64,000 nt of DNA from Rhodobacter capsulatus (GTDB lineage Bacteria > Pseudomonadota > Alphaproteobacteria > Rhodobacterales > Rhodobacteraceae), in NCBI RefSeq assembly GCF_003254295.1, contig NZ_QKZO01000006.1:18819-82818 (forward strand), written 5' to 3'. A program made the position numbers and the translations under genes. Position 1 is the stretch's first letter, and every line of letters starts with the position of its first letter. This document shows, in pieces, positions 1 through 64,000 of this stretch. A model generated the notes under the pieces. It was given only the letters and a program-made list of their open reading frames with translations, did no database searches and was not told where the DNA came from.

Positions 1-3
1 CCG

Positions 4-22
4 CCCCCCCCCCCCCCCCCCC
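4..22. repeat. Poly-C homopolymer run at window edge
   Basis: Nineteen consecutive C residues follow CCG at the very start of the window. No coding sequence is visible in positions 1-142, which form the upstream region of the bolA-like gene. A run of this length is unusual even in GC-rich DNA. It could be a real phase-variable tract or a sequencing or assembly artefact. Confidence 0.8.
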
Positions 23-142
23 GACAACCGACCATCGCAGCGGCCTGCGCCGCGCGGCGTCTCTTGGCACGGCCGCCCGGCGCTTGGCCCTTGTCGCCTC
101 TCGCAGCGCGACCTAGATTGATCCCAGAACAAGGAGTTGCCC

Positions 143-382
143 ATGCCGATGGAAGCCAGTGACATCGAAGCCCTGATCCGCGCCGGGTTTCCCGATGCGA
201 AGATCACCATCACCGACCTTGCCGGGGACGGCAACCATTGGGGGGCCGAGGTGATCGACGCCTCGTTCAAGGGGCTGAACCGGGTGCAGCAGCAACGCGC
301 CGTCCTTGCCACGCTGAAAGGCGCGATGGACGGGCCGAATGCGCCGCTGCATGCCCTTGCCCTGACCACCAAGGCCGAATGA
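143..382 (+). CDS. BolA/IbaG-family protein
   Basis: A protein of 79 residues with the BolA fold pattern: an acidic N-terminal helix, the segment [20 protein letters not shown] and a C-terminal helix. BolA-type proteins partner monothiol glutaredoxins in handling [2Fe-2S] clusters and iron sensing in the cytoplasm. The monothiol glutaredoxin gene follows 35 bp downstream, so an operon and a physical partnership are likely. AAGGAG at 131-136 sits six bases before the ATG at 143; a TTG at 137 is in frame but too close to that site. The short length is normal for the family. The exact subgroup (BolA or IbaG/YrbA) was not resolved. Confidence 0.9.
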
Positions 383-417
383 GCCGCGGTTCACGTTTCG
401 CAGAAAGGACCCCTCCC

Positions 418-777
418 ATGACCGCACTCGACCAGATCAAGGCCGACATCGCCGGAAACGACGTCATCCTTTACATGAAGGGCACGAAGGACATGCCGCA
501 ATGCGGGTTTTCCAGCCGCGTCGCGGGCGTGCTGAACTACCTTGGCGTGACCTACAAGGACGTCAACGTGCTGGCCGATGCCGACGTGCGTCAGGGCATC
601 AAGGAGTATTCCGACTGGCCGACGATCCCGCAGCTTTACGTCAAGGGCGACTTCGTCGGCGGCTGTGACATCGTCACCGAAATGATGCTCTCGGGCGAAC
701 TCGACAAGCTTTTCGACGACAAGGGCATCACCTATGACAAGGGCCGCGCCGACCAGATCCGCGCCGCCAACGCCTGA
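418..777 (+). CDS. grxD: Monothiol glutaredoxin, Grx4/GrxD type
   Basis: A CGFS-type monothiol glutaredoxin of 119 residues. The active-site CGFS lies at residues 29-32 within [10 protein letters not shown], preceded by the conserved YMKGTKD. Downstream [11 protein letters not shown] (cis-Pro loop) and GGCDIV (glutathione-binding GG) complete the family signature. Such proteins carry a glutathione-ligated [2Fe-2S] cluster, often shared with a BolA protein, and deliver it to acceptors. The BolA-like gene is immediately upstream. The start at 418 gives the typical N terminus; an upstream in-frame extension reads through the bolA gene and is not credible. A strong hairpin terminator follows. Confidence 0.96.
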
Positions 778-796
778 GACGCCGCCCCCGATCCCG

Positions 797-826
797 AAAG
801 CCCCGCCTCGGCGGGGCTTTTCATTT
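797..826 (+). terminator. Rho-independent terminator after bolA-grxD
   Basis: AAAGCCCCGC (797-806), loop CTCG, GCGGGGCTTT (811-820), then TTCATTTTT. The perfect 10-bp stem with a T-rich tail on the plus strand closes the bolA-grxD operon. Confidence 0.9.
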
Positions 827-836
827 TTCGGAACAT

Positions 837-1178
837 TCAGAGTCTTGCGAAAAACGGGTCGATATCCCAATAGGCCAGCAGATGGTCGGCCCGGTCGCAG
901 TCCATGCCCAGAAGCTGCATCGCATGCACATCCATGCTGACCAGCGCCGCCAGCCGATAGCCCTGCATCGCCGCCTCGCGCGCGGGGCTGCCTTCCGCAA
1001 AGGAGCTTTCGATCGCAGAGGCCGCCGAGACCAGCGTGAAGCCCAGTTCCAGCGGCGGCTCCTCGGGCCAGCGATCGACCATGTCGCGCACCAGACCGCG
1101 CCAGGAGTCGTCCGCCCGCAGCAGCCGTTCGATGGCAAATGCCACCCGTTCCTCGATTCGCAACGCCAACATCGTCAT
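837..1178 (-). CDS. Hypothetical protein, unknown function
   Basis: A predicted protein of 113 residues, acidic and helix-rich, with no signal peptide or membrane segment. I do not recognise a family. Codon use matches the neighbours and the frame is open throughout, so the gene is probably real. AGGTGA at 1181-1186 lies just before two in-frame ATGs (at 1178 and 1172). The second has better spacing, so the start could be six bases further in. It is transcribed toward the grxD terminator and divergently from deoC. Confidence 0.65.
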   Translation of the reverse strand: MTMLALRIEERVAFAIERLLRADDSWRGLVRDMVDRWPEEPPLELGFTLVSAASAIESSFAEGSPAREAAMQGYRLAALVSMDVHAMQLLGMDCDRADHLLAYWDIDPFFARL

Positions 1179-1354
1179 GATCACCTCAAATGTCGCCAGA
1201 ATGCGCAAAACGGCTCTTGCCGCAACGATTTCCCGCCGGTTTTGCGAAGTTTCGGCACGTCAGAGTGAATCAACGCCGAATTCTGCGCCTTTGCCGGTCA
1301 TTGAAGCCCGGGTCGGCAACCGCTAGCCTGCAAGAACGCAACCACAGGCCCGCC

Positions 1355-2308
1355 ATGACCGATCCCCAGCTTCGCAACCCCGGCTTCCCCCTTGACCGCA
1401 GCTGGTTCGAGGAGATCGCCGTCAACACCCCCGCCGCCGAAGCCCGCGCCGCGCATCTGGGGAGCAGCCGGTCGCTGAAGAGGCAATGGCAGGCGGCCTG
1501 GCTGGTGAATGCGGTCCGCTGCATGGATCTGACAACGCTTGCGGGCGACGATACCGAGGCACGGGTGGCGCGGCTTTGCGCCAAGGCGCGGGCGCCGCTG
1601 GCCGATCACATCCTGGCGGGGCTCGGGCTGGAACGTCTGAGCACGGGCGCCGTCTGTGTCTATCCGACGATGGTGGCGGCGGCGGTCAGGGCCTTGCGGG
1701 GCACGGATATTCGCGTGGCCTCGGTGGCGACGGGCTTTCCGGCCGGGCTGATGCCGCTGCCCCTGCGACTGGCCGAGATCCGTTACGCGGTCGAGGAAGG
1801 CGCGGCGGAAATCGACATCGTGATTTCGCGCGCGCTGGTGCTGCGGGGCGATTGGGCGCAGCTTCATGACGAGATCGCCGCGATGCGCGCGGCCTGCGGC
1901 GCGGCACATCTGAAGGCGATTCTGGCGACGGGCGATCTGCAGACGCTGTCGAATGTCTACAAGGCCGCGATGGTGGCGATGCAGGCGGGGGCGGATTTCA
2001 TCAAGACTTCCACCGGCAAGGAGGCGGTGAACGCCACCCTGCCGGTGTCGTTGGTGATGGCGCGCGCGCTGCGCGACTTTGGCGCGCGGACCGGGGTGAA
2101 GATCGGCTTCAAGCCCGCGGGCGGGATGAAGACCGCCAGGGACGCGCTGAACTGGCAGATCCTGATGAGGGAGGAGCTGGGCACCGACTGGCTCCGGCCC
2201 GACCTGTTCCGTCTGGGCGCCTCCTCGATGCTGGGCGACATCGAACGCCAGCTCGAAACCCATGTCACCGGCCGCTATGCCGCCAGCCACCGCCACGCGC
2301 TTGCCTGA
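1355..2308 (+). CDS. deoC: Deoxyribose-phosphate aldolase
   Basis: Class I aldolase that cleaves 2-deoxyribose-5-phosphate to glyceraldehyde-3-phosphate and acetaldehyde in deoxynucleoside catabolism. The Schiff-base lysine is K217 in DFIKTSTGK, the second catalytic lysine is K187 in HLKAILATG, and the acidic EIDIVISR strand precedes them. At 317 residues it has an N-terminal extension relative to the short bacterial DeoC, typical of the longer DeoC group. The next gene encodes an aldehyde dehydrogenase and starts seven bases after the stop. That pairing suggests the released acetaldehyde is oxidised by the partner. An open frame further upstream (from 1190) lacks family similarity and was rejected as the start. 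Confidence 0.95.
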   Translation: MTDPQLRNPGFPLDRSWFEEIAVNTPAAEARAAHLGSSRSLKRQWQAAWLVNAVRCMDLTTLAGDDTEARVARLCAKARAPLADHILAGLGLERLSTGAVCVYPTMVAAAVRALRGTDIRVASVATGFPAGLMPLPLRLAEIRYAVEEGAAEIDIVISRALVLRGDWAQLHDEIAAMRAACGAAHLKAILATGDLQTLSNVYKAAMVAMQAGADFIKTSTGKEAVNATLPVSLVMARALRDFGARTGVKIGFKPAGGMKTARDALNWQILMREELGTDWLRPDLFRLGASSMLGDIERQLETHVTGRYAASHRHALA

Positions 2309-2315
2309 GGGAAAG

Positions 2316-4655
2316 ATGCCTTCCGTGAAAGAGATCCTGACGACGATGGACTATGGCCCCGCCCCCGAAGCCTCGGGCGAGGTGAGGGGCTGGCTGCAGG
2401 CCCGCGGCCGCTTTGGCCATCTGATCGGCGGGGCGATGACGCCGCCCGGCACGGTCGTCGCGGTGCAAAACCCGGCTACGGGCGAGACCCTGGCCGAGGT
2501 GACACGGGGAAGCGAGGCCGAAGTGGGGGCCGCCGTTGCCGCCGCCCGCGCCGCCGCCCCCGGCTGGGCGGCGCTGTCGGGGCATGAGCGGGCGAAATGG
2601 CTTTATGCCATCGCCCGGACCCTGCAGAAACGCGAGGCGTTTTTTAGAATTCTGGAGGTTCTGGATACTGGAAAGCCGATCCGCGAGACCCGCGATTTCG
2701 ACCTTCCGCTGGCGATCCGGCATGTCTACCACCACGCCGGCTGGGCGGAATTATGCGCTGACGAATTTCCCGGCCTTGTACCCCTGGGCACCGTCGCGGC
2801 GATCCTGCCCGCGCAGGCGCCCCTTCTGATGCTGGCCGCGAAGGTCGCCCCGGCGCTGGCCGCAGGCAATACCGTGGTGCTGAAACCGGCCGAGGCAACA
2901 CCGCTCTCGGCGCTCGCCTTTGCCGAGATCTGCCTTGAAATCGGCCTGCCCGCGGGGGTTTTGAACATCGTCACCGGCGACGGGGCAACCGGCGCCGCCC
3001 TTGCGGCAAGCCCGGTCGACAAGATCACCTTCACCGGCACGACCGAGGTCGGCCGCACCCTGCGCGCCGCCACGGCGGGCACGGGCAAGGCGCTGACGCT
3101 GGAGCTGGGCGGCAAGTCGCCCGTCCTCGTCTTTGCCGATGCCGATCTGGATGCCGCCATCGAAGGCGTCGTCGCCGCGGCCTGGACCCATCAGGGGCAG
3201 ATCTGTGCCACCGGACCGCGGATCTTCGTCGCCGAGGCCGTGGCCGAGACCTTCACCGCCCGCCTGCTGACCCGGCTGCAGAAACTGCGGCTTGGCGATC
3301 CGCTCGACAAATGCACCGATCTGGGGGCGGTCGTCTCGCCCGCGCGGCGGACGCATCTGCACGCGCTTGTGGCAAAGGGCGTCGCCGAGGGCGCGCGGCT
3401 GATCACGGCGGACATCCCCCTGCCCGCCCGCGGCACCTTCTGCGCCCCGGGCCTGCTGATCGACGCATCCCCCGCAAACCCCTGTGTGACCGAGGATCTC
3501 TTCGGCCCCATCGCCACGCTGACCAGCTTCCGCACCCCCGCGGAGGCGGTCGAACTGGCCAATTCGACGCGCTCTGGTCTGGCGGCCTCGGTCTGGACCG
3601 AAAACCTGACGCTGGCGCAGGATGTGGCGGCGAAACTGGCGACCGGGACGGTCTGGATCAACTGCCACGCCCTGATTGATGCCGCCGCGCCCTTTGGCGG
3701 CAGGCGTGACAGCGGCTTTGGCCGCAGCGGCGGGCGCGAGGGGCTGCGCGCCCAGCTCCGCCACCCCGCGACGACCCCGGTGCCAGAGGCCCCCGCCCCG
3801 GATTTCAACCCCGCGCCCTGCCCCGAAGCCGCCGCAGCGCAGCCGATCGACCGCACCGCGAAGCTTTACATCGGCGGCGCCCAGAAACGCCCCGAGGGCG
3901 GGCAAAGCTGGCGCGTCACGCATCAGGGCCGCGAGATCGGCCTTGCGCCCCTTGGCGGGCGCAAGGACATCCGCAACGCGGTCGAGGCGGCGCACAGGGC
4001 GGCGGGCTGGTCGAAGCTGACCGGGCATGTCCGCGCGCAGGTGCTTTACTTCCTGGCCGAGAACCTCGCGCTGCGCACCGCGGAATTCGAGACGCGTCTG
4101 GCCGAGACCGGCCATGATCCCTCCGAGGTCGGTCAGACGATCCGGCTGGCCTTCCGCGCCGCCGCGCTGGCCGACAAGATCGAAGGCGCGGTGATCCAGA
4201 CGAAATCGCAGCTGCTGACCCTGACCCGGCCCGAGCCCTGGGGCGTTCTGGGCATCGCCTGCGCCAACCGCCAACCGCTGCTGGGGCTGGCCGCGCTGGT
4301 GCTGCCCGCGATCGCGGCGGGCAACCGCGTGGTGGCGATCCCGGCGATGGCGCAGCCGCTTGTGGCGGCCGATTTCGCGCAGGTGCTGGACACGTCGGAC
4401 GTGCCGGGCGGCGTGGTGAACCTGATCTCGGGCCCGCGCGACGATCTGGCGAAGGTGCTGGCGGGCCATGACGATGTGGCGGCGCTCTGGTATGCGGGCA
4501 GCCCGGACGGCGCCGCAATGGTGGAACGCGAAAGTGCCGCCAGCCTGAAGGCGACCTGGTGCCCGACGCTGCGCGACTGGGCGGCGCAGGAGATGCGCGA
4601 AACCCTGGAACAGGCGACGCAGACGAAAACCATCTGGGTGCCCTACGGCTTCTGA
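2316..4655 (+). CDS. ALDH16-type double-domain aldehyde dehydrogenase
   Basis: A 779-residue protein with two aldehyde dehydrogenase-like modules. The first is complete: general-base Glu E263 in LELGGKSP, nucleophile Cys C297 in HQGQICATGPR, and EDLFGPI and FGG motifs after it. The second (about residues 510-779) keeps the NAD-fold half, including LPAIAAGNRVVAIP, but is shortened and has no recognisable Glu/Cys catalytic pair. That architecture matches the ALDH16 family, in which bacterial members are active through the first domain and the second is a pseudo-enzyme. GAGG at 2307-2310 supports this start and overlaps the deoC stop. The likely substrate is acetaldehyde from DeoC, by context only. 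Confidence 0.9.
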   Translation: MPSVKEILTTMDYGPAPEASGEVRGWLQARGRFGHLIGGAMTPPGTVVAVQNPATGETLAEVTRGSEAEVGAAVAAARAAAPGWAALSGHERAKWLYAIARTLQKREAFFRILEVLDTGKPIRETRDFDLPLAIRHVYHHAGWAELCADEFPGLVPLGTVAAILPAQAPLLMLAAKVAPALAAGNTVVLKPAEATPLSALAFAEICLEIGLPAGVLNIVTGDGATGAALAASPVDKITFTGTTEVGRTLRAATAGTGKALTLELGGKSPVLVFADADLDAAIEGVVAAAWTHQGQICATGPRIFVAEAVAETFTARLLTRLQKLRLGDPLDKCTDLGAVVSPARRTHLHALVAKGVAEGARLITADIPLPARGTFCAPGLLIDASPANPCVTEDLFGPIATLTSFRTPAEAVELANSTRSGLAASVWTENLTLAQDVAAKLATGTVWINCHALIDAAAPFGGRRDSGFGRSGGREGLRAQLRHPATTPVPEAPAPDFNPAPCPEAAAAQPIDRTAKLYIGGAQKRPEGGQSWRVTHQGREIGLAPLGGRKDIRNAVEAAHRAAGWSKLTGHVRAQVLYFLAENLALRTAEFETRLAETGHDPSEVGQTIRLAFRAAALADKIEGAVIQTKSQLLTLTRPEPWGVLGIACANRQPLLGLAALVLPAIAAGNRVVAIPAMAQPLVAADFAQVLDTSDVPGGVVNLISGPRDDLAKVLAGHDDVAALWYAGSPDGAAMVERESAASLKATWCPTLRDWAAQEMRETLEQATQTKTIWVPYGF

Positions 4656-4661
4656 ACGGAA

Positions 4662-4690
4662 AAACCGCGCCCGGGACCCGGACGCGGTTT
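4662..4690. terminator. Hairpin between convergent ALDH16 and DUF1523 genes
   Basis: AAACCGCG (4662-4669) pairs with CGCGGTTT (4683-4690) around a GC-rich loop, followed by a pyrimidine-rich tract. It lies seven bases beyond the aldehyde dehydrogenase stop. Confidence 0.65.
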
Positions 4691-4746
4691 CCTGCCTCTT
4701 GCCCGAAACACCCCGGGATGAGATGGGGGGCAGCGCCCCGCCTTGA

Positions 4747-5394
4747 TCACTTCTTCCCGGTCAGATCGTCGAACATGCCCCGGGCCTTGTCGACGCCCGA
4801 TTCGGCGCGGTCGGTCACATCCTCGATCGCATCGGCGACATCGCCCAGCACCGGGTCGATCGCATTGCGGCGGAACTGGATCCACAGCGCCCGCACCGTC
4901 AGGATCGCCATCGTGAGCAGCGTGAGGAAGATGATGTTGAACCACGGAACGATCGAGACCTCGGGCCCGTCCACGGGCTTGATCGAGACCGCATTCGGGA
5001 AGATCGAGAACAGCTCGCTGCGCCAGCCGTAATAGGTCATCACCCCCCATTTCGGCGCCTCGCCCGTCGACTGCAGATCGGCGGCCCGGGTCGACAGGTT
5101 CGCGGTGTCGAATTTGAAATAGGGCGGCCAGCCCCAGCCCGTGTCCTCGTTGCGATAGACGACCGGCTTGCCCTCGGGCGTCACCGCCGAGATGAACTGC
5201 ACGTCATAGCTCGTCTGCGTGCCGGACTTCACCTTCGGCCCCGACCAGAAGATGCTGGTCCAGCCGCTCGGATCCTGCCGTTCCTGATAGATATTGACCA
5301 CCCGCACGACTTCGTGCCGGGGCAGGGTGTAGTGCAGGAAGCTGCCGAAGATCACCGCGATCAGCAGCCAGAAAGTCCATTTGACGTATCCCAT
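4747..5394 (-). CDS. DUF1523 family membrane protein
   Basis: A protein of about 215 residues with an N-terminal membrane segment (YVKWTFWLLIAVIFGSFLHY) and a second near residues 148-170 (IVPWFNIIFLTLLTMAIL). The intervening region, probably periplasmic, contains the aromatic motif DTGWGWPPYFKFDT. The C terminus is charged and helical. The layout matches DUF1523, a family of unknown function in Rhodobacteraceae. GAGAGG precedes the ATG at 5394; a GTG at 5400 is the alternative. The 87-aa membrane protein lies just upstream on the same strand, so the two are probably co-transcribed. Confidence 0.8.
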   Translation of the reverse strand: MGYVKWTFWLLIAVIFGSFLHYTLPRHEVVRVVNIYQERQDPSGWTSIFWSGPKVKSGTQTSYDVQFISAVTPEGKPVVYRNEDTGWGWPPYFKFDTANLSTRAADLQSTGEAPKWGVMTYYGWRSELFSIFPNAVSIKPVDGPEVSIVPWFNIIFLTLLTMAILTVRALWIQFRRNAIDPVLGDVADAIEDVTDRAESGVDKARGMFDDLTGKK

Positions 5395-5403
5395 GCGCAC
5401 CTC

Positions 5404-5667
5404 TCAGTTGGCGAAAAAGACGAGTGACCCGACGATCGCGAAGGGCAGCAGCATCACCAGACGCAACATGCGCTGCGGCAGGCTGTTTTCCCATGCGGCC
5501 ATTCCGCTCTTTAGATAGGCATCGAAATCCAACGCATCACCCGCGCCCTCGTTCCATGCCGCCTCGAGCGCTTCACGTTTTCGCGACGCCATCGACAATC
5601 GCAACACCCAATACCCCGAAATCGCCATAACGGCGAGCAACACCAGCAATCTGCCAAATCCGATCAT
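5404..5667 (-). CDS. Small membrane protein, unknown function
   Basis: An 87-residue protein with hydrophobic segments at the N terminus (LLVLLAVMAISGYWVLRL) and the C terminus (LVMLLPFAIVGSLVFF). They are separated by a charged stretch with an acidic GDALDFDAYL motif. It ends about ten bases before the DUF1523 gene on the same strand, suggesting a two-gene operon. I do not recognise the family. The ATG at 5667 removes a 15-residue extension that would begin within the spacer. Confidence 0.7.
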   Translation of the reverse strand: MIGFGRLLVLLAVMAISGYWVLRLSMASRKREALEAAWNEGAGDALDFDAYLKSGMAAWENSLPQRMLRLVMLLPFAIVGSLVFFAN

Positions 5668-5890
5668 TCTTCGTCCCCGACCAGTCCGAACATGTGACAG
5701 GACCGCGGACAAGACACCACGTTCCCGAACAGCCCGACCCGTCCGGCATGCGCACTGCCTGCGCCCAAATGCGAACCGAGATCCGCTTCGACCCTTTGGT
5801 CAGGAAAACTCACAAATCCGTCAGCGACCAGATGCAGCGATGCCGCAGGGGGAAAATCCGCCCGCGAGTTGCGCGATCCACACGACGGAC

Positions 5891-5983
5891 GGGGGCGCTG
5901 CCCCCTCGGCCTGCGGCCTCACCCCCGGGATATTTGCCCAAGGTGAAATGCGCCCCTGTATCTTGCCGCAAATATCCCGGGGG
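5891..5983. repeat. Dispersed palindromic repeat, type 1 (copy 1)
   Basis: The 367-bp spacer 5668-6034 has no credible gene. It holds GGGGGCGCTGCCCCC (5891-5905, a hairpin), then CCCCCGGGATATTTG (5922-5936) followed by CCCAAGGTGAAA. A perfect inverted copy, CAAATATCCCGGGGG, lies at 5969-5983. The same modules recur near 21.6, 27.9, 55.4 and 59.5 kb. Confidence 0.85.
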
Positions 5984-6034
5984 TGCATTTCGGCGCAGCC
6001 GAAAGAGGAGGCCGCGCCTCCCGCCCGGGCCGCC

Positions 6035-6286
6035 TCAATCGAGGCGGAACACCTTGTCGCGCGCGGTCTCGCCCCGGATCAGGGTCAGCCGCGATTTCGC
6101 CACGCCAAGGCTTTTCGCCAGCAGTTTCAGCACCGCCGCATTGGCCTTGCCGCCCTCGGGCACGACCGTCACATAGGCGCGCAGGCCATCTTCCGCCACG
6201 ACGATCTCGTTGCGCGAGGCCTTGGGGGTCACGCGCAGCGCGATTTCGGCGCCCGGTTGCGCAAGATGGCTCAGATCATCCCTCAT
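6035..6286 (-). CDS. DUF167 (YggU-like) protein
   Basis: An 83-residue protein of the DUF167/UPF0235 family. It shows ALRVTPKASRNEI at the N terminus, VTVVPEGGKANAAVLKLLAKSLGV in the middle and LIRGETARDKVFRL at the end, the three conserved blocks of the family. The biochemical role of YggU-type proteins is not settled. The start at 6286 follows a purine-rich GAAGGGGGC; the much longer upstream frame is antisense to the nitroreductase gene and was rejected. It is read divergently from that nitroreductase. Confidence 0.9.
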   Translation of the reverse strand: MRDDLSHLAQPGAEIALRVTPKASRNEIVVAEDGLRAYVTVVPEGGKANAAVLKLLAKSLGVAKSRLTLIRGETARDKVFRLD

Positions 6287-6379
6287 GCCCCCTTCTACCG
6301 CGCCCGGCCCGCCGGGCAAGGCCCGTCCTTGCAATCCTAGACGCGACCGCCGATATCTTGCGCAGACAGGAGATGCGCG

Positions 6380-6985
6380 ATGGAGATTCCCCCCGGCACC
6401 GTCAACCCCGCCCGGCGCGACGCCGCGGCCCTCACCTTCCTTGCCAGCCGCCGCTCGCGGCCGCCGAAGCTGCTCGCCGCCCCGGCGCCCGACCGCGCCG
6501 CGCTGCGCGAGATCCTGACCATCGCCGCGCGCGTGCCCGATCACGGCAAGCTGGAACCCTGGCGCTTTGTCGTTCTGGAAAAGCCGGCGCTTGAACGGCT
6601 GGCGGACGAGGCCGCGGTTTTTGCCGCCACCCATCTTCTGCCCGAGGAGATCGCCGCCAAGGGCGTGTCGCAATTCGCGCAAAGCCCGCTTTGCGTCGCG
6701 CTGATCGCCGTGCCCCGGCCCACCGAGAAAGTGCCCGCGATCGAGCAGACCCTGTCGGTCGGCGCCGCGGGGATGCAGCTTCTGAATGCCGCGCTGGCGG
6801 CGGGCTGGGGGGCTTCCTGGCTGACCGGCTGGGTGGCGCATGATCTGCGCTTTGCCGCCCCGGCATTGGGTCTGGCCGAGGGCGAATGGGTCGCGGGGCT
6901 GATCCATATCGGCACCGAGACGGCGCCGCCGCCCGAACGCCCCCGCCCCGATCTGGACACTCTCCTCACATGGGTGAACGCATGA
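6380..6985 (+). CDS. Nitroreductase family protein (YdjA-like)
   Basis: An FMN-dependent nitroreductase-fold protein of 201 residues. FLASRRSRPPKLL binds the FMN phosphate side, and RVPDHGKLEPWRFVVLE is the hallmark of the single-domain YdjA/TdsD-like group. GAAGMQLLNAALAAGWGASWLTG forms the later FMN-contact region. Members reduce nitro compounds or other electrophiles with NAD(P)H; the natural substrate is unknown. The stop overlaps the start of the next gene in ATGA form, indicating translational coupling with the EI24-family gene. Confidence 0.9.
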   Translation: MEIPPGTVNPARRDAAALTFLASRRSRPPKLLAAPAPDRAALREILTIAARVPDHGKLEPWRFVVLEKPALERLADEAAVFAATHLLPEEIAAKGVSQFAQSPLCVALIAVPRPTEKVPAIEQTLSVGAAGMQLLNAALAAGWGASWLTGWVAHDLRFAAPALGLAEGEWVAGLIHIGTETAPPPERPRPDLDTLLTWVNA

Positions 6986-7671
6986 TCTTCGACATCTTCC
7001 TGCGCGGCTGGGCCGATCTGGCCCGCCCCGGCGCATTGAAAGTTCTTCTCAAGGGCATCGGCCTTGCCATCCTTCTGCTGCTCGTCGTCTGGTTCGGCCT
7101 CTTCGAATTGATCGGCTGGTTCGTCCCCGACACGATCACCCTGCCCTTCTTCGGCGAAATCGGCTGGATCGACCCGGCGCTGTCGATCGCCTCGATCGGG
7201 GTGATGCTGATCGCCTCGGTCTTCCTGATGGTGCCGGTGGCCTCGATCTTCACCGGCTTCTTCCTCGACGAGGTGGCCGAGCTGGTCGAGCGCCATCATT
7301 ACCCCGGCCTGCCGCCGGTGCGCCGCCTGAGCCTGTCGGAAACGCTGGGCGACAGTCTGCGGTTTTTCGGCGTCGTGCTGGGGGCGAACCTTGTGGCGCT
7401 GATCGTCTATCTGTTTGTCGGGCCCTTCGCGCCTGTCGTCTTCTTCGCGCTGAACGGCTATCTGCTTGGCCGCGAATATTTCCAGATGGCGGCGGTGCGG
7501 CGCATGAGCCGGGCCGAGGCGAAGGCGCTTTATGCGGACAACAAGGGCACGATCTGGGCCTCGGGGGCGCTGATGGCGCTGCCGCTGACGGTGCCGGTGC
7601 TGAACCTGGCCGTGCCGGTGGTGGGCGCTGCGGCCTTCACCCATCTGTTTCACCGGCTGGCGCAGCGATAA
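6982..7671 (+). CDS. EI24/CysZ-family integral membrane protein
   Basis: A 229-residue polytopic membrane protein with hydrophobic segments around residues 20-40, 62-88 and 130-160 and a final one near the C terminus. The DEVAELVERHHYP loop and the VFFALNGYLLGREYFQMAA segment match the EI24 domain (CysZ-like) family. CysZ proteins are linked to sulfate uptake, but EI24 members without cys neighbours have no assigned substrate. The start overlaps the nitroreductase stop; ATG at 6970 is an alternative four codons upstream. Confidence 0.85.
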   Translation: MIFDIFLRGWADLARPGALKVLLKGIGLAILLLLVVWFGLFELIGWFVPDTITLPFFGEIGWIDPALSIASIGVMLIASVFLMVPVASIFTGFFLDEVAELVERHHYPGLPPVRRLSLSETLGDSLRFFGVVLGANLVALIVYLFVGPFAPVVFFALNGYLLGREYFQMAAVRRMSRAEAKALYADNKGTIWASGALMALPLTVPVLNLAVPVVGAAAFTHLFHRLAQR

Positions 7672-7689
7672 CCGCGCCAGCCGAAAGCC

Positions 7690-8094
7690 TTACACCTGTT
7701 CCAGCTCGATCAGGCAGCCGTTGAAATCCTTCGGATGCAGGAAGAGCACGGGCTTGCCATGCGCGCCGATCTTCGGCTCGCCGGTGCCCAGCACCCGGGC
7801 GCCCTCGGCCTTGAGCTTGTCGCGCGCGGCAAGGATATCCTCGACCTCGAAGCACATGTGATGGATCCCGCCCGAGGGATTCTTGTCCAGAAAGCCCTGA
7901 ATCGGGCTGTTTTCACCAAGAGGGTAAAGAAGCTCGATCTTCGTGTTGGGCAGTTCGATGAAGACCACGGTCACGCCGTGGTCGGGCTCGTCCTGCGGCG
8001 GATTCACTTTTGCGCCAAGCGTGTTGGCATATTGCGCCGACGCCGCCGCAAGATCCGGCACGGCGATGGCGACATGGTTCAGACGTCCGATCAT
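7690..8094 (-). CDS. mce: Methylmalonyl-CoA epimerase
   Basis: A VOC-fold metalloenzyme of 134 residues that interconverts the (2R) and (2S) forms of methylmalonyl-CoA in propionate metabolism. It begins RLNHVAIAVPDL (metal-binding His). FIELPNTKIELLYPLGENSPI is highly characteristic of the family, as is GGIHHMCFEVEDI (second metal His). HPKDFNGCLIELEQ at the end supplies the last metal Glu. GGAGG precedes the ATG at 8094. No mutase gene is in the window. It faces the EI24 gene convergently across an 18-bp gap. Confidence 0.95.
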   Translation of the reverse strand: MIGRLNHVAIAVPDLAAASAQYANTLGAKVNPPQDEPDHGVTVVFIELPNTKIELLYPLGENSPIQGFLDKNPSGGIHHMCFEVEDILAARDKLKAEGARVLGTGEPKIGAHGKPVLFLHPKDFNGCLIELEQV

Positions 8095-8168
8095 GGTGGG
8101 CCTCCCTTTGCTTTTCCCCGCATAGGGGGGCGAAAACCGCGATGCAAGCGCGGCTTTCGCTGTTTGCG

Positions 8169-8199
8169 TTAACCCCACGTTAGGCAAATGCATCGTTAA
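8169..8199 (+). promoter_or_regulatory. Possible CtrA-type site upstream of response regulator
   Basis: TTAA (8169-8172), seven bases, then TTAG (8180-8183) approximates the CtrA consensus TTAA-N7-TTAAC with mismatches in the second half. A separate GTTAAC follows at 8194-8199. The spacing is right but the match is partial. Confidence 0.35.
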
Positions 8200-8235
8200 C
8201 TCATGGAACCGCAATTCCTCTGCCAGGGTGGCGCC

Positions 8236-8946
8236 ATGACCGACGATCTGAACTCTTTCCTTGCCTGCCGACCCGCCACCGCGGAACGCCCGTTGCTGGG
8301 CTTGACCCTGCTTCTGGTCGAAGACAGCCGCTTCGCCTCGGAGGCCGTGCGGCTTTTGTGCCTGCGTTCGGGGGCGCGGATCCGCCGGGCGGATTGCCTG
8401 CGCTCGGCGCATCGGCATCTGGCCACCTACCGCCCGAACGTGGTGGTGGTGGACATGGGCCTGCCCGACGGCTCGGGCGCCGATCTGATCCGCCATATCA
8501 AGGCGGGCGGTCCCGGCAGCCCCGCGGTGATCGGGCTTTCGGGCGATCCCGGCATGATGGCCGACGCGATGGCGGCGGGGGCGGATGCCTTCATGGAAAA
8601 ACCGCTCGATTCGCTGGTGGCCTTCCAGGCCCGGGTGCTGTCGGTCCTGCCGCCCGACGTTCGCCCGGCCGGGGTGCGGCCGATGAATGACGACAAGGTC
8701 TCGCCCGATCCGCTGGCGCTGCGCGACGATCTGAACCATGTGGCCGAGGTTCTGGCCGCCGGTCCCGATGGCGCAGTGCTGGGCTATGTGGCGCAATTCC
8801 TCGCCGGGGTGGCACGCTCGGCGCATGACGGCGATCTTGAATCGGCGGCCACCGCTTTGGGCGGCAAGACCGCGCCGACCCCTGCGGCGATCTCGCGGCT
8901 GACCGGGATCGTGCAGGCCCGCCTTGCCGCAGCTTCGGGGTTCTGA
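8236..8946 (+). CDS. Response regulator with receiver domain and unassigned C-terminal domain
   Basis: A 236-residue protein. Residues about 20-140 form a receiver domain: LLLVEDSRF supplies the acidic pocket, D73 in VVVDMGLPDGSG is the phospho-acceptor, and MEKPLDS carries the conserved Lys. The C-terminal ~90 residues are helical and acidic with no DNA-binding motif that I recognise. Output may be through protein contacts, or that part could be a degenerate phosphotransfer-like domain. No histidine kinase is adjacent. The start at 8236 is preferred because the upstream in-frame ATG (8203) adds a segment without domain similarity. Confidence 0.85.
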   Translation: MTDDLNSFLACRPATAERPLLGLTLLLVEDSRFASEAVRLLCLRSGARIRRADCLRSAHRHLATYRPNVVVVDMGLPDGSGADLIRHIKAGGPGSPAVIGLSGDPGMMADAMAAGADAFMEKPLDSLVAFQARVLSVLPPDVRPAGVRPMNDDKVSPDPLALRDDLNHVAEVLAAGPDGAVLGYVAQFLAGVARSAHDGDLESAATALGGKTAPTPAAISRLTGIVQARLAAASGF

Positions 8947-8977
8947 GACCCCGCGCCCCGGGGTGATCTGGACAAGA

Positions 8978-9027
8978 GCGTATTTGGACCAAGAAAAAAC
9001 CCGCGGCTTTTCCTGGCTCAAATACGC
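8978..9027. repeat. Dispersed palindromic repeat, type 2 (copy 2)
   Basis: GCGTATTTGGACCAAGAAAA opens the element at 8978, and an imperfect inverted copy, TTTTCCTGGCTCAAATACGC, ends at 9027. It lies between the convergent response regulator and GNAT genes and can fold into one long hairpin with A/T-rich flanks, so it may terminate transcription both ways. Confidence 0.8.
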
Positions 9028-9033
9028 AAAGCC

Positions 9034-9744
9034 TTACTGCCCAGCCAGCACCGGATCCGAGGTGACGCGCACCAGCCGCGTCAAGTCGGAGAGGCGCTCG
9101 ATCTGATGCCCCTTGGCATCGAAATTCGAAGGCGACAGCCAGGCCTCATAGGCCTCCTGCAGGCCCGGCCAATCCTTGTCGGTGGCGGCAAACCAGGCGG
9201 TGTCGCGGTTGCGCCCCTTGACGATCGCCGCTTGTCGAAAGATGCCCTCATAGCTCAGCCCCAGCCGTTCGGCGGCCCGGCGCGACGGGATGTTGAGCGC
9301 GTCGCATTTCCATTCGAACCGCCGATAGCCCGCCCGGAAGGCCCAGGACATCATCAGGATCATCGCCTCGGTCGCCGCGGTCGAGCGTGAGAGCCTGCGC
9401 GACAGGTTGATGTGCCCCAGCTCGATCACCCCCATGTCTGGCGTGATTCGCAGATAGGACATCACCCCGGAGGCCAGCCCCGTCTCTTTCTCCACCACCG
9501 CATAGAACAGCGGATCGTGCGAGGCCGCCATGTCGCCGACCCAGCGGATATAGCCCGCCTCGGAGGGGAAAGGCCCATAGGGCAGGTAATCCCAGATCGC
9601 GTCGTCTTCACTGTTGGCCCGAAACAGCGCATCGGCGTGGCGTTCCTCCAGCCGCTCCAGGCGGCAGGCCCGGCCGTCGATCACCTTGGCATCGGGAAAC
9701 CGCGGCGCCGCCCAGCCGGTCACCGCCTCACCAAATCGTTTCAT
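9034..9744 (-). CDS. GNAT family N-acetyltransferase
   Basis: A 236-residue protein of the RimJ/RimL-like GNAT group. LERLEERHADALFRAN opens the domain and DYLPYGPFPSE is typical of this subgroup. GVIELGHINLSRRLSRSTAATEAM contains the acetyl-CoA-binding loop, and FEWKCDALNIPSRRAAERLGLSYEG is the hallmark C-terminal motif. Members acetylate amino groups of proteins or small molecules; the substrate is unknown. GGAGG six bases upstream supports ATG at 9744. The gene is divergent from the small ORF at 9881. Confidence 0.92.
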   Translation of the reverse strand: MKRFGEAVTGWAAPRFPDAKVIDGRACRLERLEERHADALFRANSEDDAIWDYLPYGPFPSEAGYIRWVGDMAASHDPLFYAVVEKETGLASGVMSYLRITPDMGVIELGHINLSRRLSRSTAATEAMILMMSWAFRAGYRRFEWKCDALNIPSRRAAERLGLSYEGIFRQAAIVKGRNRDTAWFAATDKDWPGLQEAYEAWLSPSNFDAKGHQIERLSDLTRLVRVTSDPVLAGQ

Positions 9745-9880
9745 CTTCACCCTCCCGTTTCGGATCAGGCTAACCGCCCGGGCGCGAGGGCGCAATTGCC
9801 GTGCAAAGGCGCCAATCTTTCCCGATTCCCGCCGCAATCCGGCGGGATCCTGCGAGGTGATCCCCTGCCAGAGGTCCGCG

Positions 9881-10015
9881 ATGAAAGCCAAAGCCCTGCA
9901 TTATCTGACCGACAAGCGCCTGATCGACGCGGCGCATTGGACCAGCTTCAGCCTTGGCGCGGCAAGTCTGGCGGTCGCCGTGGGCGGCACCGCCTGGACC
10001 GCCTTCTTCGCCTGA
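9881..10015 (+). CDS. Small putative membrane protein, 44 aa
   Basis: A short ORF beginning MKAKALHYLTDKRLIDAAHW, followed by a hydrophobic, alanine- and valine-rich C-terminal stretch that could span the membrane. GAGGT lies five bases before the ATG. Its stop (10013-10015) nearly abuts the stop of the convergent DUF1501 gene at 10017. I do not recognise a family. The ribosome-binding site and amphipathic-then-hydrophobic pattern favour a real gene, but its size leaves doubt. Confidence 0.5.
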   Translation: MKAKALHYLTDKRLIDAAHWTSFSLGAASLAVAVGGTAWTAFFA

Positions 10016-10016
10016 G

Positions 10017-11237
10017 TCACGCCAGAAAACGCGGGTCGGCCCCCATCTCGAGCCCCGGAAAGATCGCGCGTTCCAGCGCGTCGCGCGGCGTGCCGAAAAG
10101 CCCCGCCAGCGCCCAGGCGGCATAGGCGCGGCTGTCGGCCGTCGGCATAAGGTCGCGCCCGGCATACAGATCGGCCTCGGCCAGACCCGGCCAGCGGCCA
10201 TAGACCTTGCCGCCCTTCAGCGCGCCCCCCGCCATCACCATCGCGCCGCCGGTGCCGTGATCGGTTCCCGCACTGCCGTTTTGTCGCGCCGTGCGGCCGA
10301 ATTCCGTCATCGCCAGCACCAGCGTTTCCCCCCAGACCGGGCCCAGCTCCGTCTTCAGCGTCGTCAGCGCCGCCGCCAGCTGCTCGGCCGGACGGCGCAA
10401 CGCATTGGCCTGACTGCGATGCGTGTCCCAGCCGGTCAGCGAAAAGGCGGCGATCCGCGCCGCGCCGCGCAGCCGTTCCGCGGCAAAGGCCGCCAGAGGA
10501 TCGCGGCCGGGCACTTTCACCCCCTCGGGTTTTGCCGGGCGCCGCCGCGGCGCGGGGGCAGAATCGTCCCCGTCCATCTGCGCCTCGGGCGCGGTCATCC
10601 GCAGCGCATCTTCCGCGGCATCGCGAAACAGCGGGTCGTCGTGATAGATCGATTCGAGCAGCCGCCGCCCCTGCGACGACAGGCCCAGCCAGGCCTCAGG
10701 CGTCCAGGACATCGTCGGCGCCGCCCCGGACAAGATGCGCAACTCCTCCTCGCCGACCGAATAGGCGGTCTCGGCCGTGGCCCCGGGCAGGGTCTGCAGC
10801 AGCCGGTTCAGCCAGCCGTCGCGGATCCGCGACACCGGCACATCCATGCCGGTCCCGGCTTCCAGCATGTCCTGACCGTCGAAATGGCTGCGCTTGTCGC
10901 GATAGGGGGTGGAGACGGCCTGGGCGAAGCCCAGCTCGCCCGCCGCCCACATCGGCATCAGCTTCGGCACCAGCAGCGGATGCAGCCCGAAGAACCCGTC
11001 CAGATCCGCCGCCCCCGCCGCAGGACCGATGGCGAAACCGGGGCGCAGCTGCGCCAGCATCGGATCGCCATGGGGCTGCACGATATCCAGCCCGTCCATG
11101 CCGCCGCGCAGGATGATCACAACGAGCCGCCGATCCCCCGGCACGGCGGCAAAGGTGACCGCGTTCATCAGCGGATGCGCCGCCGCCGAACACCCGGCCA
11201 GGAGCGCGCCTTTCAACAAGAAACGCCGTGTCAGCAT
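10017..11237 (-). CDS. DUF1501 family exported protein
   Basis: A 406-residue protein with an N-terminal export signal (LTRRFLLKGALLAGCSAAA) resembling a Tat or lipoprotein signal. The mature part shows DUF1501 features: LVVIILRGGMDGLDIVQPHGD, SHFDGQDMLEAGTG, GWDTHRSQ and LAMTEFGRTARQNGSAGTDHG, resembling a sulfatase/alkaline-phosphatase-like fold. Function is not established. It lies four bases downstream of the DUF1800 gene on the same strand; these two families commonly occur as a pair. AAGGAG precedes the start. Confidence 0.9.
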   Translation of the reverse strand: MLTRRFLLKGALLAGCSAAAHPLMNAVTFAAVPGDRRLVVIILRGGMDGLDIVQPHGDPMLAQLRPGFAIGPAAGAADLDGFFGLHPLLVPKLMPMWAAGELGFAQAVSTPYRDKRSHFDGQDMLEAGTGMDVPVSRIRDGWLNRLLQTLPGATAETAYSVGEEELRILSGAAPTMSWTPEAWLGLSSQGRRLLESIYHDDPLFRDAAEDALRMTAPEAQMDGDDSAPAPRRRPAKPEGVKVPGRDPLAAFAAERLRGAARIAAFSLTGWDTHRSQANALRRPAEQLAAALTTLKTELGPVWGETLVLAMTEFGRTARQNGSAGTDHGTGGAMVMAGGALKGGKVYGRWPGLAEADLYAGRDLMPTADSRAYAAWALAGLFGTPRDALERAIFPGLEMGADPRFLA

Positions 11238-11241
11238 CGGT

Positions 11242-12627
11242 TCATCTCCTTGTGAATTCGACGGAAGCCAGCACCAGCGCCACCGCTTCGGCCCGGGTTT
11301 CCGCCCGCGGCACCGCCTGCGCCAGCGCGGGCGACAGCCGCGGCCCCAGCGCCGCTTCGGCAAAGGCCGTCGGATCCGCAAGCCGCAGCCCCAGCAGGGT
11401 CTGCACCCGCATCGCCCAGTTGATCCGCGCCGCCAGCTGCTGCGCCGAGATCCATTCGGCCTCCGCCTCGGGCCAGCCATCGGGACCGTCGGTGACCAGC
11501 CAGGATTGCCCCATCGCCCGCATCGGCGCGAGCGCCAGGGCGCGGATCATGCGCTCGTCCCAGGCCATCACCGCCGCCCCGTCCAGACCCAGCGCCCGCA
11601 AGCCGGTGGCGACATGATCAAAGGGCTGGCGGACCTTGGCGAATTGCGGCCGCAGTGCCGCCGGATGCGTCAGCAGCACCCGATAGACCGGCATCAATTC
11701 GCCCCCGGCCGCGGCATAGGCCTCGGCCATCGCGTTCACCAGCGCCGGATCGGGATCGGGGGCGACGAAATGCACCGCCAGTTTCCAGGCCAGATGCCGC
11801 GCGGTGTCGGGGTGCAGCGCCAACGCATCCAGCACGGCGTGAATGTCTTCCAGCCGCGCCGGATCGCCACCGTAGCTTTTTCCCAGAACCGTTTCGGCCC
11901 CCGGCTCGGCCAGATTCGGCGCAAAGGTGAAATCCTCGCCCGAATCCGCCTGCATCCCGGTGAACAGCTCGGCCAGCTGCCGCACATCCGCCTGGCTGTA
12001 GCGGCCGCCCACGCCCAGCGTGTGCAGCTCCATCACCTCGCGGGCCAGGTTCTCGTTCAGCCCGCGCCCGGGACGCTTTTGCGCGCGCCGCGAATTCGGA
12101 CCGATCGAAAAGGTCTGATCCAGATAGATCAGCATCATCGGATGGGTTTCGGCCACCCGCAGCAAGGTCTTGAAATTGCCGGTGATATGGGGCCGCAGCG
12201 CCTCGCCGTGGGCGCAGGACAGACCGACATCCTGCCGCCGCTTCGCCAGAACGGTGAAATGGTCGCGCCAGAACGCCCAGAGTCTTTCGCGAAAGCCGTC
12301 CGGCGCCTCGACCGCGCGGGCCAGCGACAGCTGCAGATTGTCGCGCAAGAGCCCCGCCATGTGCTGCTTTTTCGCGGTCAGCGCCGCTTCGGCGGCCTCG
12401 GCCTCGGCCGGGCTGGCGTTTCGGGTCGCCTTGCGCGCCTCCTGAAAGGCCCGGCCTTCGGCCAGCGCCTGTTCGGTGGTCATCCCCGGCCAGCGGGCGG
12501 CCAGATCATCGGGGCCGGCAAGCGTCGCCAGCATCGTCTCGGCATCGGCGGGACCGGGGGCGGGACCGGGCTTGCCCGGCGCGGGGCCGAAACCGAAGCG
12601 CACCTGCGCCAGTTGCGAAAACTCCAT
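11242..12627 (-). CDS. DUF1800 family protein
   Basis: A 461-residue protein with the DUF1800 pattern: AQVRFGFGP near the N terminus, WAFWRDHFTV, MLIYLDQTFSIG, GLNENLAREVMELHTLGVGG (the most conserved block) and HLAWKLAVHFVAPDPDP. The family is of unknown function and is usually encoded with DUF1501, as here. No strong signal peptide is apparent, unlike its partner. GGAGGG lies upstream of the start. The short intergenic gap to DUF1501 indicates one transcript. Confidence 0.9.
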   Translation of the reverse strand: MEFSQLAQVRFGFGPAPGKPGPAPGPADAETMLATLAGPDDLAARWPGMTTEQALAEGRAFQEARKATRNASPAEAEAAEAALTAKKQHMAGLLRDNLQLSLARAVEAPDGFRERLWAFWRDHFTVLAKRRQDVGLSCAHGEALRPHITGNFKTLLRVAETHPMMLIYLDQTFSIGPNSRRAQKRPGRGLNENLAREVMELHTLGVGGRYSQADVRQLAELFTGMQADSGEDFTFAPNLAEPGAETVLGKSYGGDPARLEDIHAVLDALALHPDTARHLAWKLAVHFVAPDPDPALVNAMAEAYAAAGGELMPVYRVLLTHPAALRPQFAKVRQPFDHVATGLRALGLDGAAVMAWDERMIRALALAPMRAMGQSWLVTDGPDGWPEAEAEWISAQQLAARINWAMRVQTLLGLRLADPTAFAEAALGPRLSPALAQAVPRAETRAEAVALVLASVEFTRR

Positions 12628-12674
12628 CCTGCCCTCCCGCCCAGACGTCCGCGAGAGAGGATACGCAGAAACGA

Positions 12675-12704
12675 AAGGATGCCGTCGTCACCTTCGGCAT
12701 CCTT
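12675..12704 (-). terminator. Terminator after aspS
   Basis: On the minus strand AAGGATGCCG and CGGCATCCTT form a perfect 10-bp stem around a 10-base loop, followed by TCGTTT. It lies about 20 bases past the aspS stop. Confidence 0.85.
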
Positions 12705-12725
12705 CCGCTCACGCTTGCGTGAAGA

Positions 12726-14507
12726 TCACGCCTCTTTCGGCAGCACCCGCAGCCGCAATTCGCGCAGCTGTTCGTTCATCGGCTCCGAAGGCGCGCCCAT
12801 CATCAGGTCTTCGGCGCGCTGGTTCATCGGGAACATGATGACTTCGCGGATGTTCGCGGTATCGGCGAGAAGCATCACGATCCGGTCGATGCCCGCCGCG
12901 CAGCCGCCGTGGGGCGGGGCGCCATAGCGGAAGGCCTTGACCATGCCGCCGAAGCGTTTCTCGACCTCTTCCTTCGGGTAGCCCGCCAGCTCGAAGGCCT
13001 TGAACATGATGTCCGGGCGGTGGTTGCGGATGCCGCCCGAGACCAGCTCATAGCCGTTGCAGGCGAGGTCATATTGATAGGCATAGACCTTGAGCGGGTC
13101 GCCCATCAGCGCCTCGAGCCCGCCTTGCGGCATCGAGAACGGGTTGTGGGAGAAGTCGATCTTGCCTTCGTCAGTCTTCTCGTACATCGGGAAATCGACG
13201 ATCCAGGCAAAGCGGAACGTGTCGGTCTCGGTCAGGCCCAGCTCGCGGCCGATTTCGTTCCGGGCCTTGCCCGCGACGGATTCGAACTGCTCGGCCTTGC
13301 CGCCCAGGAAGAAGACGGCATCGCCTTCGTTCAGCGAAAGCTGCGTGCGGATCGCTTCGGTGCGCTCGGCGCCCAACGCCTTGGCGATCGGACCGGCGGC
13401 TTCCATCGACCCGTCTTCGGCCTTGCGCCAGAATATATAGCCCATGCCCGGCAGACCGTTCGCCTGCGCGAAAGCGTTCATCCGGTCGCAGAACTTGCGC
13501 GAACCGCCGGTGGGCGCGGGGATCGCCCGAACCTCGGTACCGTCGTTTTCCAGAAGTTTCGCGAAAATCGCAAAGCCGGAATCTTTGAAGTGTTCCGACA
13601 CATCCGCCATCTTGATCGGGTTGCGCAGGTCGGGCTTGTCCGAGCCATACCACAGCAGCGCGTCGCGATAGGCGATCAGCGGCCAGTTCGGATCGACCTT
13701 TTTGCCTTTTCCGAATTCCTCGAAAAGACCCTGAATGACCGGCTGCACCGCGGCGAAGACGTCTTCCTGCTTCACGAAGCTCATCTCGATGTCGAGCTGA
13801 TAGAAGTCGGTCGGGCTACGGTCGGCGCGCGGGTCTTCGTCACGGAAGCAGGGCGCGATCTGGAAGTAGCGGTCAAAGCCCGCCACCATGATCAGCTGCT
13901 TGAACTGCTGCGGCGCCTGCGGCAGGGCATAGAACTTGCCCGGATGCAGCCGCGAGGGCACCAGGAAGTCGCGCGCCCCTTCGGGCGAAGATGCGGTGAT
14001 GATCGGCGTCTGGAATTCGGTGAAGCCGCGGTCCCACATCCGGTTGCGAAGCGACCGCACCACATTCGAGCGCAGCATCATGTTCTGATGCAGGCTGTCG
14101 CGGCGCAGATCGAGGAAGCGATAGGTCAGCCGGGTTTCTTCCGGGTATTCCGGCTCGCCAAAGACCTGCACCGGCAGATCGCCCTCGACCGGGCCCAGAA
14201 CTTCGATCTCTTTGGCGTAAACTTCGATCTCGCCGGTCGGGATCTTGGCGTTGATCAGGCTGGCGTCGCGCAGCTTCACCTTGCCGTCGATGCGGATCAC
14301 CCATTCGGCGCGGACCTTTTCCAGCGCCGCAAAGGCCGGGCTGTCGCCGTCGCACAGGATCTGCGTGATGCCGTAATGGTCGCGCAGGTCGAGGAACAGG
14401 ACACCGCCGTGATCTCGCACCCGATGCACCCAGCCGGACAGACGAACTTCCTCACCCGCATTCGCGGCGCTGAGGGCGGCGCAGGTATGGCTGCGATAGG
14501 CGTGCAT
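12726..14507 (-). CDS. aspS: Aspartate--tRNA ligase
   Basis: A class IIb aminoacyl-tRNA synthetase of 593 residues, the usual bacterial AspRS length with the GAD insertion domain. The N-terminal OB fold contains [21 protein letters not shown]. Motif 2 is [19 protein letters not shown], and motif 3 is [16 protein letters not shown] near the C terminus. It charges tRNA(Asp); whether it also charges tRNA(Asn) cannot be read safely here. ATG at 14507 follows GGGGAGAGTG; the GTG one codon upstream is an alternative. It is transcribed divergently from carB; the 219-bp spacer between them holds no gene. Confidence 0.98.
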
Positions 14508-14726
14508 CACTCTCCCCTTTCCCGGGCTTGTCGTATCGACGCCCGATCAACCGCGAAGGCCGGGCAAAGTCAAGCCACCCCGCCCGCGGCCGCGGTCAAA
14601 TCCGTCTGCCGCGCATGGAATGACGCTTGCGCCGCGCCGTGACCTGACTATAACCCCCATCAATTTGCGCACCGGACCCCCACGGCCCGGTGCCTCTTGC
14701 CGCGCCATGCCATGAAGGGGTCCCCC

Positions 14727-18059
<3,333 letters not shown>

Positions 18060-18082
18060 CCTATCCATATTTTAACGAGAAG

Positions 18083-18110
18083 AATAAGGCGCCCCAACGG
18101 GCGCCTTATT
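18083..18110. terminator. Bidirectional hairpin terminator after carB
   Basis: AATAAGGCGCCC (18083-18094), loop CAAC, GGGCGCCTTATT (18099-18110): a perfect 12-bp stem with A/T at its base on both sides. It closes carB and marks the left edge of the AT-rich spacer. Confidence 0.92.
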
Positions 18111-18143
18111 GATTTGATCGCGATTTGTTCGCGGCAAAGCAAG

Positions 18144-18214
18144 TTATCCACATGAACAAATGAGAGAATTTCTTGAAATCATGTATAATATCAGTTGATA
18201 TCCACAATATATTG
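18144..18214. promoter_or_regulatory. AT-rich segment with DnaA-box-like sites and palindromes
   Basis: The 451-bp spacer 18060-18510 contains no convincing gene of normal length. It has an exact TTATCCACA (18144-18152) and a one-mismatch ATATCCACA (18198-18206). The palindromic stretches are ATTTCTTGAAAT (18168-18179), ATATCAGTTGATAT (18188-18201) and CAATATATTG (18205-18214). TATAAT occurs at 18184-18189, without a good -35 at standard spacing. The composition is clearly lower in GC than the flanking genes. Function is unknown; it could bind regulators of a transcript running rightward. Confidence 0.5.
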
Positions 18215-18382
18215 GCCTAGAATCAACATAGACGCGGCTTGGTGCGAAACGCGCCATATATGGTTCCGACTGGACTCGCTCGCGGATTCCCCTTATCGTT
18301 AACAGTGTCGGGCAGCCTGCCTGATTCTGTGATATCGAAATCGTGGGAGGTTGCCCCTAAGCAGGACCGTGAATCAAAAAGA

Positions 18383-18405
18383 CCGACCATAGGGTCGGCC
18401 TTCTC
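18383..18405 (+). terminator. Terminator-like hairpin inside the AT-rich spacer
   Basis: CCGACC (18383-18388), loop ATAG, GGTCGG (18393-18398), then CCTTCTC, preceded by a run of A. It could end a short transcript starting near the TATAAT at 18184, or attenuate the small genes downstream. Confidence 0.45.
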
Positions 18406-18414
18406 GAAAACAAA

Positions 18415-18472
18415 AGCGGACGAAACCGCCATGAGTCTCTGGTTGCGCTTTGTTTCTAAGCCTTCGTCCGCT
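18415..18472 (+). repeat. Inverted repeat in the leader of the small gene pair
   Basis: AGCGGACGAA (18415-18424) and TTCGTCCGCT (18463-18472) are perfect 10-bp arms enclosing 38 bases, 38 bp upstream of the first small gene. The long loop suggests a structured mRNA leader or a site of past rearrangement rather than a simple terminator. Confidence 0.6.
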
Positions 18473-18510
18473 CCAATGCAATCAATTCCTCAAGCTAAGG
18501 AGCGAGGAAA

Positions 18511-18726
18511 ATGGCGAACTATTATCTCAACACGAACCAGCAGCCCAATGGGGACTATGAGGTTCATACTGGCAGCTGTCTGTGGCTCCCTGCTCAAAGC
18601 AATCGGGAGTATTTGGGGGACTTCTCTCACTGCAGTTATGCGATATCCGAGGCCAAGCGGCGTCATCCGAGCTGGAATCGCATCAATGGCTGCAAACATT
18701 GCTGCCCCGGCTGTCATGTGAGCTGA
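18511..18726 (+). CDS. Small Cys-rich protein, unknown function
   Basis: A 71-residue protein beginning MANYYLNTNQQPNGDYEVHT. Cysteines occur at about positions 23 and 41, and a C-terminal cluster GCKHCCPGCH could bind metal or form disulfides. NREYLGDFSHCSYAISEAKR forms the centre. It has no signal peptide. From memory, related small proteins occur in scattered bacteria next to a partner like the downstream gene, but I cannot verify this here. GGAG in AAGGAGCGAGGAAA precedes the ATG. Codon choice is less GC-biased than neighbours, suggesting transfer. The partner gene starts ten bases after the stop. Confidence 0.8.
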   Translation: MANYYLNTNQQPNGDYEVHTGSCLWLPAQSNREYLGDFSHCSYAISEAKRRHPSWNRINGCKHCCPGCHVS

Positions 18727-18736
18727 GAGGACCGCA

Positions 18737-18910
18737 ATGGCGACCAATCCCCCGAAAGGTGACAATCACCGTAACGGTGCCGTCAAGGATCGTTCTCAAA
18801 CCCAGACTCCTTCTGGACACTGGGTCAAGCGCGACACCGAAACCGGCCGGTTCCTGGACGTCAAAACCTCTGACAAGACGCCTTTCAAGGGCGTCCGCAA
18901 GGAGAAGTGA
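18737..18910 (+). CDS. Small basic protein, partner of the Cys-rich ORF
   Basis: A 57-residue, strongly charged protein. It starts MATNPPKGDNHRNGAVKDRS, continues SGHWVKRDTETGRF and ends FKGVRKEK. It looks soluble, Gly/Lys/Arg-rich and possibly nucleic-acid binding or disordered; no catalytic motif is visible. GAGAGG lies six bases before the ATG, and the upstream small gene ends ten bases earlier, so the two are co-transcribed and probably act together. A terminator follows the stop by six bases, making a compact two-gene unit. The function is unknown. Confidence 0.75.
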   Translation: MATNPPKGDNHRNGAVKDRSQTQTPSGHWVKRDTETGRFLDVKTSDKTPFKGVRKEK

Positions 18911-18916
18911 TCCCTC

Positions 18917-18947
18917 GCGGCGCGTCACAAGCGCGCCGCATTTTCTC
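18917..18947 (+). terminator. Terminator after the small gene pair
   Basis: GCGGCGCG (18917-18924), a 7-base loop, CGCGCCGC (18932-18939), then ATTTTCTC. The perfect 8-bp stem with a T-rich tail is on the plus strand. Confidence 0.85.
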
Positions 18948-19026
18948 AAAGGAACGGCACCAACGGCACGCTGTCGCCGCAAGCCGCCAGAGCCAGCAGA
19001 AGTCCAAGCATCCAAACCTGTTTCAT
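18946..19026 (-). CDS. Very small putative lipoprotein, 26 aa
   Basis: The predicted peptide begins MKQVWMLGLLLALAAC, a textbook lipoprotein signal with lipobox LAAC and Cys at position 16. Only about eleven residues (CGDSVPLVPFL) would remain after processing. AAGGAGG is well placed before the ATG at 19026. Tiny lipoproteins of this sort are easily missed and often have no known role. It is read divergently from the oxidoreductase gene and toward the small gene pair. Confidence 0.6.
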   Translation of the reverse strand: MKQVWMLGLLLALAACGDSVPLVPFL

Positions 19027-19119
19027 CGCGCCCTCCTTGGCTGTCCTCAGCCTAAGCCCGGGGCAAGCCGCGATGCAATCTCCCTTTTCAACCGGCCTGC
19101 CCGCCACTAACCTGCCGCC

Positions 19120-20193
19120 ATGCAGACCGATTTCCTCATTCTTGGCGGCGGCATCGCGGGGCTTTCCGCGGCCGCCCATCTCGCGCCTCTCGGCAGCCTG
19201 ACCCTGCTCGAGGCCGAGGCCGATCTGGCCTATCACGCCTCGGGGCGCTCGGCCGCGCTTTATGAACCGCGCTATGGCAATCCGGTCGTGGTGGCGCTCT
19301 CGCTCGCCTCGCAGGGCTTTTACGAAGGCTCCGGGCTGCTGACCCCGCGCGGGCTGATGGTGGTGGATGATGCCGCGCATGAGGCCCGGTTTCGCGACCA
19401 TCTTCAGCATTTTCAACTGGATGCGCTGACAATCCCCGCGGCGCAGGCGCTCTGGCCGATCCTGAACCCCGCGACGGTGGCCTTTGCGGGCTATGCCGAC
19501 CGGGCGAAGGACATCGACACCGACGCGCTTTTGGCCCGCTACACCCGCGAGGCCAAGGCGGCCGGGGCGACGATCCGCACCCGGTCCCGCGCCACCCGGA
19601 TCACCCGCCTGCCCGCGGGCTGGGAGGTCGAGGCCGGGGGCGTCGTCTTCACCGCAAAGATCGTGATCAATGCCGCGGGCGCCTGGGCCGATCAGCTCGC
19701 CGCGCTGGCCGGGGTGAAGACCCTCGGCATCACGCCGCTGCGCCGCTCGATGGCGCGCATCCCCGCCCCCGAGGGACTGGATGTCCGCAGCTGGCCGATG
19801 GTGATCGGCGGGGGCGAGGACTGGTACATGAAGCCCGACGCCGGGGCACTGATCGTCTCGCCCGCCGACGAGGACCCGGTGGAGCCGCAGGACGCCTGGG
19901 CCGATGACATGGTTCTGGCCGAGGGGCTGGCGCGCTATGAGGAGGCGGTGACCGCCCCGGTGACCCGGCTTCTGGCGAATTGGGCCGGGCTGCGCAGCTT
20001 TGCGCCGGACCGTGCGCCGGTGATCGGCTTTGACACCGCCGCGCCCGGCTTTTTCTGGCTTGCCGGTCAGGGCGGCTACGGCTTCCAGCTGGCGCCTGCG
20101 GCGGCCGAGCTGGTCGCAGATCTGATCGCGGGCCGCCAACCCGCGCTTGACCGCGCGCTTCTGTCCGCGCTCGCCCCGTCGCGTTTCGATTGA
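19120..20193 (+). CDS. FAD-dependent amino-acid oxidoreductase, D-arginine dehydrogenase-like
   Basis: A 357-residue DAO-family flavoprotein. The N terminus FLILGGGIAGLSAAAHLAP is the FAD dinucleotide-binding motif. YHASGRSAALYEPRYGNP, DIDTDALLARYTREAKAAGA and the final WLAGQGGYGFQLAPAAAEL resemble D-arginine/D-amino-acid dehydrogenases of the DauA type. Such enzymes oxidise D-amino acids to the keto acid, passing electrons to a quinone or other acceptor. Substrate choice cannot be read from sequence alone; glycine oxidase-like activity is an alternative. The next gene's promoter overlaps its stop codon. Confidence 0.85.
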   Translation: MQTDFLILGGGIAGLSAAAHLAPLGSLTLLEAEADLAYHASGRSAALYEPRYGNPVVVALSLASQGFYEGSGLLTPRGLMVVDDAAHEARFRDHLQHFQLDALTIPAAQALWPILNPATVAFAGYADRAKDIDTDALLARYTREAKAAGATIRTRSRATRITRLPAGWEVEAGGVVFTAKIVINAAGAWADQLAALAGVKTLGITPLRRSMARIPAPEGLDVRSWPMVIGGGEDWYMKPDAGALIVSPADEDPVEPQDAWADDMVLAEGLARYEEAVTAPVTRLLANWAGLRSFAPDRAPVIGFDTAAPGFFWLAGQGGYGFQLAPAAAELVADLIAGRQPALDRALLSALAPSRFD

Positions 20194-20217
20194 CATTCCA
20201 AACTATGAATATATCTA
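20190..20217 (+). promoter_or_regulatory. Predicted sigma-70 promoter for the AhpD-like gene
   Basis: TTGACA (20190-20195) is a perfect -35 element overlapping the oxidoreductase stop codon. TATCTA (20212-20217) follows after 16 bases as the -10. GGAGG and the start codon at 20240 lie just downstream. Confidence 0.6.
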
Positions 20218-20239
20218 GGTCTCAAATAAGGAGGCCCAG

Positions 20240-20599
20240 ATGAGCTACAAGACGAAGATCGAAACGATGCGCGGCGAGCTGCGGGTGATGCGCAAAGTCA
20301 TCCCCGAGGCGATGCGCGGCTTTGGCGAGATGGAAAAGGCCATCACCGAGAACGGGGTGATGGACAAGCGGCAAAAGGAATGGATCGCGCTGGCCATGGG
20401 CATCGCGCAGCGCTGCGAACCCTGCATCGGCTTTCACATCGGCGCGATGATGCGCGCGGGCGGCACCCGCGAAGAGCTGGCCGACATCTGCGCGGTGGCG
20501 ATCCAGATGGGCGGCGGCCCGGCGATGATGTATGCGGCGCATGCCCTTGCCTGCTGGGACGAACTCGCCGCCGAGCAACCGGGCCCCACCACCGCCTGA
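20240..20599 (+). CDS. Carboxymuconolactone decarboxylase/AhpD-like protein
   Basis: A 119-residue all-helical AhpD-like protein. The signature is C59-E-P-C62-IGFH with His66, the CxxCxxxH motif used for thiol-based peroxide or disulfide chemistry. Before it is KEWIALAMGIAQR and after it MMRAGGTREELADI, both typical. It probably serves as a thiol-disulfide reductase component or alkylhydroperoxidase. It has its own promoter and a perfect GGAGG, so it may be expressed independently of the oxidoreductase upstream. A terminator follows. Confidence 0.9.
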   Translation: MSYKTKIETMRGELRVMRKVIPEAMRGFGEMEKAITENGVMDKRQKEWIALAMGIAQRCEPCIGFHIGAMMRAGGTREELADICAVAIQMGGGPAMMYAAHALACWDELAAEQPGPTTA

Positions 20600-20626
20600 G
20601 CGTCGCAAATTTCCGCCAGCCCGGCC

Positions 20627-20654
20627 ACGCCCCCGTGACAGCGGGGGCGTTTTG
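20627..20654 (+). terminator. Terminator after the AhpD-like gene
   Basis: ACGCCCCCG (20627-20635), loop TGACAG, CGGGGGCGT (20642-20650), then TTTT. Confidence 0.92.
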
Positions 20655-20698
20655 CGTCACCCTTGGGGCAAATCAGACCAGCACGGGCAGAGGCAGGC

Positions 20699-21532
20699 AT
20701 GCGGATTTCCACGATCCTTTTCACCACGGCGCTTTGCGCGCTGGTTCTTGGCTGTGGCGGCCGACCGGATTCCGGCCCGGTGAAGGGGCGGCTCGAGACC
20801 CCCGGCAGGCTTGATCCCGCCGATCACCGCGCCCCGGGCCTGCCTGCGGGCTTCGGCGACACCGATCCGCATGAATGGCAGGGCATCACGCCTGCGCATT
20901 ATGCGGTGCACGGGCTTGACGCCGCGCGCTATCAGGGCGCGATCGACTGGGCGGCGGCGCGGCGGGCGGGGGTGTCCTTTGCCTGGCTCAAGGCGACCGA
21001 GGGCGGCGACCGCGTCGATCCGGGCTTCGATCTGAACGCCAGCGCGGCGCGGGCGGCGGGGGTGCCGGTCGGCGGCTATCACTTCTTCTATTTCTGCCGC
21101 CCGGCCTCGGAACAGGCGGCCTGGTTCATCCGCAACATTCCGAAACGGCAGGGCGATCTGCCGCCGGTGCTCGACATCGAATGGAACCCCGATTCGCCCA
21201 GCTGCAAGGCCCGCCCCGATGCCGCCACGGTGCGATCGGAAATGCGGACCTTCCTGAGCCTGCTGGAACGCCATTACGGCACCCGGCCCGTCGTCTATAC
21301 CACACCGGATTTCTACAAGGACAACGATCTGGGCAGCTTGTCTGGGGTGGATTTCTGGCTGCGCGCGGTGACGGCGCATCCCTCCGAACGCTACCCGGGC
21401 GAGCGCTGGACCTTCTGGCAATATACCGGCACCGGCGTCGTGCCCGGCGTCGGCGGCATCGTCGACATCAACGCCTTTGCGGGCTCGCGCGGGGCCTGGG
21501 AAAGCTGGCTCGCCGCCCGCACCCAGCGCTGA
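20699..21532 (+). CDS. GH25 family lysozyme, lipoprotein
   Basis: A 277-residue glycoside hydrolase of family 25 (Chalaropsis-type muramidase). The N terminus RISTILFTTALCALVLGC is a lipoprotein signal ending in a lipobox Cys. The catalytic domain begins VHGLDAARYQGAIDW. SFAWLKATEG, GGYHFFYF and PPVLDIEW follow, with acidic residues D159 and E161 in the active-site strand. RWTFWQYTGTGVVPG and DINAF close the domain. It should cut peptidoglycan glycan strands from the envelope side. GAGG lies five bases before the ATG. Confidence 0.93.
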   Translation: MRISTILFTTALCALVLGCGGRPDSGPVKGRLETPGRLDPADHRAPGLPAGFGDTDPHEWQGITPAHYAVHGLDAARYQGAIDWAAARRAGVSFAWLKATEGGDRVDPGFDLNASAARAAGVPVGGYHFFYFCRPASEQAAWFIRNIPKRQGDLPPVLDIEWNPDSPSCKARPDAATVRSEMRTFLSLLERHYGTRPVVYTTPDFYKDNDLGSLSGVDFWLRAVTAHPSERYPGERWTFWQYTGTGVVPGVGGIVDINAFAGSRGAWESWLAARTQR

Positions 21533-21541
21533 AGCGAAAAA

Positions 21542-21633
21542 GGGGGCGCTGCCCCCCGTCCCTGCGGGACTCCCCCCGGGATATTTGGCCCAAGGTGAAA
21601 CGCACCGGGCTTTTTCTTGGCCCAAATACGCCC
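21542..21633. repeat. Dispersed palindromic repeat, mixed type 1/type 2 (copy 3)
   Basis: GGGGGCGCTGCCCCCC hairpin (21542-21557) is followed by GTCCCTGCGGGAC. The type 1 arm CCCGGGATATTTGGCCCAAG starts near 21576 and continues GTGAAA to 21600. The opposite arm is the type 2 form, TTTTTCTTGGCCCAAATACG (from 21611) ending GCCC. The two arms share the core ATTTGGnCCAAG, showing the two repeat types are related. It lies between convergent genes. Confidence 0.85.
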
Positions 21634-21658
21634 TTGCGACGGTAGCCCCGACGCGAAA

Positions 21659-21680
21659 GGGCCGGGGTTTCCCCCGGCCC
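21659..21680 (-). terminator. Terminator after the dimethylglycine dehydrogenase-like gene
   Basis: On the minus strand GGGCCGGGG, loop GAAA, CCCCGGCCC is followed by TTTCG. It is a perfect 9-bp stem just past the gene's stop at 21688. Confidence 0.92.
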
Positions 21681-21687
21681 GCCTGTT

Positions 21688-24186
21688 TCAGCCATCCTTG
21701 CGGATGCGGGCGTTCGTCGGATCATGCGGGCTGTCCTCGGTGACGACCGCATCCCATTCCTTCAACTGGATCTTCACCTTCAGCTTCGTGCCGACCTCGG
21801 CCAGATCGGGGCGGACATAGCCCATGCCGATCTGCTTGCCGAAGGCCACCGACCAGCCGCCCGAGGTCAGACGACCGACTTTTTCGCCGTTGTGGATCAG
21901 CGCTTCCTTGCCCCAAGGGTCGGAGTCCGACGGCCCGTCGATCAGCAGCGTCACGCATTTCGCGCGAATGCCGGTCGAAAGCATCGCCTGCTTGCCGCGG
22001 AACTCCTTGGACAGGTCGATGAAGCGATCCAGCCCGGCTTCCATCGGCGTCGCATCCCGGCCCAATTCGTTGCCGAAGGCGCGGTAGCTCTTCTCCTGCC
22101 GCAGCCAGTTCTGCGCCCGGGCGCCGACCGGTTTCAGCCCGTGTTTCGGCCCGACCGACCAGATCAGATCCCAGAGGTAGCGGCCGAATTCGATCGGGTA
22201 ATGCAGTTCCCAGCCAAGTTCGCCCGTATAGGCGACGCGGATCGCGCGGACCGGGCACATGCCCAGTTCGATGGTGCGACAGCTGAGCCAGGGGAAGCGC
22301 TTGTTGCCCAGAACGGTGTCCGGCGCCGCATCCTTGACGATCTCGGACAGGATCGCGCGGGCATTCGGACCCGCCAGCGCATAGACGCCCCATTGCGTGG
22401 TGACATCGTGGATGTCGATATGACCACCGCCCGAAGCCATGAAGTCATCGGCAGATTTCTGCAGGAAGTCATAATCATAGGCCGTCCAGGCCCCGGCCGA
22501 GATCAGGTAGTATTCATTCTCGGCCAGACGAACGATCGTATATTCCGTCCGCGTCGTGCCCGCATCGGTCAGCGCATAGGTCAGGTTGATGCGCCCCACC
22601 GCGGGCAGCTTGTTGCAGGTGAAATGGTCGAGGAAGGCCGTCGCGCCGGGGCCACGCAGCAGATGCTTGGTGAAGGCCGAGGCGTCGATGATCCCCGCGG
22701 TGTCGCGGATCGCTTGCGCTTCCGCGACCGCATGGGGCCACCAGGCGCCGCGGCGGAAGCTGCGGGAATTGTGATCGAAATCCGGGGCCGCATCGAGCGG
22801 GCCATAGTAGTTCGGCCGCTCCCAGCCGTTCACCTGCCCCATCTGCGCGCCAAGCGCGAGCTGCCGGTCATAGGCGGGCGCGGTGCGCAGCGGGCGGCAG
22901 GCTTCGCGTTCTTCATCCGGGTGATGCAGGATGAAGACGTGATCGTAGCATTCCTCGTTCTTGCGCGCGGCATATTCGGTGGTCATCCAGCTGCCGTAAC
23001 GCTTGGGATCAAGGCTGGCCATGTCGATCTCGGCCTCGCCCTCGACCATCATCTGCGCCAGATAATAGCCGGTGCCGCCCGCCGCCGTGATGCCGAAACT
23101 GAAGCCTTCCGCCAGCCACATGTTGCGCAGACCGGGCGCGGGGCCGACCAGCGGGTTGCCATCGGGCGTGTAGCAGATCGGGCCGTTGAAATCGTCTTTC
23201 AGACCCACGGTTTCCGAGGACGGCAGCCGGTGGATCATCGACATGTATTCCGCCTCGATCCGTTCCAGATCAAGCGGGAAAAGATCGGCGCGGAAGGTCT
23301 CCGGCACGTCATAGAGGAACCGGGCCGGGGCGCCCTTTTCATAGGGGCCCAAAATCCAGCCGCCGCGTTCCTCGCGCACATACCATTTCGCATCGGCATC
23401 GCGCAGCACCGGATGTTCCGGGTTCGACTTGCGCCATTCCTGCAGCATCGGATCGGGCTCGGTGACGATGAACTGGTGCTCGACCGGAATCGCCGGGATC
23501 TTGATGCCCAGAAGCCGGGCGGTGCGCTGCGCGTGGTTGCCCGTCGCGGTGACGACATGTTCGGCATGCACCTCGATCAGCTCGCCCGAGCCAACCAGGT
23601 TGCCGCCCTTTTCGACCATCTTTTCCAGCGTCACGATCCATTCGGAGCCGGTCCATTTGTAGCCGTTCACCTGCAGCTTGCGGACAATGTCCACGCCGCG
23701 CTGCCGGGCGCCCTTGGCCATCGCCTGGGTCACGTCGGCCGGGTTGATGTAGCCGTCCTGCGGGTGGAACAGCGCCCCCTTCAGGTCGTCGGTGCGCACC
23801 AGCGGCCAGCGTTCGGCAATCTGCGCGGGCGTCAGGAATTCGTGATAGACGCCCGCGGTCTCGGCCACGCTCGAATAGAGCATGTATTCGTCCATCCGCT
23901 CCTGCGTCTGCGCCATGCGCAGGTTGCCGCAGACCGAAAAGCCCGCGTTCAGGCCCGTCTCGGCCTCCAGCTGCTTGTAAAGATCAACCGAATATTTGTG
24001 GATATGCGTCGTCGCATAGCTCATGTTGAAAAGCGGCAGCAGACCGGCCGCATGCCAGGTCGAGCCCGAGGTCAGCTCGTCCCGCTCGACAAGCATCGTC
24101 TCCCAGCCCGCCTTGGCCAGGTGATAGGCAATCGAACAGCCAACGGCACCGCCGCCGACGACAAGGGCTTTGACATGGGTCTTCAT
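21688..24186 (-). CDS. Dimethylglycine/sarcosine dehydrogenase-like flavoprotein
   Basis: An 832-residue protein with an N-terminal DAO-type FAD domain (ALVVGGGAVGCSIAYHL) and a C-terminal GcvT-type folate-binding module. H45 in GSTWHAAGLL aligns with the His that carries covalent FAD in dimethylglycine dehydrogenase. The second half shows DASAFTKHLLRGPGA, VAYTGELGWELHYP and EKSYRAFGNELGRD. Such enzymes oxidise N-methylglycines and pass the one-carbon unit to tetrahydrofolate and electrons to ETF; ETF-ubiquinone oxidoreductase is encoded at 37.5 kb. AGGAGT precedes the ATG at 24186. The exact substrate is uncertain. Confidence 0.9.
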   Translation of the reverse strand: MKTHVKALVVGGGAVGCSIAYHLAKAGWETMLVERDELTSGSTWHAAGLLPLFNMSYATTHIHKYSVDLYKQLEAETGLNAGFSVCGNLRMAQTQERMDEYMLYSSVAETAGVYHEFLTPAQIAERWPLVRTDDLKGALFHPQDGYINPADVTQAMAKGARQRGVDIVRKLQVNGYKWTGSEWIVTLEKMVEKGGNLVGSGELIEVHAEHVVTATGNHAQRTARLLGIKIPAIPVEHQFIVTEPDPMLQEWRKSNPEHPVLRDADAKWYVREERGGWILGPYEKGAPARFLYDVPETFRADLFPLDLERIEAEYMSMIHRLPSSETVGLKDDFNGPICYTPDGNPLVGPAPGLRNMWLAEGFSFGITAAGGTGYYLAQMMVEGEAEIDMASLDPKRYGSWMTTEYAARKNEECYDHVFILHHPDEEREACRPLRTAPAYDRQLALGAQMGQVNGWERPNYYGPLDAAPDFDHNSRSFRRGAWWPHAVAEAQAIRDTAGIIDASAFTKHLLRGPGATAFLDHFTCNKLPAVGRINLTYALTDAGTTRTEYTIVRLAENEYYLISAGAWTAYDYDFLQKSADDFMASGGGHIDIHDVTTQWGVYALAGPNARAILSEIVKDAAPDTVLGNKRFPWLSCRTIELGMCPVRAIRVAYTGELGWELHYPIEFGRYLWDLIWSVGPKHGLKPVGARAQNWLRQEKSYRAFGNELGRDATPMEAGLDRFIDLSKEFRGKQAMLSTGIRAKCVTLLIDGPSDSDPWGKEALIHNGEKVGRLTSGGWSVAFGKQIGMGYVRPDLAEVGTKLKVKIQLKEWDAVVTEDSPHDPTNARIRKDG

Positions 24187-24376
24187 CGGACACTCCTGAA
24201 GCGTTTCCCCCGTTGTCGCAGGTTGGCGAAGCTTCGGGCAAGCGTCGCCGACATTTGATGGCAAAAAACGACATGCCCCCCTCGCGCTGCCGCAAGTTTA
24301 CCATTTGGTGAGCTTTTCCATGATCTGCGACGCCTTCGGGTGTAAGGTTGCACGGAATTTGTGGTCCGAGGCTGTC

Positions 24377-25126
24377 ATGTCGCTTGTTGCTTCCGTCTCT
24401 GCCGTCTCTCCTGTCACTGCCGTCTCGGGCGGGTCTTCCCGCGCGGCCGCGTCGCAACCCGCCGCCAGCAGCGGCGGCACCAGCGCGGTCCCCGCAGCCG
24501 CGGGCGGCAGCAGCGCCCCTTCCCGCAAGCTGATGGGCCAGGTCATCGAGGCCTCGCTGGCGGGCCCGGTGACACGAGCCAAAAGCCAGGACACGACCCC
24601 GCAAAGCGGGCTGCGCGACGTCTCGAAAGAGGCGCGGCAGATGCCTGAAAACCCCGCCTCCGACCGGATGAAGCGCGAAATCGCCAGCACCGAGACCCAG
24701 CCCGCGGGGGCCGTCTATTCCGTCAAGAAGATCGCGGCGGAAGCGGCCAGCGAAATGAAGGTCCGCGAGCCGACGCCGGTCGAGGTGCTCAAGGAGCAGC
24801 AGGCGGGCGGCAAGCCCGGCGGCAGCGTCGAAGAGATGAACGCGCTGATCGAACAGACCTCGCCGCTGGCGCAAAAGGTCGATCTGTCGCAGACCCGTGT
24901 CGACATCAGCAAGCAGGATGACGCCCTGCGGCAGATGAGCGAGCAGGCTCTGGCCGAGGGGCGCGCCCGCCGCGGCACCAGCCTGATCGACAAGCCCTCA
25001 GCGCAGGAACAGATGCAAAGCCAGCAGAAAGCCGCGCAGGCGCGCGAGGGCGCCTACTCGACGATGTCGCTGACCGCCGTCAGCCCCGACCGCCAGAATG
25101 GCCGCGCCGTCCGGCTGACGATGTGA
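24377..25126 (+). CDS. Hypothetical low-complexity protein
   Basis: A 249-residue protein. The first ~50 residues are Ser/Ala/Gly-rich (SLVASVSAVSPVTAVSGGSS), followed by a charged, Gln/Glu/Lys-rich region predicted to be helical or disordered. There is no signal peptide, membrane span or recognised domain. GAGG lies five bases before the ATG at 24377; an in-frame start at 24305 would add 24 residues without a good ribosome site. It is divergent from the dehydrogenase gene, with no functional clue from context. Confidence 0.6.
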   Translation: MSLVASVSAVSPVTAVSGGSSRAAASQPAASSGGTSAVPAAAGGSSAPSRKLMGQVIEASLAGPVTRAKSQDTTPQSGLRDVSKEARQMPENPASDRMKREIASTETQPAGAVYSVKKIAAEAASEMKVREPTPVEVLKEQQAGGKPGGSVEEMNALIEQTSPLAQKVDLSQTRVDISKQDDALRQMSEQALAEGRARRGTSLIDKPSAQEQMQSQQKAAQAREGAYSTMSLTAVSPDRQNGRAVRLTM

Positions 25127-25164
25127 CCGCGACCAGCCGCCCGCGATGCGACAGCAGCATGTGA

Positions 25165-25190
25165 AAAGGGCGGCCCCGCGGCCGCCCTTT
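25165..25190. terminator. Two-way hairpin between convergent genes
   Basis: AAAGGGCGGC (25165-25174), six bases, GCCGCCCTTT (25181-25190). A/T pairs at the base on both strands suit termination of both the hypothetical gene and the 2-hydroxyacid dehydrogenase gene. Confidence 0.85.
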
Positions 25191-25193
25191 CGC

Positions 25194-26180
25194 TTACAGC
25201 AAGCCGGGCACGACCAAATCCGGCGGCCGATGGCCATCGGCAAAGGTCTTGATGTTCAAGATCACCTTTTCGCCCATCTCGATCCGGCCCTCGCGCGTGG
25301 CCGAGCCCATATGCGGCAGCGCCACCACATTGGGCAGCTCGCGCAGCGCCGGGTTGATGTTGGCGCCGTGTTCATAGACATCAAGCCCCGCCCCGGCCAC
25401 CTCACCGGCCTTCAGCGCCCGCACCAGCGCGTTTTCGTCGATCACCTCCCCGCGTGAGGTGTTCACGATCACCACCGAAGGTTTCATCAGCTTCAGCCGC
25501 CGCGCGTTGAGCAGATGGAAGGTCGAGGGCGTGTGCGGGCAGTTCACCGAAATCACGTCCATCCGCGCCACCATCTGGTCAAGACTGTCCCAGAAAGTCG
25601 CCTTCAGATCGGCCTCGGTCTCGGGGCGCAGCTGGCGCCGGTTGTGGTAATGGATCTCCATCCCGAAGGCGGCGGCGCGGCGCGCGACCGCCTGACCGAT
25701 CCGGCCCATGCCGATGATGCCCAGCCGCCTGCCACCGATCCGCCCGCCCAGATTCGCCATCGGCGCGAAGCCCTGCCAGTCGCCGCGCGCCATCCCGGCC
25801 AGCCCCTCGGGGATGCGCCGGGTGACGGCCAGGATCAGCGACATCACCATGTCGGCGGTGTCCTCGGTCACCACGCCCGGAGTATTGGCCACCAGCACAT
25901 TGCGCGAGCGCGCCGAGGCGACATCGATGTGATCCACCCCGGCGCCGAAATTCGCGATCAGGCGCAAGCGGTTGCCTGCCCCGGCTAGCATGTTGGCATC
26001 GATGTGGTCGGTCAGCGTCGGCACCAGCACGTCGGCCCGCTGCATCGCCGCCACCAACTCCTCGCGGGTCATCTTGTCGTCGCTCTCCCGCAGGGTGACC
26101 TCGAAGAGTTCCTTCATCCGCGTCTCGACCACCTCGGGCAACCGTCGCGTCACGACAACACTCAGTCGCGGTGCGGGCAT
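25194..26180 (-). CDS. D-2-hydroxyacid dehydrogenase (glyoxylate/hydroxypyruvate reductase-like)
   Basis: A 328-residue NAD(P)-dependent dehydrogenase. LIANFGAGVDHIDV and NTPGVVTEDTADMVMSLIL mark the substrate domain. RRLGIIGMGRIGQAVARRA is the Rossmann loop. The catalytic Arg is in NTSRGEVIDE, the Glu lies in AGAGLDVYEHG, and the His is in ALPHMGSATREGR. This pattern fits glyoxylate reductases of the GyaR type. GGAG upstream supports ATG at 26180. It probably reduces glyoxylate or hydroxypyruvate; the exact substrate is inferred from the subgroup. Confidence 0.92.
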   Translation of the reverse strand: MPAPRLSVVVTRRLPEVVETRMKELFEVTLRESDDKMTREELVAAMQRADVLVPTLTDHIDANMLAGAGNRLRLIANFGAGVDHIDVASARSRNVLVANTPGVVTEDTADMVMSLILAVTRRIPEGLAGMARGDWQGFAPMANLGGRIGGRRLGIIGMGRIGQAVARRAAAFGMEIHYHNRRQLRPETEADLKATFWDSLDQMVARMDVISVNCPHTPSTFHLLNARRLKLMKPSVVIVNTSRGEVIDENALVRALKAGEVAGAGLDVYEHGANINPALRELPNVVALPHMGSATREGRIEMGEKVILNIKTFADGHRPPDLVVPGLL

Positions 26181-26267
26181 GGTTGTCTCTCCTCTCTTCC
26201 AAACTTGTCTGCTTGCGTGCAAATTGACCGTCAAAGGGGCAAGTTACAAGGCCCGGAGAGAGCAGAA

Positions 26268-26888
26268 ATGACGATTTTTGGCGTGTTAGCGCAATTTTGT
26301 TGCGCGCGCGATCGTGAACAACACCTGTCGCCCAGGCTGGCGGGGCTGATTCTGGCCGCGGTACTGGGGTTTGGCACGCTGCCTGCGCCCGCGCAGGAGG
26401 TGGATGACAGCCCGACCCCCACCGACGAGGCGGTGGCGCAGGCGCTGGCCGCGCAAAGCGGCCGCGGTCCGGTGACGAACCTGCCCTTGCCGCGCTATGT
26501 CTCGCTCAAGGGCTCCGAGGGCAATGCGCGGCGCGGCCCCTCGCTGTCGCACCGCATCGACTGGGTCTTCACCCATCCCGGCATGCCCCTGCGGGTCACC
26601 GCGGAATTCGGCCATTGGCGCCGGGTCGAAGACCGCGACGGCGCGGGCGGCTGGGTGCATTACGCGCTTTTGTCGGGCGTGCGCACGGTGATCGTCGAGG
26701 ATGACATGACCGAGCTGCATGCCCGCGCCGATGCGAAATCGGCGGTGGTGGCGCTGGCCGAGATGGGGGCGGTGGCCCAGCTGGAAAACTGCACCCCGGA
26801 CTGGTGCGAGATCAGCGCCGAGGAGGCCGACGGCTGGGTGCCGAAAACGGCGATCTGGGGTGTGGACGCGGATGAAATCCGTGACTGA
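26268..26888 (+). CDS. SH3-like domain exported protein
   Basis: A 206-residue protein with an N-terminal hydrophobic segment (LAGLILAAVLGFGTLPAPAQ) consistent with a signal peptide after a basic start. The mature part has two SH3-like (bacterial SH3_4) repeats. The first contains RYVSLKGSEGNARRGPSLSH and IDWVFTHPGMPLRVTAEFGHW; the second contains LHARADAKSAVVALAEMGAV with CTPDWCEISAEEADGWVP. It is probably periplasmic, perhaps binding peptidoglycan. The ATG at 26268 follows GGAGAG; the longer upstream frame is antisense to the dehydrogenase gene. Confidence 0.85.
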   Translation: MTIFGVLAQFCCARDREQHLSPRLAGLILAAVLGFGTLPAPAQEVDDSPTPTDEAVAQALAAQSGRGPVTNLPLPRYVSLKGSEGNARRGPSLSHRIDWVFTHPGMPLRVTAEFGHWRRVEDRDGAGGWVHYALLSGVRTVIVEDDMTELHARADAKSAVVALAEMGAVAQLENCTPDWCEISAEEADGWVPKTAIWGVDADEIRD

Positions 26889-26939
26889 GGCGGCCAGATC
26901 GGTTAGGGACAGGGCCCGCATCCCAGCCCCGAGTCGTTC

Positions 26940-27821
26940 ATGCCCTATGATGCCGCTTCGCAGAAACTGAATCTCTCGGCCGGGCTCGCCTCGGTCGGCG
27001 TTGCCGCGGTGCTGGTCGTGCTGAAGCTCTGGGCGCTTTGGGCGACCGGGGCGCTGTCGATCGCCGCCTCGCTGGCCGATTCGGCGATGGATCTTTTCGT
27101 CTCGGCGGCGGGTCTGGCGGCGATCATCTATGCGGCGCGGCCCGCCGATGACGATCACACCTTCGGGCACAGCGCGATCGAGGATCTGGTCTCGCTCGGT
27201 CAGGCGATCTTTGTCGCGGCCTCGGGCGGGCTGATCCTCTGGGTCTCGACCGAGCGGCTCATGTCGCCTTCGGTGCCGCTCGCCGCCGAGGGCGCGGGGA
27301 TCGCGGTGATGGCGGTTTCCGCCGGGCTGACGGCGGCGCTGGTGCTGTGGCAACGCCGCGTGGCGCGGATGACCGGCAACAAGGTCGTGGCGGCCGACAT
27401 GCTGCATTACGTCGGCGACCTGCTGCCAACGCTGGGCGCGATTCTGGCGCTGGGTCTTTCGGCCCGGTTCGGCTGGTCGCGCGCCGACAGCGTAATCGCG
27501 ATTTTCGCCGCCGCCCTGATGCTGCGCGGCGCGTTGCAGATCGGCCTTGCCAGCTGGCACGCGCTGATGGACCGCGCCGCCCCCGCCGATGTGGTGCAGG
27601 GCATCGCCGAGATCGCGGCGGTCTCGCCCGGCGTGCGCGGCTTTCACGACCTGCGCACCCGCACCGCGGGCGCGCGCATCTTCGTGCAGCTGCATATCGA
27701 ACTGGATGGCGCGCAGTCGCTCGAGGCCGCCCATGCGATCGCCCGCAACCTGAAACGCGCCATCCGCGAGGCCTATCCGCAGGCCGATGTGATCATCCAC
27801 ATGGATGTCTGGCAAGGCTAG
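26940..27821 (+). CDS. Cation diffusion facilitator (FieF-like metal exporter)
   Basis: A 293-residue CDF antiporter with six predicted membrane helices and a C-terminal cytoplasmic domain. The metal-binding transmembrane site is formed by D47 and D51 (SLADSAMDLF) and H156 and D160 (MLHYVGD), matching the DD-HD quartet of FieF/YiiP. The loop DDDHTFGHSAIED carries the secondary site, and the tail ends with the beta-rich domain (RIFVQLHIELDG). It probably exports Zn2+ or Fe2+ in exchange for protons. The ribosome site is weak (GAG). The gene runs into a repeat that separates it from the convergent peptidase gene. Confidence 0.93.
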   Translation: MPYDAASQKLNLSAGLASVGVAAVLVVLKLWALWATGALSIAASLADSAMDLFVSAAGLAAIIYAARPADDDHTFGHSAIEDLVSLGQAIFVAASGGLILWVSTERLMSPSVPLAAEGAGIAVMAVSAGLTAALVLWQRRVARMTGNKVVAADMLHYVGDLLPTLGAILALGLSARFGWSRADSVIAIFAAALMLRGALQIGLASWHALMDRAAPADVVQGIAEIAAVSPGVRGFHDLRTRTAGARIFVQLHIELDGAQSLEAAHAIARNLKRAIREAYPQADVIIHMDVWQG

Positions 27822-27828
27822 CCAAGGC

Positions 27829-27960
27829 GGGGGGCGCTGCCCCCCGGCCTCCTGCGGAGGCTCCCCCCGGGATATTTGTCCCAAGGTGAAAGCAAAGCCC
27901 GGGCTCCCTTTCACCTTGGCGAAAATATCCCACGGGGGTGCGGGGGTGTGAAACCCCCGC
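27829..27960. repeat. Dispersed palindromic repeat, type 1, long form (copy 4)
   Basis: The element begins GGGGGGCGCTGCCCCCC, then a CCTCCTGCGGAGG hairpin, then the arm GATATTTGTCCCAAGGTGAA (27871-27890). The matching arm has CTTTCACCTT (27908-27917) and AAAATATCCC (27922-27931). GCGGGGGTGTGAAACCCCCG follows as a third hairpin ending near 27959. It fills the spacer between the convergent metal transporter and peptidase genes. Confidence 0.88.
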
Positions 27961-27983
27961 CTCCGCCGGTCGGATCCGGTCCC

Positions 27984-29999
27984 TCAGGCCTCCAGAAGGC
28001 CCCGCCCCTTCAGCAGCGCCTCGACCCCCGGGGTTTGGCCCCGGAAGGCCAGCCAGGCGGCATCGGCGGGCACCGACCCGCCCACCGACAGGATGCAGCG
28101 TTCCAGCCGCTCCGCCGTGGCGGGGTCGAAAGCGTCGCCGGTTTCCTCGAAAGCCGCGAAGGCGTCGGCATCCATCACCTCGGACCACATGTAGCTGTAA
28201 TAGCCCGCGGAATAGCCGTCGCCGCTGAAGACATGGCCGAAATGCGGCGTCGCATGGCGCATGCGGATCGCCTTCGGCATCCCGATCCCGGCCAGAACCT
28301 GCGCCTGCAGCGCCATCGGATCGGCGGGGGCCGCGCCTTCGTGAAAGGCCAGATCGACCAGCGCCGAGGCGACGAATTCCACCGTCAGGAAGCCCTGATC
28401 GTAGGTCGCGGCGGCGAGCAGCTTGTCGCGCAGGGCTTTCGGCATCGGCGCGCCGGTCTGCCAGTGCCTTGCGTGACGTTCCAGCACCTCGGGCACTTCC
28501 AGCCAATGTTCGTAAAGCTGGCTCGGCAGTTCCACGAAATCGCGCGCGACAGAGGTGCCCGAGACGAATTGATAGGTCACATCGGAGAGCATCTGATGCA
28601 GCGCATGACCGAATTCGTGAAACAGCGTGCGCGCGTCGTCATAGGACAACAGGCAGGGATCGCCCTTGGCGAAGTTGCACACATTGACCACGATCGGCCG
28701 CGTCTCGCCGCCCAGCTTCTTTTGCGACCGCATCGCCGAGCACCAGGCGCCAGAGCGTTTCGAGGGCCGCGCGAAATAATCGCCCAGAAACACCGCGATA
28801 TGGCGCCCCTTGCGGCTGACCTCCCAGCCGCGCACGTCCGGGTGATAGAACGGCCCCTCGATCGGGCGGAAGTCGAGCCCGAAAAGCCGGTGCGCGGTGT
28901 CGAACATCGCCGCCAGCATGGCGTCGAGCGAGAGATAGGGTTTCAGCGCCGTCTCGTCGAAATCATGCTCGGCGACGCGTCGCTTTTCGGAATAATAGCG
29001 CCAGTCCCAGGCCTCCAGATCGCCATTGAGGCCGTCGTCATGCATCATCGCCGTCAGTTTCGCCGCATCGGCCTCGGCGGCGGCCTTGGCGGGCGTCCAG
29101 ACCCGCATCAAGAGATCGCGGACCGTGGCGGGGGTCTTCGCCATCTCGGGGTCAAGCTTGTAGGCGGCGAAACTCTCATAGCCCAGAAGCTTCGCCCGTT
29201 CCTCGCGCAGGTTCAGGATTTCCGCCGCGATCAGCCGGTTGTCGGTCGCCCCGCCATTCGCCCCGCGCGCGCCCCAGGCCTCATAGGCCAGCTCGCGCAG
29301 ATCGCGGCGGGGGGAAAATTGCAAAAACGGCACGATCAGCGAGCGGTTCAGCGTCAGCACCGGACCCGCCTGCCCGCGCTCCTCTCCCGCCGCCTTCGCG
29401 GCGGCCACGACGAAATCGGGCAGGCCCTGCAACTCGTCTTCGGCGAGCGGCCGGAACCAGTCGCGTTCATCCGCCAGCAGGTTTTGCGAAAAGGCGGTCG
29501 AGAGCACCGCCAGCCGTTCCTTGATCTCGGTCATCCGCTCGGCATCGGCGCCCGCAAGCGCCGCGCCGGAGCGCACGAACATCTGGTGATAAAGCTCCAG
29601 CACCCGGGCCTGTTCCGGGCTCAGATCCAGACTGTCGCGGGCGGCCCAGAGCGTCTCGATCCGGGCAAACAGCGGCCGGTTCATCGTCACTTCCGAGGCA
29701 AAGGCCGCTATCTTCGGCGCCAGATCGCGCATCAGCGCCTCGCGCGCGGGGGTGCTGTCGGCGCCCGCCAGATTGTAGAACACCCCCGACACCCGGTCGA
29801 GCAGGCCTTCGGCCAGTTCCAGCGCCTCGATGGTGTTGGCGAAGCTGAGCGGTTCCGGGTTGGCCGCGATGGCCGCGATCGTCGCGCGCGCCTCGGTCAG
29901 GGCCTGATCGAAGGCGGGGCCGAAATCGGCGTCGGTGATCGCGGCGAAATCGGGAAGGGCGAAGGGGCCGATGCCCTCGGCCAGAAGCGGGTTGGTCAT
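27984..29999 (-). CDS. M3 family zinc metallopeptidase (oligopeptidase A/dipeptidyl carboxypeptidase type)
   Basis: A 671-residue cytoplasmic peptidase. The zinc motif H461-E-F-G-H465 lies in TLFHEFGHALHQML, and the third ligand is expected in FVELPSQLYEHW, about 26 residues later. FSGDGYSAGYYSYMWSEVMD is the conserved C-terminal substrate-binding segment. The N terminus (NPLLAEGIGPFALPDFAAI) matches family starts. It degrades short peptides, possibly removing dipeptides from C termini; OpdA and Dcp types are hard to tell apart by eye. The gene is monocistronic by layout. Confidence 0.94.
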   Translation of the reverse strand: MTNPLLAEGIGPFALPDFAAITDADFGPAFDQALTEARATIAAIAANPEPLSFANTIEALELAEGLLDRVSGVFYNLAGADSTPAREALMRDLAPKIAAFASEVTMNRPLFARIETLWAARDSLDLSPEQARVLELYHQMFVRSGAALAGADAERMTEIKERLAVLSTAFSQNLLADERDWFRPLAEDELQGLPDFVVAAAKAAGEERGQAGPVLTLNRSLIVPFLQFSPRRDLRELAYEAWGARGANGGATDNRLIAAEILNLREERAKLLGYESFAAYKLDPEMAKTPATVRDLLMRVWTPAKAAAEADAAKLTAMMHDDGLNGDLEAWDWRYYSEKRRVAEHDFDETALKPYLSLDAMLAAMFDTAHRLFGLDFRPIEGPFYHPDVRGWEVSRKGRHIAVFLGDYFARPSKRSGAWCSAMRSQKKLGGETRPIVVNVCNFAKGDPCLLSYDDARTLFHEFGHALHQMLSDVTYQFVSGTSVARDFVELPSQLYEHWLEVPEVLERHARHWQTGAPMPKALRDKLLAAATYDQGFLTVEFVASALVDLAFHEGAAPADPMALQAQVLAGIGMPKAIRMRHATPHFGHVFSGDGYSAGYYSYMWSEVMDADAFAAFEETGDAFDPATAERLERCILSVGGSVPADAAWLAFRGQTPGVEALLKGRGLLEA

Positions 30000-30044
30000 G
30001 CGTGCACTCCTTTGGCCCGAAGCTAGGCTGCGCGGGCGCAAAGG

Positions 30045-30077
30045 AAAAGGGGCGATGCCCGCGGCACCGCCCCCTTT
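30045..30077 (-). terminator. Terminator after the fatty-acid oxidation operon
   Basis: On the minus strand an AAGGGGGCGGTGCC/GGGCATCGCCCCTT stem with small mismatches is followed by TTCC. It lies about 20 bases past the stop at 30094. Confidence 0.75.
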
Positions 30078-30093
30078 CGCGTGATCCGGGCGC

Positions 30094-32280
30094 TCAGGCG
30101 GCCTGCGCCGCCGTGCCCGCACCAAAGCGGGCGTAGAAGCTGTCGCCCTTGGCCGCGATGTCGCGCAGCAGCGCCGGGGTCTCGAAACGGGCGCCGTATT
30201 GGGCGGCAAGCGCGTCGCAGATCTCGACCGCGCGGGCCGCACCCAGGATGTCAAGCCAGGCGAAGGGGCCGCCCGACCAGGGCGCGAAACCCCAGCCGAG
30301 GATCGCGCCGACATCGCCTTCGCGGATGTCGGTCAGGACGCCCTGTTCAAAGGCGCGCACGGCCTCCAGCACCTGCACCATCAAGAGACGATGCTGCACA
30401 TGGGTCAGCTCGGGTTGCGCCGCGGCGCGCGGATACTGCGCCGCCAGCCCCTCCCACATGCCGCCGCGCTTGCCCTCGGGATAGGCGTAGAACCCGGCAT
30501 TGGCTTTCTTGCCCAGCCGCCCCTGTTCCGCCATCCAGAACACCACGTCATCCACCGCGCTGTCGGGATAGGCGTCACCCATCGCGGCCTTCGTCGCCTT
30601 GGCGATCTTCACCCCCAGATCGATCGAGGTCTCGTCGACCAGTTGCAGCGGCCCCAGCGGCATACCGACCAGCTTTGCGGCGTTTTCCACCAGGACCGGG
30701 TTCACCCCCTCGGCCACCATGCGGATGCCCTCGTTGATATAGGGGATGATGCAGCGGTTGGCGTAGAAGAAGCGCGCGTCATTGACGACAATGGGGGTCT
30801 TGCGGATGGCGCGGACGAAATCGAGCGCCTTCGCCACGGCCACTTCGCCGGTGTCCTTGCCCTTGATGATCTCGACCAGCATCATCTTGTCGACCGGGCT
30901 GAAGAAATGGATACCGATGAAGTTTTCCGGTCGTTTCGAGGCCTTGGCCAGACCCGAGATCGGCAGGGTCGAGGTGTTGGTGGCAAAGATCGCGGTCTCG
31001 GGGATCACCGCTTCGGCTTTCGCCGTCACCTCGGCCTTGACCTTCGGATCCTCGAACACGGCCTCCACGACCAGATCGCAGCCCGCCAGCGCCGCATAAT
31101 CGGTGGTGGCGGTGATGCGGCCCAGAACCTCGGCCTTCTTCTCTTCCGTCACCTTGCGGCGTTGGATGCCCTTGTCGAGGATGCCGGTCGCATAGGCCTT
31201 GCCGCGCTCGGCAGCTTCTTGCGTGCTGTCGATCAGCACGACCTCGATGCCCGCATTGGCCGACACATAGGCAATGCCCGCCCCCATCATCCCCGCGCCC
31301 AGAACGCCCAGTTTCTTCACCGACTGATCGGCGACCTTGGGCCGGTTCGCGCCTTTTTCCAGCGCCTCCTTGTTGATGAAAAGCGAGCGGATCATCGCCG
31401 TCGAGGAGGGGTTAATCAGCACCTTGGTGAACCAGCGCGCCTCGATCCGCAGCGCCTGATCAAAGGGCACCAGCGCCCCTTCATAGACCGCGCTCAGCAG
31501 CGCCTTGGCGGCCGGATAGACCCCCAGGGTCTTGGCCGAAACCATGGCGCTGGCGCCGACATAGGTCATGAAGCCCGCCGGATGATAGGGCGCGCCGCCG
31601 GGCATCTTGTAGCCCTTGGCATCCCAGGGCTTGACCAGATCGGCCTCGGTCGCCTTCAAGACCCAGTCGCGCGCGGCGGCCATCGGATCGGCGCAAACCT
31701 CGTCGATGATCCCCGCGGCCTTGGCAGCCTTGGGATCGGAAAGCTTGCCTTCGAGCAGGAACGGCGCCGCCATCATCGCGCCCATCTTGCGCACCAGCCG
31801 CGTCGTGCCGCCCGCGCCGGGGAAGATGCCGACCATGATCTCGGGCAGGCCGATCTTCGCCTTCGGGTTCTCGGCGGCGAAGATGCGGTGGCACGAAAGC
31901 GGCAGCTCGAGCCCGATGCCCAGGGCTGTGCCCGGCAGGACGCAGGCGATCGGCTTGCCCCCCTTCAGCGTCTTCGGGTCCATCCCGGCGCGCTCGATCT
32001 TGCGCAGCACGGCATGCATCTGCATCACGCCCGCAAAGATCGCCTCCGCTCCGCCTTCGCGCATCTTGGCGATGACGTTCAGATCCATGCCGCCGGCGAA
32101 ATCCTTCTTGCCGCTGGTCAGCACGATGCCCTTGCAGGCCGGATCGGCCAGACAGCCGTCGACCAGCGCACTGAGCTGGGCAAAGCCCTCGAGGCTCATC
32201 ACGTTCATCGACTTGCCGGGCACGTCCCAGGTGAGGATGGCGACGCCATCGGCGCCCAGATCACAGGTGAAATCGGTCAT
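30094..32280 (-). CDS. Multifunctional enoyl-CoA hydratase/3-hydroxyacyl-CoA dehydrogenase
   Basis: A 728-residue beta-oxidation enzyme of the FadB/FadJ type. Residues 1-190 form the crotonase domain ([13 protein letters not shown], and the oxyanion-hole region [16 protein letters not shown]). [19 protein letters not shown] begins the NAD-binding domain. [20 protein letters not shown] is the dehydrogenase signature. A C-terminal helical domain with [21 protein letters not shown] follows. The thiolase gene lies immediately upstream on the same strand, so the two subunits are co-expressed. GGAGG precedes the start at 32280. Confidence 0.95.
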
Positions 32281-32291
32281 GGTTTCCTCCC

Positions 32292-33503
32292 TCAGACCCG
32301 TTCGATGATGGTGGCCGCGCCCATGCCGGACGCGATGCACAGCGTCGCAAGGCCGGTGGACAGGTCACGCCGTTCCAGCTCATCAAGCAGCGTGCCGATG
32401 ATGATCGCCCCCGTCGCGCCCAAGGGATGGCCCAAGGCCATCGCGCCGCCGTTCACGTTGACCTTGTCCTGACTGACGTCAAAAGCCTGCATGAAGCGCA
32501 GGACGACGGCGGCAAAGGCCTCGTTCACCTCGAAGAGGTCGATGTCGGAAATCGACATGCCGCTGTCGCGCAGGATCTTTTCGGTGACAGGCACCGGGCC
32601 GGTCAGCATGATCGTCGGATCGGTGCCGATCTTCGCCGTCGCGCGAATGCGGGCGCGCGGTTTCAGCCCATGCGCCTGCCCGAAGTCCTTCGAACCGATC
32701 AGCACGGCCGCCGCGCCATCGACGATGCCCGAGGAATTGCCCGCATGGTGGATATGCTCGATGCGCTCCAGATGCGGATATTTCAGCATCGCCACCTTGT
32801 CGAAGCCGGGCATCACCTCGCCCATGTCCTTGAAGGCGGGCTTGAGTTTCGCCAGATCCTCCATCGTCGTGCCGGGGCGCAGATATTCGTCGCGCTCCAG
32901 GATCACCAGCCCGTTCTGATCGCGCACCGGCACGATGGATTTCGCAAACCGGTTCTCGGCCCAGGCCTCGGCGGCGCGGCGCTGGCTTTCGACCGCCAGG
33001 GCATCGGCCATCCCGCGGCTGAACCCGTATTCGGTGGCGATGATATCGGCCGAAATCCCCTGCGGCACGAAACAGGTCTTCATCGCAAGCGAGGGATCGA
33101 CGGCGATTGCCGCCCCGTCCGAGCCCATGGCGACGCGGCTCATCATCTCGACCCCGCCCGCGATATAGGCCGCGCCCGCCCCCGCTTTGACCTGATTGGC
33201 GGCAAGGTTCACCGCTTCCATGCCGCTGGCGCAAAAGCGGTTGATCGAAAGGCCCGGGATCGATTCATGAAGCCCCGAGAGCAGCACCGCCGAGCGCGCC
33301 AGACAGCCGCCCTGCTCGCCCACCTGCGTGACATTGCCCCAGATCACATCCTCGACCGCGGGACCCGTCAGGCCGTTGCGTTCCGCCACCGCATCCAGAA
33401 GCCGCGCCGACAGCGCGACCGAGGTGACTTCATGCAGGCTGCCGTCAGCGCGCCCCTTGCCCCGCGGCGTCCGGCAGGCGTCATAGATATAGGCTTCGGT
33501 CAT
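32292..33503 (-). CDS. Acetyl-CoA C-acyltransferase (thiolase)
   Basis: A 403-residue thiolase. The nucleophile is the Cys in [14 protein letters not shown], the His lies in [17 protein letters not shown], and the second Cys in [11 protein letters not shown] completes the triad; NEAFAA is also present. It cleaves 3-ketoacyl-CoA in the last step of beta-oxidation. It is encoded 11 bases before the multifunctional enzyme, forming a fadA-fadB-like pair. AGGAGG lies before the ATG. Chain-length preference, and whether it instead serves biosynthesis, cannot be read here. Confidence 0.95.
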
Positions 33504-33654
33504 CGATCCTCCTCTGCCCGGACGAGGCCGGGCCTGCTCCCGTCGCGGAAAGCCCCGCGTCGGCAACCATATTGCAACGAATTGACGTGCGCGTAAGTAG
33601 CCTGGCGACAAAGTGGCGCAACGTCACGAAAGGCCCGCAGAGGAGAGGTCGCAA

Positions 33655-33864
33655 AGGGCGTATTTGCGCCAGGAAAAGCCCAAGCCAAGGTGCGCCCCGG
33701 CTGACGGAGGTCACTCAAGCCTCTCGGGAAGATCATTCCCCGCGCCGGGGCGGCTTTTCCTTGGACGGTCATCGGCTCGCCAGCCTGTACCGTGCGACCA
33801 GAGTGCCGCGCCTTGGTTAACAAAACCTTACGCGCCAGCTTTTTCTTGGCCCAAATACGCCCTT
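33655..33864. repeat. Dispersed repeat, type 2, widely spaced arms (copy 5)
   Basis: The 386-bp spacer 33504-33889 has no convincing gene. AAGGGCGTATTTGCGCCAGG (from 33654) continues AAAAGCCC; its inverted partner TTTTTCTTGGCCCAAATACG (from 33840) ends with CCCTT at 33864. Between them lies a further GGCTTTTCCTTGG segment (from 33752) that could pair with the left arm instead. The arms match the type 2 form at 9.0 kb. Confidence 0.75.
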
Positions 33865-33889
33865 GCCGAGACCGGCCCCCAGCGCGCCC

Positions 33890-34102
33890 TCAGGCCTTGC
33901 GATCTTCAAGTTCCGCCTTGAACAGCCGCAGCCGCACCGCAAGATTTTCATGATGCGTGACCGAATTGAAATGCTCGAAGAGGAAGCACAAAGCCTCGTC
34001 CGGGCTCAGCCCGGCTTCCGCGGCGAAGCGGTGCAGCACGCGATAGGCGTCATTCGTCATCGAGACCGGAAAGCGGCGCGTCAGGCGCAGGCGTTTGGGC
34101 AT
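33890..34102 (-). CDS. Small hypothetical protein, unknown function
   Basis: A 70-residue protein starting MPKRLRLTRRFPVSMTNDAY, followed by helical segments RVLHRFAAEAGLSPDEALCF and LFEHFNSVTHHENLAVRLRL. It is basic at the N terminus with no membrane segment; the first strand and helices are loosely reminiscent of ribbon-helix-helix proteins, but that is weak. AAGGA precedes the ATG. It is divergent from the lyase gene, so a regulatory role is possible but unsupported. Confidence 0.6.
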   Translation of the reverse strand: MPKRLRLTRRFPVSMTNDAYRVLHRFAAEAGLSPDEALCFLFEHFNSVTHHENLAVRLRLFKAELEDRKA

Positions 34103-34268
34103 GGGCGGGTCCTTCTTGCCCCCGCAGCCTAAGCCGAGGCCGCCCCGAAGGCCAGAGCCCCGGCCCCCCCGCCGTGATCTTGTGCCGCAGCCGCCGCGGA
34201 TTGATCGCGGCCGCGCTCTGGCGCTCAATCGCCGCGGGAAACAGGGCCACCGGCCCGGGGAGGAAGAG

Positions 34269-35714
34269 ATGGTCGTGAAATTCTTTGGCGGCGAGACCGT
34301 GCCGCTGGAAATGCACAAGGTGCGGGTGGTGCAAAAGCTCACCCTCGCGCCGATCGAGGACCGCTTGGCGGCGATCGCCATGGCGGGCAACAACACCTTC
34401 CTGCTGCAAAACCGCGACATTTTCATGGACATGCTGACCGACAGCGGCGTGAACGCGATGTCCGACCGGCAGGTGGCGGCGATGATGGTCGCCGATGACA
34501 GCTATGCCGGATCCGCCACCTACGAGAAATTCGCGGCCAAGCTGGTCGAGCTGTTCGGGATGGACTTCATCCTGCCCACCCATCAGGGCCGCGCCTGCGA
34601 AAACATCCTCTCCCAGGTGCTGGTGAAGCCGGGCACGATCGTGCCGATGAACTACCATTTCACCACCACCAAGGCGCATATCGTGCTCAACGGCGGCTCG
34701 GTCGAGGAAATCCCCCATGACCGCGGCCTCGAGGTCACCTCGACCCATCCGTTCAAGGGCGACATGGACATCGCCAAGCTTGAGGCGCTGGTCACCAGCC
34801 ATGGCGCGGACAAGATCGCCTTCGTGCGGATGGAGGCGGGGACGAACCTGATCGGCGGGCAGCCGATCTCGATCGCCAACCTGCGCGAGATCCGCGCCGC
34901 CTGCGACAAGCACGGGATGCTCTTCGTCCTGGATGCCTCGCTGCTGGCCGACAACCTGTGGTTCAACAAGACCCGCGAGGAGAGCTGCAAGGATCTGAGC
35001 ATCGCCGCGATCACCCGGCAGATCGCCGATCTGTGCGACGTGATCTATTTCTCGGCCCGCAAGCTGGGCTGTGCGCGGGGCGGCGCCATCTGCATCCGGT
35101 CCGAGGAGCTTTACCGCAAGATGCGGGTGCTGGTGCCGCTTTACGAGGGCTTTTTGACCTATGGCGGCATGTCGGTGCGCGAAATCGAGGCGCTGACCGT
35201 GGGGCTTGAGGAAACCATGGACGTGGACATGATTTCGCAAGGGCCGCTCTTCATCGACTACATGGTGCGCGAACTCGACAAGCGCGGCGTGCCGGTGATC
35301 ACCCCGCCCGGGGGGCTGGGCTGCCATATCGACGTGATGCGCTTCCTGCCGCATATCCCGCAGTCGCAATATCCCGCCGGGGCCCTCGCCTCGGCGCTGT
35401 TCATCGCCAGCGGAATCCGGGGCATGGAACGCGGCTCGCTGTCCGAGCAACGCAACCCGGACGGGACGGAAGTCTATTCCAACATGGAACTGCTGCGCCT
35501 CGCGATGCCGCGCCGCGTCTTCACGCTGTCTCAGGTCAAATATGCCATCGACCGGATCGACTGGCTCTATCAGAACCGTGATCTGGTGGGCGGGCTGGTC
35601 TTTGTCGAGGAACCGGAAATCCTGCGCTTCTTCTACGGGCGGCTCGATCCGGTGGGCGACTGGCAGCAGAAACTGGCGGCGAAGTTCCGCGCCGATTTCG
35701 GCGACAGCCTGTAA
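34269..35714 (+). CDS. Tryptophanase/tyrosine phenol-lyase family beta-eliminating lyase
   Basis: A 481-residue PLP enzyme of the TnaA/TPL family. DSYAGSATYEKFAAKLVELF, LPTHQGRACENIL and VPMNYHFTTTKAHIVLNGG match the family's N-terminal domain. The PLP Lys is K265 in FSARKLGCARGG; the usual context is SxKKD, so the residues around it differ. EEVMD-like GLEETMDVDM and GGLGCHIDVMRFLPHI follow. It should remove the side chain of tryptophan, tyrosine or cysteine to give pyruvate and ammonia; which one is not certain. GGAGG precedes ATG at 34269. No TnaC-like leader peptide was recognised. Confidence 0.85.
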   Translation: MVVKFFGGETVPLEMHKVRVVQKLTLAPIEDRLAAIAMAGNNTFLLQNRDIFMDMLTDSGVNAMSDRQVAAMMVADDSYAGSATYEKFAAKLVELFGMDFILPTHQGRACENILSQVLVKPGTIVPMNYHFTTTKAHIVLNGGSVEEIPHDRGLEVTSTHPFKGDMDIAKLEALVTSHGADKIAFVRMEAGTNLIGGQPISIANLREIRAACDKHGMLFVLDASLLADNLWFNKTREESCKDLSIAAITRQIADLCDVIYFSARKLGCARGGAICIRSEELYRKMRVLVPLYEGFLTYGGMSVREIEALTVGLEETMDVDMISQGPLFIDYMVRELDKRGVPVITPPGGLGCHIDVMRFLPHIPQSQYPAGALASALFIASGIRGMERGSLSEQRNPDGTEVYSNMELLRLAMPRRVFTLSQVKYAIDRIDWLYQNRDLVGGLVFVEEPEILRFFYGRLDPVGDWQQKLAAKFRADFGDSL

Positions 35715-35762
35715 GGCCGAAAGGTCGGGGCCTGCGGGCCCCGATCCCCCATCACCCGATCT

Positions 35763-36800
35763 TCAGTCAAAAGTGCCGGTGACGCGGCCCAGAAGCATGA
35801 AGGCGCGGGCGGTGCGGGTTTCGGCCAGTTCCGCGACCTCCTGATCGCTGGCGTTCTGCTCGAATTCGGTGAAGGTGCGGTCGAACTGGCGCAGGAAATG
35901 ATGCGCCGCGTCGCGAAAGATCGTGTCGGCGCGCATCCGCCCCGAGGTCAGCGCCAGGGACGAGCGATCCCGCACCCCGCCCAAGGCGGCGATCTCGCGG
36001 CCGCGCTCGCCCTTGGCGAAGCGGCGCCACAACTCGGGCCGGGCCCGGTCGGGCTTCAGATCGTCCATGTAGATGCCGTCCTGCGCCAGCAGGTTCAGCA
36101 CATCCTGCGCCGCGCGCAGCAATTTCGCCATCGTCCGGTCTTCCAGCGCCCGGCGCAGGGCGCGGAAGCCCTCCTTGTCCTCGGCATTGTCGGGGAACTG
36201 CATGGCGCGGATGAAATCGGCCACCGAGACCGGCGGCTTGAAGTCCTCGGCAGGCGTGCCGAGCGCCAGCCGGGGCTGGTCATCGACCGGGGCCGCGGAT
36301 TTCGGCACCGCCAAAGCCGCCTTGCGGTCGGCCGGGGGCTGCATCGCCGCATGGTCGCGCCGCGTCGAAAACGTTGCCAGCGCCGATTCCGCCTGCCGCG
36401 CCGCGATCGCCACCTCGTCGAGCTTTTTCTCCAGCGCCTGACCGCCGCGCAGCTGGCTCTGGTTCATCCAGGCCGAGCGCATCGCCTCCAGCGCGACCTT
36501 CAGCGCCTGCGCTTCGGCGCGCATCTCCTGCGCGGTGCGGGCGGTGACGGCGGCGATCCAGATCATCACCACCGGCAGCACGACGCCCACCACCGCCATC
36601 ACCAGCGAGGCGGCATTCGGCCCCGTCGCCCCGTCCGCGGGCAGCAACAGCCAGACGGCGCCGACCAGCGCCAGCCAAAGCGCGGTCAGCCCGCCCGCCA
36701 CCCATTCGGTGCGGCGCGACGGCACGTCCGGTTGCGGCACGGGCGACCATGGCACCGCACCGCCTTCGGAGGTCTTGCGCTCGGACTGGGGCTCGCCCAT
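35763..36800 (-). CDS. Hypothetical membrane protein with coiled-coil region
   Basis: A 345-residue protein. Two membrane segments lie at about residues 33-53 (WVAGGLTALWLALVGAVWLL) and 65-87 (LVMAVVGVVLPVVMIWIAA). A helical, probably coiled-coil stretch follows (EMRAEAQALKVALEAMRSA). The C-terminal ~150 residues contain the SVADFIRAMQFPDNAEDKEG block, likely a cytoplasmic domain conserved in Rhodobacteraceae. I do not know its function. It is on the same strand as greA and starts 24 bases past greA's stop, so it may share its transcript. Confidence 0.75.
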   Translation of the reverse strand: MGEPQSERKTSEGGAVPWSPVPQPDVPSRRTEWVAGGLTALWLALVGAVWLLLPADGATGPNAASLVMAVVGVVLPVVMIWIAAVTARTAQEMRAEAQALKVALEAMRSAWMNQSQLRGGQALEKKLDEVAIAARQAESALATFSTRRDHAAMQPPADRKAALAVPKSAAPVDDQPRLALGTPAEDFKPPVSVADFIRAMQFPDNAEDKEGFRALRRALEDRTMAKLLRAAQDVLNLLAQDGIYMDDLKPDRARPELWRRFAKGERGREIAALGGVRDRSSLALTSGRMRADTIFRDAAHHFLRQFDRTFTEFEQNASDQEVAELAETRTARAFMLLGRVTGTFD

Positions 36801-36824
36801 CTCGTCACCTTTGTACAGATCCGC

Positions 36825-37295
36825 TTACAGGAAACGGACCGACAGGATCTCGTAACTGCGCTGCCCGCCCGGGGTGCGGACCTCGACGCTGTCGCCTTCA
36901 TCCTTGCCGATCAGCGCGCGCGCCAGCGGCGACTTGATGTTCAGAAGACCGCGTTCCAGATCGGCCTCGTGCTCGCCGACGATCTGATAGGTGCGCTCTT
37001 CCTCGGTGTCCTCGTCGACCAGCGTCACCGTGGCCCCGAACTTGATCGAGCCCGACAGCTTCACCGTGTCGATCACCTCGGCGCGGCTCAGAACCGATTC
37101 GAGTTCCTTGATCCGGCCCTCGACGAAGCTCTGTTTTTCGCGGGCGGCGTGATACTCGGCGTTTTCGGACAGATCGCCATGCTCGCGGGCTTCGGCAATC
37201 GCCTTGATCACGGCGGGCCGTTCCACGGACTTCAGCGTCTTCAGTTCCTCGTCGAGCACGTCGTAGCCGGCGCGCGTCATCGGTATCTTTTCCAT
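36825..37295 (-). CDS. greA: Transcription elongation factor GreA
   Basis: A 156-residue cleavage factor for stalled RNA polymerase. The N-terminal coiled coil contains [21 protein letters not shown], whose acidic tip residues (D41 and E44 of the DLSENAEY loop) promote cleavage of backtracked RNA. The C-terminal FKBP-like domain includes [20 protein letters not shown] and [15 protein letters not shown]. The start [18 protein letters not shown] is family-typical; no strong ribosome site is seen before it. The 251-bp spacer between greA and the divergent ETF-QO gene (37296-37546) holds no gene I can support. Confidence 0.97.
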
Positions 37296-37546
37296 GGCGG
37301 TCTTGACCTGTGCTGGCTGCCAATTCTTCTTCTTAGTCCTGTGAGGTAAATCCGCCAAGCGGGTCCGGTGTCAAGGGTGGCGGGGCGTTTTCCGCCGACC
37401 GGGTGCCGCATCCGGGCGCGCGTGTCTTTTCTGCAGATGCGAAACATTGTTGCGTCGCGGCGCTGCGTAACAATTGCTTCATGTTCCCATTCGCGTTACC
37501 ACGACGCCGGAACGCGCTGCAGCTGCCTGAACGAAGGAGCCCCCAG

Positions 37547-39208
37547 ATGGCCGAGATCGAACGCGAGTCGATGGAATACGATGTGGTGATCGTGGGGGCC
37601 GGTCCTTCGGGGTTGTCTGCGGCGATCCGGCTCAAGCAGATCGATCCGGATCTGAACGTGGTCGTGCTGGAAAAGGGCTCCGAGGTCGGCGCGCATATCC
37701 TTTCGGGCGCGGTTCTGGACCCGCGGGGCCTCAACAAGCTCATTCCGGACTGGAAAGACCGGGGCGCACCGATCAGGACGCCGGTCAAGGAAGACAATTT
37801 CTTCCTGCTCTCGGCCGCCGGGCAGACCCGCATCCCGAACTGGCCGATGCCGAAGCTGATGTCGAATCACGGCAATTACATCGTCTCGATGGCGAATGTC
37901 TGCCGCTGGCTGGCCGAACAGGCCGAGGCGCTGGGGGTCGAGATCTTCCCGGGCATGTCGTGCTCGGAACTGGTCTGGGACAAGGACGCCGAGGGCAAAA
38001 CCCGCGTTGCCGGGGTCGTCGCGGGGGAAATGGGGCTTTCCGCCGATGGCACGCCCGGCCCGAACTACGAGCCCGGGATGGAACTGCGCGGCAAATATGT
38101 CTTCCTCGCCGAAGGGGTGCGCGGGTCGCTCTCCAAACAGCTGATCGAGCGTTACAATCTTTCCGATGGCAAATGCCCGCAGAAATTCGGCATCGGCATG
38201 AAGGAAATCTGGGAGATCGACCCGAAAAAGCACCGCGAGGGCACGGTTTCGCACACGATGGGCTGGCCGCTGGATCACAATGCGGGCGGCGGGTCCTTCA
38301 TCTATCACATTGAAAACAATCAGGTGTATATCGGGCTTGTGGTGCACCTGAACTACCAGAACCCCTATCTCTACCCCTATATGGAATTCCAGCGCTTCAA
38401 GCATCACCCGATGGTGGCGCAGCTGCTGGAGGGCGGCAAGCGCGTGGCTTACGGCGCGCGGGCGATTTCCGAGGGCGGCTGGCAGTCGATCCCGAAACTG
38501 ACCGTGCCGGGGGCGGCGCTTCTGGGCTGCTCGGCAGGCTTCGTGAACGTGCCGCGGATCAAGGGCAACCACAATGCGATGCTCTCGGGCATTGCCGCCG
38601 CCGAGGCCGCCGCGAAGGCGATCAAGGCCGGACGCGCAGGCGACGAGCTGGTGGATTACGAGGCCGATGTCCGCTCGGGCGCGATCGCCAAGGATCTGAT
38701 CCCGGTGCGCAACGTCAAGCCGATGTGGTCCTGGTGGGGGATCTGGGCCTCGATGTTCCTTGGCGGGCTCGACATGTGGACGAATTCACTGCTGGGCTTT
38801 TCCTTCTTCGGCACGCTCAAGCACAAGAAGACCGACGCCGCCCATACCGGGCTGGCGAAGGATTTCGCGCCGATTGACTATCCGAAACCCGATGGCAAGA
38901 TCAGCTTCGACCGGCTGACCAATGTCAGCTTCGCCTTTACCAACCACGAGGAAAGCCAGCCCTGCCACCTGCGGCTGAAGGATGCCTCGATCCCGCTGAC
39001 GGTGAACCTGCGCGACTATGCGGAACCGGCGCAGCGTTACTGCCCGGCGGGGGTTTACGAGGTGCTGGGCGAGGGCGATCAGGCGAAGTTCCAGATCAAC
39101 TTCCAGAACTGCGTGCATTGCAAGACCTGCGACATCAAGGATCCGTCGCAGAACATCACCTGGACCACGCCGCAGGGCGGCGACGGGCCGAACTACCCCA
39201 ATATGTGA
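37547..39208 (+). CDS. Electron transfer flavoprotein-ubiquinone oxidoreductase
   Basis: A 553-residue membrane-associated iron-sulfur flavoprotein. EYDVVIVGAGPSGLSAAIRL is the FAD motif. The C-terminal [4Fe-4S] ligands are C499 (RYCPAGVY) and C522, C525 and C528 (NCVHCKTCD). GGWQSIPKLTVPGAALLGCS and the ubiquinone-pocket region precede them. It moves electrons from ETF, reduced by acyl-CoA and dimethylglycine-type dehydrogenases, into the quinone pool. Partners are in this window (beta-oxidation genes at 30-33 kb, a dimethylglycine dehydrogenase-like gene at 22 kb). AAGGAG lies upstream of ATG at 37547. The long upstream frame is rejected. Confidence 0.97.
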   Translation: MAEIERESMEYDVVIVGAGPSGLSAAIRLKQIDPDLNVVVLEKGSEVGAHILSGAVLDPRGLNKLIPDWKDRGAPIRTPVKEDNFFLLSAAGQTRIPNWPMPKLMSNHGNYIVSMANVCRWLAEQAEALGVEIFPGMSCSELVWDKDAEGKTRVAGVVAGEMGLSADGTPGPNYEPGMELRGKYVFLAEGVRGSLSKQLIERYNLSDGKCPQKFGIGMKEIWEIDPKKHREGTVSHTMGWPLDHNAGGGSFIYHIENNQVYIGLVVHLNYQNPYLYPYMEFQRFKHHPMVAQLLEGGKRVAYGARAISEGGWQSIPKLTVPGAALLGCSAGFVNVPRIKGNHNAMLSGIAAAEAAAKAIKAGRAGDELVDYEADVRSGAIAKDLIPVRNVKPMWSWWGIWASMFLGGLDMWTNSLLGFSFFGTLKHKKTDAAHTGLAKDFAPIDYPKPDGKISFDRLTNVSFAFTNHEESQPCHLRLKDASIPLTVNLRDYAEPAQRYCPAGVYEVLGEGDQAKFQINFQNCVHCKTCDIKDPSQNITWTTPQGGDGPNYPNM

Positions 39209-39235
39209 GTCTTGCGCGTCACATCGGCGTGTTGC

Positions 39236-39258
39236 GGGGGGGGCTTTCGCCGCCCCCG
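39236..39258 (+). terminator. Probable terminator after ETF-QO
   Basis: A GGGGGGGGC run pairs with GCCGCCCCC around TTTC, with a one-base bulge. The following bases (GATTGCTTTGC) are only moderately T-rich. Confidence 0.5.
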
Positions 39259-39318
39259 ATTGCTTTGCACGATGGGCCTCGCTACCTTTTGGGCCAGCCC
39301 GATCAAAAGGACCCATCC

Positions 39319-41037
39319 GTGCCCTTCCTTTCCCGACTTTCGCCTGTTCTCTGCCTTGCCACGGCGCTTGGCCTTGGCCTGGCCCTGCCCGCGACCGCGG
39401 TCCGGTCCGAGGATGCGGGCGCCTATCTGGCCGCGCAGGCGGCGGCGACGGACAGCAATTACGCCGCGGCGGCGACCTATTATCAACGCCTTCTGGCCGA
39501 CGATCCCACCGATGAGCGGGTGCAGGAGGGGCTGCTGGTCAGCCTTCTGTCACTGGGCGACATGGCTGCGGCCCGCGATCTGGCGGCGCAGATGGTCACC
39601 GCCAAGCAGCCCTCGCAGGTGGCGGTGCTGGTGATGCTGGCCGAGGCGGCGCATTCGGGCGATTTCGCCGCCGGGGAGGCGCTTTTGGACCGCGGCGGCG
39701 ATGCCGGTCAGCTGGTGGGCGGGCTTTACAAGGCCTGGGCGCTGGCGGGCGCGGGCAAGATGTCCGAGGCGATGGAGAGCTTTGGCGCGCTGGGCAAGAT
39801 GGACGGGCTCGAAGGCTTTGCCGCCTATCACCGCGCGCTCGCCGCGGCGCTGGTCGGCGATCACGAGGGCGCCGAGAAGATCTTTTCGGGCAAATATGCC
39901 GATTACTTCAACGGCACCCGGCGCGGCATTCTGGCCCATGCGCAGGTGCTCTCGCAGCTGGAACGCGATGGAGATGCGGTGGCGCTGATCGATCAGGCCT
40001 ATGGCGACACCGCCCCGCCCGAGATCGCCGCGATCCGCAAGCAGCTGGCGGCCGGGGAAACCCTGCCCTTCACCCGGATCGGGTCCGCCCGCGATGGCGT
40101 GGCGGAGGTGTTCCAGTCCGTCGCGCTGGCGCTGAGCGCGGATTCACTGCCCGGTTTCGCGCTGATCCATGCCCGGCTGGCGCTGTGGCTGCGCCCCGAC
40201 GATGTCGATGCCGCGCTGCTGATCGCCGACATCCTGGAATCGCAGGAACAATATGATCTGGCGATCGCCGCCTATGCCGAGATCGGCCCGGACAATCCCG
40301 CCTTCTATGCCGCCGAACTGGGCCGGGCGCAGGCGATGGTCTCGGCCGGGCAATCCGATGCGGCGATCGGCGTGCTCGAAGCGCTCTCCCGCAGCCATCC
40401 CGCCCTGCCCAATGCCTGGTCCTCGCTTGGCGACACGCTGCGCCGCGAGGAACGCTACGCCGAGGCCGCCACCGCCTATGACAAGGCGATCGCGCTGACC
40501 GGCACGCCGCGCCCGGCCGACTGGAGCCTGTGGTATTCGCGCGCCATCGCGCAGGAACGCTCGGGGCAGTGGGACAAGGCCGAAAAGGGCTTCCGCCAGG
40601 CGCTGAAACTCTCGCCCGATCAGCCGATAGTGCTGAATTATCTGGGCTATTCCTATGTCGAGAAGCGCCAGAACCTGAAAGAGGCGCTCAAGATGATCGA
40701 AAAGGCCGTCGCCGGGCGACCCGATGACGGCTATATCACCGACAGTCTGGGCTGGGCCTATTACCGGCTGGGCCGCTATGACGAGGCGGTGGTGCAGATG
40801 GAAAAGGCGGTCGAGCTGACCCCGGCCGATCCGCTGCTGAACGACCATCTGGGCGATGTCTACTGGGCAGTCGGACGCCAGCGCGAGGCGGAATTCCAGT
40901 GGCGTCGGGCGCTCAATCTGGGGCCCTCGCCCGATCTTGACCCCAACCGCGTCCGCCGCAAGCTTGAAGTCGGACTGGATGCCGTGCTGAAGGAGGAAGG
41001 TGCCGCGCCGCTGCACCCGGACCATGCGCAGAATTGA
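39319..41037 (+). CDS. TPR repeat protein, exported
   Basis: A 572-residue protein with an N-terminal signal peptide ([20 protein letters not shown], cleaved near ATAVRSEDA). Multiple tetratricopeptide repeats follow, such as [20 protein letters not shown] and [20 protein letters not shown]; several more run to the end. TPR arrays bind partner proteins; a periplasmic scaffold in envelope assembly is likely but not specified. GTG at 39319 follows AAAAGG; an upstream frame lacks a start with a signal. Its stop overlaps ispE by 14 bases, so translation is coupled. Confidence 0.85.
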
Positions 41038-41884
41038 CGTTTTCGCCCCGGCCAAGGTCAATCTGGCCCTGCATGTCACCGGCCAGCGCGCCGATGGCTA
41101 TCATCTGCTTGACAGTCTGGTCGCCTTTTCGCCGGTGGGCGACGGGCTGACGCTGGCACCGGCCGCAGGGCTGGGGTTGAAGGTCGGCGGCCCCGAAGGC
41201 GCGGCCGTGCCCGAGGGACCGGAAAACCTGGTGCTGAAGGCGGCGGCGCTGTTTGGCGTGGGCGCGGCGGTGGGGCTGGAGAAATGCCTGCCCGCAGCTT
41301 CGGGGATCGGCGGCGGCTCGTCGGATGCGGCGGCGGCCTTGCGCGGCATGGCGGCACTGACCGGCCAGCCCCTGCCCGATGCGGGCGCGGTGCTGAAGCT
41401 TGGCGCCGATGTGCCGATGTGTCTGGACCCGCGCCCGGCCCGCACCCGCGGCATCGGCGAGGATCTGACCCCGGTTGCCCTGCCCGCCCTGCCCGCGGTT
41501 CTGGTCAATCCGCGCGTCGAAGTGCCCACGCCCTCGGTCTTCAAGGCGCTGAGCCGCAAGGACAATCCCCCCCTGCCCGAGATCCCGGCCTTTGCGGATG
41601 CGGGCGCCTGCATCGCCTGGCTGGCCAGCCAGCGCAACGATCTGCAGGCCCCCGCCGTGGCGCAGGCCCCGGTGATCGCCGAGGTTCTGGCGGTGCTTTC
41701 CGCCCTGCCCGGCTGCCAACTGGCGCGGATGTCGGGATCGGGGGCGACCTGCTTTGGCCTGTTCGGCACCGAGGCCGAGGCCGCAGCAGCGCAGGCCGCC
41801 CTTGCCGCAAGCCATCCGGGCTGGTGGAGCGCGCATGGCAGCCTTGGCGATCAGGCGCAGAAAGCCGCGCCGCAGCTCAGGTGA
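41024..41884 (+). CDS. ispE: 4-diphosphocytidyl-2-C-methyl-D-erythritol kinase
   Basis: A GHMP kinase of 286 residues acting in the MEP isoprenoid pathway: it phosphorylates CDP-ME with [25 protein letters not shown] begins with the catalytic Lys region, [18 protein letters not shown] is the GHMP ATP loop with the base Asp, and [14 protein letters not shown] is motif 3. It overlaps the upstream TPR gene. A GTG at 41000 preceded closely by AGGAGG is an alternative start eight codons upstream. Its 3' end overlaps the convergent prepilin peptidase gene by 8 bp. Confidence 0.96.
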
Positions 41885-42380
41885 GCGCGGCGATCAGCCC
41901 GAGATAGCTCAGCAGCGTGCCCACCAGCACCAGGCCGAAGGGGAATTTCCGATGCCCCCAGCTGGCCCAGTCGGGCGTCGCGGCGCGCACCGCCGGAATC
42001 GCGCGGGCGAGGCGATGCAGGGCGAAGGCCAGGATCAGACAGGCCTGCAGCAGCAGCACCGCCAGGATCACCCGGCCCGGATCGGCGGAAAAGAACGGCG
42101 CGCTGGCGGCGGCGAATTTCACATCGCCCATACCCACGCCCAGCGCGATGTTCAGCACAAGGCCGATGCCCAGAACCACCGGCAGATGCAGCCAGCGCCA
42201 GGCCCAGACCTCGAGCGGCAGCACCAGAACGCCGACGACGGCAAAGACCGCGATCAGCGAAAGCACCGCGGCATTGCGGATCTTCATGTATTTCAGATCG
42301 GTATAGCTTACCCAGGCGCAGATCGGCAGCACGGCGACGAACAGCGCCAGGGCCGATTGCGACACGCTCAGTCCCAGCAT
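41877..42380 (-). CDS. Prepilin peptidase of Tad locus (CpaA/TadV)
   Basis: A 167-residue membrane protease (A24 family) that processes Flp prepilins. The two active-site Asp are D28 in [12 protein letters not shown] and D86 in [10 protein letters not shown]. At least five hydrophobic segments are present. It lacks the N-terminal methyltransferase-type domain of PilD, as usual for Tad peptidases. It is the last gene of the leftward Tad operon: the preceding TPR gene's stop and this ATG are one base apart, with translational coupling. The longer frame adding 12 residues has a poor start. Confidence 0.93.
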
Positions 42381-42381
42381 C

Positions 42382-43242
42382 TCAGCCCCGCCTGCCCCCG
42401 GCATCCAGCGCTTCAAGCGCCCGTGCCGCTTCCTCGAAATAGACCGGCGACGTGTCGACCGCGTCCTGCAAAAGCCCCTTGCCGATCGTCACATCGCCCT
42501 GCTTGATCGCCGACAGCGCCGCCGTATACAGCAGCTTCGCCCGTTCGGTCTGGGTCATGTCGACCACCGGCAGATCGTATTTGTGCTGCGCCGCCCGCGC
42601 CATCACCAGATTGTTCTTGGTGGTGAACGAGGTGGAATCATAGCTCAGCGCCTCGGAGAACAGCGTCTCGGCGCCCTTGGCATCGCCGCGCGTCAGCTTG
42701 GAAAAGCCCCAGTTGTTCAACACCCCCGAGGGCCGCGTCGTCAGCCCCGCGGCGGTCTCGTAGAAACTGTCGGCCTTCTTCCAGTTCTTCTCGCTGTCGG
42801 CGACCATCGCTTCAAGCTTGTAGCGTTCAAAGGTTTCGTGCGTCGGCGGAATGGTGTTCAGCGTCGCCTTGGCGGCTTCCCACTTGCCCGCCCGGATCTG
42901 CGCATCGGCCAGCGCCACCTTGTCGTCATTGCCGCCGCCCGGCATGGCGATGATCCGCGTCCAGACGCCGATCGCGGCTTCGGCCTGACCGGCCCGCACC
43001 ATCGACTTGCCCAGACCCCTTTGCAGGTCGATCCGCTCGGGGTGTTCGTTCGTCGCGCGGGTGAAATAGGCCACCGCCTCGCGCGGGTCGCCCACCGTCA
43101 GCATGATGTCGGACAGGTTCGTCGCATCGACCGCATTGACCGTGTCGAGCGCCTTGTCGACCTCGGCCTTGTCGCGGCCCATGCAGCCGGCAAGCGTGAA
43201 GGAACAGCCCGCAAGGAGCACAAGGATGATCGGGTGGCGCAT
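42382..43242 (-). CDS. TadD-like TPR lipoprotein
   Basis: A 286-residue lipoprotein with signal MRHPIILVLLAGCSFTLAGC and TPR repeats afterwards, including REAVAYFTRATNEHPERIDL and GAETLFSEALSYDSTSFTTK. It resembles TadD, the outer-membrane pilotin-like TPR protein needed for Flp pilus assembly. It lies between another TPR lipoprotein and the prepilin peptidase in the Tad operon. Position and domain agree, so the role is well supported, though the two TPR proteins' division of labour is unknown. Confidence 0.85.
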   Translation of the reverse strand: MRHPIILVLLAGCSFTLAGCMGRDKAEVDKALDTVNAVDATNLSDIMLTVGDPREAVAYFTRATNEHPERIDLQRGLGKSMVRAGQAEAAIGVWTRIIAMPGGGNDDKVALADAQIRAGKWEAAKATLNTIPPTHETFERYKLEAMVADSEKNWKKADSFYETAAGLTTRPSGVLNNWGFSKLTRGDAKGAETLFSEALSYDSTSFTTKNNLVMARAAQHKYDLPVVDMTQTERAKLLYTAALSAIKQGDVTIGKGLLQDAVDTSPVYFEEAARALEALDAGGRRG

Positions 43243-43267
43243 GGTGCTGCGTCCTCTTGCTCGTGCC

Positions 43268-43831
43268 TCACTGCTCGGTCAGCAGAAGGTATTCTCCAAC
43301 CCCCCGCCGCACCAGTTTGAACGGTCGGTCCGTCGGCGGATCATAGGCGGGTTTCTGTTTCTTTGCGAGGGCCAGGCGCAGGTTTTGCCGGATCGCGTCG
43401 GATTCGCCACTGTCGAGCCCATAGGCGATCTGGAACACCCGCGCGGCCTCGGCGGCCTTGCCCTGTTCCATCAGCACGACGCCCAGATTGTTCCAGGCGG
43501 GCACGAAGCGTTCGTCCTTTTCGGTGGCGCGGCGCAGGATCTGTTCGGCCTGCCCCAGACGGCCCAGCTTCAGATCGGCCGAGCCGATCGCGGACAGGAC
43601 ATCGACTGTCGCCCCCTGCTCGCCCGCGGCGCGGTAATAGGCCTTCAGAGCCAGTTCGTATTCGCCCGCCGCCATCAGCCGATGCCCGACGATCAGCCCG
43701 TCAACGCCCTCGCCCTCGGCCGCGCCAGGGGCAAAGGGGCTGCCCTTCGACGCGCCAAGGCCGCCCGGCATGCAGGCGGCCAGAAGGCACAGCGACAGCG
43801 CGGCAAGCGGCGCGAAACGGGTCGGGCGCAT
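43268..43831 (-). CDS. TPR lipoprotein of Tad locus
   Basis: A 187-residue lipoprotein (signal MRPTRFAPLAALSLCLLAAC). Three or so TPR units follow, for example LMAAGEYELALKAYYRAAGE and FVPAWNNLGVVLMEQGKAAE, then a short basic tail. Its paralogue TadD is next in the operon. A second TPR lipoprotein at this point is a common feature of alphaproteobacterial Tad loci; it likely helps secretin assembly or stability. It begins 10 bases after tadC's stop. Confidence 0.82.
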   Translation of the reverse strand: MRPTRFAPLAALSLCLLAACMPGGLGASKGSPFAPGAAEGEGVDGLIVGHRLMAAGEYELALKAYYRAAGEQGATVDVLSAIGSADLKLGRLGQAEQILRRATEKDERFVPAWNNLGVVLMEQGKAAEAARVFQIAYGLDSGESDAIRQNLRLALAKKQKPAYDPPTDRPFKLVRRGVGEYLLLTEQ

Positions 43832-43841
43832 GGATCACATC

Positions 43842-44855
43842 TTAGGGACTGCCACCGATGGCGGCGAAGTTTTCCATCATATCATGGACCGAGGGGCCGA
43901 CAAGGATGATGAGCAGCGGCGGCACGGTGAAAAGCATCGTGCCCAGCGTCATCTTGGTCGGGATCTTGTTCGCCGCTTCCTCGGCGCGCATGATCCGCTT
44001 GTCGCGCATGTCGGCGGCGTAAAGCCGCAGCGCCTCGGCGATCGAGGTGCCGAATTGCTGGCTCTGGATCATCACGGTGACGAAGGAGGCGACATCGGAC
44101 ACGCCCGAACGCTCGGCAAAGGCGCGCAGCACGGTGGGCTTGTCCAGACCGGCCTTGATCTCGTGGGCGACGGTTTCGAATTCCTCGGCCAGCGCGGGGT
44201 AGGAATTGGCGAGTTCCTTCGACACCCGGATGATGCCCTGATCGAGCGATTGCCCCGCCTCGACGCAGACCAGAAGCATGTCGAGCGCATCGGGAAAGCC
44301 GTCCTGGATTTCCTGGGTGCGGGCGGCGACGCGCTGGTTCACCCAGCGGCGCGGCGCGTAATAGCCGCCGACCGCCGGGCCAAGGATCGCCGCGATCGCA
44401 TTGGTCGATTCCAGCGGGATTTCATGTCCGGCATTGTAGGACAGCACATAAAGCACGCCGAGGCCCAGCAACGAGATCGCCAGCGCGAATTGCACGGCGT
44501 GGAAATGGCGCACCGCATGCGGGCCGCGATAGCCCGCCTTGTGCAGCCATTTCCGGCTTTCGGACATTTCTTCCTTGCTTTGCGGCTCCAGAAATCCCGC
44601 GAATTTCTGCAGCTTGTCGGGGCCACCGCTGTTGCGCAGCTTTTGCGCCTTTTTCGTCGTCGCCTGCGCCGCTCCGGCGGTCCCGTTGCCCGCCGCGATG
44701 CTTTTGCGCAGCTTGTCGAGCGGGTCTTCGCGTTTCGACACAAGCGCGGGCAGGGCCGCCAGCACCAGAACGGCGCCCAGGGCCGCAATGGCAATGACCG
44801 GGCCCATCGGACCCAGCCAGGCGGTCAGCATCTCGGTGATCGCTTGTGCGGACAT
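43842..44855 (-). CDS. tadC: Tad pilus inner-membrane protein TadC
   Basis: A 337-residue type II secretion F-domain membrane protein. An N-terminal membrane segment (VIAIAALGAVLVLAALPAL) precedes a Lys/Gln-rich linker. The GspF-like domain contains QDGFPDALDMLLVCVEAGQS and FVTVMIQSQQFGTSIAEALR, and a final membrane segment lies near residues 305-325. With TadB it forms the inner-membrane platform that the TadA ATPase drives. It directly follows tadB. Confidence 0.94.
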   Translation of the reverse strand: MSAQAITEMLTAWLGPMGPVIAIAALGAVLVLAALPALVSKREDPLDKLRKSIAAGNGTAGAAQATTKKAQKLRNSGGPDKLQKFAGFLEPQSKEEMSESRKWLHKAGYRGPHAVRHFHAVQFALAISLLGLGVLYVLSYNAGHEIPLESTNAIAAILGPAVGGYYAPRRWVNQRVAARTQEIQDGFPDALDMLLVCVEAGQSLDQGIIRVSKELANSYPALAEEFETVAHEIKAGLDKPTVLRAFAERSGVSDVASFVTVMIQSQQFGTSIAEALRLYAADMRDKRIMRAEEAANKIPTKMTLGTMLFTVPPLLIILVGPSVHDMMENFAAIGGSP

Positions 44856-44865
44856 CCCTGCCTCC

Positions 44866-45834
44866 TCAGACCTTGATCGTGGTCATGACCTTCATGAACA
44901 GCACATTCGCCGCCAGAAGCGCGAAGACGATCAGCGCGGCCGGAACGAAGGAGGGCGTGTCCTTGACGTTGTCATAGTAATCGGGCGCGACCACCTGGAT
45001 CACCACCAGCACGGCGACCGGAAAACCCGACAGGAAAATACCCGACCATTTCGGCTCGGCGGTGATGGCGCGGACGCGGCGGAACAGCCGGAACCGCGAG
45101 CGGATCACCTTGGCCAGACCTTCCAGCACCTCGGCCAGGTTGCCGCCCGAGGTCTGCTGGATCGACACCGCCACGGCCAGAAAGCGCAGATCCTGCATGT
45201 CGAGCCGTTCGGCCAGATCGCGCAGGCAATCCACCACATTGCGGCCATAGGCGGCCTCGTCGGCGATGATGCCGAATTCGGTGCCCAGCGGATCGGGAAT
45301 TTCCCGCGCCACCGCCTGGATCGCCGAGGCTAGCGGGTGGCCGACACGCAGGCTGCGCACCATCAGCTCGACCGCGTCGGGCAGCTGATCCTCGGCCAGT
45401 TTCAGCCGCTTGCCGGCCTTGCCATGGACCCAGAAATAGACCCCGCCGACGCCCATCCCCACCGCCAGAGCCGCCCGCACCGGGGTCGAGGCCTGGGTGC
45501 CCAGCGTCAGGCCCAGAAAGGCGACGAAGCTGACCAGCGCCATCACGCCGATCAGCGCCATCGGCGAAAAGGCGATATTGGCCTTTTGCGCCTTGGAGGC
45601 GAGCAGGGAATAAAGCGGAATGCCCTGTGCCTTCGAATGCTGCGTCGCCTCCTTGCGGAGCTGTTCCAGCACCTGTTCGCGCCGCTGCCCCTTGTCGAGC
45701 ATCTCCAGCCGCCGGTTCACCCGGTTGTTGAGCGAGATCGACTTGCCGAAGACCAGCAGATAGATGCCCTCGACGATCAGAAGCACGGCGACGAAGATCA
45801 GGCCATAGATGATCGGCGTGGCGGAAATGATCAT
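44866..45834 (-). CDS. tadB: Tad pilus inner-membrane protein TadB
   Basis: A 322-residue GspF-domain protein. N-terminal hydrophobic segment YGLIFVAVLLIVEGIYLLVF and middle segments (ALIGVMALVSFVAFLGLTLG) surround the soluble part. LPDAVELMVRSLRVGHPLAS and VSIQQTSGGNLAEVLEGLAK are the conserved F-domain motifs. It pairs with TadC as the pilus platform. It lies between the tadA ATPase gene and tadC, in the standard order. Confidence 0.94.
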   Translation of the reverse strand: MIISATPIIYGLIFVAVLLIVEGIYLLVFGKSISLNNRVNRRLEMLDKGQRREQVLEQLRKEATQHSKAQGIPLYSLLASKAQKANIAFSPMALIGVMALVSFVAFLGLTLGTQASTPVRAALAVGMGVGGVYFWVHGKAGKRLKLAEDQLPDAVELMVRSLRVGHPLASAIQAVAREIPDPLGTEFGIIADEAAYGRNVVDCLRDLAERLDMQDLRFLAVAVSIQQTSGGNLAEVLEGLAKVIRSRFRLFRRVRAITAEPKWSGIFLSGFPVAVLVVIQVVAPDYYDNVKDTPSFVPAALIVFALLAANVLFMKVMTTIKV

Positions 45835-45849
45835 GGGCTTTGCTCTCCG

Positions 45850-47310
45850 TCAGTCCTGAACCGGTTCGTAGATCGAGGCGGGCAGGTCGTAGCCCCATTG
45901 CCGGAAGCGCTCCGAATAATGGCTGCGCACGCCGGTGGCGGTGAAGCGGCCGATGATCTTGCCATCGGGCGCAAGGCCAAGCCGTTCGTAGCGGAAGATT
46001 TCCTGCATCGAGATCACGTCGCCTTCCATCCCGGTGATCTCGGTGATCGAGACCATCCGCCGCGAGCCGTCTTGCAGGCGGCTTGCCTGCACGATCAGGT
46101 TGACCGCGCTGGCGATCTGGCTGCGCACGGCTTTCAGCGGCATTTCGATGCCCGCCATCGCGACCATGTTTTCCAGCCGCGAGATGCCGTCACGGGCGTT
46201 GTTGGCGTGGATCGTCGTCATCGAACCGTCATGGCCGGTGTTCATCGCCTGCAGCATGTCGATGACTTCCTCGCCGCGGGTTTCGCCGACGATGATCCGG
46301 TCGGGCCGCATCCGCAGCGCGTTCCTCAAACAGTCGCGCTGCGTCACCGCGCCCTTGCCCTCGACGTTCGGCGGGCGGCTTTCCATCCGGCCGACATGGG
46401 TCTGTTGCAGCTGCAATTCGGCCGTGTCTTCGATCGTCAGGATGCGTTCGGAGTTGTCGATGAAACTCGACAGCGCATTCAGCGTCGTGGTCTTCCCCGA
46501 CCCCGTGCCCCCCGACACGATCACATTGAGCCGCGTCGCCACGGCGGCCTGCAAGTAGGCCGCCATCTCCTCGGTGAAGGCGCCGAAGCGGACCAGATCA
46601 TCGATCGCCAGCTTGTCCTTCTTGAATTTCCGGATCGAGACGAGCGAGCCATCGACCGCGACCGGCGGCACCATCGCGTTGAACCGCGAGCCATCGGCCA
46701 GACGGGCGTCGACATAGGGGTTTGATTCATCGACGCGACGACCGACCGCCGAGACGATCTTGTCGATGATCCGCAGCAGGTGCTTTTCATCCTTGAAGGT
46801 GACATCCGACAGCTGCAGCTTGCCGAAGCGTTCGACAAAGATCTGATTGGGCCCGTTCACCAGGATGTCGGAGACGGTCTCGTCCTTCAAAAGCGGCTCG
46901 AGCGGGCCAAGGCCCATCACCTCGTCGTAAAGTTCCTGATGCAGGCTCAGCCGTTCGGCGGCGTTCAGCACCACCGACATCTCGGTCATCGCCTCGCCCG
47001 AGATCGCCGCGATCTCGGCTTTCAGCTCCGTTTCCGAGGCATGTTCCAGCGCGGAAAGGTTCAGGTTTTCCAAAAGCCGCTTGTGCAGCTCGACCTTGAG
47101 CTCGCCCATGCGCTCCTTGCGCTTGCGGTCCTTGTCGGCGGCCGCCGCCTGCGCCGAGGCCGGCGCCCCGGGCATCATCCGGCGCTGCACCCCGGGCTTC
47201 GGCGTCTCGGGCGTGGCGGCGATCGGCAGCTGCGGCACCGGGGCGGCGGCGGCGGGCCGGACGGTCCCGGCGGGCGCGGCAGCGGCGGATTTCTTGTAAC
47301 GCGAGAACAT
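45850..47310 (-). CDS. cpaF: Tad/Flp pilus assembly ATPase TadA (CpaF)
   Basis: A 486-residue type II/IV secretion ATPase that powers Flp pilus assembly. The first ~65 residues are a Pro/Ala-rich, disordered linker. The N-terminal domain ends with GLGPLEPLLKDETVSDILVN. Walker A is SGGTGSGKTT with K273. MRPDRIIVGETRGEEVIDML holds the Walker B/Glu region, and GHDGSMTTIHANNARDGISR contains the His box. It works in the cytoplasm on TadB/TadC. It lies downstream of cpaE. Confidence 0.97.
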   Translation of the reverse strand: MFSRYKKSAAAAPAGTVRPAAAAPVPQLPIAATPETPKPGVQRRMMPGAPASAQAAAADKDRKRKERMGELKVELHKRLLENLNLSALEHASETELKAEIAAISGEAMTEMSVVLNAAERLSLHQELYDEVMGLGPLEPLLKDETVSDILVNGPNQIFVERFGKLQLSDVTFKDEKHLLRIIDKIVSAVGRRVDESNPYVDARLADGSRFNAMVPPVAVDGSLVSIRKFKKDKLAIDDLVRFGAFTEEMAAYLQAAVATRLNVIVSGGTGSGKTTTLNALSSFIDNSERILTIEDTAELQLQQTHVGRMESRPPNVEGKGAVTQRDCLRNALRMRPDRIIVGETRGEEVIDMLQAMNTGHDGSMTTIHANNARDGISRLENMVAMAGIEMPLKAVRSQIASAVNLIVQASRLQDGSRRMVSITEITGMEGDVISMQEIFRYERLGLAPDGKIIGRFTATGVRSHYSERFRQWGYDLPASIYEPVQD

Positions 47311-47329
47311 GACGGTCTCCGGGGTCCGC

Positions 47330-48595
47330 TCAGGCCGTGGCGGCTTCGGCGGCGCGGTTCAACTCGGCGATGGATTGGGCGAGTTTCTGGATTTCCTTGC
47401 GCAGCGGCGCCTTGGCCGCCGACAGCGCCAGCGGCAGGCCGTGGTCATTGGCCTGGGTGACGATCCGGCCGCAATCGGAGAGCAAAAGCTCGATACCGAT
47501 ATCCAGGCTTTCGGCCAGCCGCTTCACCCGCGACTTGCCCGACAGATCGGTGAATTTCGGCGCCCGGTTCAGCACGAAGCGCAGCTTCTCGATCGGCAGG
47601 TTTTCCGCCTTCAGCGCCCGGATCATCCGCAGCGTGTTCTGCGCCGAACGCATGTCAAGCTCCATCACCGCGAAGTAAAGATGCGCCTGGCTCAGCACGG
47701 TTTCGGTCCAGCTGACGACGGTGGTCGGCATGTCGATCACCACGAAGTCGAAATTCGACCGCGCCATCTCGATGATGCGGGAAATATCCTCGGCGGTGAC
47801 GATGTCGAGCGGCAGCATTTCCGACGGCGCGGTCAGCACATGCAGCCGGTCGTTGAAGGTCAGAAGCGCCTGATTGAAGCTTTCGGCGTCCATATGCGCG
47901 GTGTCCTGCAGCATCTCGAACACCAGATCGCGGCGCGGCAGGTCCAGATAGGTCGAGGCGGAGCCGAATTGCAGGTCGAAATCGAGCAGGCAGACCCGCG
48001 GCGCCGGCGCCGGGGATTTCTTCGAGGCCTCGGGCGTGGCCAGTTCCCAGGCCAGGTTCACGGCAAAGGTCGTCGCCCCCACCCCGCCCGACAGGCCATG
48101 CACCGGCAACACGACGCCATCGCGCCCGCCCGCGGCCTTGAAGGCGGGCGGGGCCGCGGCGGCGGCGGGCAGCTCGGGCGGCAGATCGGACTGGCCCAGC
48201 CGCTCGATCGCCTCGTGCAGGGCGCCTTCGGGCAGCGGATAGGGCACGAAATCATCGGCGCCCAGACGCAAGAGCTGGTGCAGGGCGATCGGGCTGACCT
48301 CCTCGGCGATCAGGATGACGCGGATGCCCTTTTCCTTGGCGGTGCCGATGATGCCGGAAATCCGCGCGAGGTTGTTTTCATCTTCGTTGTCGACCGCGAT
48401 GGCGATGAATTCGAGCAGTTCGGAATCCGGCTGGTTGAGGAAGACCGCCGCATCCTCGAAGGTCAGATCGCCCCAGCTTTCGCCCAGCTCGGCTTCCATG
48501 TCCTCGATCAGCAGGTCGAAATTCGAGACGTCCCGCGAGACCGTACAGGCCACGATCGGCGCCGGTTCCGGAGAAAGACTTGCTGCTGCACTCAT
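47330..48595 (-). CDS. CpaE/TadZ localisation ATPase-like protein
   Basis: A 421-residue protein with an N-terminal receiver-like region and a ParA/MinD-type ATPase fold. The deviant P-loop is HGLSGGVGATTFAVN: alanine (A174) replaces the lysine of the usual GKTT. This substitution is common in CpaE/TadZ proteins, which position the pilus machine at a cell pole. DFVVIDMPTTVVSWTETVLS resembles the Walker B region. A 234-bp gap with a terminator separates it from the OmpA-like gene upstream, so it could start a second transcript. Confidence 0.88.
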   Translation of the reverse strand: MSAAASLSPEPAPIVACTVSRDVSNFDLLIEDMEAELGESWGDLTFEDAAVFLNQPDSELLEFIAIAVDNEDENNLARISGIIGTAKEKGIRVILIAEEVSPIALHQLLRLGADDFVPYPLPEGALHEAIERLGQSDLPPELPAAAAAPPAFKAAGGRDGVVLPVHGLSGGVGATTFAVNLAWELATPEASKKSPAPAPRVCLLDFDLQFGSASTYLDLPRRDLVFEMLQDTAHMDAESFNQALLTFNDRLHVLTAPSEMLPLDIVTAEDISRIIEMARSNFDFVVIDMPTTVVSWTETVLSQAHLYFAVMELDMRSAQNTLRMIRALKAENLPIEKLRFVLNRAPKFTDLSGKSRVKRLAESLDIGIELLLSDCGRIVTQANDHGLPLALSAAKAPLRKEIQKLAQSIAELNRAAEAATA

Positions 48596-48779
48596 TGCCT
48601 CGGTCCTTTGTTACGCATTTCGCGACCGGGACCGGGCAAGCCTGCGTCCGGCACAGCCGCGAAAGGGGCACGACTCGGGGACGTGCCATTTCCTGCCCGT
48701 TAAGGGTCGCGGCCAATCAGGGCAACATTTGGGCCGGATTGTTCCAATTGTGGGGTATTTGGCGACGATCCAAGAAACA

Positions 48780-48806
48780 GGCGGGCCTTGTTGCCAAAGC
48801 CCGCCC
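48780..48806 (-). terminator. Terminator between OmpA-like gene and cpaE
   Basis: On the minus strand GGCGGGC and GCCCGCC form the stem, extended internally by TTG/CAA around GCAA, followed by TGTTTCTT. It divides the Tad cluster into two possible transcription units. The rest of the 234-bp gap (48596-48829) holds no gene. Confidence 0.8.
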
Positions 48807-48829
48807 GGAACGAAAGATCTGCGCAGCGC

Positions 48830-49507
48830 TTATTGCGGGGCGCCACCGCCGCCGCCACCGCCGCCGCTGCCGTTGCTCTGGCCGGTCGACAGCGTGACGA
48901 TGCTGACCGGCATGGCCGAGGCGACATATTGCCGGAACACCAGTTCCGCATATTGGCCATCCAGATATTGCGGTGTGCGCTTGACCAACCCCGAAACCTC
49001 GGTGACGGTGCGGCGGTTCTGCACATTCGGACCCGGGTCATAGACCAGCGGCTGCGTCTTGCCATAGGATACGACCGCTTCCAGCCGGGACCGGGAAATC
49101 CCCTGCCCGGTCAGGAAGGCGACGACGGCGCGGGCGCGGCGCAGGCCCAGCGCCTTGTTGTAGGCATCCGAGCCGACAAGATCGGTATGGCCATAGACGC
49201 GGAATTTCACCTCGGGGAATTGCCGGATCCAGTTCGCCTGCTGCACGAGCGCCGCCTGCGCCGTGCCGTCGAGCCGATCCGAGTTGAAGGCGAAATTGAC
49301 GGTATTGGGCACGTCCTGGGCGAATTTGCGCGTCAGGCTGACGGCGAAATCGCGTTGCCCGGTCATCATCAGGGTGTTGTTCATCGTGGCATTGCCGAAG
49401 CCGCCGGTTTCATACTGGCTGCCCAGTTCGGCACCGCTGCACCCGGCCAGCGCCAGCGCGCCCGCGACGATCACCCCATAGCGCATCCTCTGGACCCCCA
49501 GCTGCAT
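48830..49507 (-). CDS. OmpA-family lipoprotein in CpaD position
   Basis: A 225-residue lipoprotein with signal RYGVIVAGALALAGC. Residues about 70-165 form an OmpA-like peptidoglycan-binding domain: TVNFAFNSDRLDGTAQAALV, KFRVYGHTDLVGSDAYNKAL and LRRARAVVAFL. The tail is Gly-rich (SNGSGGGGGGGGAPQ). In the Tad order this slot usually encodes CpaD/RcpB, so this protein may anchor the secretin to the cell wall. GGAG supports ATG at 49507, two bases after the secretin stop region; ATG at 49486 is the alternative. Confidence 0.85.
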   Translation of the reverse strand: MQLGVQRMRYGVIVAGALALAGCSGAELGSQYETGGFGNATMNNTLMMTGQRDFAVSLTRKFAQDVPNTVNFAFNSDRLDGTAQAALVQQANWIRQFPEVKFRVYGHTDLVGSDAYNKALGLRRARAVVAFLTGQGISRSRLEAVVSYGKTQPLVYDPGPNVQNRRTVTEVSGLVKRTPQYLDGQYAELVFRQYVASAMPVSIVTLSTGQSNGSGGGGGGGGAPQ

Positions 49508-49511
49508 CCCG

Positions 49512-50921
49512 TCACTCCATCACATAGCCGTAGGAGCCGGAAAAATCCTGCCGCGCCACTTCGCCCGCGGCGCCGCCCTCGGTCTTGCCGCGCAGGAACA
49601 GCTCGGATTCGCTGGGCAGCCGGATCCGGTCGGTCGGCAGCGCCAGCGCCTCGCCATGCGTCGGCGTGACCAGATGCGGCGTGATGATGATGACAAGTTC
49701 GGATTGCTTGCGTTCGAACGCGGTCGAGCGGAACAGCGCGCCCAGCACCGGCACATCGCCCAGCCACGGGATCTGCGTGTTCAGATCGTTGAAATCGTCC
49801 TGCAGCAGCCCGGCGATGGCAAAGCTTTCGCCGTCGCGCATCTCGACCGTGGTCGAGGTCTCGCGGCGCTTGAAGGCGTTCACCGTGGTGCCGTTGTTCG
49901 ACATCGTCACCGAGGTGTCGATGGCGGAAACGGCGGCGGCGATTTCGAGGTTGATCAGATCGCCGTCGACGACGCGCGGGATGAACGACATCTCGACGCC
50001 GAACGGCTTGTATTCGATCGACACGCCATCGTCGTCCACCACCGGGATCGGATATTCGCCGCCCGCCAGGAACTTGGCCTGCTGCCCCGACAGCGCGGTC
50101 AGGTTCGGTTCGGCGAGGGTGCGCACCATCCCCTTGCTTTCCAGCGCTTCCAGCAGGACGCCGAATTCCATGTTGCCGACGGTGAAGCCAAGGCCCAGCG
50201 CGCCCTGGGTGTTGGGGGAAATCGGCATCGTGCCCTTGTCGAAGGCATTGCCCACCGCATCGGTCGCGGTGAAATTGCCGGTGCCGGTGACGACGCCGGT
50301 CTGGGCGCTGCCGCCGCCCACCGTGCCGCGCATCGCCAGCGACGAGGCGAGATTCTTCGACACCGAGCGCTGCATCTCGGCGAAGCGGACTTTCAGCATC
50401 ACCTGCTGCGTGCCGCCGACATTCATCAGGTTCGACACCCGGTCGCCTGCGTAGCGGCGCGCCAGATCCAGCGCGCGATCCAGTTTCGCCGCCGACGACA
50501 CGGTGCCCGACAGCACGATGCCGTCATTGGCGGTGCGAACCTCGATAGTCTCGCCGGGCAGGATCTGTTTCAGCCGTTCCTTGAATTCCGCGATGTCGGG
50601 GGTGACCTGCACTTCGACATTCGACAAAAGCGTGCCGTCGGCGCCCAGAATCGTCATCGTCGTGCGGCCGGGCACCTTGCCCAGAACATAGATCGTCTTG
50701 TCGGACAGCGTGGTGACATCGGCGATGCCTGGATTGGCGATCGACAGTTCCGAGAACGGCTGATCGCTTTCCACCACCACGGCGCGGTTCATCGGCACCG
50801 CCAGCGGCGTGCTGCCCGTGCCCGAGACGATGCGCAGCGTCTCGGCGGCAACCGGCAGGGACACGGCCGTCGCCAGCGCGGCACCCAGCGCGCAAGCCCC
50901 GAGGAAACTCTTCATTTTCAT
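49512..50921 (-). CDS. cpaC: Flp pilus secretin (CpaC/RcpA)
   Basis: A 469-residue outer-membrane secretin. A signal peptide (MKSFLGACALGAALATAVSL) is followed by an N-terminal BON-like domain (EVRTANDGIVLSGTVSSAAK). The secretin domain contains VRTLAEPNLTALSGQQAKFL and GGEYPIPVVDDDGVSIEYKP. The signature near the end is VPVLGALFRSTAFERKQSEL, followed by VIIITPHLV. It forms the pore for the Flp pilus. It is encoded between cpaB and the OmpA-like gene. Confidence 0.94.
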   Translation of the reverse strand: MKMKSFLGACALGAALATAVSLPVAAETLRIVSGTGSTPLAVPMNRAVVVESDQPFSELSIANPGIADVTTLSDKTIYVLGKVPGRTTMTILGADGTLLSNVEVQVTPDIAEFKERLKQILPGETIEVRTANDGIVLSGTVSSAAKLDRALDLARRYAGDRVSNLMNVGGTQQVMLKVRFAEMQRSVSKNLASSLAMRGTVGGGSAQTGVVTGTGNFTATDAVGNAFDKGTMPISPNTQGALGLGFTVGNMEFGVLLEALESKGMVRTLAEPNLTALSGQQAKFLAGGEYPIPVVDDDGVSIEYKPFGVEMSFIPRVVDGDLINLEIAAAVSAIDTSVTMSNNGTTVNAFKRRETSTTVEMRDGESFAIAGLLQDDFNDLNTQIPWLGDVPVLGALFRSTAFERKQSELVIIITPHLVTPTHGEALALPTDRIRLPSESELFLRGKTEGGAAGEVARQDFSGSYGYVME

Positions 50922-51013
50922 GGTGACCCTGCCTCTCCGATCACGCTGCTGCCGCCGGATCTGCGCCCGGTATGCGGTGATTTTCACCCGTCTGGCGCAG
51001 ACAATGCCCGAGT

Positions 51014-51037
51014 GTTGATTTTTTTGCAAGAATCAAC
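51014..51037. terminator. A/T-rich hairpin between cpaB and cpaC
   Basis: GTTGATT (51014-51020), loop of ten bases with a T run on the plus strand, AATCAAC (51031-51037). It could be a weak attenuator or RNA stability element in the leftward operon. The 175-bp gap 50922-51096 contains no gene. Confidence 0.45.
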
Positions 51038-51096
51038 CGGTTTGGCGGCCCATTTCCTGCCGCGCCAGCCCCCGGCCGTGGCCGCAGCGGCGAGGC

Positions 51097-51972
51097 TCAC
51101 TCCTTGCAGGGGATCGGCATCTCGACCACGTCGGTGCCCTTGCGCATCTTGATGGTGCAGACCCGCTCGGCCTCGACCTTGACCGCCTCCTGCGCCTGAA
51201 TGCCCAGAAGCTTGTTGCGGTCGATCTCGATCGCGCCCAGATCGGCGGTGTTCTGCATCCCCACAAGCGACAGCGTCAGCTCTCCGGTGCCCTGCGCCAG
51301 GGTCAGCGAGGCGACCTGTTCGGGCGTCACCTCGGCGGTGACCGTGGTGGCCAGCTGGGTTTCCTCGGCGCGATCGGCATCGGCGCTCTGGTCGATGGCG
51401 ATCAGCCGCAGGTTGGTGTCGATCAGCTTCGTCACCCGCTCGCCGTTCACCTCGCCCGACCAATAGACATCGACCCGGTCGCCCGGCCGCAGAAAGCCCG
51501 AAACCCCGGTGGTGGCATTGACCGAAATGGTGAAGGCGCGCATGTTCGGCGACAGGCTGGCGGTGATCCCGGCATCGACACCGGGGGCGGTGATCTTGTT
51601 GCCCAGGATCGCCTCATAGGCGTCATAGGCCCGCAAGGCCGCGCGCGGACGGGTCTCGCCGCCGGGGAAGACCGAGGCGGCCCGCGCCTCTTCGGGGGCA
51701 TCCTGGGGCGTCGCGACGCTGTGGAAGATGCCCGCGGGCAGATGGCCCACCTGCATCTTGATCACGCCCAGATCGGCGGCGGTGAAGCGTTCGCCATAGG
51801 CCAGCGGGCGGCGCAGCACCACCACGTCGACCAGCTGCGGCGCATTGCGCCGTTCGGCCACCAGCATGTCCCGTTCGGCCTGGAACTGCGAGATCTGCTG
51901 CTGCGCCATGTAGACCGCAAGACCGGCAAGGGCGACACCCAGCACCAGCACCAAAGCGACAATCATACGCAT
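51097..51972 (-). CDS. cpaB: Flp pilus assembly protein CpaB (RcpC)
   Basis: A 291-residue protein with a single N-terminal membrane anchor (RMIVALVLVLGVALAGLAVY) and an SAF-like periplasmic domain (RRPLAYGERFTAADLGVIKM). ISVNATTGVSGFLRPGDRVD is the CpaB family hallmark. It is thought to act with the secretin in the periplasm. A Cys pair at the end (RVCTIKMRKG and PIPCKE) may form a disulfide. The gene lies between the pilin genes and cpaC. Confidence 0.94.
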   Translation of the reverse strand: MRMIVALVLVLGVALAGLAVYMAQQQISQFQAERDMLVAERRNAPQLVDVVVLRRPLAYGERFTAADLGVIKMQVGHLPAGIFHSVATPQDAPEEARAASVFPGGETRPRAALRAYDAYEAILGNKITAPGVDAGITASLSPNMRAFTISVNATTGVSGFLRPGDRVDVYWSGEVNGERVTKLIDTNLRLIAIDQSADADRAEETQLATTVTAEVTPEQVASLTLAQGTGELTLSLVGMQNTADLGAIEIDRNKLLGIQAQEAVKVEAERVCTIKMRKGTDVVEMPIPCKE

Positions 51973-52062
51973 CCGCGCCCCCTTTTCCTTTTCGGACCGA
52001 ACCCTCGGTCACTGCCCAGACACCATCCGACCCGGCAACGCGCAGGCGCCGCCCTCCGCGGA

Positions 52063-52266
52063 TCAGAAGGCGACCTTCACCGACTGCGTGTCCAGAAAAT
52101 CTCCGACATTGCGGGCGACACTGCCGGAATTGCTCCAGATCAGCGCGCCCGCAACCATGCCCAGCGACACCACGGCCGCGGTCAGCACCACCCAGTCGAC
52201 GGTGATCGCCCCCTCTTCGTCACGGCAGACCCCGGACCAGACGGCCGACAAAAGTCCTTCTCGCAT
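52063..52266 (-). CDS. Flp-type pilin 1
   Basis: A 67-residue prepilin-like protein. A short charged leader (VCRDEEG) is followed by AITVDWVVLTAAVVSLGMVA, a hydrophobic helix. Processing is expected after the Gly in DEEG. Canonical Flp pilins have Glu-Tyr at +5/+6 of the mature part; here Asp-Trp occurs instead. A short C-terminal segment (NVGDFLDTQSVKVAF) completes it. AGAAGGG lies upstream. It is the second pilin after the flp-like gene at 52443. Confidence 0.88.
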   Translation of the reverse strand: MREGLLSAVWSGVCRDEEGAITVDWVVLTAAVVSLGMVAGALIWSNSGSVARNVGDFLDTQSVKVAF

Positions 52267-52397
52267 TTCGGTGTTCCCTTCTGCACTGGGCAATTCTGCG
52301 CCATTCTGGCGCCGCAAGGCGGCACAATTGGGGCGGATCGGCGCATTTTTTTCGACGAATCCGCCGCCCAATGCGCAAGATCAGCCCGAAACAGGCG

Positions 52398-52421
52398 AAG
52401 GGCCGCCCGAAGGCGGCCCTT
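52398..52421. terminator. Hairpin between the two pilin genes
   Basis: AAGGGCCGCC (52398-52407), loop CGAA, GGCGGCCCTT (52412-52421): a perfect 10-bp stem just past the first pilin gene (leftward). It may partially terminate transcription and raise first-pilin mRNA over the downstream genes. Confidence 0.85.
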
Positions 52422-52442
52422 GCGATCGATCCCGAGGGGAGA

Positions 52443-52637
52443 TCAGAACGTGCTCTTGACTTCGGCTGTGTCGAGGTAGGTGCCGACTTTTTCGGTCAGA
52501 ACTTGGGTCTTGCCGCGCACCAGCGTCAGGGCGGCAGCGCCCAGGCCGACGACGGCGGCGGTCAGCACGACCCAGTCAACGGTCACGGCGCCATCTTCTT
52601 CGGTGCGGATCTTGCGGGCGAGTTTGAAGAATTTCAT
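52443..52637 (-). CDS. Flp-type pilin 2 (promoter-proximal)
   Basis: A 64-residue prepilin-like protein, the first gene of the leftward Tad locus. KFFKLARKIRTEEDG is the basic/acidic leader; AVTVDWVVLTAAVVGLGAAA is the hydrophobic core with the same Asp-Trp variant of the Glu-Tyr motif. AAGGAGAG precedes the ATG at 52637. A CtrA-type box lies 150 bp upstream and a strong hairpin follows, consistent with high, cell-cycle-linked expression of the major pilin. Confidence 0.9.
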   Translation of the reverse strand: MKFFKLARKIRTEEDGAVTVDWVVLTAAVVGLGAAALTLVRGKTQVLTEKVGTYLDTAEVKSTF

Positions 52638-52787
52638 CGGGTCTCTCCTTCGGTTCGGGTTGCTCCGCGCTGCTGCCGGGCTTCGTTGCATCCAGCCTCG
52701 CGGTATGGGCTCTTTCTGGCGGTGAATCGTGACCTGATTGGGGCGGAAGCGGTATATCTTCGCGGCAAGGCCGAAACCCCACCGAAG

Positions 52788-52803
52788 TTAATGCAATCTT
52801 AAC
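52788..52803. promoter_or_regulatory. Perfect CtrA-binding motif upstream of pilin genes
   Basis: TTAA (52788-52791), seven bases TGCAATC, TTAAC (52799-52803) matches the CtrA consensus TTAA-N7-TTAAC exactly. The 416-bp divergent spacer 52638-53053 separates the pilin operon from the lytic transglycosylase gene and has no other gene. In Caulobacter CtrA activates pilA; the same logic is inferred here. Confidence 0.7.
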
Positions 52804-53053
52804 CATTTTCGCGGCATCGACACGGGTTTGTCCCGCGGCGAAAGAATCGGATCGACGCCCGGCGGCTGGCCCTTTCGCGGCCGCGGCGCCCGCCGCGCAA
52901 GCCTTCGTGCAACAGGTCGGGGGGAATCTTGCCCCGGTCAGGCACGGATATCGCGTTTTTCTTGGTTTTCCGCCCGGTTTCGGGAATAGTGACCGCAACC
53001 GGCCCCGCCGGACAAAAGGTCCAAAACCGGATCACCAGAGCAGGATTGCGCAC

Positions 53054-53929
53054 ATGCGCCGGATAATCGTCGTCAGTCTCGCCCTGAGCGCGACCGTTGC
53101 GGTCGTGCCCGCCCTTGCCGAAATCGGCCCGAAATCGCCGACCGTGCATCATTTCGAGCCCCGCCGCGTGCTGCCGCCGAAAGCCGGGCAGACGCGGTTC
53201 CTGACGATCCAGATCAACCCCGAGGAACAGGCGGCCGCCCTGGCCGCCCAGGCGGCCAAACCCTTCGCGCCGCTGACCGCGACCCCGCCCCCCGCCTCCG
53301 GAACGGGGGCGGGAACGGGCCGGACGGCGGATGGCGGCGCGGCCTCCTATGCCTGGTTCTGGAAGGCGGTCTCGCCGACGCTTTCGGATCGGGCGGGGCG
53401 GTTCCAGCAGGCGATCGACGCGCTGAGCATGGGCCCGGGCGGGCAGGCGGTGCGGGCGCCGCGTCTGGCCAGCCTGCAGGCGATCGCGCAGACGCATGGC
53501 CGCGACATCCTTGCCGCGACGATCGGCACCGAGGTTTCACCGGCGCTGGTGCTGGCGGTGATCTCGACGGAATCGGGCGGGCAGGCCGATGCCGTCTCGC
53601 GCTCGGGGGCGGTCGGGCTGATGCAGCTCATTCCGGCGACGGCCACCCGCTTTGCCGTCTCCGACAGCCGCGACCCGAGCCAGAACATCAAGGGCGGCGT
53701 CGCCTATCTGAACTGGCTGATGAAGGAATTCGACCGCGATCCGCTGATGGTGATCGCCGCCTACAATGCCGGGGAAAACGCGGTGAAAGGCAATGGCGGC
53801 GTGCCGCCCTATGCCGAAACGCGCGATTATGTGCCCAAGGTGCTGGCGGCCTGGCAGGTGGCGCGGGGGCTGTGCCTCAGCCCGCCCGAACTGGTCACCG
53901 ACGGCTGCGTCTTCGCCTCGAAGGGATGA
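53054..53929 (+). CDS. Lytic transglycosylase (SLT domain)
   Basis: A 291-residue periplasmic enzyme. Signal peptide RRIIVVSLALSATVAVVPAL is followed by a low-complexity Pro/Gly/Thr linker. The lysozyme-like SLT domain has catalytic E173 in VISTESGGQ, with RSGAVGLMQLIPATATRF and VIAAYNAGENAV as family motifs. It cuts peptidoglycan to form anhydro ends; near a pilus locus it could make room for the apparatus, though the gene is divergent from it. Its stop overlaps the next ATG in ATGA form. Confidence 0.93.
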   Translation: MRRIIVVSLALSATVAVVPALAEIGPKSPTVHHFEPRRVLPPKAGQTRFLTIQINPEEQAAALAAQAAKPFAPLTATPPPASGTGAGTGRTADGGAASYAWFWKAVSPTLSDRAGRFQQAIDALSMGPGGQAVRAPRLASLQAIAQTHGRDILAATIGTEVSPALVLAVISTESGGQADAVSRSGAVGLMQLIPATATRFAVSDSRDPSQNIKGGVAYLNWLMKEFDRDPLMVIAAYNAGENAVKGNGGVPPYAETRDYVPKVLAAWQVARGLCLSPPELVTDGCVFASKG

Positions 53930-53931
53930 CG

Positions 53932-55371
53932 ATGAGCAATGACAAACCGCTGGTGCTGGATGTCGACGGCACCTTTCTGAGCACCGATCTGCTTCATGAA
54001 AGCTTCTGGGCCGGTCTTGGCCGCGCGCCGCTGCGCACGTTGCGGATCACGGCGACGCGGTTTCGCGACCGCGCCCGGATGAAGGCCGAGCTGGCCGCGC
54101 TGGGGCCTTTGCGCACCGATCTGATGCCGGTCGCCCCCGCCGTGGCCGAGGTGGTGATCGGCGCGCTGAACGAGGGCCGCGAGGTCTGTCTGGCCTCGGC
54201 CTCGGATCAGCGGCTGGTGGCGCAGCTGGCGGCCGATCACGGGCTCTCCGAGCGGATCTTCGCCTCGGACGGGCGGCGGAACCTGAAGGGCGCCGCCAAG
54301 GCCGGGGCGCTGGTGCGGACCTTCGGGCCGCGCGGCTTCGTCTATGCGGGCAACGAGGCCTGCGACATGGCGGTCTGGGAACAGGCGGAAACCGCGGTGG
54401 TGGTGGGCCGGCTGCCCGAGGCCGCCGCCCTGCCCGCGCGCGGCATCGGCGTGGTGACCCTGCCCGGCGGCTGGAGCGCGGCGGCGCTGTTCAAGGCGCT
54501 GCGGCCGCATCAATGGGTGAAGAACCTGCTGCTGCTGTTGCCGATGATCGCGGCGCATCGTTTCGACGCCGCCACGCTGCTGCCGATCCTGCTCGGGATG
54601 GTGGCGTTTTCGCTGGCCGCCTCGGCGATCTACATCGTCAATGACCTGCTCGATCTCGAGGCCGACCGGCTGCATCCGTCGAAATGCCGCCGCCCCTTCG
54701 CCTGCGGCGCGGTGCCGATCAAGGTGGGGATGATCGCCTGCGCCGGGCTGGCGCTGACGGCGCTGGGCCTTGCGGCGGCGCTGAACGCGGGGTTCCTCGG
54801 CATCCTTGTGCTTTATATCGCGATGTCGCTTACCTATTCGCTGAAGCTCAAACGGATGCGCTGGATCGACATCACCACGCTGGCGGCGCTTTACACGCTG
54901 CGCGTGATCGCCGGAGCCGCGGCGGGGGCGGTCGATGTCTCGATCTACATGCTGATCTTCCTCTTCCCGATCTTCCTCAGCCTCGGCTGCGTGAAGCGGC
55001 TGACGGAACTGACCCTTGCCACGGAAAACGAGCCCCTGCCCGGCCGCGGCTATGGCCGCCCGGACCGCGGCGATCTGCTCAATGTCGCGGCGATCGGCGT
55101 CGTGGGAGCGCTGGTGGTCTTCTTTCTCTATTCGATCTCGGATCAGGCGCGGCGGCTTTACCCCGACACCTGGCTTTTGTGGCTGGCGATGCTGCCGATG
55201 GGGGGGTGGCTGGTGCGCATGGTGGCGCTCGGCTGGTTCGGCAAGCAGGATCACGACCCGATCGTCTTCGCGCTGCGCGACAAGTTCGGACTCGGCATCC
55301 TGATGATGACGCTGAGCCTGATGTTCTGGGCGGCGGGCCTTTGGGCGCAATGGTTCGGGATGGGCGGCTGA
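53932..55371 (+). CDS. HAD-UbiA fusion: haloacid-dehalogenase domain plus UbiA prenyltransferase
   Basis: A 479-residue protein with two modules. Residues 1-190 resemble a HAD phosphatase: PLVLDVDGTFL (D10, D12) and GFVYAGNEACDMAVW. The rest is a UbiA-type integral membrane prenyltransferase with NDLLDLEADRLHPSK (N237, D238, D241, D245), like decaprenyl-phosphate phosphoribosyltransferases. SLTYSLKLKRMRWIDITTLA holds the second motif, and many membrane helices follow. It probably transfers a phosphoribosyl or similar group to polyprenyl phosphate and dephosphorylates it. AAGGG favours the second ATG (53932) over the one at 53926 overlapping the previous stop. Confidence 0.88.
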   Translation: MSNDKPLVLDVDGTFLSTDLLHESFWAGLGRAPLRTLRITATRFRDRARMKAELAALGPLRTDLMPVAPAVAEVVIGALNEGREVCLASASDQRLVAQLAADHGLSERIFASDGRRNLKGAAKAGALVRTFGPRGFVYAGNEACDMAVWEQAETAVVVGRLPEAAALPARGIGVVTLPGGWSAAALFKALRPHQWVKNLLLLLPMIAAHRFDAATLLPILLGMVAFSLAASAIYIVNDLLDLEADRLHPSKCRRPFACGAVPIKVGMIACAGLALTALGLAAALNAGFLGILVLYIAMSLTYSLKLKRMRWIDITTLAALYTLRVIAGAAAGAVDVSIYMLIFLFPIFLSLGCVKRLTELTLATENEPLPGRGYGRPDRGDLLNVAAIGVVGALVVFFLYSISDQARRLYPDTWLLWLAMLPMGGWLVRMVALGWFGKQDHDPIVFALRDKFGLGILMMTLSLMFWAAGLWAQWFGMGG

Positions 55372-55384
55372 TCCGGCTGCAGCG

Positions 55385-55517
55385 GCGGGGGTTTCACACC
55401 CCCGCACCCCCGTGGGATATTTGGGCCAAGGTGAAAACAGAGCCTTCAGCCCTTTCACCTTGGTGAAAATATCCCGGGGGGTGAATTGCCGAAGGCAAGA
55501 GGGGGGCAGAGCCCCCC
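55385..55517. repeat. Dispersed palindromic repeat, type 1 (copy 6)
   Basis: GCGGGGGTTTCACACCCCCG forms a hairpin. The arm GGGATATTTGGGCCAAGGTG begins at 55414 and continues AAAA. The inverse arm (CTTTCACCTTGGTGAAAATA from 55452) ends TCCCGGGGGG. GGGGGGCAGAGCCCCCC (55501-55517) is a third hairpin that could terminate valS. It fills the spacer between the convergent HAD-UbiA and valS genes. Confidence 0.88.
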
Positions 55518-55531
55518 TTCTTCTTATCCGA

Positions 55532-58500
55532 TTATCCGAGTTCGGCCAGACGCTTCAGCGCCGCGCCGATCTTCGCCGCCTCTTCCGCGCGCGCGGCGAG
55601 GTTTTCGCGGGCTTCCTCGATCACCTCTTCGGCGGCATTCGCCACGAATTTCGGGTTGGCAAACCGCGCCTTCAGCCCGGCCGCTTCCTTCTCGACCTTG
55701 GCGAGCGCCTTTTCCAGCCGGGCCTTTTCGGTGCCTACATCGATCACGCCTTCGAGCGGCAGGCCAAAGAGCGCCCCCGCCGCCGGGATCGAGATCGAGC
55801 CCTTGGCGACCGTGCCTTCGGTGATCGCTTCAAGCCGCGCCATGCGCAGGATCAGCGCCTCGTTGCGCGCCAGCGCCGCGCGGGCCTGGGGCTCGGCCTC
55901 GGCCAGCACCATCGGCAGCTTCAGCGCCACGGGCACGCCCATCTGCGCGCGCGATGACCGGATTTCCTCGATCAGCGCGATCACCCAGTTCATTTCCCGA
56001 TCCGCCTCGGTGTCGATCAGCTCGGCGCCATAACTCGGCCAGTCGCCATGCACGAGCATCTTCGCGCGGGTGCCGGTCAGGCCCCAAAGCTCCTCGGTGA
56101 TGAAGGGCATGATCGGATGCAGCAGGATGTAGCACTGATCGAGCACCCAGCGCATCGTTTCCCGGGTTTCCGCCGCGTGTTCGCCATCGAAAAGCGGTTT
56201 CGAGAATTCCACATACCAGTCGCAGACCTTGCCCCAGACGAAGGCATAAAGCGCATTCGCGGCATCGTTGAAGCGGTAGCTTGCGAAGGCCGCATCGACC
56301 TCGGCCCGGACCTTGGCGGTTTCGCCGATGATCCAGCGGTTCACCGTTTGCGTGGGCGCAGGAATGCCCGCGACTTCGGCCTCGAACACCCCGTTCATTT
56401 CCGCGAACCGGGTGGCGTTCCACAGTTTCGTGCCAAAATTGCGATAGCCCGCGATGCGGTCTTTCGACAGTTTCAGCACCCCGCCGATAGCGGCCATCGC
56501 GGCATTGGTGAAGCGCAGCGCATCGGCGCCGTATTCGTCGATGATTTCCAGCGGGTCGATCACGTTGCCCGCGGTCTTCGACATCTTCTTGCCCTTCTCG
56601 TCGCGGACAAGCTGGTGCAGGTAGACGGTGTGGAAGGGGATTTCCCCGGTCACGGCCAGCTGCATCATCATCATCCGGGCGACCCAGAAGAACAGGATGT
56701 CAAAGCCCGTCACCAGAACATCGGTGGGGAAATACTTGCGCATTTCCTCGGTGTCTTCGGGCCAGCCAAGGGTGCCGATCGGCCAGAGCCCCGAGGAGAA
56801 CCAGGTGTCGAGCACGTCGGGGTCACGGCGAAGGCCGACTTGCACGCTATTGAGATAGCCACCGCCGGAGCATTTGTTTGGACCGTAGAAACGCTGGCCT
56901 TTCCCATCGCCGAAGAAGATTGAGTTGCTTTCCAACACTTCATCAGCATCGCGATAGTAGGATTTCGCTTTGCGGACGACATCAGCGAAAGAGGCGGCGC
57001 AGAACGGATGAAGTTCGTCAAAATCGAGGGCGTCTGGCCCATCGAATTTGACCGACTTGCCTTCCTTAAGTTTCGGCCCATACCACACCGGGATCTGGTG
57101 CCCCCACCAGAGCTGGCGCGAGATGCACCAGGGCTCGATATTTTCCAGCCAGTGGTAATAGGTCTTCTCGCCCGCCTCGGGCATGATCTTGGTCTTGCCG
57201 CTCCGCACGGCGTCGAGCGCCGGGCCGACGACCTTTTCTGCGTCCACATACCATTGATCGGTCAGCATCGGCTCGATCACGACTTTCGACCGGTCGCCAA
57301 AGGGCTGCATGATCGGCTTCGATTCCACATAGGGGATCAGGTCGGGCTCGCCTTCCTCGCCCGCCTTCGGATTGGCGATCATCACCGCCAGACCCTCGGC
57401 GTTGATCTCCTCGACCACGATCTTGCGGGCCTCCATCCGGTCAAGGCCGCGCAGGTTCTCGGGGATCAGGTTCAGCGTGTCGACCTCGGCCTCGGTGAAG
57501 GGGGCGCCCTTGGAAATCTCCATCGCCCGGCGGGCGCAGGTTTCGTAATCCGCCCCGTCGGCGCGCATCTTCGCGCGGGTGTCCATCAGCCGATACATCG
57601 GCAGGCCCGCGCGCTTGGCCACCTGATAGTCGTTGAAATCATGCGCGCCGGTGATCTTCACCGCGCCGGAGCCGAAGGTCGGATCGGGATATTCGTCGGT
57701 GATGATCGGGATCAGACGCCGGTGTTCCTTCGGCCCCACCGGAATTTCGCACAGCTTGCCGACGATGGCCGCATAGCGTTCGTCACTGGGATGCACCGCC
57801 ACCGCACCATCGCCCAGCATGGTTTCCGGCCGCGTCGTGGCGATGGAAATGTAATCGCGCGTCTCGCGCAGGGTCACATTCCCCTCGGCGTCCTTTTCCA
57901 CATATTCATAGGTTTCCCCACCGGCCAGCGGATATTTGAAGTGCCACATGTGACCGGCCACTTCGATATTCTCGACCTCCAGATCGGAAATCGCGGTCTC
58001 GAAATGGGGGTCCCAGTTCACCAGCCGCTTGCCGCGATAGATCAGCCCCTTGTTGTACAGATCGACAAAGACCTTGATCACCGCGTCATGGAAATTGCCC
58101 TCCTCGCCCGCGGGGGCATTGGGCGCCCCCGACATGGTGAAGGCGTTGCGCGACCAGTCACAGGAGGAGCCCAGCCGTTTCAGCTGGTTGATGATGGTCG
58201 AGCCGTATTTGCCCTTCCATTCCCAGACCTTTTTCAGGAATTCGTCGCGCCCCAGTTCCGCGCGCGAGGGTTGCTGGGTCTTGGCCAGTTCCTTTTCCAC
58301 CATCAGCTGGGTGGCGATGCCCGCATGGTCCTGCCCCGGCTGCCAGAGCGTGTCGAAGCCGCGCATCCGGTGCCAGCGGATCAGGATATCCTGCACCGTG
58401 TTGTTGAAGGCATGGCCGACGTGCAGCGCGCCGGTGACGTTCGGCGGCGGGATCATGATGCAGAAGGTCTCCGGGCGCGAGGCATTCGCCCCGGCCTTGA

Positions 58501-58576
58501 AGGCGCCCGCCTGTTCCCATTTCGCATAAAGCCGCGGCTCGGCTTCGCGCGCGTCGAAGGTCTTTTCCATGCTCAT
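55532..58576 (-). CDS. valS: Valine--tRNA ligase with unusual insertion
   Basis: A 1014-residue class I synthetase. The HIGH motif is in [17 protein letters not shown]; the KMSKS-like motif is [37 protein letters not shown] and the C-terminal coiled coil ([20 protein letters not shown]) are typical. Between [10 protein letters not shown] and [10 protein letters not shown], about residues 500-580, there is a segment ([20 protein letters not shown] and following) longer than the usual linker and coded by visibly lower-GC DNA. AAGGACAG precedes ATG at 58576. The core enzyme function is secure; the insertion's role is unknown. Confidence 0.97.
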
Positions 58577-58651
58577 CGGTTCTGTCCTTTCAGGGCTTGA
58601 GGCTGTTTAGCGCGCAGCCCCCGCAAGGAAAAGCCTCTGAGATGTCTTGCC

Positions 58652-59422
58652 CTAGCGATTGGGGCCGACCACCGCGAAATGCGCGCCCTGCGGATCGCGG
58701 CAGGCGGCGACATAGGCCGGGCCGGGAACCTCGGTGGGGCCATGCAGCACGGTGCCGCCCGCCGCGGTGATGACCTCGAGCGTTTTCGAGACCGAGGTGA
58801 CGCCGAAATAGGGCAGCCAGGTCGGACAGGGCGCCTGCCCCTGCCCCATCATGCCGCCGATCTGCGCGCCGCGATGGGCAAAGACGTGGTAACCCCCGGC
58901 CGGGCCCATGTCGACATGCATGTCGGGCCGCCAGTCGAAGAGCTTGCGATAGGTTTCCAGCGCCGCTTTCGGATCGGGGGTCATCAGCTCGATCCAGGCG
59001 CCATGGCCCGGCGCCCGCGGGTTCCAGGCCCCGCCCGGCGGCGGCGGATCCATCGGCAAGGGCGTGAGAATGCCGAAAACCGCGCCCTGCGGATCGGCCA
59101 GAATGGCAAAGCGCCCGGTGCCGGGAATGTCGGCCGGGGCCTTCAACACCTGCCCGCCCAGATCGCGCAGCTGCGCCGCCGTCGCGTCGCAATCCCTTGC
59201 CGCCAGATACAGCGTCCAGTTCGGCGGCGTCCCCTCGGTGCAGTCCTTGAGCGCCATCAGCCCGGCCACCAAGTCGGCGCCCGACCGGGCAAGGCGGTAA
59301 TCGAAGCCCTCCATCCCGGCATCGCCCCAGTCCCAGCCGAAGACCCCGGCGTAGAAGTCCTGTGCCGCGTCGGGATCGGCCACCATCCCCTCGAACCAGA
59401 TCGGAACACCGTGAAAGGACAT
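58652..59422 (-). CDS. Two-domain VOC (glyoxalase-like) protein
   Basis: A 256-residue protein with two vicinal-oxygen-chelate modules. The first contains PIWFEGMVADPDAAQDFYAG, FGWDWGDAG and RFAILADPQGAVFG. The second contains AWIELMTPDPKAALETYRKL, FDWRPDMHVDMGPAGGYHVF and FAVVG at the end. VOC proteins include glyoxalases, dioxygenases and resistance proteins; no catalytic specificity is evident. GGAGG lies before ATG at 59422. It sits between valS and the repeat at 59.5 kb. Confidence 0.88.
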   Translation of the reverse strand: MSFHGVPIWFEGMVADPDAAQDFYAGVFGWDWGDAGMEGFDYRLARSGADLVAGLMALKDCTEGTPPNWTLYLAARDCDATAAQLRDLGGQVLKAPADIPGTGRFAILADPQGAVFGILTPLPMDPPPPGGAWNPRAPGHGAWIELMTPDPKAALETYRKLFDWRPDMHVDMGPAGGYHVFAHRGAQIGGMMGQGQAPCPTWLPYFGVTSVSKTLEVITAAGGTVLHGPTEVPGPAYVAACRDPQGAHFAVVGPNR

Positions 59423-59485
59423 GAAACCTCCGGATGAAAAGACACCTCAGCCTAGCACGATTCGAATGACAGCCCTGCGTCCTGC

Positions 59486-59538
59486 TTTCACCTTGGCGCA
59501 AAATATCCCACGGGGGTGCGGGGGTGTGAAACCCCCGC
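59486..59538. repeat. Dispersed repeat, type 1 half-element (copy 7)
   Basis: TTTCACCTTGGCGCAAAATA (from 59486) continues TCCC, then GCGGGGGTGTGAAACCCCCG (59518-59537) forms a hairpin. Only one type 1 arm is present, so this is a truncated or half copy. It lies between the VOC and Lrp genes, both on the minus strand. Confidence 0.8.
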
Positions 59539-59553
59539 TCCGCAACCGGCCGC

Positions 59554-59985
59554 TCAGACCGCCCGGTCAAGCTTCGTGCTCAGATGGATCAGGCTTTCGG
59601 AACTGCGCACCCCCTGCATCTCGCCGATCTGGTCCAGAACCACATCCAGCTGCGCCGTCGAATTCGCCGCCACCTGCAGCAAAAGATCGATCCGCCCCGA
59701 GGTGGTCGAGATCCGCTCGACCTCGGGGATCGACTTCAACCGGGTCAGGATGCCCGCCTGCGCGCGCGGTTCCACCATCAGCAAAACGGTGGCCCGCAGC
59801 CGCCCCGCCCGGGCCGCTTCGCCCAGCTTGACGGTGTAGCCCGCGATCACGCCCGAGGTCTCCAGCCGCTCCAGCCGGGCCTGAATCGTCGAGCGCGCCA
59901 CCTTCAGTCGGCGCGACAGCGTCGCCACCGAAATCCGGGCGTCGCCCGACAGCAGCCCCACGATTGCCGTATCAAGTTCGTCCAT
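59554..59985 (-). CDS. Lrp/AsnC family transcriptional regulator
   Basis: A 143-residue regulator. The helix-turn-helix is ARISVATLSRRLKVARSTIQ, followed by RLERLETSGVIAGYTVKLG. The C-terminal RAM/AsnC ligand domain contains VERISTTSGRIDLLLQVAAN. It is encoded divergently from the ornithine decarboxylase gene, with 233 bp between, so it may control that gene in response to an amino acid. The effector is unknown. Confidence 0.92.
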   Translation of the reverse strand: MDELDTAIVGLLSGDARISVATLSRRLKVARSTIQARLERLETSGVIAGYTVKLGEAARAGRLRATVLLMVEPRAQAGILTRLKSIPEVERISTTSGRIDLLLQVAANSTAQLDVVLDQIGEMQGVRSSESLIHLSTKLDRAV

Positions 59986-60099
59986 TGTGCAACACTTGCA
60001 GATTGACCGATGCTTTCGTCATTATAACGATAGATCGCCGCATTTCTACTCTTTTGATCGGTGAAAATGTGCCTCATATCGCGCAACATGAGAGAGCAG

Positions 60100-60218
60100 G
60101 AAAAGGGCGGCTCATACGCACCTGGCCTGGGTTTGGTCGAAACGCGTCGTAAGCGTCTCCCCACCCGTAACATAGCCGGGGCAAGAGGTGGCTGCGTTCT
60201 ATTGGCGAGGAGAAGCCG
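60100..60218 (+). ncRNA. Candidate speF leader RNA upstream of ornithine decarboxylase
   Basis: The leader between the Lrp gene and the decarboxylase is structured and unusually long. It contains ACGCGTCGTAAGCGT (60142-60156, a hairpin), CCCCACCCGTAACATAGCCG (from 60160) followed by GGG, and GGCT/AGCC arms flanking GAGGAG (60206 on), the likely ribosome site. The speF motif is a known conserved RNA element before alphaproteobacterial ornithine decarboxylase genes; the position fits, and several segments look familiar. The identification is from memory and needs a covariance-model search. Exact ends are approximate. Confidence 0.6.
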
Positions 60219-61364
60219 ATGGGACTTTCCAAAACTATTTGGACTCAACCGTCCGAAATCATCCGGACGAAACAACCCGATCATCCGGTGCTGGTGTTCT
60301 CGCCCACCGCGTTGCAGGCGACCGCGCGGCGGTTCCTGAAGGGCTTTCCGGGCGTCGTCACCTATGCGGTGAAGTCGAACCCGGATGAAATGGTGATCCA
60401 GAACCTTGTCGCCGCGGGCGTCAAGGGATTCGACGTCGCCTCGCCCTTCGAGATCGACCTCATTCGTCGTCTCGCACCCGGTGCCGCGCTGCATTACCAC
60501 AACCCGGTGCGCGGCCGCGAGGAAATCGCCCATGCGGTGCGGGCGGGGGTGAAGACCTGGTCGGTCGATTCGCGCAGCGAGCTTGAAAAGCTGATCGCGC
60601 TGGTGCCCACCGAGGGCTGCGAAATCTCGGTGCGCTTCAAGCTGCCGGTGCAGGGCGCGGCCTACAACTTCGGCGCCAAATTCGGCGCCACCGCGGATCT
60701 GGCGGCGGAGCTTTTGCGCCGCGCCGCGGAAGCCGGGTTCATCCCCTCGCTCACCTTCCATCCGGGCACGCAATGCACCGATCCGGCGGCGTGGGAGGCC
60801 TATATCCTCGTCGCTTCGGAAATCTGTGCCACCGCGGGGGTGCAGGCGCATCGGTTGAACGTCGGCGGCGGCTTCCCGAACCATCGCAAGATGGGCCCGG
60901 CGCCGGTGCTGGAAGACATCTTCGCGCTGATCGACCGCGCCACCACCGAGGCTTTCGGCTCGGACCGTCCGATTCTGGTCTGCGAACCCGGCCGCGGTCT
61001 GGTGGGCGACGCCTTCACCCATATCACCAAGGTCAAGGCGCTGCGCGACGACACGCATGTGTTCCTGAACGACGGCGTCTATGGCGGTCTGGCGGAACTG
61101 CCGCTGATCGGCAACATCGAGCGGATCGAGGTCTGGTCACCCGAGGGGTTCGAACGCGGCGGCGACATGGTCGAGCGCATCGTCTTCGGCCCGACCTGCG
61201 ATTCGGTCGACCGTCTGCCGGGCGACGTCGCCCTGCCGAGCGAACTGACCGAGGGCGATTACGTGGTGTTCCACGGCATGGGCGCCTATTGCTCGGCCAC
61301 CAACACCCGCTTCAACGGCTTCGGGCAGATGGAAATCGTCACCGCGCTGTCGCTGAAAGGCTGA
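60219..61364 (+). CDS. Ornithine (or lysine/ornithine) decarboxylase, fold type III PLP
   Basis: A 381-residue decarboxylase of the alanine-racemase-like fold. The PLP Lys is K52 in VVTYAVKSNPDE. HPGTQC, RLNVGGGFPNH and CEPGRGLVGDAF are the PLP-phosphate and barrel motifs. C327 in FGPTCDSVD is the catalytic Cys from the partner subunit in the dimer. It makes putrescine from ornithine for polyamine synthesis; a lysine-decarboxylating variant cannot be excluded. The long leader before it likely contains a speF-type RNA. The Lrp gene is divergent. Confidence 0.93.
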   Translation: MGLSKTIWTQPSEIIRTKQPDHPVLVFSPTALQATARRFLKGFPGVVTYAVKSNPDEMVIQNLVAAGVKGFDVASPFEIDLIRRLAPGAALHYHNPVRGREEIAHAVRAGVKTWSVDSRSELEKLIALVPTEGCEISVRFKLPVQGAAYNFGAKFGATADLAAELLRRAAEAGFIPSLTFHPGTQCTDPAAWEAYILVASEICATAGVQAHRLNVGGGFPNHRKMGPAPVLEDIFALIDRATTEAFGSDRPILVCEPGRGLVGDAFTHITKVKALRDDTHVFLNDGVYGGLAELPLIGNIERIEVWSPEGFERGGDMVERIVFGPTCDSVDRLPGDVALPSELTEGDYVVFHGMGAYCSATNTRFNGFGQMEIVTALSLKG

Positions 61365-61409
61365 CCCGAAAGCAACAGACGCCGAGATCCGCGACACTTT
61401 GGCGCCTGC

Positions 61410-61425
61410 GTAATTGAGGATTAAC
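61410..61425 (+). promoter_or_regulatory. Near-match CtrA-type motif upstream of DUF2235 gene
   Basis: GTAA (61410-61413), seven bases, TTAAC (61421-61425) differs from TTAA-N7-TTAAC by one base. It lies 65 bp before the ATG at 61490. Confidence 0.4.
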
Positions 61426-61489
61426 GGCCTTGCCCTAGGTTCGGGGTGAGGCCGTTGAGATTCAGGGCCGCAGACGATGGGGTCGCGTC

Positions 61490-62638
61490 ATGGTCGGACT
61501 GTTTCATCGCGTGATCGGGAAATGGCGGCAAAGCAAGGCCGGCTCGGCGCGCGTCGATGCAGGTCCGCCGCCGCGGCCCGCGCGCGGATCCGTCGACCAT
61601 GTGGTGCTGCTCGATGGCACGCTCGGCTCGCTGTCGCAGGCGCATCTGACCTCGATCGGGATGATCTACCGCTTTTTGCGCCGCTCCTCGCCGCGGGCCT
61701 CGGTCTATTACGGCAAGGGTCTGCAATATCGCGAATGGCGCGATCTCAAGGATATCTGGCTGGGCTGGGGGGTCGAGGCGCAGATCCTGCGCGCCTATGG
61801 CTGGCTGGCGATGCGCTATCGCCCGGGCGACCGGATCTTCCTGATCGGCTATTCGCGCGGGGCCTTTGCGGCGCGCTCGCTCGCGGGGCTGATCGACCGC
61901 GTTGGTCTGCTGCGCAAGGATGCCGCGACCGAACGCAATGTCGAACAGGCCTGGCGGCATTACCGTGCCGAAGTCTCGCCCGTGGCCTTTCGCGATGCGC
62001 TCTGTCACCCCACCGCGCCGATCGAGATGGTGGGGGTGTTCGATACCGTGGCGGCGCTGGGCGTGCGGCTGCCGCTGTTCTGGACGATGAGCGCGGATCG
62101 GGTGCGGTTTCACGATCACCGGCTGGGCCGGTCGGTCCGGCACGGGTTTCAGGCGCTGGCGCTGCATGAAACGCGGCCGGTGCTGTCGCCGCTGCTGTGG
62201 AACAGCAACGGCACCGGCGCGGCGCGGATCGAGCAGGTCTGGTTTCGCGGCTGCCATGCCGATGTGGGCGGGCAGCTGGCCGATTACGATGCGGCGCGGC
62301 CCTTGTCGAACATCCCCCTCGTCTGGATGCTGGAGCAGGCCGAGGGTCTTGGTCTGGCGCTGCCGCAGGGCTGGCGGGGGGACTTTCCCTGCGATCCCGC
62401 CGCCCCCTCGGTCGGCAGCTGGGGCGGCTGGGGCAAGCTTTACATCATGCGCCAGCCGCGCCGGGTCGGCATGGACGGGTCGGAGCGGCTGCACGAGTCG
62501 GTGCGCAAGCGCAAACTGGAATGGTGGATCCGCGTCGGCACCGGGTTGAAACGCCGCGGCCCGAAACCGGAACTGGCGCTGGTGCCGTTTCAGCCCGAGG
62601 CCCCCATGATCAGACAGGTCGCCGTGCCAAGGGCATAG
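61490..62638 (+). CDS. DUF2235 family alpha/beta-hydrolase-like protein
   Basis: A 382-residue protein with the DUF2235 pattern. HVVLLDGTLGSLSQAHLTSI is the N-terminal block. The nucleophile elbow is S122 in LIGYSRGAFAARSLAGLI. EMVGVFDTVAALGVRLPLF and QVWFRGCHADVGGQLADYDA supply the later acid and His positions. DUF2235 proteins include phospholipase-like enzymes, some being type VI secretion effectors, but no secretion genes are near. Its 3' end overlaps the convergent thioesterase gene by 49 bp. Confidence 0.85.
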   Translation: MVGLFHRVIGKWRQSKAGSARVDAGPPPRPARGSVDHVVLLDGTLGSLSQAHLTSIGMIYRFLRRSSPRASVYYGKGLQYREWRDLKDIWLGWGVEAQILRAYGWLAMRYRPGDRIFLIGYSRGAFAARSLAGLIDRVGLLRKDAATERNVEQAWRHYRAEVSPVAFRDALCHPTAPIEMVGVFDTVAALGVRLPLFWTMSADRVRFHDHRLGRSVRHGFQALALHETRPVLSPLLWNSNGTGAARIEQVWFRGCHADVGGQLADYDAARPLSNIPLVWMLEQAEGLGLALPQGWRGDFPCDPAAPSVGSWGGWGKLYIMRQPRRVGMDGSERLHESVRKRKLEWWIRVGTGLKRRGPKPELALVPFQPEAPMIRQVAVPRA

Positions 62639-63081
62639 GTCTTGCCGTCAACGACGCCGACGATCTCGCCCCGCGCGACGCCCGTTGACCGCCCGACATG
62701 CTCGACCCGGCCCAGGGCGCGGACCTCGGTCCCCGGCGGGATCGCCCGCAGCATGTTGACCTTGTACTCCGTCGTCGTCTGATACTGCCCGCGTTTGAGC
62801 CCGGTGATCACCGCACAGGTCAGCGCCGTATCCAGCAACACCCCATACCAGCCGCCATGCACGCCGCCAAAGGCATTGGTGTGCTCGTGCCCCGGCGTGC
62901 CCGTCACCTCGACCAGACCGGGTTCGACCCGGGTCACCTGATAGTTGCAGCCGCGCGCAAAAGTGGTCGTGGGCACCTGCCCCGCCAGCATCGCCTGCAT
63001 GAACTCAAGGCCGGTCATCGCCTGCACTTCGGCCAGCGTCAGGAAATCCGCGGGCCCCGCGGCATATTTCGGTTCGGTCAT
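62590..63081 (-). CDS. PaaI-like hotdog thioesterase
   Basis: A 163-residue hotdog-fold protein. AFGGVHGGWYGVLLDTALTCAV is the signature (His-Gly-Gly followed by the acidic helix residue). TEYKVNMLRAIPPGTEVRAL and DGKTYALGTATCLIM complete the fold. Members hydrolyse acyl- or aryl-CoA esters; the substrate is unknown. The last 49 bp overlap the 3' end of the DUF2235 gene on the other strand. The start at 63081 gives the family N terminus (MTEPKYAAGPADFLTL). Confidence 0.9.
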   Translation of the reverse strand: MTEPKYAAGPADFLTLAEVQAMTGLEFMQAMLAGQVPTTTFARGCNYQVTRVEPGLVEVTGTPGHEHTNAFGGVHGGWYGVLLDTALTCAVITGLKRGQYQTTTEYKVNMLRAIPPGTEVRALGRVEHVGRSTGVARGEIVGVVDGKTYALGTATCLIMGASG

Positions 63082-63125
63082 CACGCTCTCCCTTTGCGCC
63101 AGCGTGACGCAGGGGAAGAAAACGG

Positions 63126-63145
63126 AAAAGGGGGCCGAAGCCCCC
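63126..63145 (-). terminator. Terminator after metF
   Basis: On the minus strand GGGGGC, loop TTCG, GCCCCC is followed by TTTTCC. The stable UUCG tetraloop and T tail mark the end of metF transcription. Confidence 0.88.
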
Positions 63146-63189
63146 CGCAAAAGTTCCGTCACGTCACGGCTCAAACGCCTGCCCGGGAA

Positions 63190-63216
63190 GCGCAAAACCG
63201 GTTCCCACTTTTGCGC
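63190..63216. repeat. Palindromic element of a type common in alphaproteobacteria
   Basis: GCGCAAAA (63190-63197), then CCGGTTCCCAC, then TTTTGCGC (63209-63216). I recall similar GCAAAA...GGTTTTGC elements scattered in many alphaproteobacterial genomes, but did not search. It lies between metF and the thioesterase gene in a 145-bp spacer. Confidence 0.65.
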
Positions 63217-63226
63217 GGCAGGCTTG

Positions 63227-64000
63227 TCAGGCGACGTTTTCCAGCACCACATCCGGGTTCACGCCCAGCGCATGGCAGACGTCACGGGTCATCTGCGGCC
63301 GGTTCAGCGTGTAGAAATGCAGATCCTCCACCCCGCCCGCGATCAGATTGTCGCACAGTTCCGTGCACAGCGCCGTGGCCAGAAGTTGCTCGCGGTCATC
63401 GCGGATCGCATGATCGAAGGCCTCTTCGACCCAGGCCGGGATCGAGGTGCCGCAGCGCTGCGCAAAGCCCTTGGCGCCTTTCCACGACTGGATCGGCAGG
63501 ATGCCCGGGATGATCTTGGCGGTGACCCCTTCCTTCACGCAGGCGTCGCGGAAGCGAAAGAAGGTCTCGGCTTCAAAGAAGAATTGCGTGATCGCCGAGG
63601 TCGCCCCCGCCTCGCATTTGCGTTTCAGCCAGCGCACGTCGGCAAGCGTCTCGGCGGCTTCCGGATGCGGTTCCGGATAGGCGCCGCAGCGCAGCGTGAA
63701 GCGGCCGTCCCGCGCCAGCCATTCGATGAGGTCCACCGAGGAGGCGAACCCGTCCGGATGCGGCGTGAAGCGGGCGGCGCCTTTCGGCGGATCGCCGCGC
63801 AGCGCGACGATCTCGGTCACGCCGACCTCGGCGTAAGCGTCGATGATCTCTTGCGTTTCGGCTTTCGTCGCATCGACGCAGGTCAGATGCGCGGCGACAT
63901 TGAGCCTGTAATTCTTGTGGATCGCCGCCACGGCTTCGTGGGTCAGCTTGCGCGTGGTGCCACCCGCGCCATAGGTGACCGAGACGAACCCGGGCTTGAG
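63227..64000 (-). CDS. metF: Methylenetetrahydrofolate reductase, 5' part missing at window edge
   Basis: The 258 C-terminal codons of MetF, which reduces 5,10-methylene-THF to 5-methyl-THF for methionine synthesis. PGFVSVTYGAGGTTRKLTHE at the edge is a family block, followed by VAAHLTCVDATK, IVALRGDPPKG and ATSAITQFFFEAETFFRFRD. KIIPGILPI and DLHFYTLNRPQM lie near the end. The frame is open to the edge at 64000, so the start is beyond the window. A terminator with a UUCG loop follows its stop. Confidence 0.96.
   Translation of the reverse strand, partial: LKPGFVSVTYGAGGTTRKLTHEAVAAIHKNYRLNVAAHLTCVDATKAETQEIIDAYAEVGVTEIVALRGDPPKGAARFTPHPDGFASSVDLIEWLARDGRFTLRCGAYPEPHPEAAETLADVRWLKRKCEAGATSAITQFFFEAETFFRFRDACVKEGVTAKIIPGILPIQSWKGAKGFAQRCGTSIPAWVEEAFDHAIRDDREQLLATALCTELCDNLIAGGVEDLHFYTLNRPQMTRDVCHALGVNPDVVLENVA

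Follow-up and report, generated by a model that had tools for sequence, protein, structure and literature searches.

Two small genes with a structured RNA leader behind carB of Rhodobacter capsulatus: an apparently mobile unit and candidate stress or defence cassette

Genes A and B, two adjoining small genes behind carB in the 64,000-nucleotide stretch of DNA analysed here (the window), form a genuine and apparently mobile unit of the Rhodobacterales, built from two catalogued protein families. With moderate confidence we read this unit as a mobile accessory cassette for stress response or defence that is gated by an RNA leader and not by a Cap repressor. Beyond what a sequence-only reading of this DNA had noted, the analysis brought out the structured leader, the defence context of gene B and the 3' end of carB as a recurrent place. 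A-B could be a component of bacterial immunity that has gone unstudied: the family of B, PDC-S38, is tiny, strongly conserved and often first behind three DNA-damage-responsive immunity regulators, and neither studies of PDC-S38 nor a relevant paper using that name were found among the open-access papers searched. The Rhodobacterales unit presents this context stripped to RNA, A and B, which makes it a very small system for the study of function and control, and the carB slot supplies empty-site species for comparison.

The unit and its slot behind carB

The features of the region are as follows.

14697..18059, + strand: carB (carbamoyl-phosphate synthase large chain), an ORF whose 3' end appears to be a recurrent insertion place
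18083..18110, no strand assigned: 12-bp perfect inverted repeat, probable carB terminator (repeat scan)
18144..18152, + strand: DnaA box TTATCCACA at the upstream edge of the unit (exact match)
18160..18223, + strand: two promoter-like sites, with second hexamers ending at 18189 and 18223
18379..18402, + strand: leader hairpin H1 (fold; conserved in the R. maris and Thioclava loci)
18415..18472, + strand: leader hairpin H2 with the stem GCGGACGAA/TTCGTCCGC (fold and comparison by eye)
18469..18504, + strand: predicted alternative pairing of the H2 3' strand, CGCTCC at 18469-18474, with the gene A ribosome site, GGAGCG at 18499-18504 (permutation test)
18511..18726, + strand: gene A, 71 aa, phrog_4298, probable zinc-binding small protein (ORF, profile match, invariant residues, model)
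18737..18910, + strand: gene B, 57 aa, basic, PDC-S38 / phrog_12550 (ORF, profile matches, model)
18917..18939, + strand: unit terminator (terminator scan)
18946..19026, - strand: convergent lipoprotein gene, 26 aa, the right border of the slot (sequence)

The sequence-only reading had described two small co-directional genes ten bases apart, each with its own ribosome site, in a segment of low GC, and this description stands. The A-B gap is 10 nt, gene A is preceded by AAGGAGCGAGG and gene B by a weaker GAGAGG, and GC is 0.519 across the slot (18060-18946) against 0.57-0.71 in carB (200-bp windows, 16000 onward). The terminator is also there, with a 9-pair stem followed by ATTTTCT, so that it is good where it had been called perfect. 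The inverted repeat behind carB is listed on the - strand by the scan, and its + strand T-run is short. Promoter-like sites exceed the shuffled expectation weakly (2 observed; shuffle mean 0.7, sd 1.1). Upstream of the leader, TTATCCACA is the only exact DnaA box in the 64-kb window; it recurs 8 times within the 12.6 kb that lie upstream at 28 related loci (7 of which have it) and 14 times within the 420 kb containing those regions, a density ratio that is rough because some loci overlap. That DnaA boxes tie the unit to replication stress is a guess.

The 3' end of carB was located in all 18 same-genus genomes. In 14 of the remaining 17 carB regions of the genus a lipoprotein homologue closes the slot on its right side; it was not recognised in G004, G010 and G014. 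What lies between the borders varies widely: the slot is empty in four of the 18 genomes (G005, G008, G013, G017; 54-61 bp from carB to the lipoprotein gene), measures 190 bp in G006 and spans about 0.8-1.3 kb where it is occupied in other members of the genus. A and B together were found in G000 and G009, the two of 18 genomes that carry gene A, and G011 holds a small HTH gene with B. The remaining cargo comprises a RES-Xre pair (G012, L051) and a Fic gene (G015, L056), both of toxin-antitoxin type, a rhodanese gene (G007, L055) and an outer-membrane-protein-like gene in G002 (Pfam match under its cut-off), which ORFs in G001, G003 and G016 resemble by eye. The three closest relatives by carB identity (93-97%) lack A-B. 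Presence of the spacer across the genus, a check named beforehand, therefore came out as variable, and the earlier proposal that a compact unit had been transferred gains from the scarcity of A, from the four empty sites and from an excess of silent divergence over carB (see below).

Of the 25 A loci of the order-wide search, 9 (the window counted) have a carB homologue upstream, as do 6 of the 14 Rhodobacterales A-B loci among the best 80 of 574 B relatives, and also L113 and L326; loci of other genera are among them. Judged from these loci, the carB 3' end appears to be a recurrent place for the unit; a literature search for carB as an insertion hotspot gave nothing relevant among the papers listed. 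At two loci (L284, L285) we observed the order carB, winged-HTH-like gene, leader RNA, A and a gene C in place of B; gene C is basic, 47 aa long and matches nothing in Pfam or PADLOC.

Two coding genes under purifying selection

Substitution rates were taken against the copy of Rhodobacter maris JA276 (L078, taken as genome G009). Gene A gave a dS of 1.88 and a dN of 0.16 (dN/dS about 0.09) and gene B a dS of 1.54 and a dN of 0.076 (dN/dS about 0.05), each dS resting on only about 40 silent sites per gene, while the adjacent end of carB gave a dS of 0.49 and a dN of 0.045. These rates indicate that A and B are both coding and under purifying selection, and together with full-length profile matches the low dN/dS against R. 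maris places the two ORFs beyond chance. The higher silent divergence in the slot than in its flank fits separate acquisition. Decaying transferred DNA is ruled out by the dN/dS of A and B.

The products of genes A and B

Protein A matches phrog_4298 over its full length (1.1e-22) and protein B matches phrog_12550 likewise (1.6e-21), yet the two are separate phage families catalogued without function. B also matches PDC-S38 of PADLOC (PDLC05010, 4e-33, residues 1-57 of 57), a catalogue entry for a phage-defence candidate; here it is joined to A and the leader RNA, and no defence gene among those searched for adjoins it. The unit had been proposed as something undescribed, which holds for its functional role and not for its families, both being catalogued and B listed as a phage-defence candidate. 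Against Pfam and NCBIfam neither protein gave a significant match, and sequence searches found no solved relative of either.

Protein A ends in GCKHCCPGCHVS. Eleven positions are invariant among 53 aligned proteins, including H19, C23, C41, C61, C64, C68 and H69, and in a wider set of 61 proteins C41, C68 and H69 are conserved to at least 90%. A likely binds metal, as had been suggested earlier from its C-terminal Cys cluster. Its AlphaFold2 model has a pLDDT of 95.6 and returned no Foldseek match at E<=0.001 from either the PDB or BFVD; the best viral structural match, A0A6J5RLZ5 (BFVD; E 0.068, probability 0.95, TM 0.53), is an uncharacterised phage protein whose likeness to A lies over the 0.001 limit. 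The HxxxC ... CxxC spacing of Ada-type zinc-binding domains is presumably similar to that of A, but the PDB search with A was empty at E<=0.001. By our reading of the model, A also resembles YegP / DUF1508 (PF07411) in being small, strand-rich with a helix, and found near mobile and defence genes; YegP is reported to lie behind capKS in 57 of 443 cases (PMC13373217). The resemblance goes no further: none of the 53 A proteins matched the DUF1508 profile up to E 1, and a DUF1508 protein occurs in one of the 18 genus genomes.

Protein B had been described as very basic, and its net charge counted from the sequence is indeed about +6. Its model (pLDDT 76.5) has a disordered start and three strands within residues 19-42. 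Small and basic, B is probably a nucleic-acid-binding protein. A different small partner, A', precedes B at L079, L083, L114 and L024; the Cys/His layout of A' (EVHDLDNEQ..CQI...CxxC) resembles that of A, and its L083 copy matches nothing in Pfam or PADLOC.

Co-occurrence and distribution

Among 289 Alphaproteobacteria, A was found in 5 and B in 8 genomes, and both only in the window's own genome. Among 390 Rhodobacterales, A was found in 23 and B in 16 genomes (E<=0.001), 11 of the latter with a strong B (below 1e-20), one of which has an internal stop. A and a strong B occur together in 8 of the 390 genomes, against about 0.65 expected from 23 and 11, and in all eight they are adjacent, with A directly before B. 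In a further genome (G340) the two lie on separate contigs, A being diverged and the match to B weak (3.7e-4).

The B loci examined were the best 80 of 574 confirmed relatives, many of one architecture. Fifteen of these 80 contain A, 14 of them from Rhodobacteraceae with A-B gaps of 8-19 nt; the sole A+B locus outside the Rhodobacterales among the 80 is that of a Stenotrophomonas (L129), where B precedes A. No B was found within the fetched flanks (up to 4 kb) of 80 viral-contig A loci. The sequence-only reading had expected A and B to co-occur as neighbours; within the Rhodobacterales they do, but a pair spread across distant phyla did not emerge. Each family is nevertheless found on mobile DNA. 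A is carried by plasmids and by phages of Streptococcus, Staphylococcus and Erysipelothrix as well as filamentous Vibrio phages, and B by prophages, small plasmids and, as we read the annotation, a P4-like element of E. coli. Searched against E. coli DNA, the B gene of Vibrio gave no match, and that of Klebsiella matched in 4 of 5426 E. coli genomes.

Immune context of the B family

The neighbourhoods of B were searched with proteins taken from some of the B loci themselves, and all counts for loci with or without A refer to the best 80 of 574. In 51 of the 65 B loci without A, an upstream regulator resembling CapS, CapW or CapH is present, each kind at a nearly fixed distance: a CapS-like STAS-HTH protein in 28 (at about -680), a divergent WYL protein (CapW/BrxR-like) in 19 (at about -1040, and at -1216 and -1262 where A' intervenes) and a divergent CapH-like protein in 4 (at about -475). 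The WYL and CapH labels come from PADLOC, and the CapS label from the STAS-HTH look together with the description in PMC13373217. CBASS, Bub-like or restriction genes accompany 28 of the 65 loci (CD-NTase 18, SAVED 16, HsdR 14, E2/E1/JAB 8); regulator and immune gene are both present in 25, and at least one of them in 54. In four control sets searched with the same proteins, a regulator turned up at 1 of 61 viral B loci and at none of the 80 viral A loci, 17 genus carB regions and 80 unrelated viral contigs, and an immune gene in none of the sets. PADLOC, run on 10 neighbour proteins, returned Cyclase once (8.7e-146), capH once and WYL twice, two weak SoFic/CARF matches and nothing for the other four. 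In plasmid records B adjoins CBASS, restriction or TIR/SIR2 genes and also a WYL gene, and in E. coli H99 the order is WYL - B.

CapK/CapS, CapW and CapH/CapP are reported to govern adjacent immune operons upon DNA damage (PMC13373217). Operons under CapK/CapS, CapW/BrxR and CapH/CapP are the subject of PMC13373217, PMC9122588 and PMC9122601, whose available parts make no mention of a B-like gene; at the 51 loci counted above, B is the first small gene after the regulator. The A-B units differ from these operons in that the regulators are absent and many have an RNA leader: none of the 15 A-B loci holds the same regulators or immune effectors, although the Stenotrophomonas locus carries a CapP-like gene. 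Since 14 of these 15 loci are from Rhodobacterales, the absence of regulators amounts to that of one lineage, and since no searched defence gene lies at an A-B locus, only B, through its neighbours in other bacteria, connects the unit with defence. The position of the B family behind immune regulators makes a role in stress or defence the best guess.

A conserved, structured leader RNA

Conservation of the leader upstream of gene A equals that of genes A and B. Identity to R. maris is 0.72-0.85 in 40-column windows starting at 18379-18498, 0.53-0.60 in those starting at 18220-18340 and 0.42-0.75 further upstream, compared with 0.65-0.85 in the genes. The window leader folds with a z-score of -1.94 (10 of 200 shuffles fold as well), that of R. 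maris with -2.60, and 11 leaders range from -1.92 to -5.58. Most of the 14 Rhodobacterales A-B loci among the best 80 of 574 B relatives have a folded leader; some A-B units (L089, L286, L304) seemingly lack one, as judged by eye. Both sides of the H2 stem changed together in R. maris (L078) and, partly as G-U, in L127, also by eye.

The window leader belongs to one sequence class with those of R. maris and Thioclava, and the structure of this class comes from a comparison by eye of three loci, the window and two relatives. Another class (class III) comprises ten aligned related leaders, from nine A-B loci and a locus with A alone (L295). Its structure comprises three elements (H1, helix b/b' and helix a/a'). 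In it 88.5% of cells are paired, compared with 31.5-50% when it is slid along the alignment, and both sides changed in 15 of 24 pairs. On four of five measures 0 of 500 shuffles, which ignore the relatedness of the leaders, reached the observed value; the fifth, the number of pair types, was reached by 244 of 500. RNAalifold agrees for H1, for b/b' and for one more hairpin. A strict pseudoknot, with helix a interleaved with helix b, is possible, and the comparison tests it weakly because helix a is nearly invariant, with both sides changed in 1 of its 5 pairs.

Searched over 198 genomes of the family, the class III model found 8 at E<=0.001, five of them at 5e-8 or better; it does not detect the window's own leader. 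Two of the five best matches are identical to training leaders and three are new: behind the RNA, L326 (76 bits) has A alone, L327 (56.6 bits) a GIY-YIG-like ORF that lacks a clear start and L328 (42.6 bits) an unrelated ORF of 108 aa.

The 3' strand of H2 also fits the ribosome site of the downstream gene. Across 14 loci of classes I and III, pairing with the own ribosome-site region averages -12.8 kcal/mol, against -10.4 for permuted partners (8 of 10000 as strong, with relatedness among loci left in place by the permutation) and -8.1 for shuffled ribosome sites (0 of 500). Class III alone gave 77 of 10000 in the ribosome-site permutation, and nine other leaders showed no own-locus preference (5032 of 10000 permuted; 14 of 500 with a shuffled site). 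When the whole sequence is folded, both states leave the ribosome site mostly paired. Taken together, the comparisons show a conserved leader fold with compensatory changes in relatives and a 3' strand that matches the ribosome site, and a structured leader makes control at the RNA level likely.

The window leader had no Rfam match at the gathering score. At a lax limit, the class I/HTH and six class III loci gave nothing above thresholds; two weak matches, far below gathering scores, lie on the other strand. A 14-base pattern scan for the class III RNA in viral contigs gave chance-like matches among those listed. In the 80 listed viral loci, the class III model gave one match at E<=0.01, a weak one in L397 at 6585-6701 (23.1 bits, E 0.0012), away from the pattern. 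Upstream of the leader at L091, L095, L138 and L141, two TTGAC-type promoter motifs lie some 80 nt apart, the first overlapping a CACCA...GGTG-like repeat that may be an operator (by eye).

Proposed mechanism and alternative explanations

In the reading that we favour, promoter region, structured leader RNA, A, B and terminator would form a horizontally exchanged cassette of about 0.8 kb, seated in the permissive slot that separates carB from the convergent lipoprotein gene. Elsewhere, PDC-S38 would be an early product when CBASS, Bub-like and restriction operons switch on upon DNA damage or infection; in the Rhodobacterales units the transcriptional repressor would be gone and control shifted to RNA. 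Helix H2 could be closed, or its 3' strand could pair with the gene A ribosome site, in which case A would be held off, and B too by coupling. A would be a compact zinc-binding protein, and A and B would most likely act jointly on nucleic acid during infection or replication stress; feedback of B or A on the leader is possible. We hold a bolder version tentatively, and with more doubt than trust: a bistable RNA leader would have replaced the DNA-damage repressors of PDC-S38 in the Rhodobacterales, giving a regulator-free immune cassette of <0.9 kb that is swapped at the carB slot, with the same RNA gating other small cargo. If true, this would be a new kind of immune control.

A and B could instead be counter-defence or superinfection genes of phages and plasmids, the carB unit being a stranded or domesticated copy. 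Their distribution agrees with this, A being carried by phages and plasmids and B by prophages, small plasmids and a P4-like element, and defence is hard to separate from counter-defence by sequence because phages carry defence genes too. We nevertheless consider this unlikely, as chromosomal B often stands directly behind immune-operon regulators, a better fit to a defence gene. Improbable, too, is a toxin-antitoxin or addiction module, formed by A-B or by leader RNA and A-B, with B or the RNA as antitoxin, that holds the slot and travels by itself. Such a module would be in keeping with two tiny adjoining genes closed by a terminator, with their patchy distribution, with the stable structured RNA alongside them, and with the Fic and RES-Xre genes in the same slot of sister genomes. 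A and B are, however, apart in phages and in most other genomes examined, so that neither needs the other; outside the Rhodobacterales no regular pairing of this kind was seen, the two being mostly apart. Nor does a fixed pair agree with the variety of genes beside A, B or the RNA, which include a small HTH gene, A', gene C and ORFs that are GIY-YIG-like or of other kinds.

The class III RNA before A alone, a GIY-YIG-like ORF and a 108-aa ORF might mark the leader as an independent small RNA, or as the centre of a mobile cassette, with A-B as interchangeable passengers. We regard this as very unlikely: the fit between the 3' strand and the downstream gene's ribosome site speaks for a leader that acts in cis, and the cases with other cargo are the two lower-scoring matches (L327, L328). 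Least credible of all, and likewise very unlikely, is an ordinary regulatory or metabolic appendix of carB that serves pyrimidine or arginine control or metal homeostasis and not defence. It would explain why carB precedes A at the nine order-wide loci and at L326, and the metal-binding look of A would suit it, but a terminator-like repeat separates carB from the unit, most members of the genus lack the unit, the same slot holds unrelated cargo, and other copies have no carB inside the fetched 1.5 kb. The favoured reading, an RNA-gated stress or defence cassette, accommodates this exchange of cargo at the slot.

Diverged relatives of gene A

At nine A loci of the Rhodobacterales search the gene has the look of a diverged paralogue of A. 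Eight of these (L299, L300, L302, L303, L305-L308) are followed directly by what we read as xseA (exonuclease VII), and some are flanked on the opposite side by an apparent purD; the xseA-linked paralogue is perhaps a domesticated core gene tied to single-strand DNA metabolism. One viral contig (L215) carries two A genes that stand in tandem and have diverged from each other. In an IncF plasmid of E. coli (L454), an A gene is preceded by the gene (4766-4936) of a 56-aa protein, which we take to resemble YjzC.
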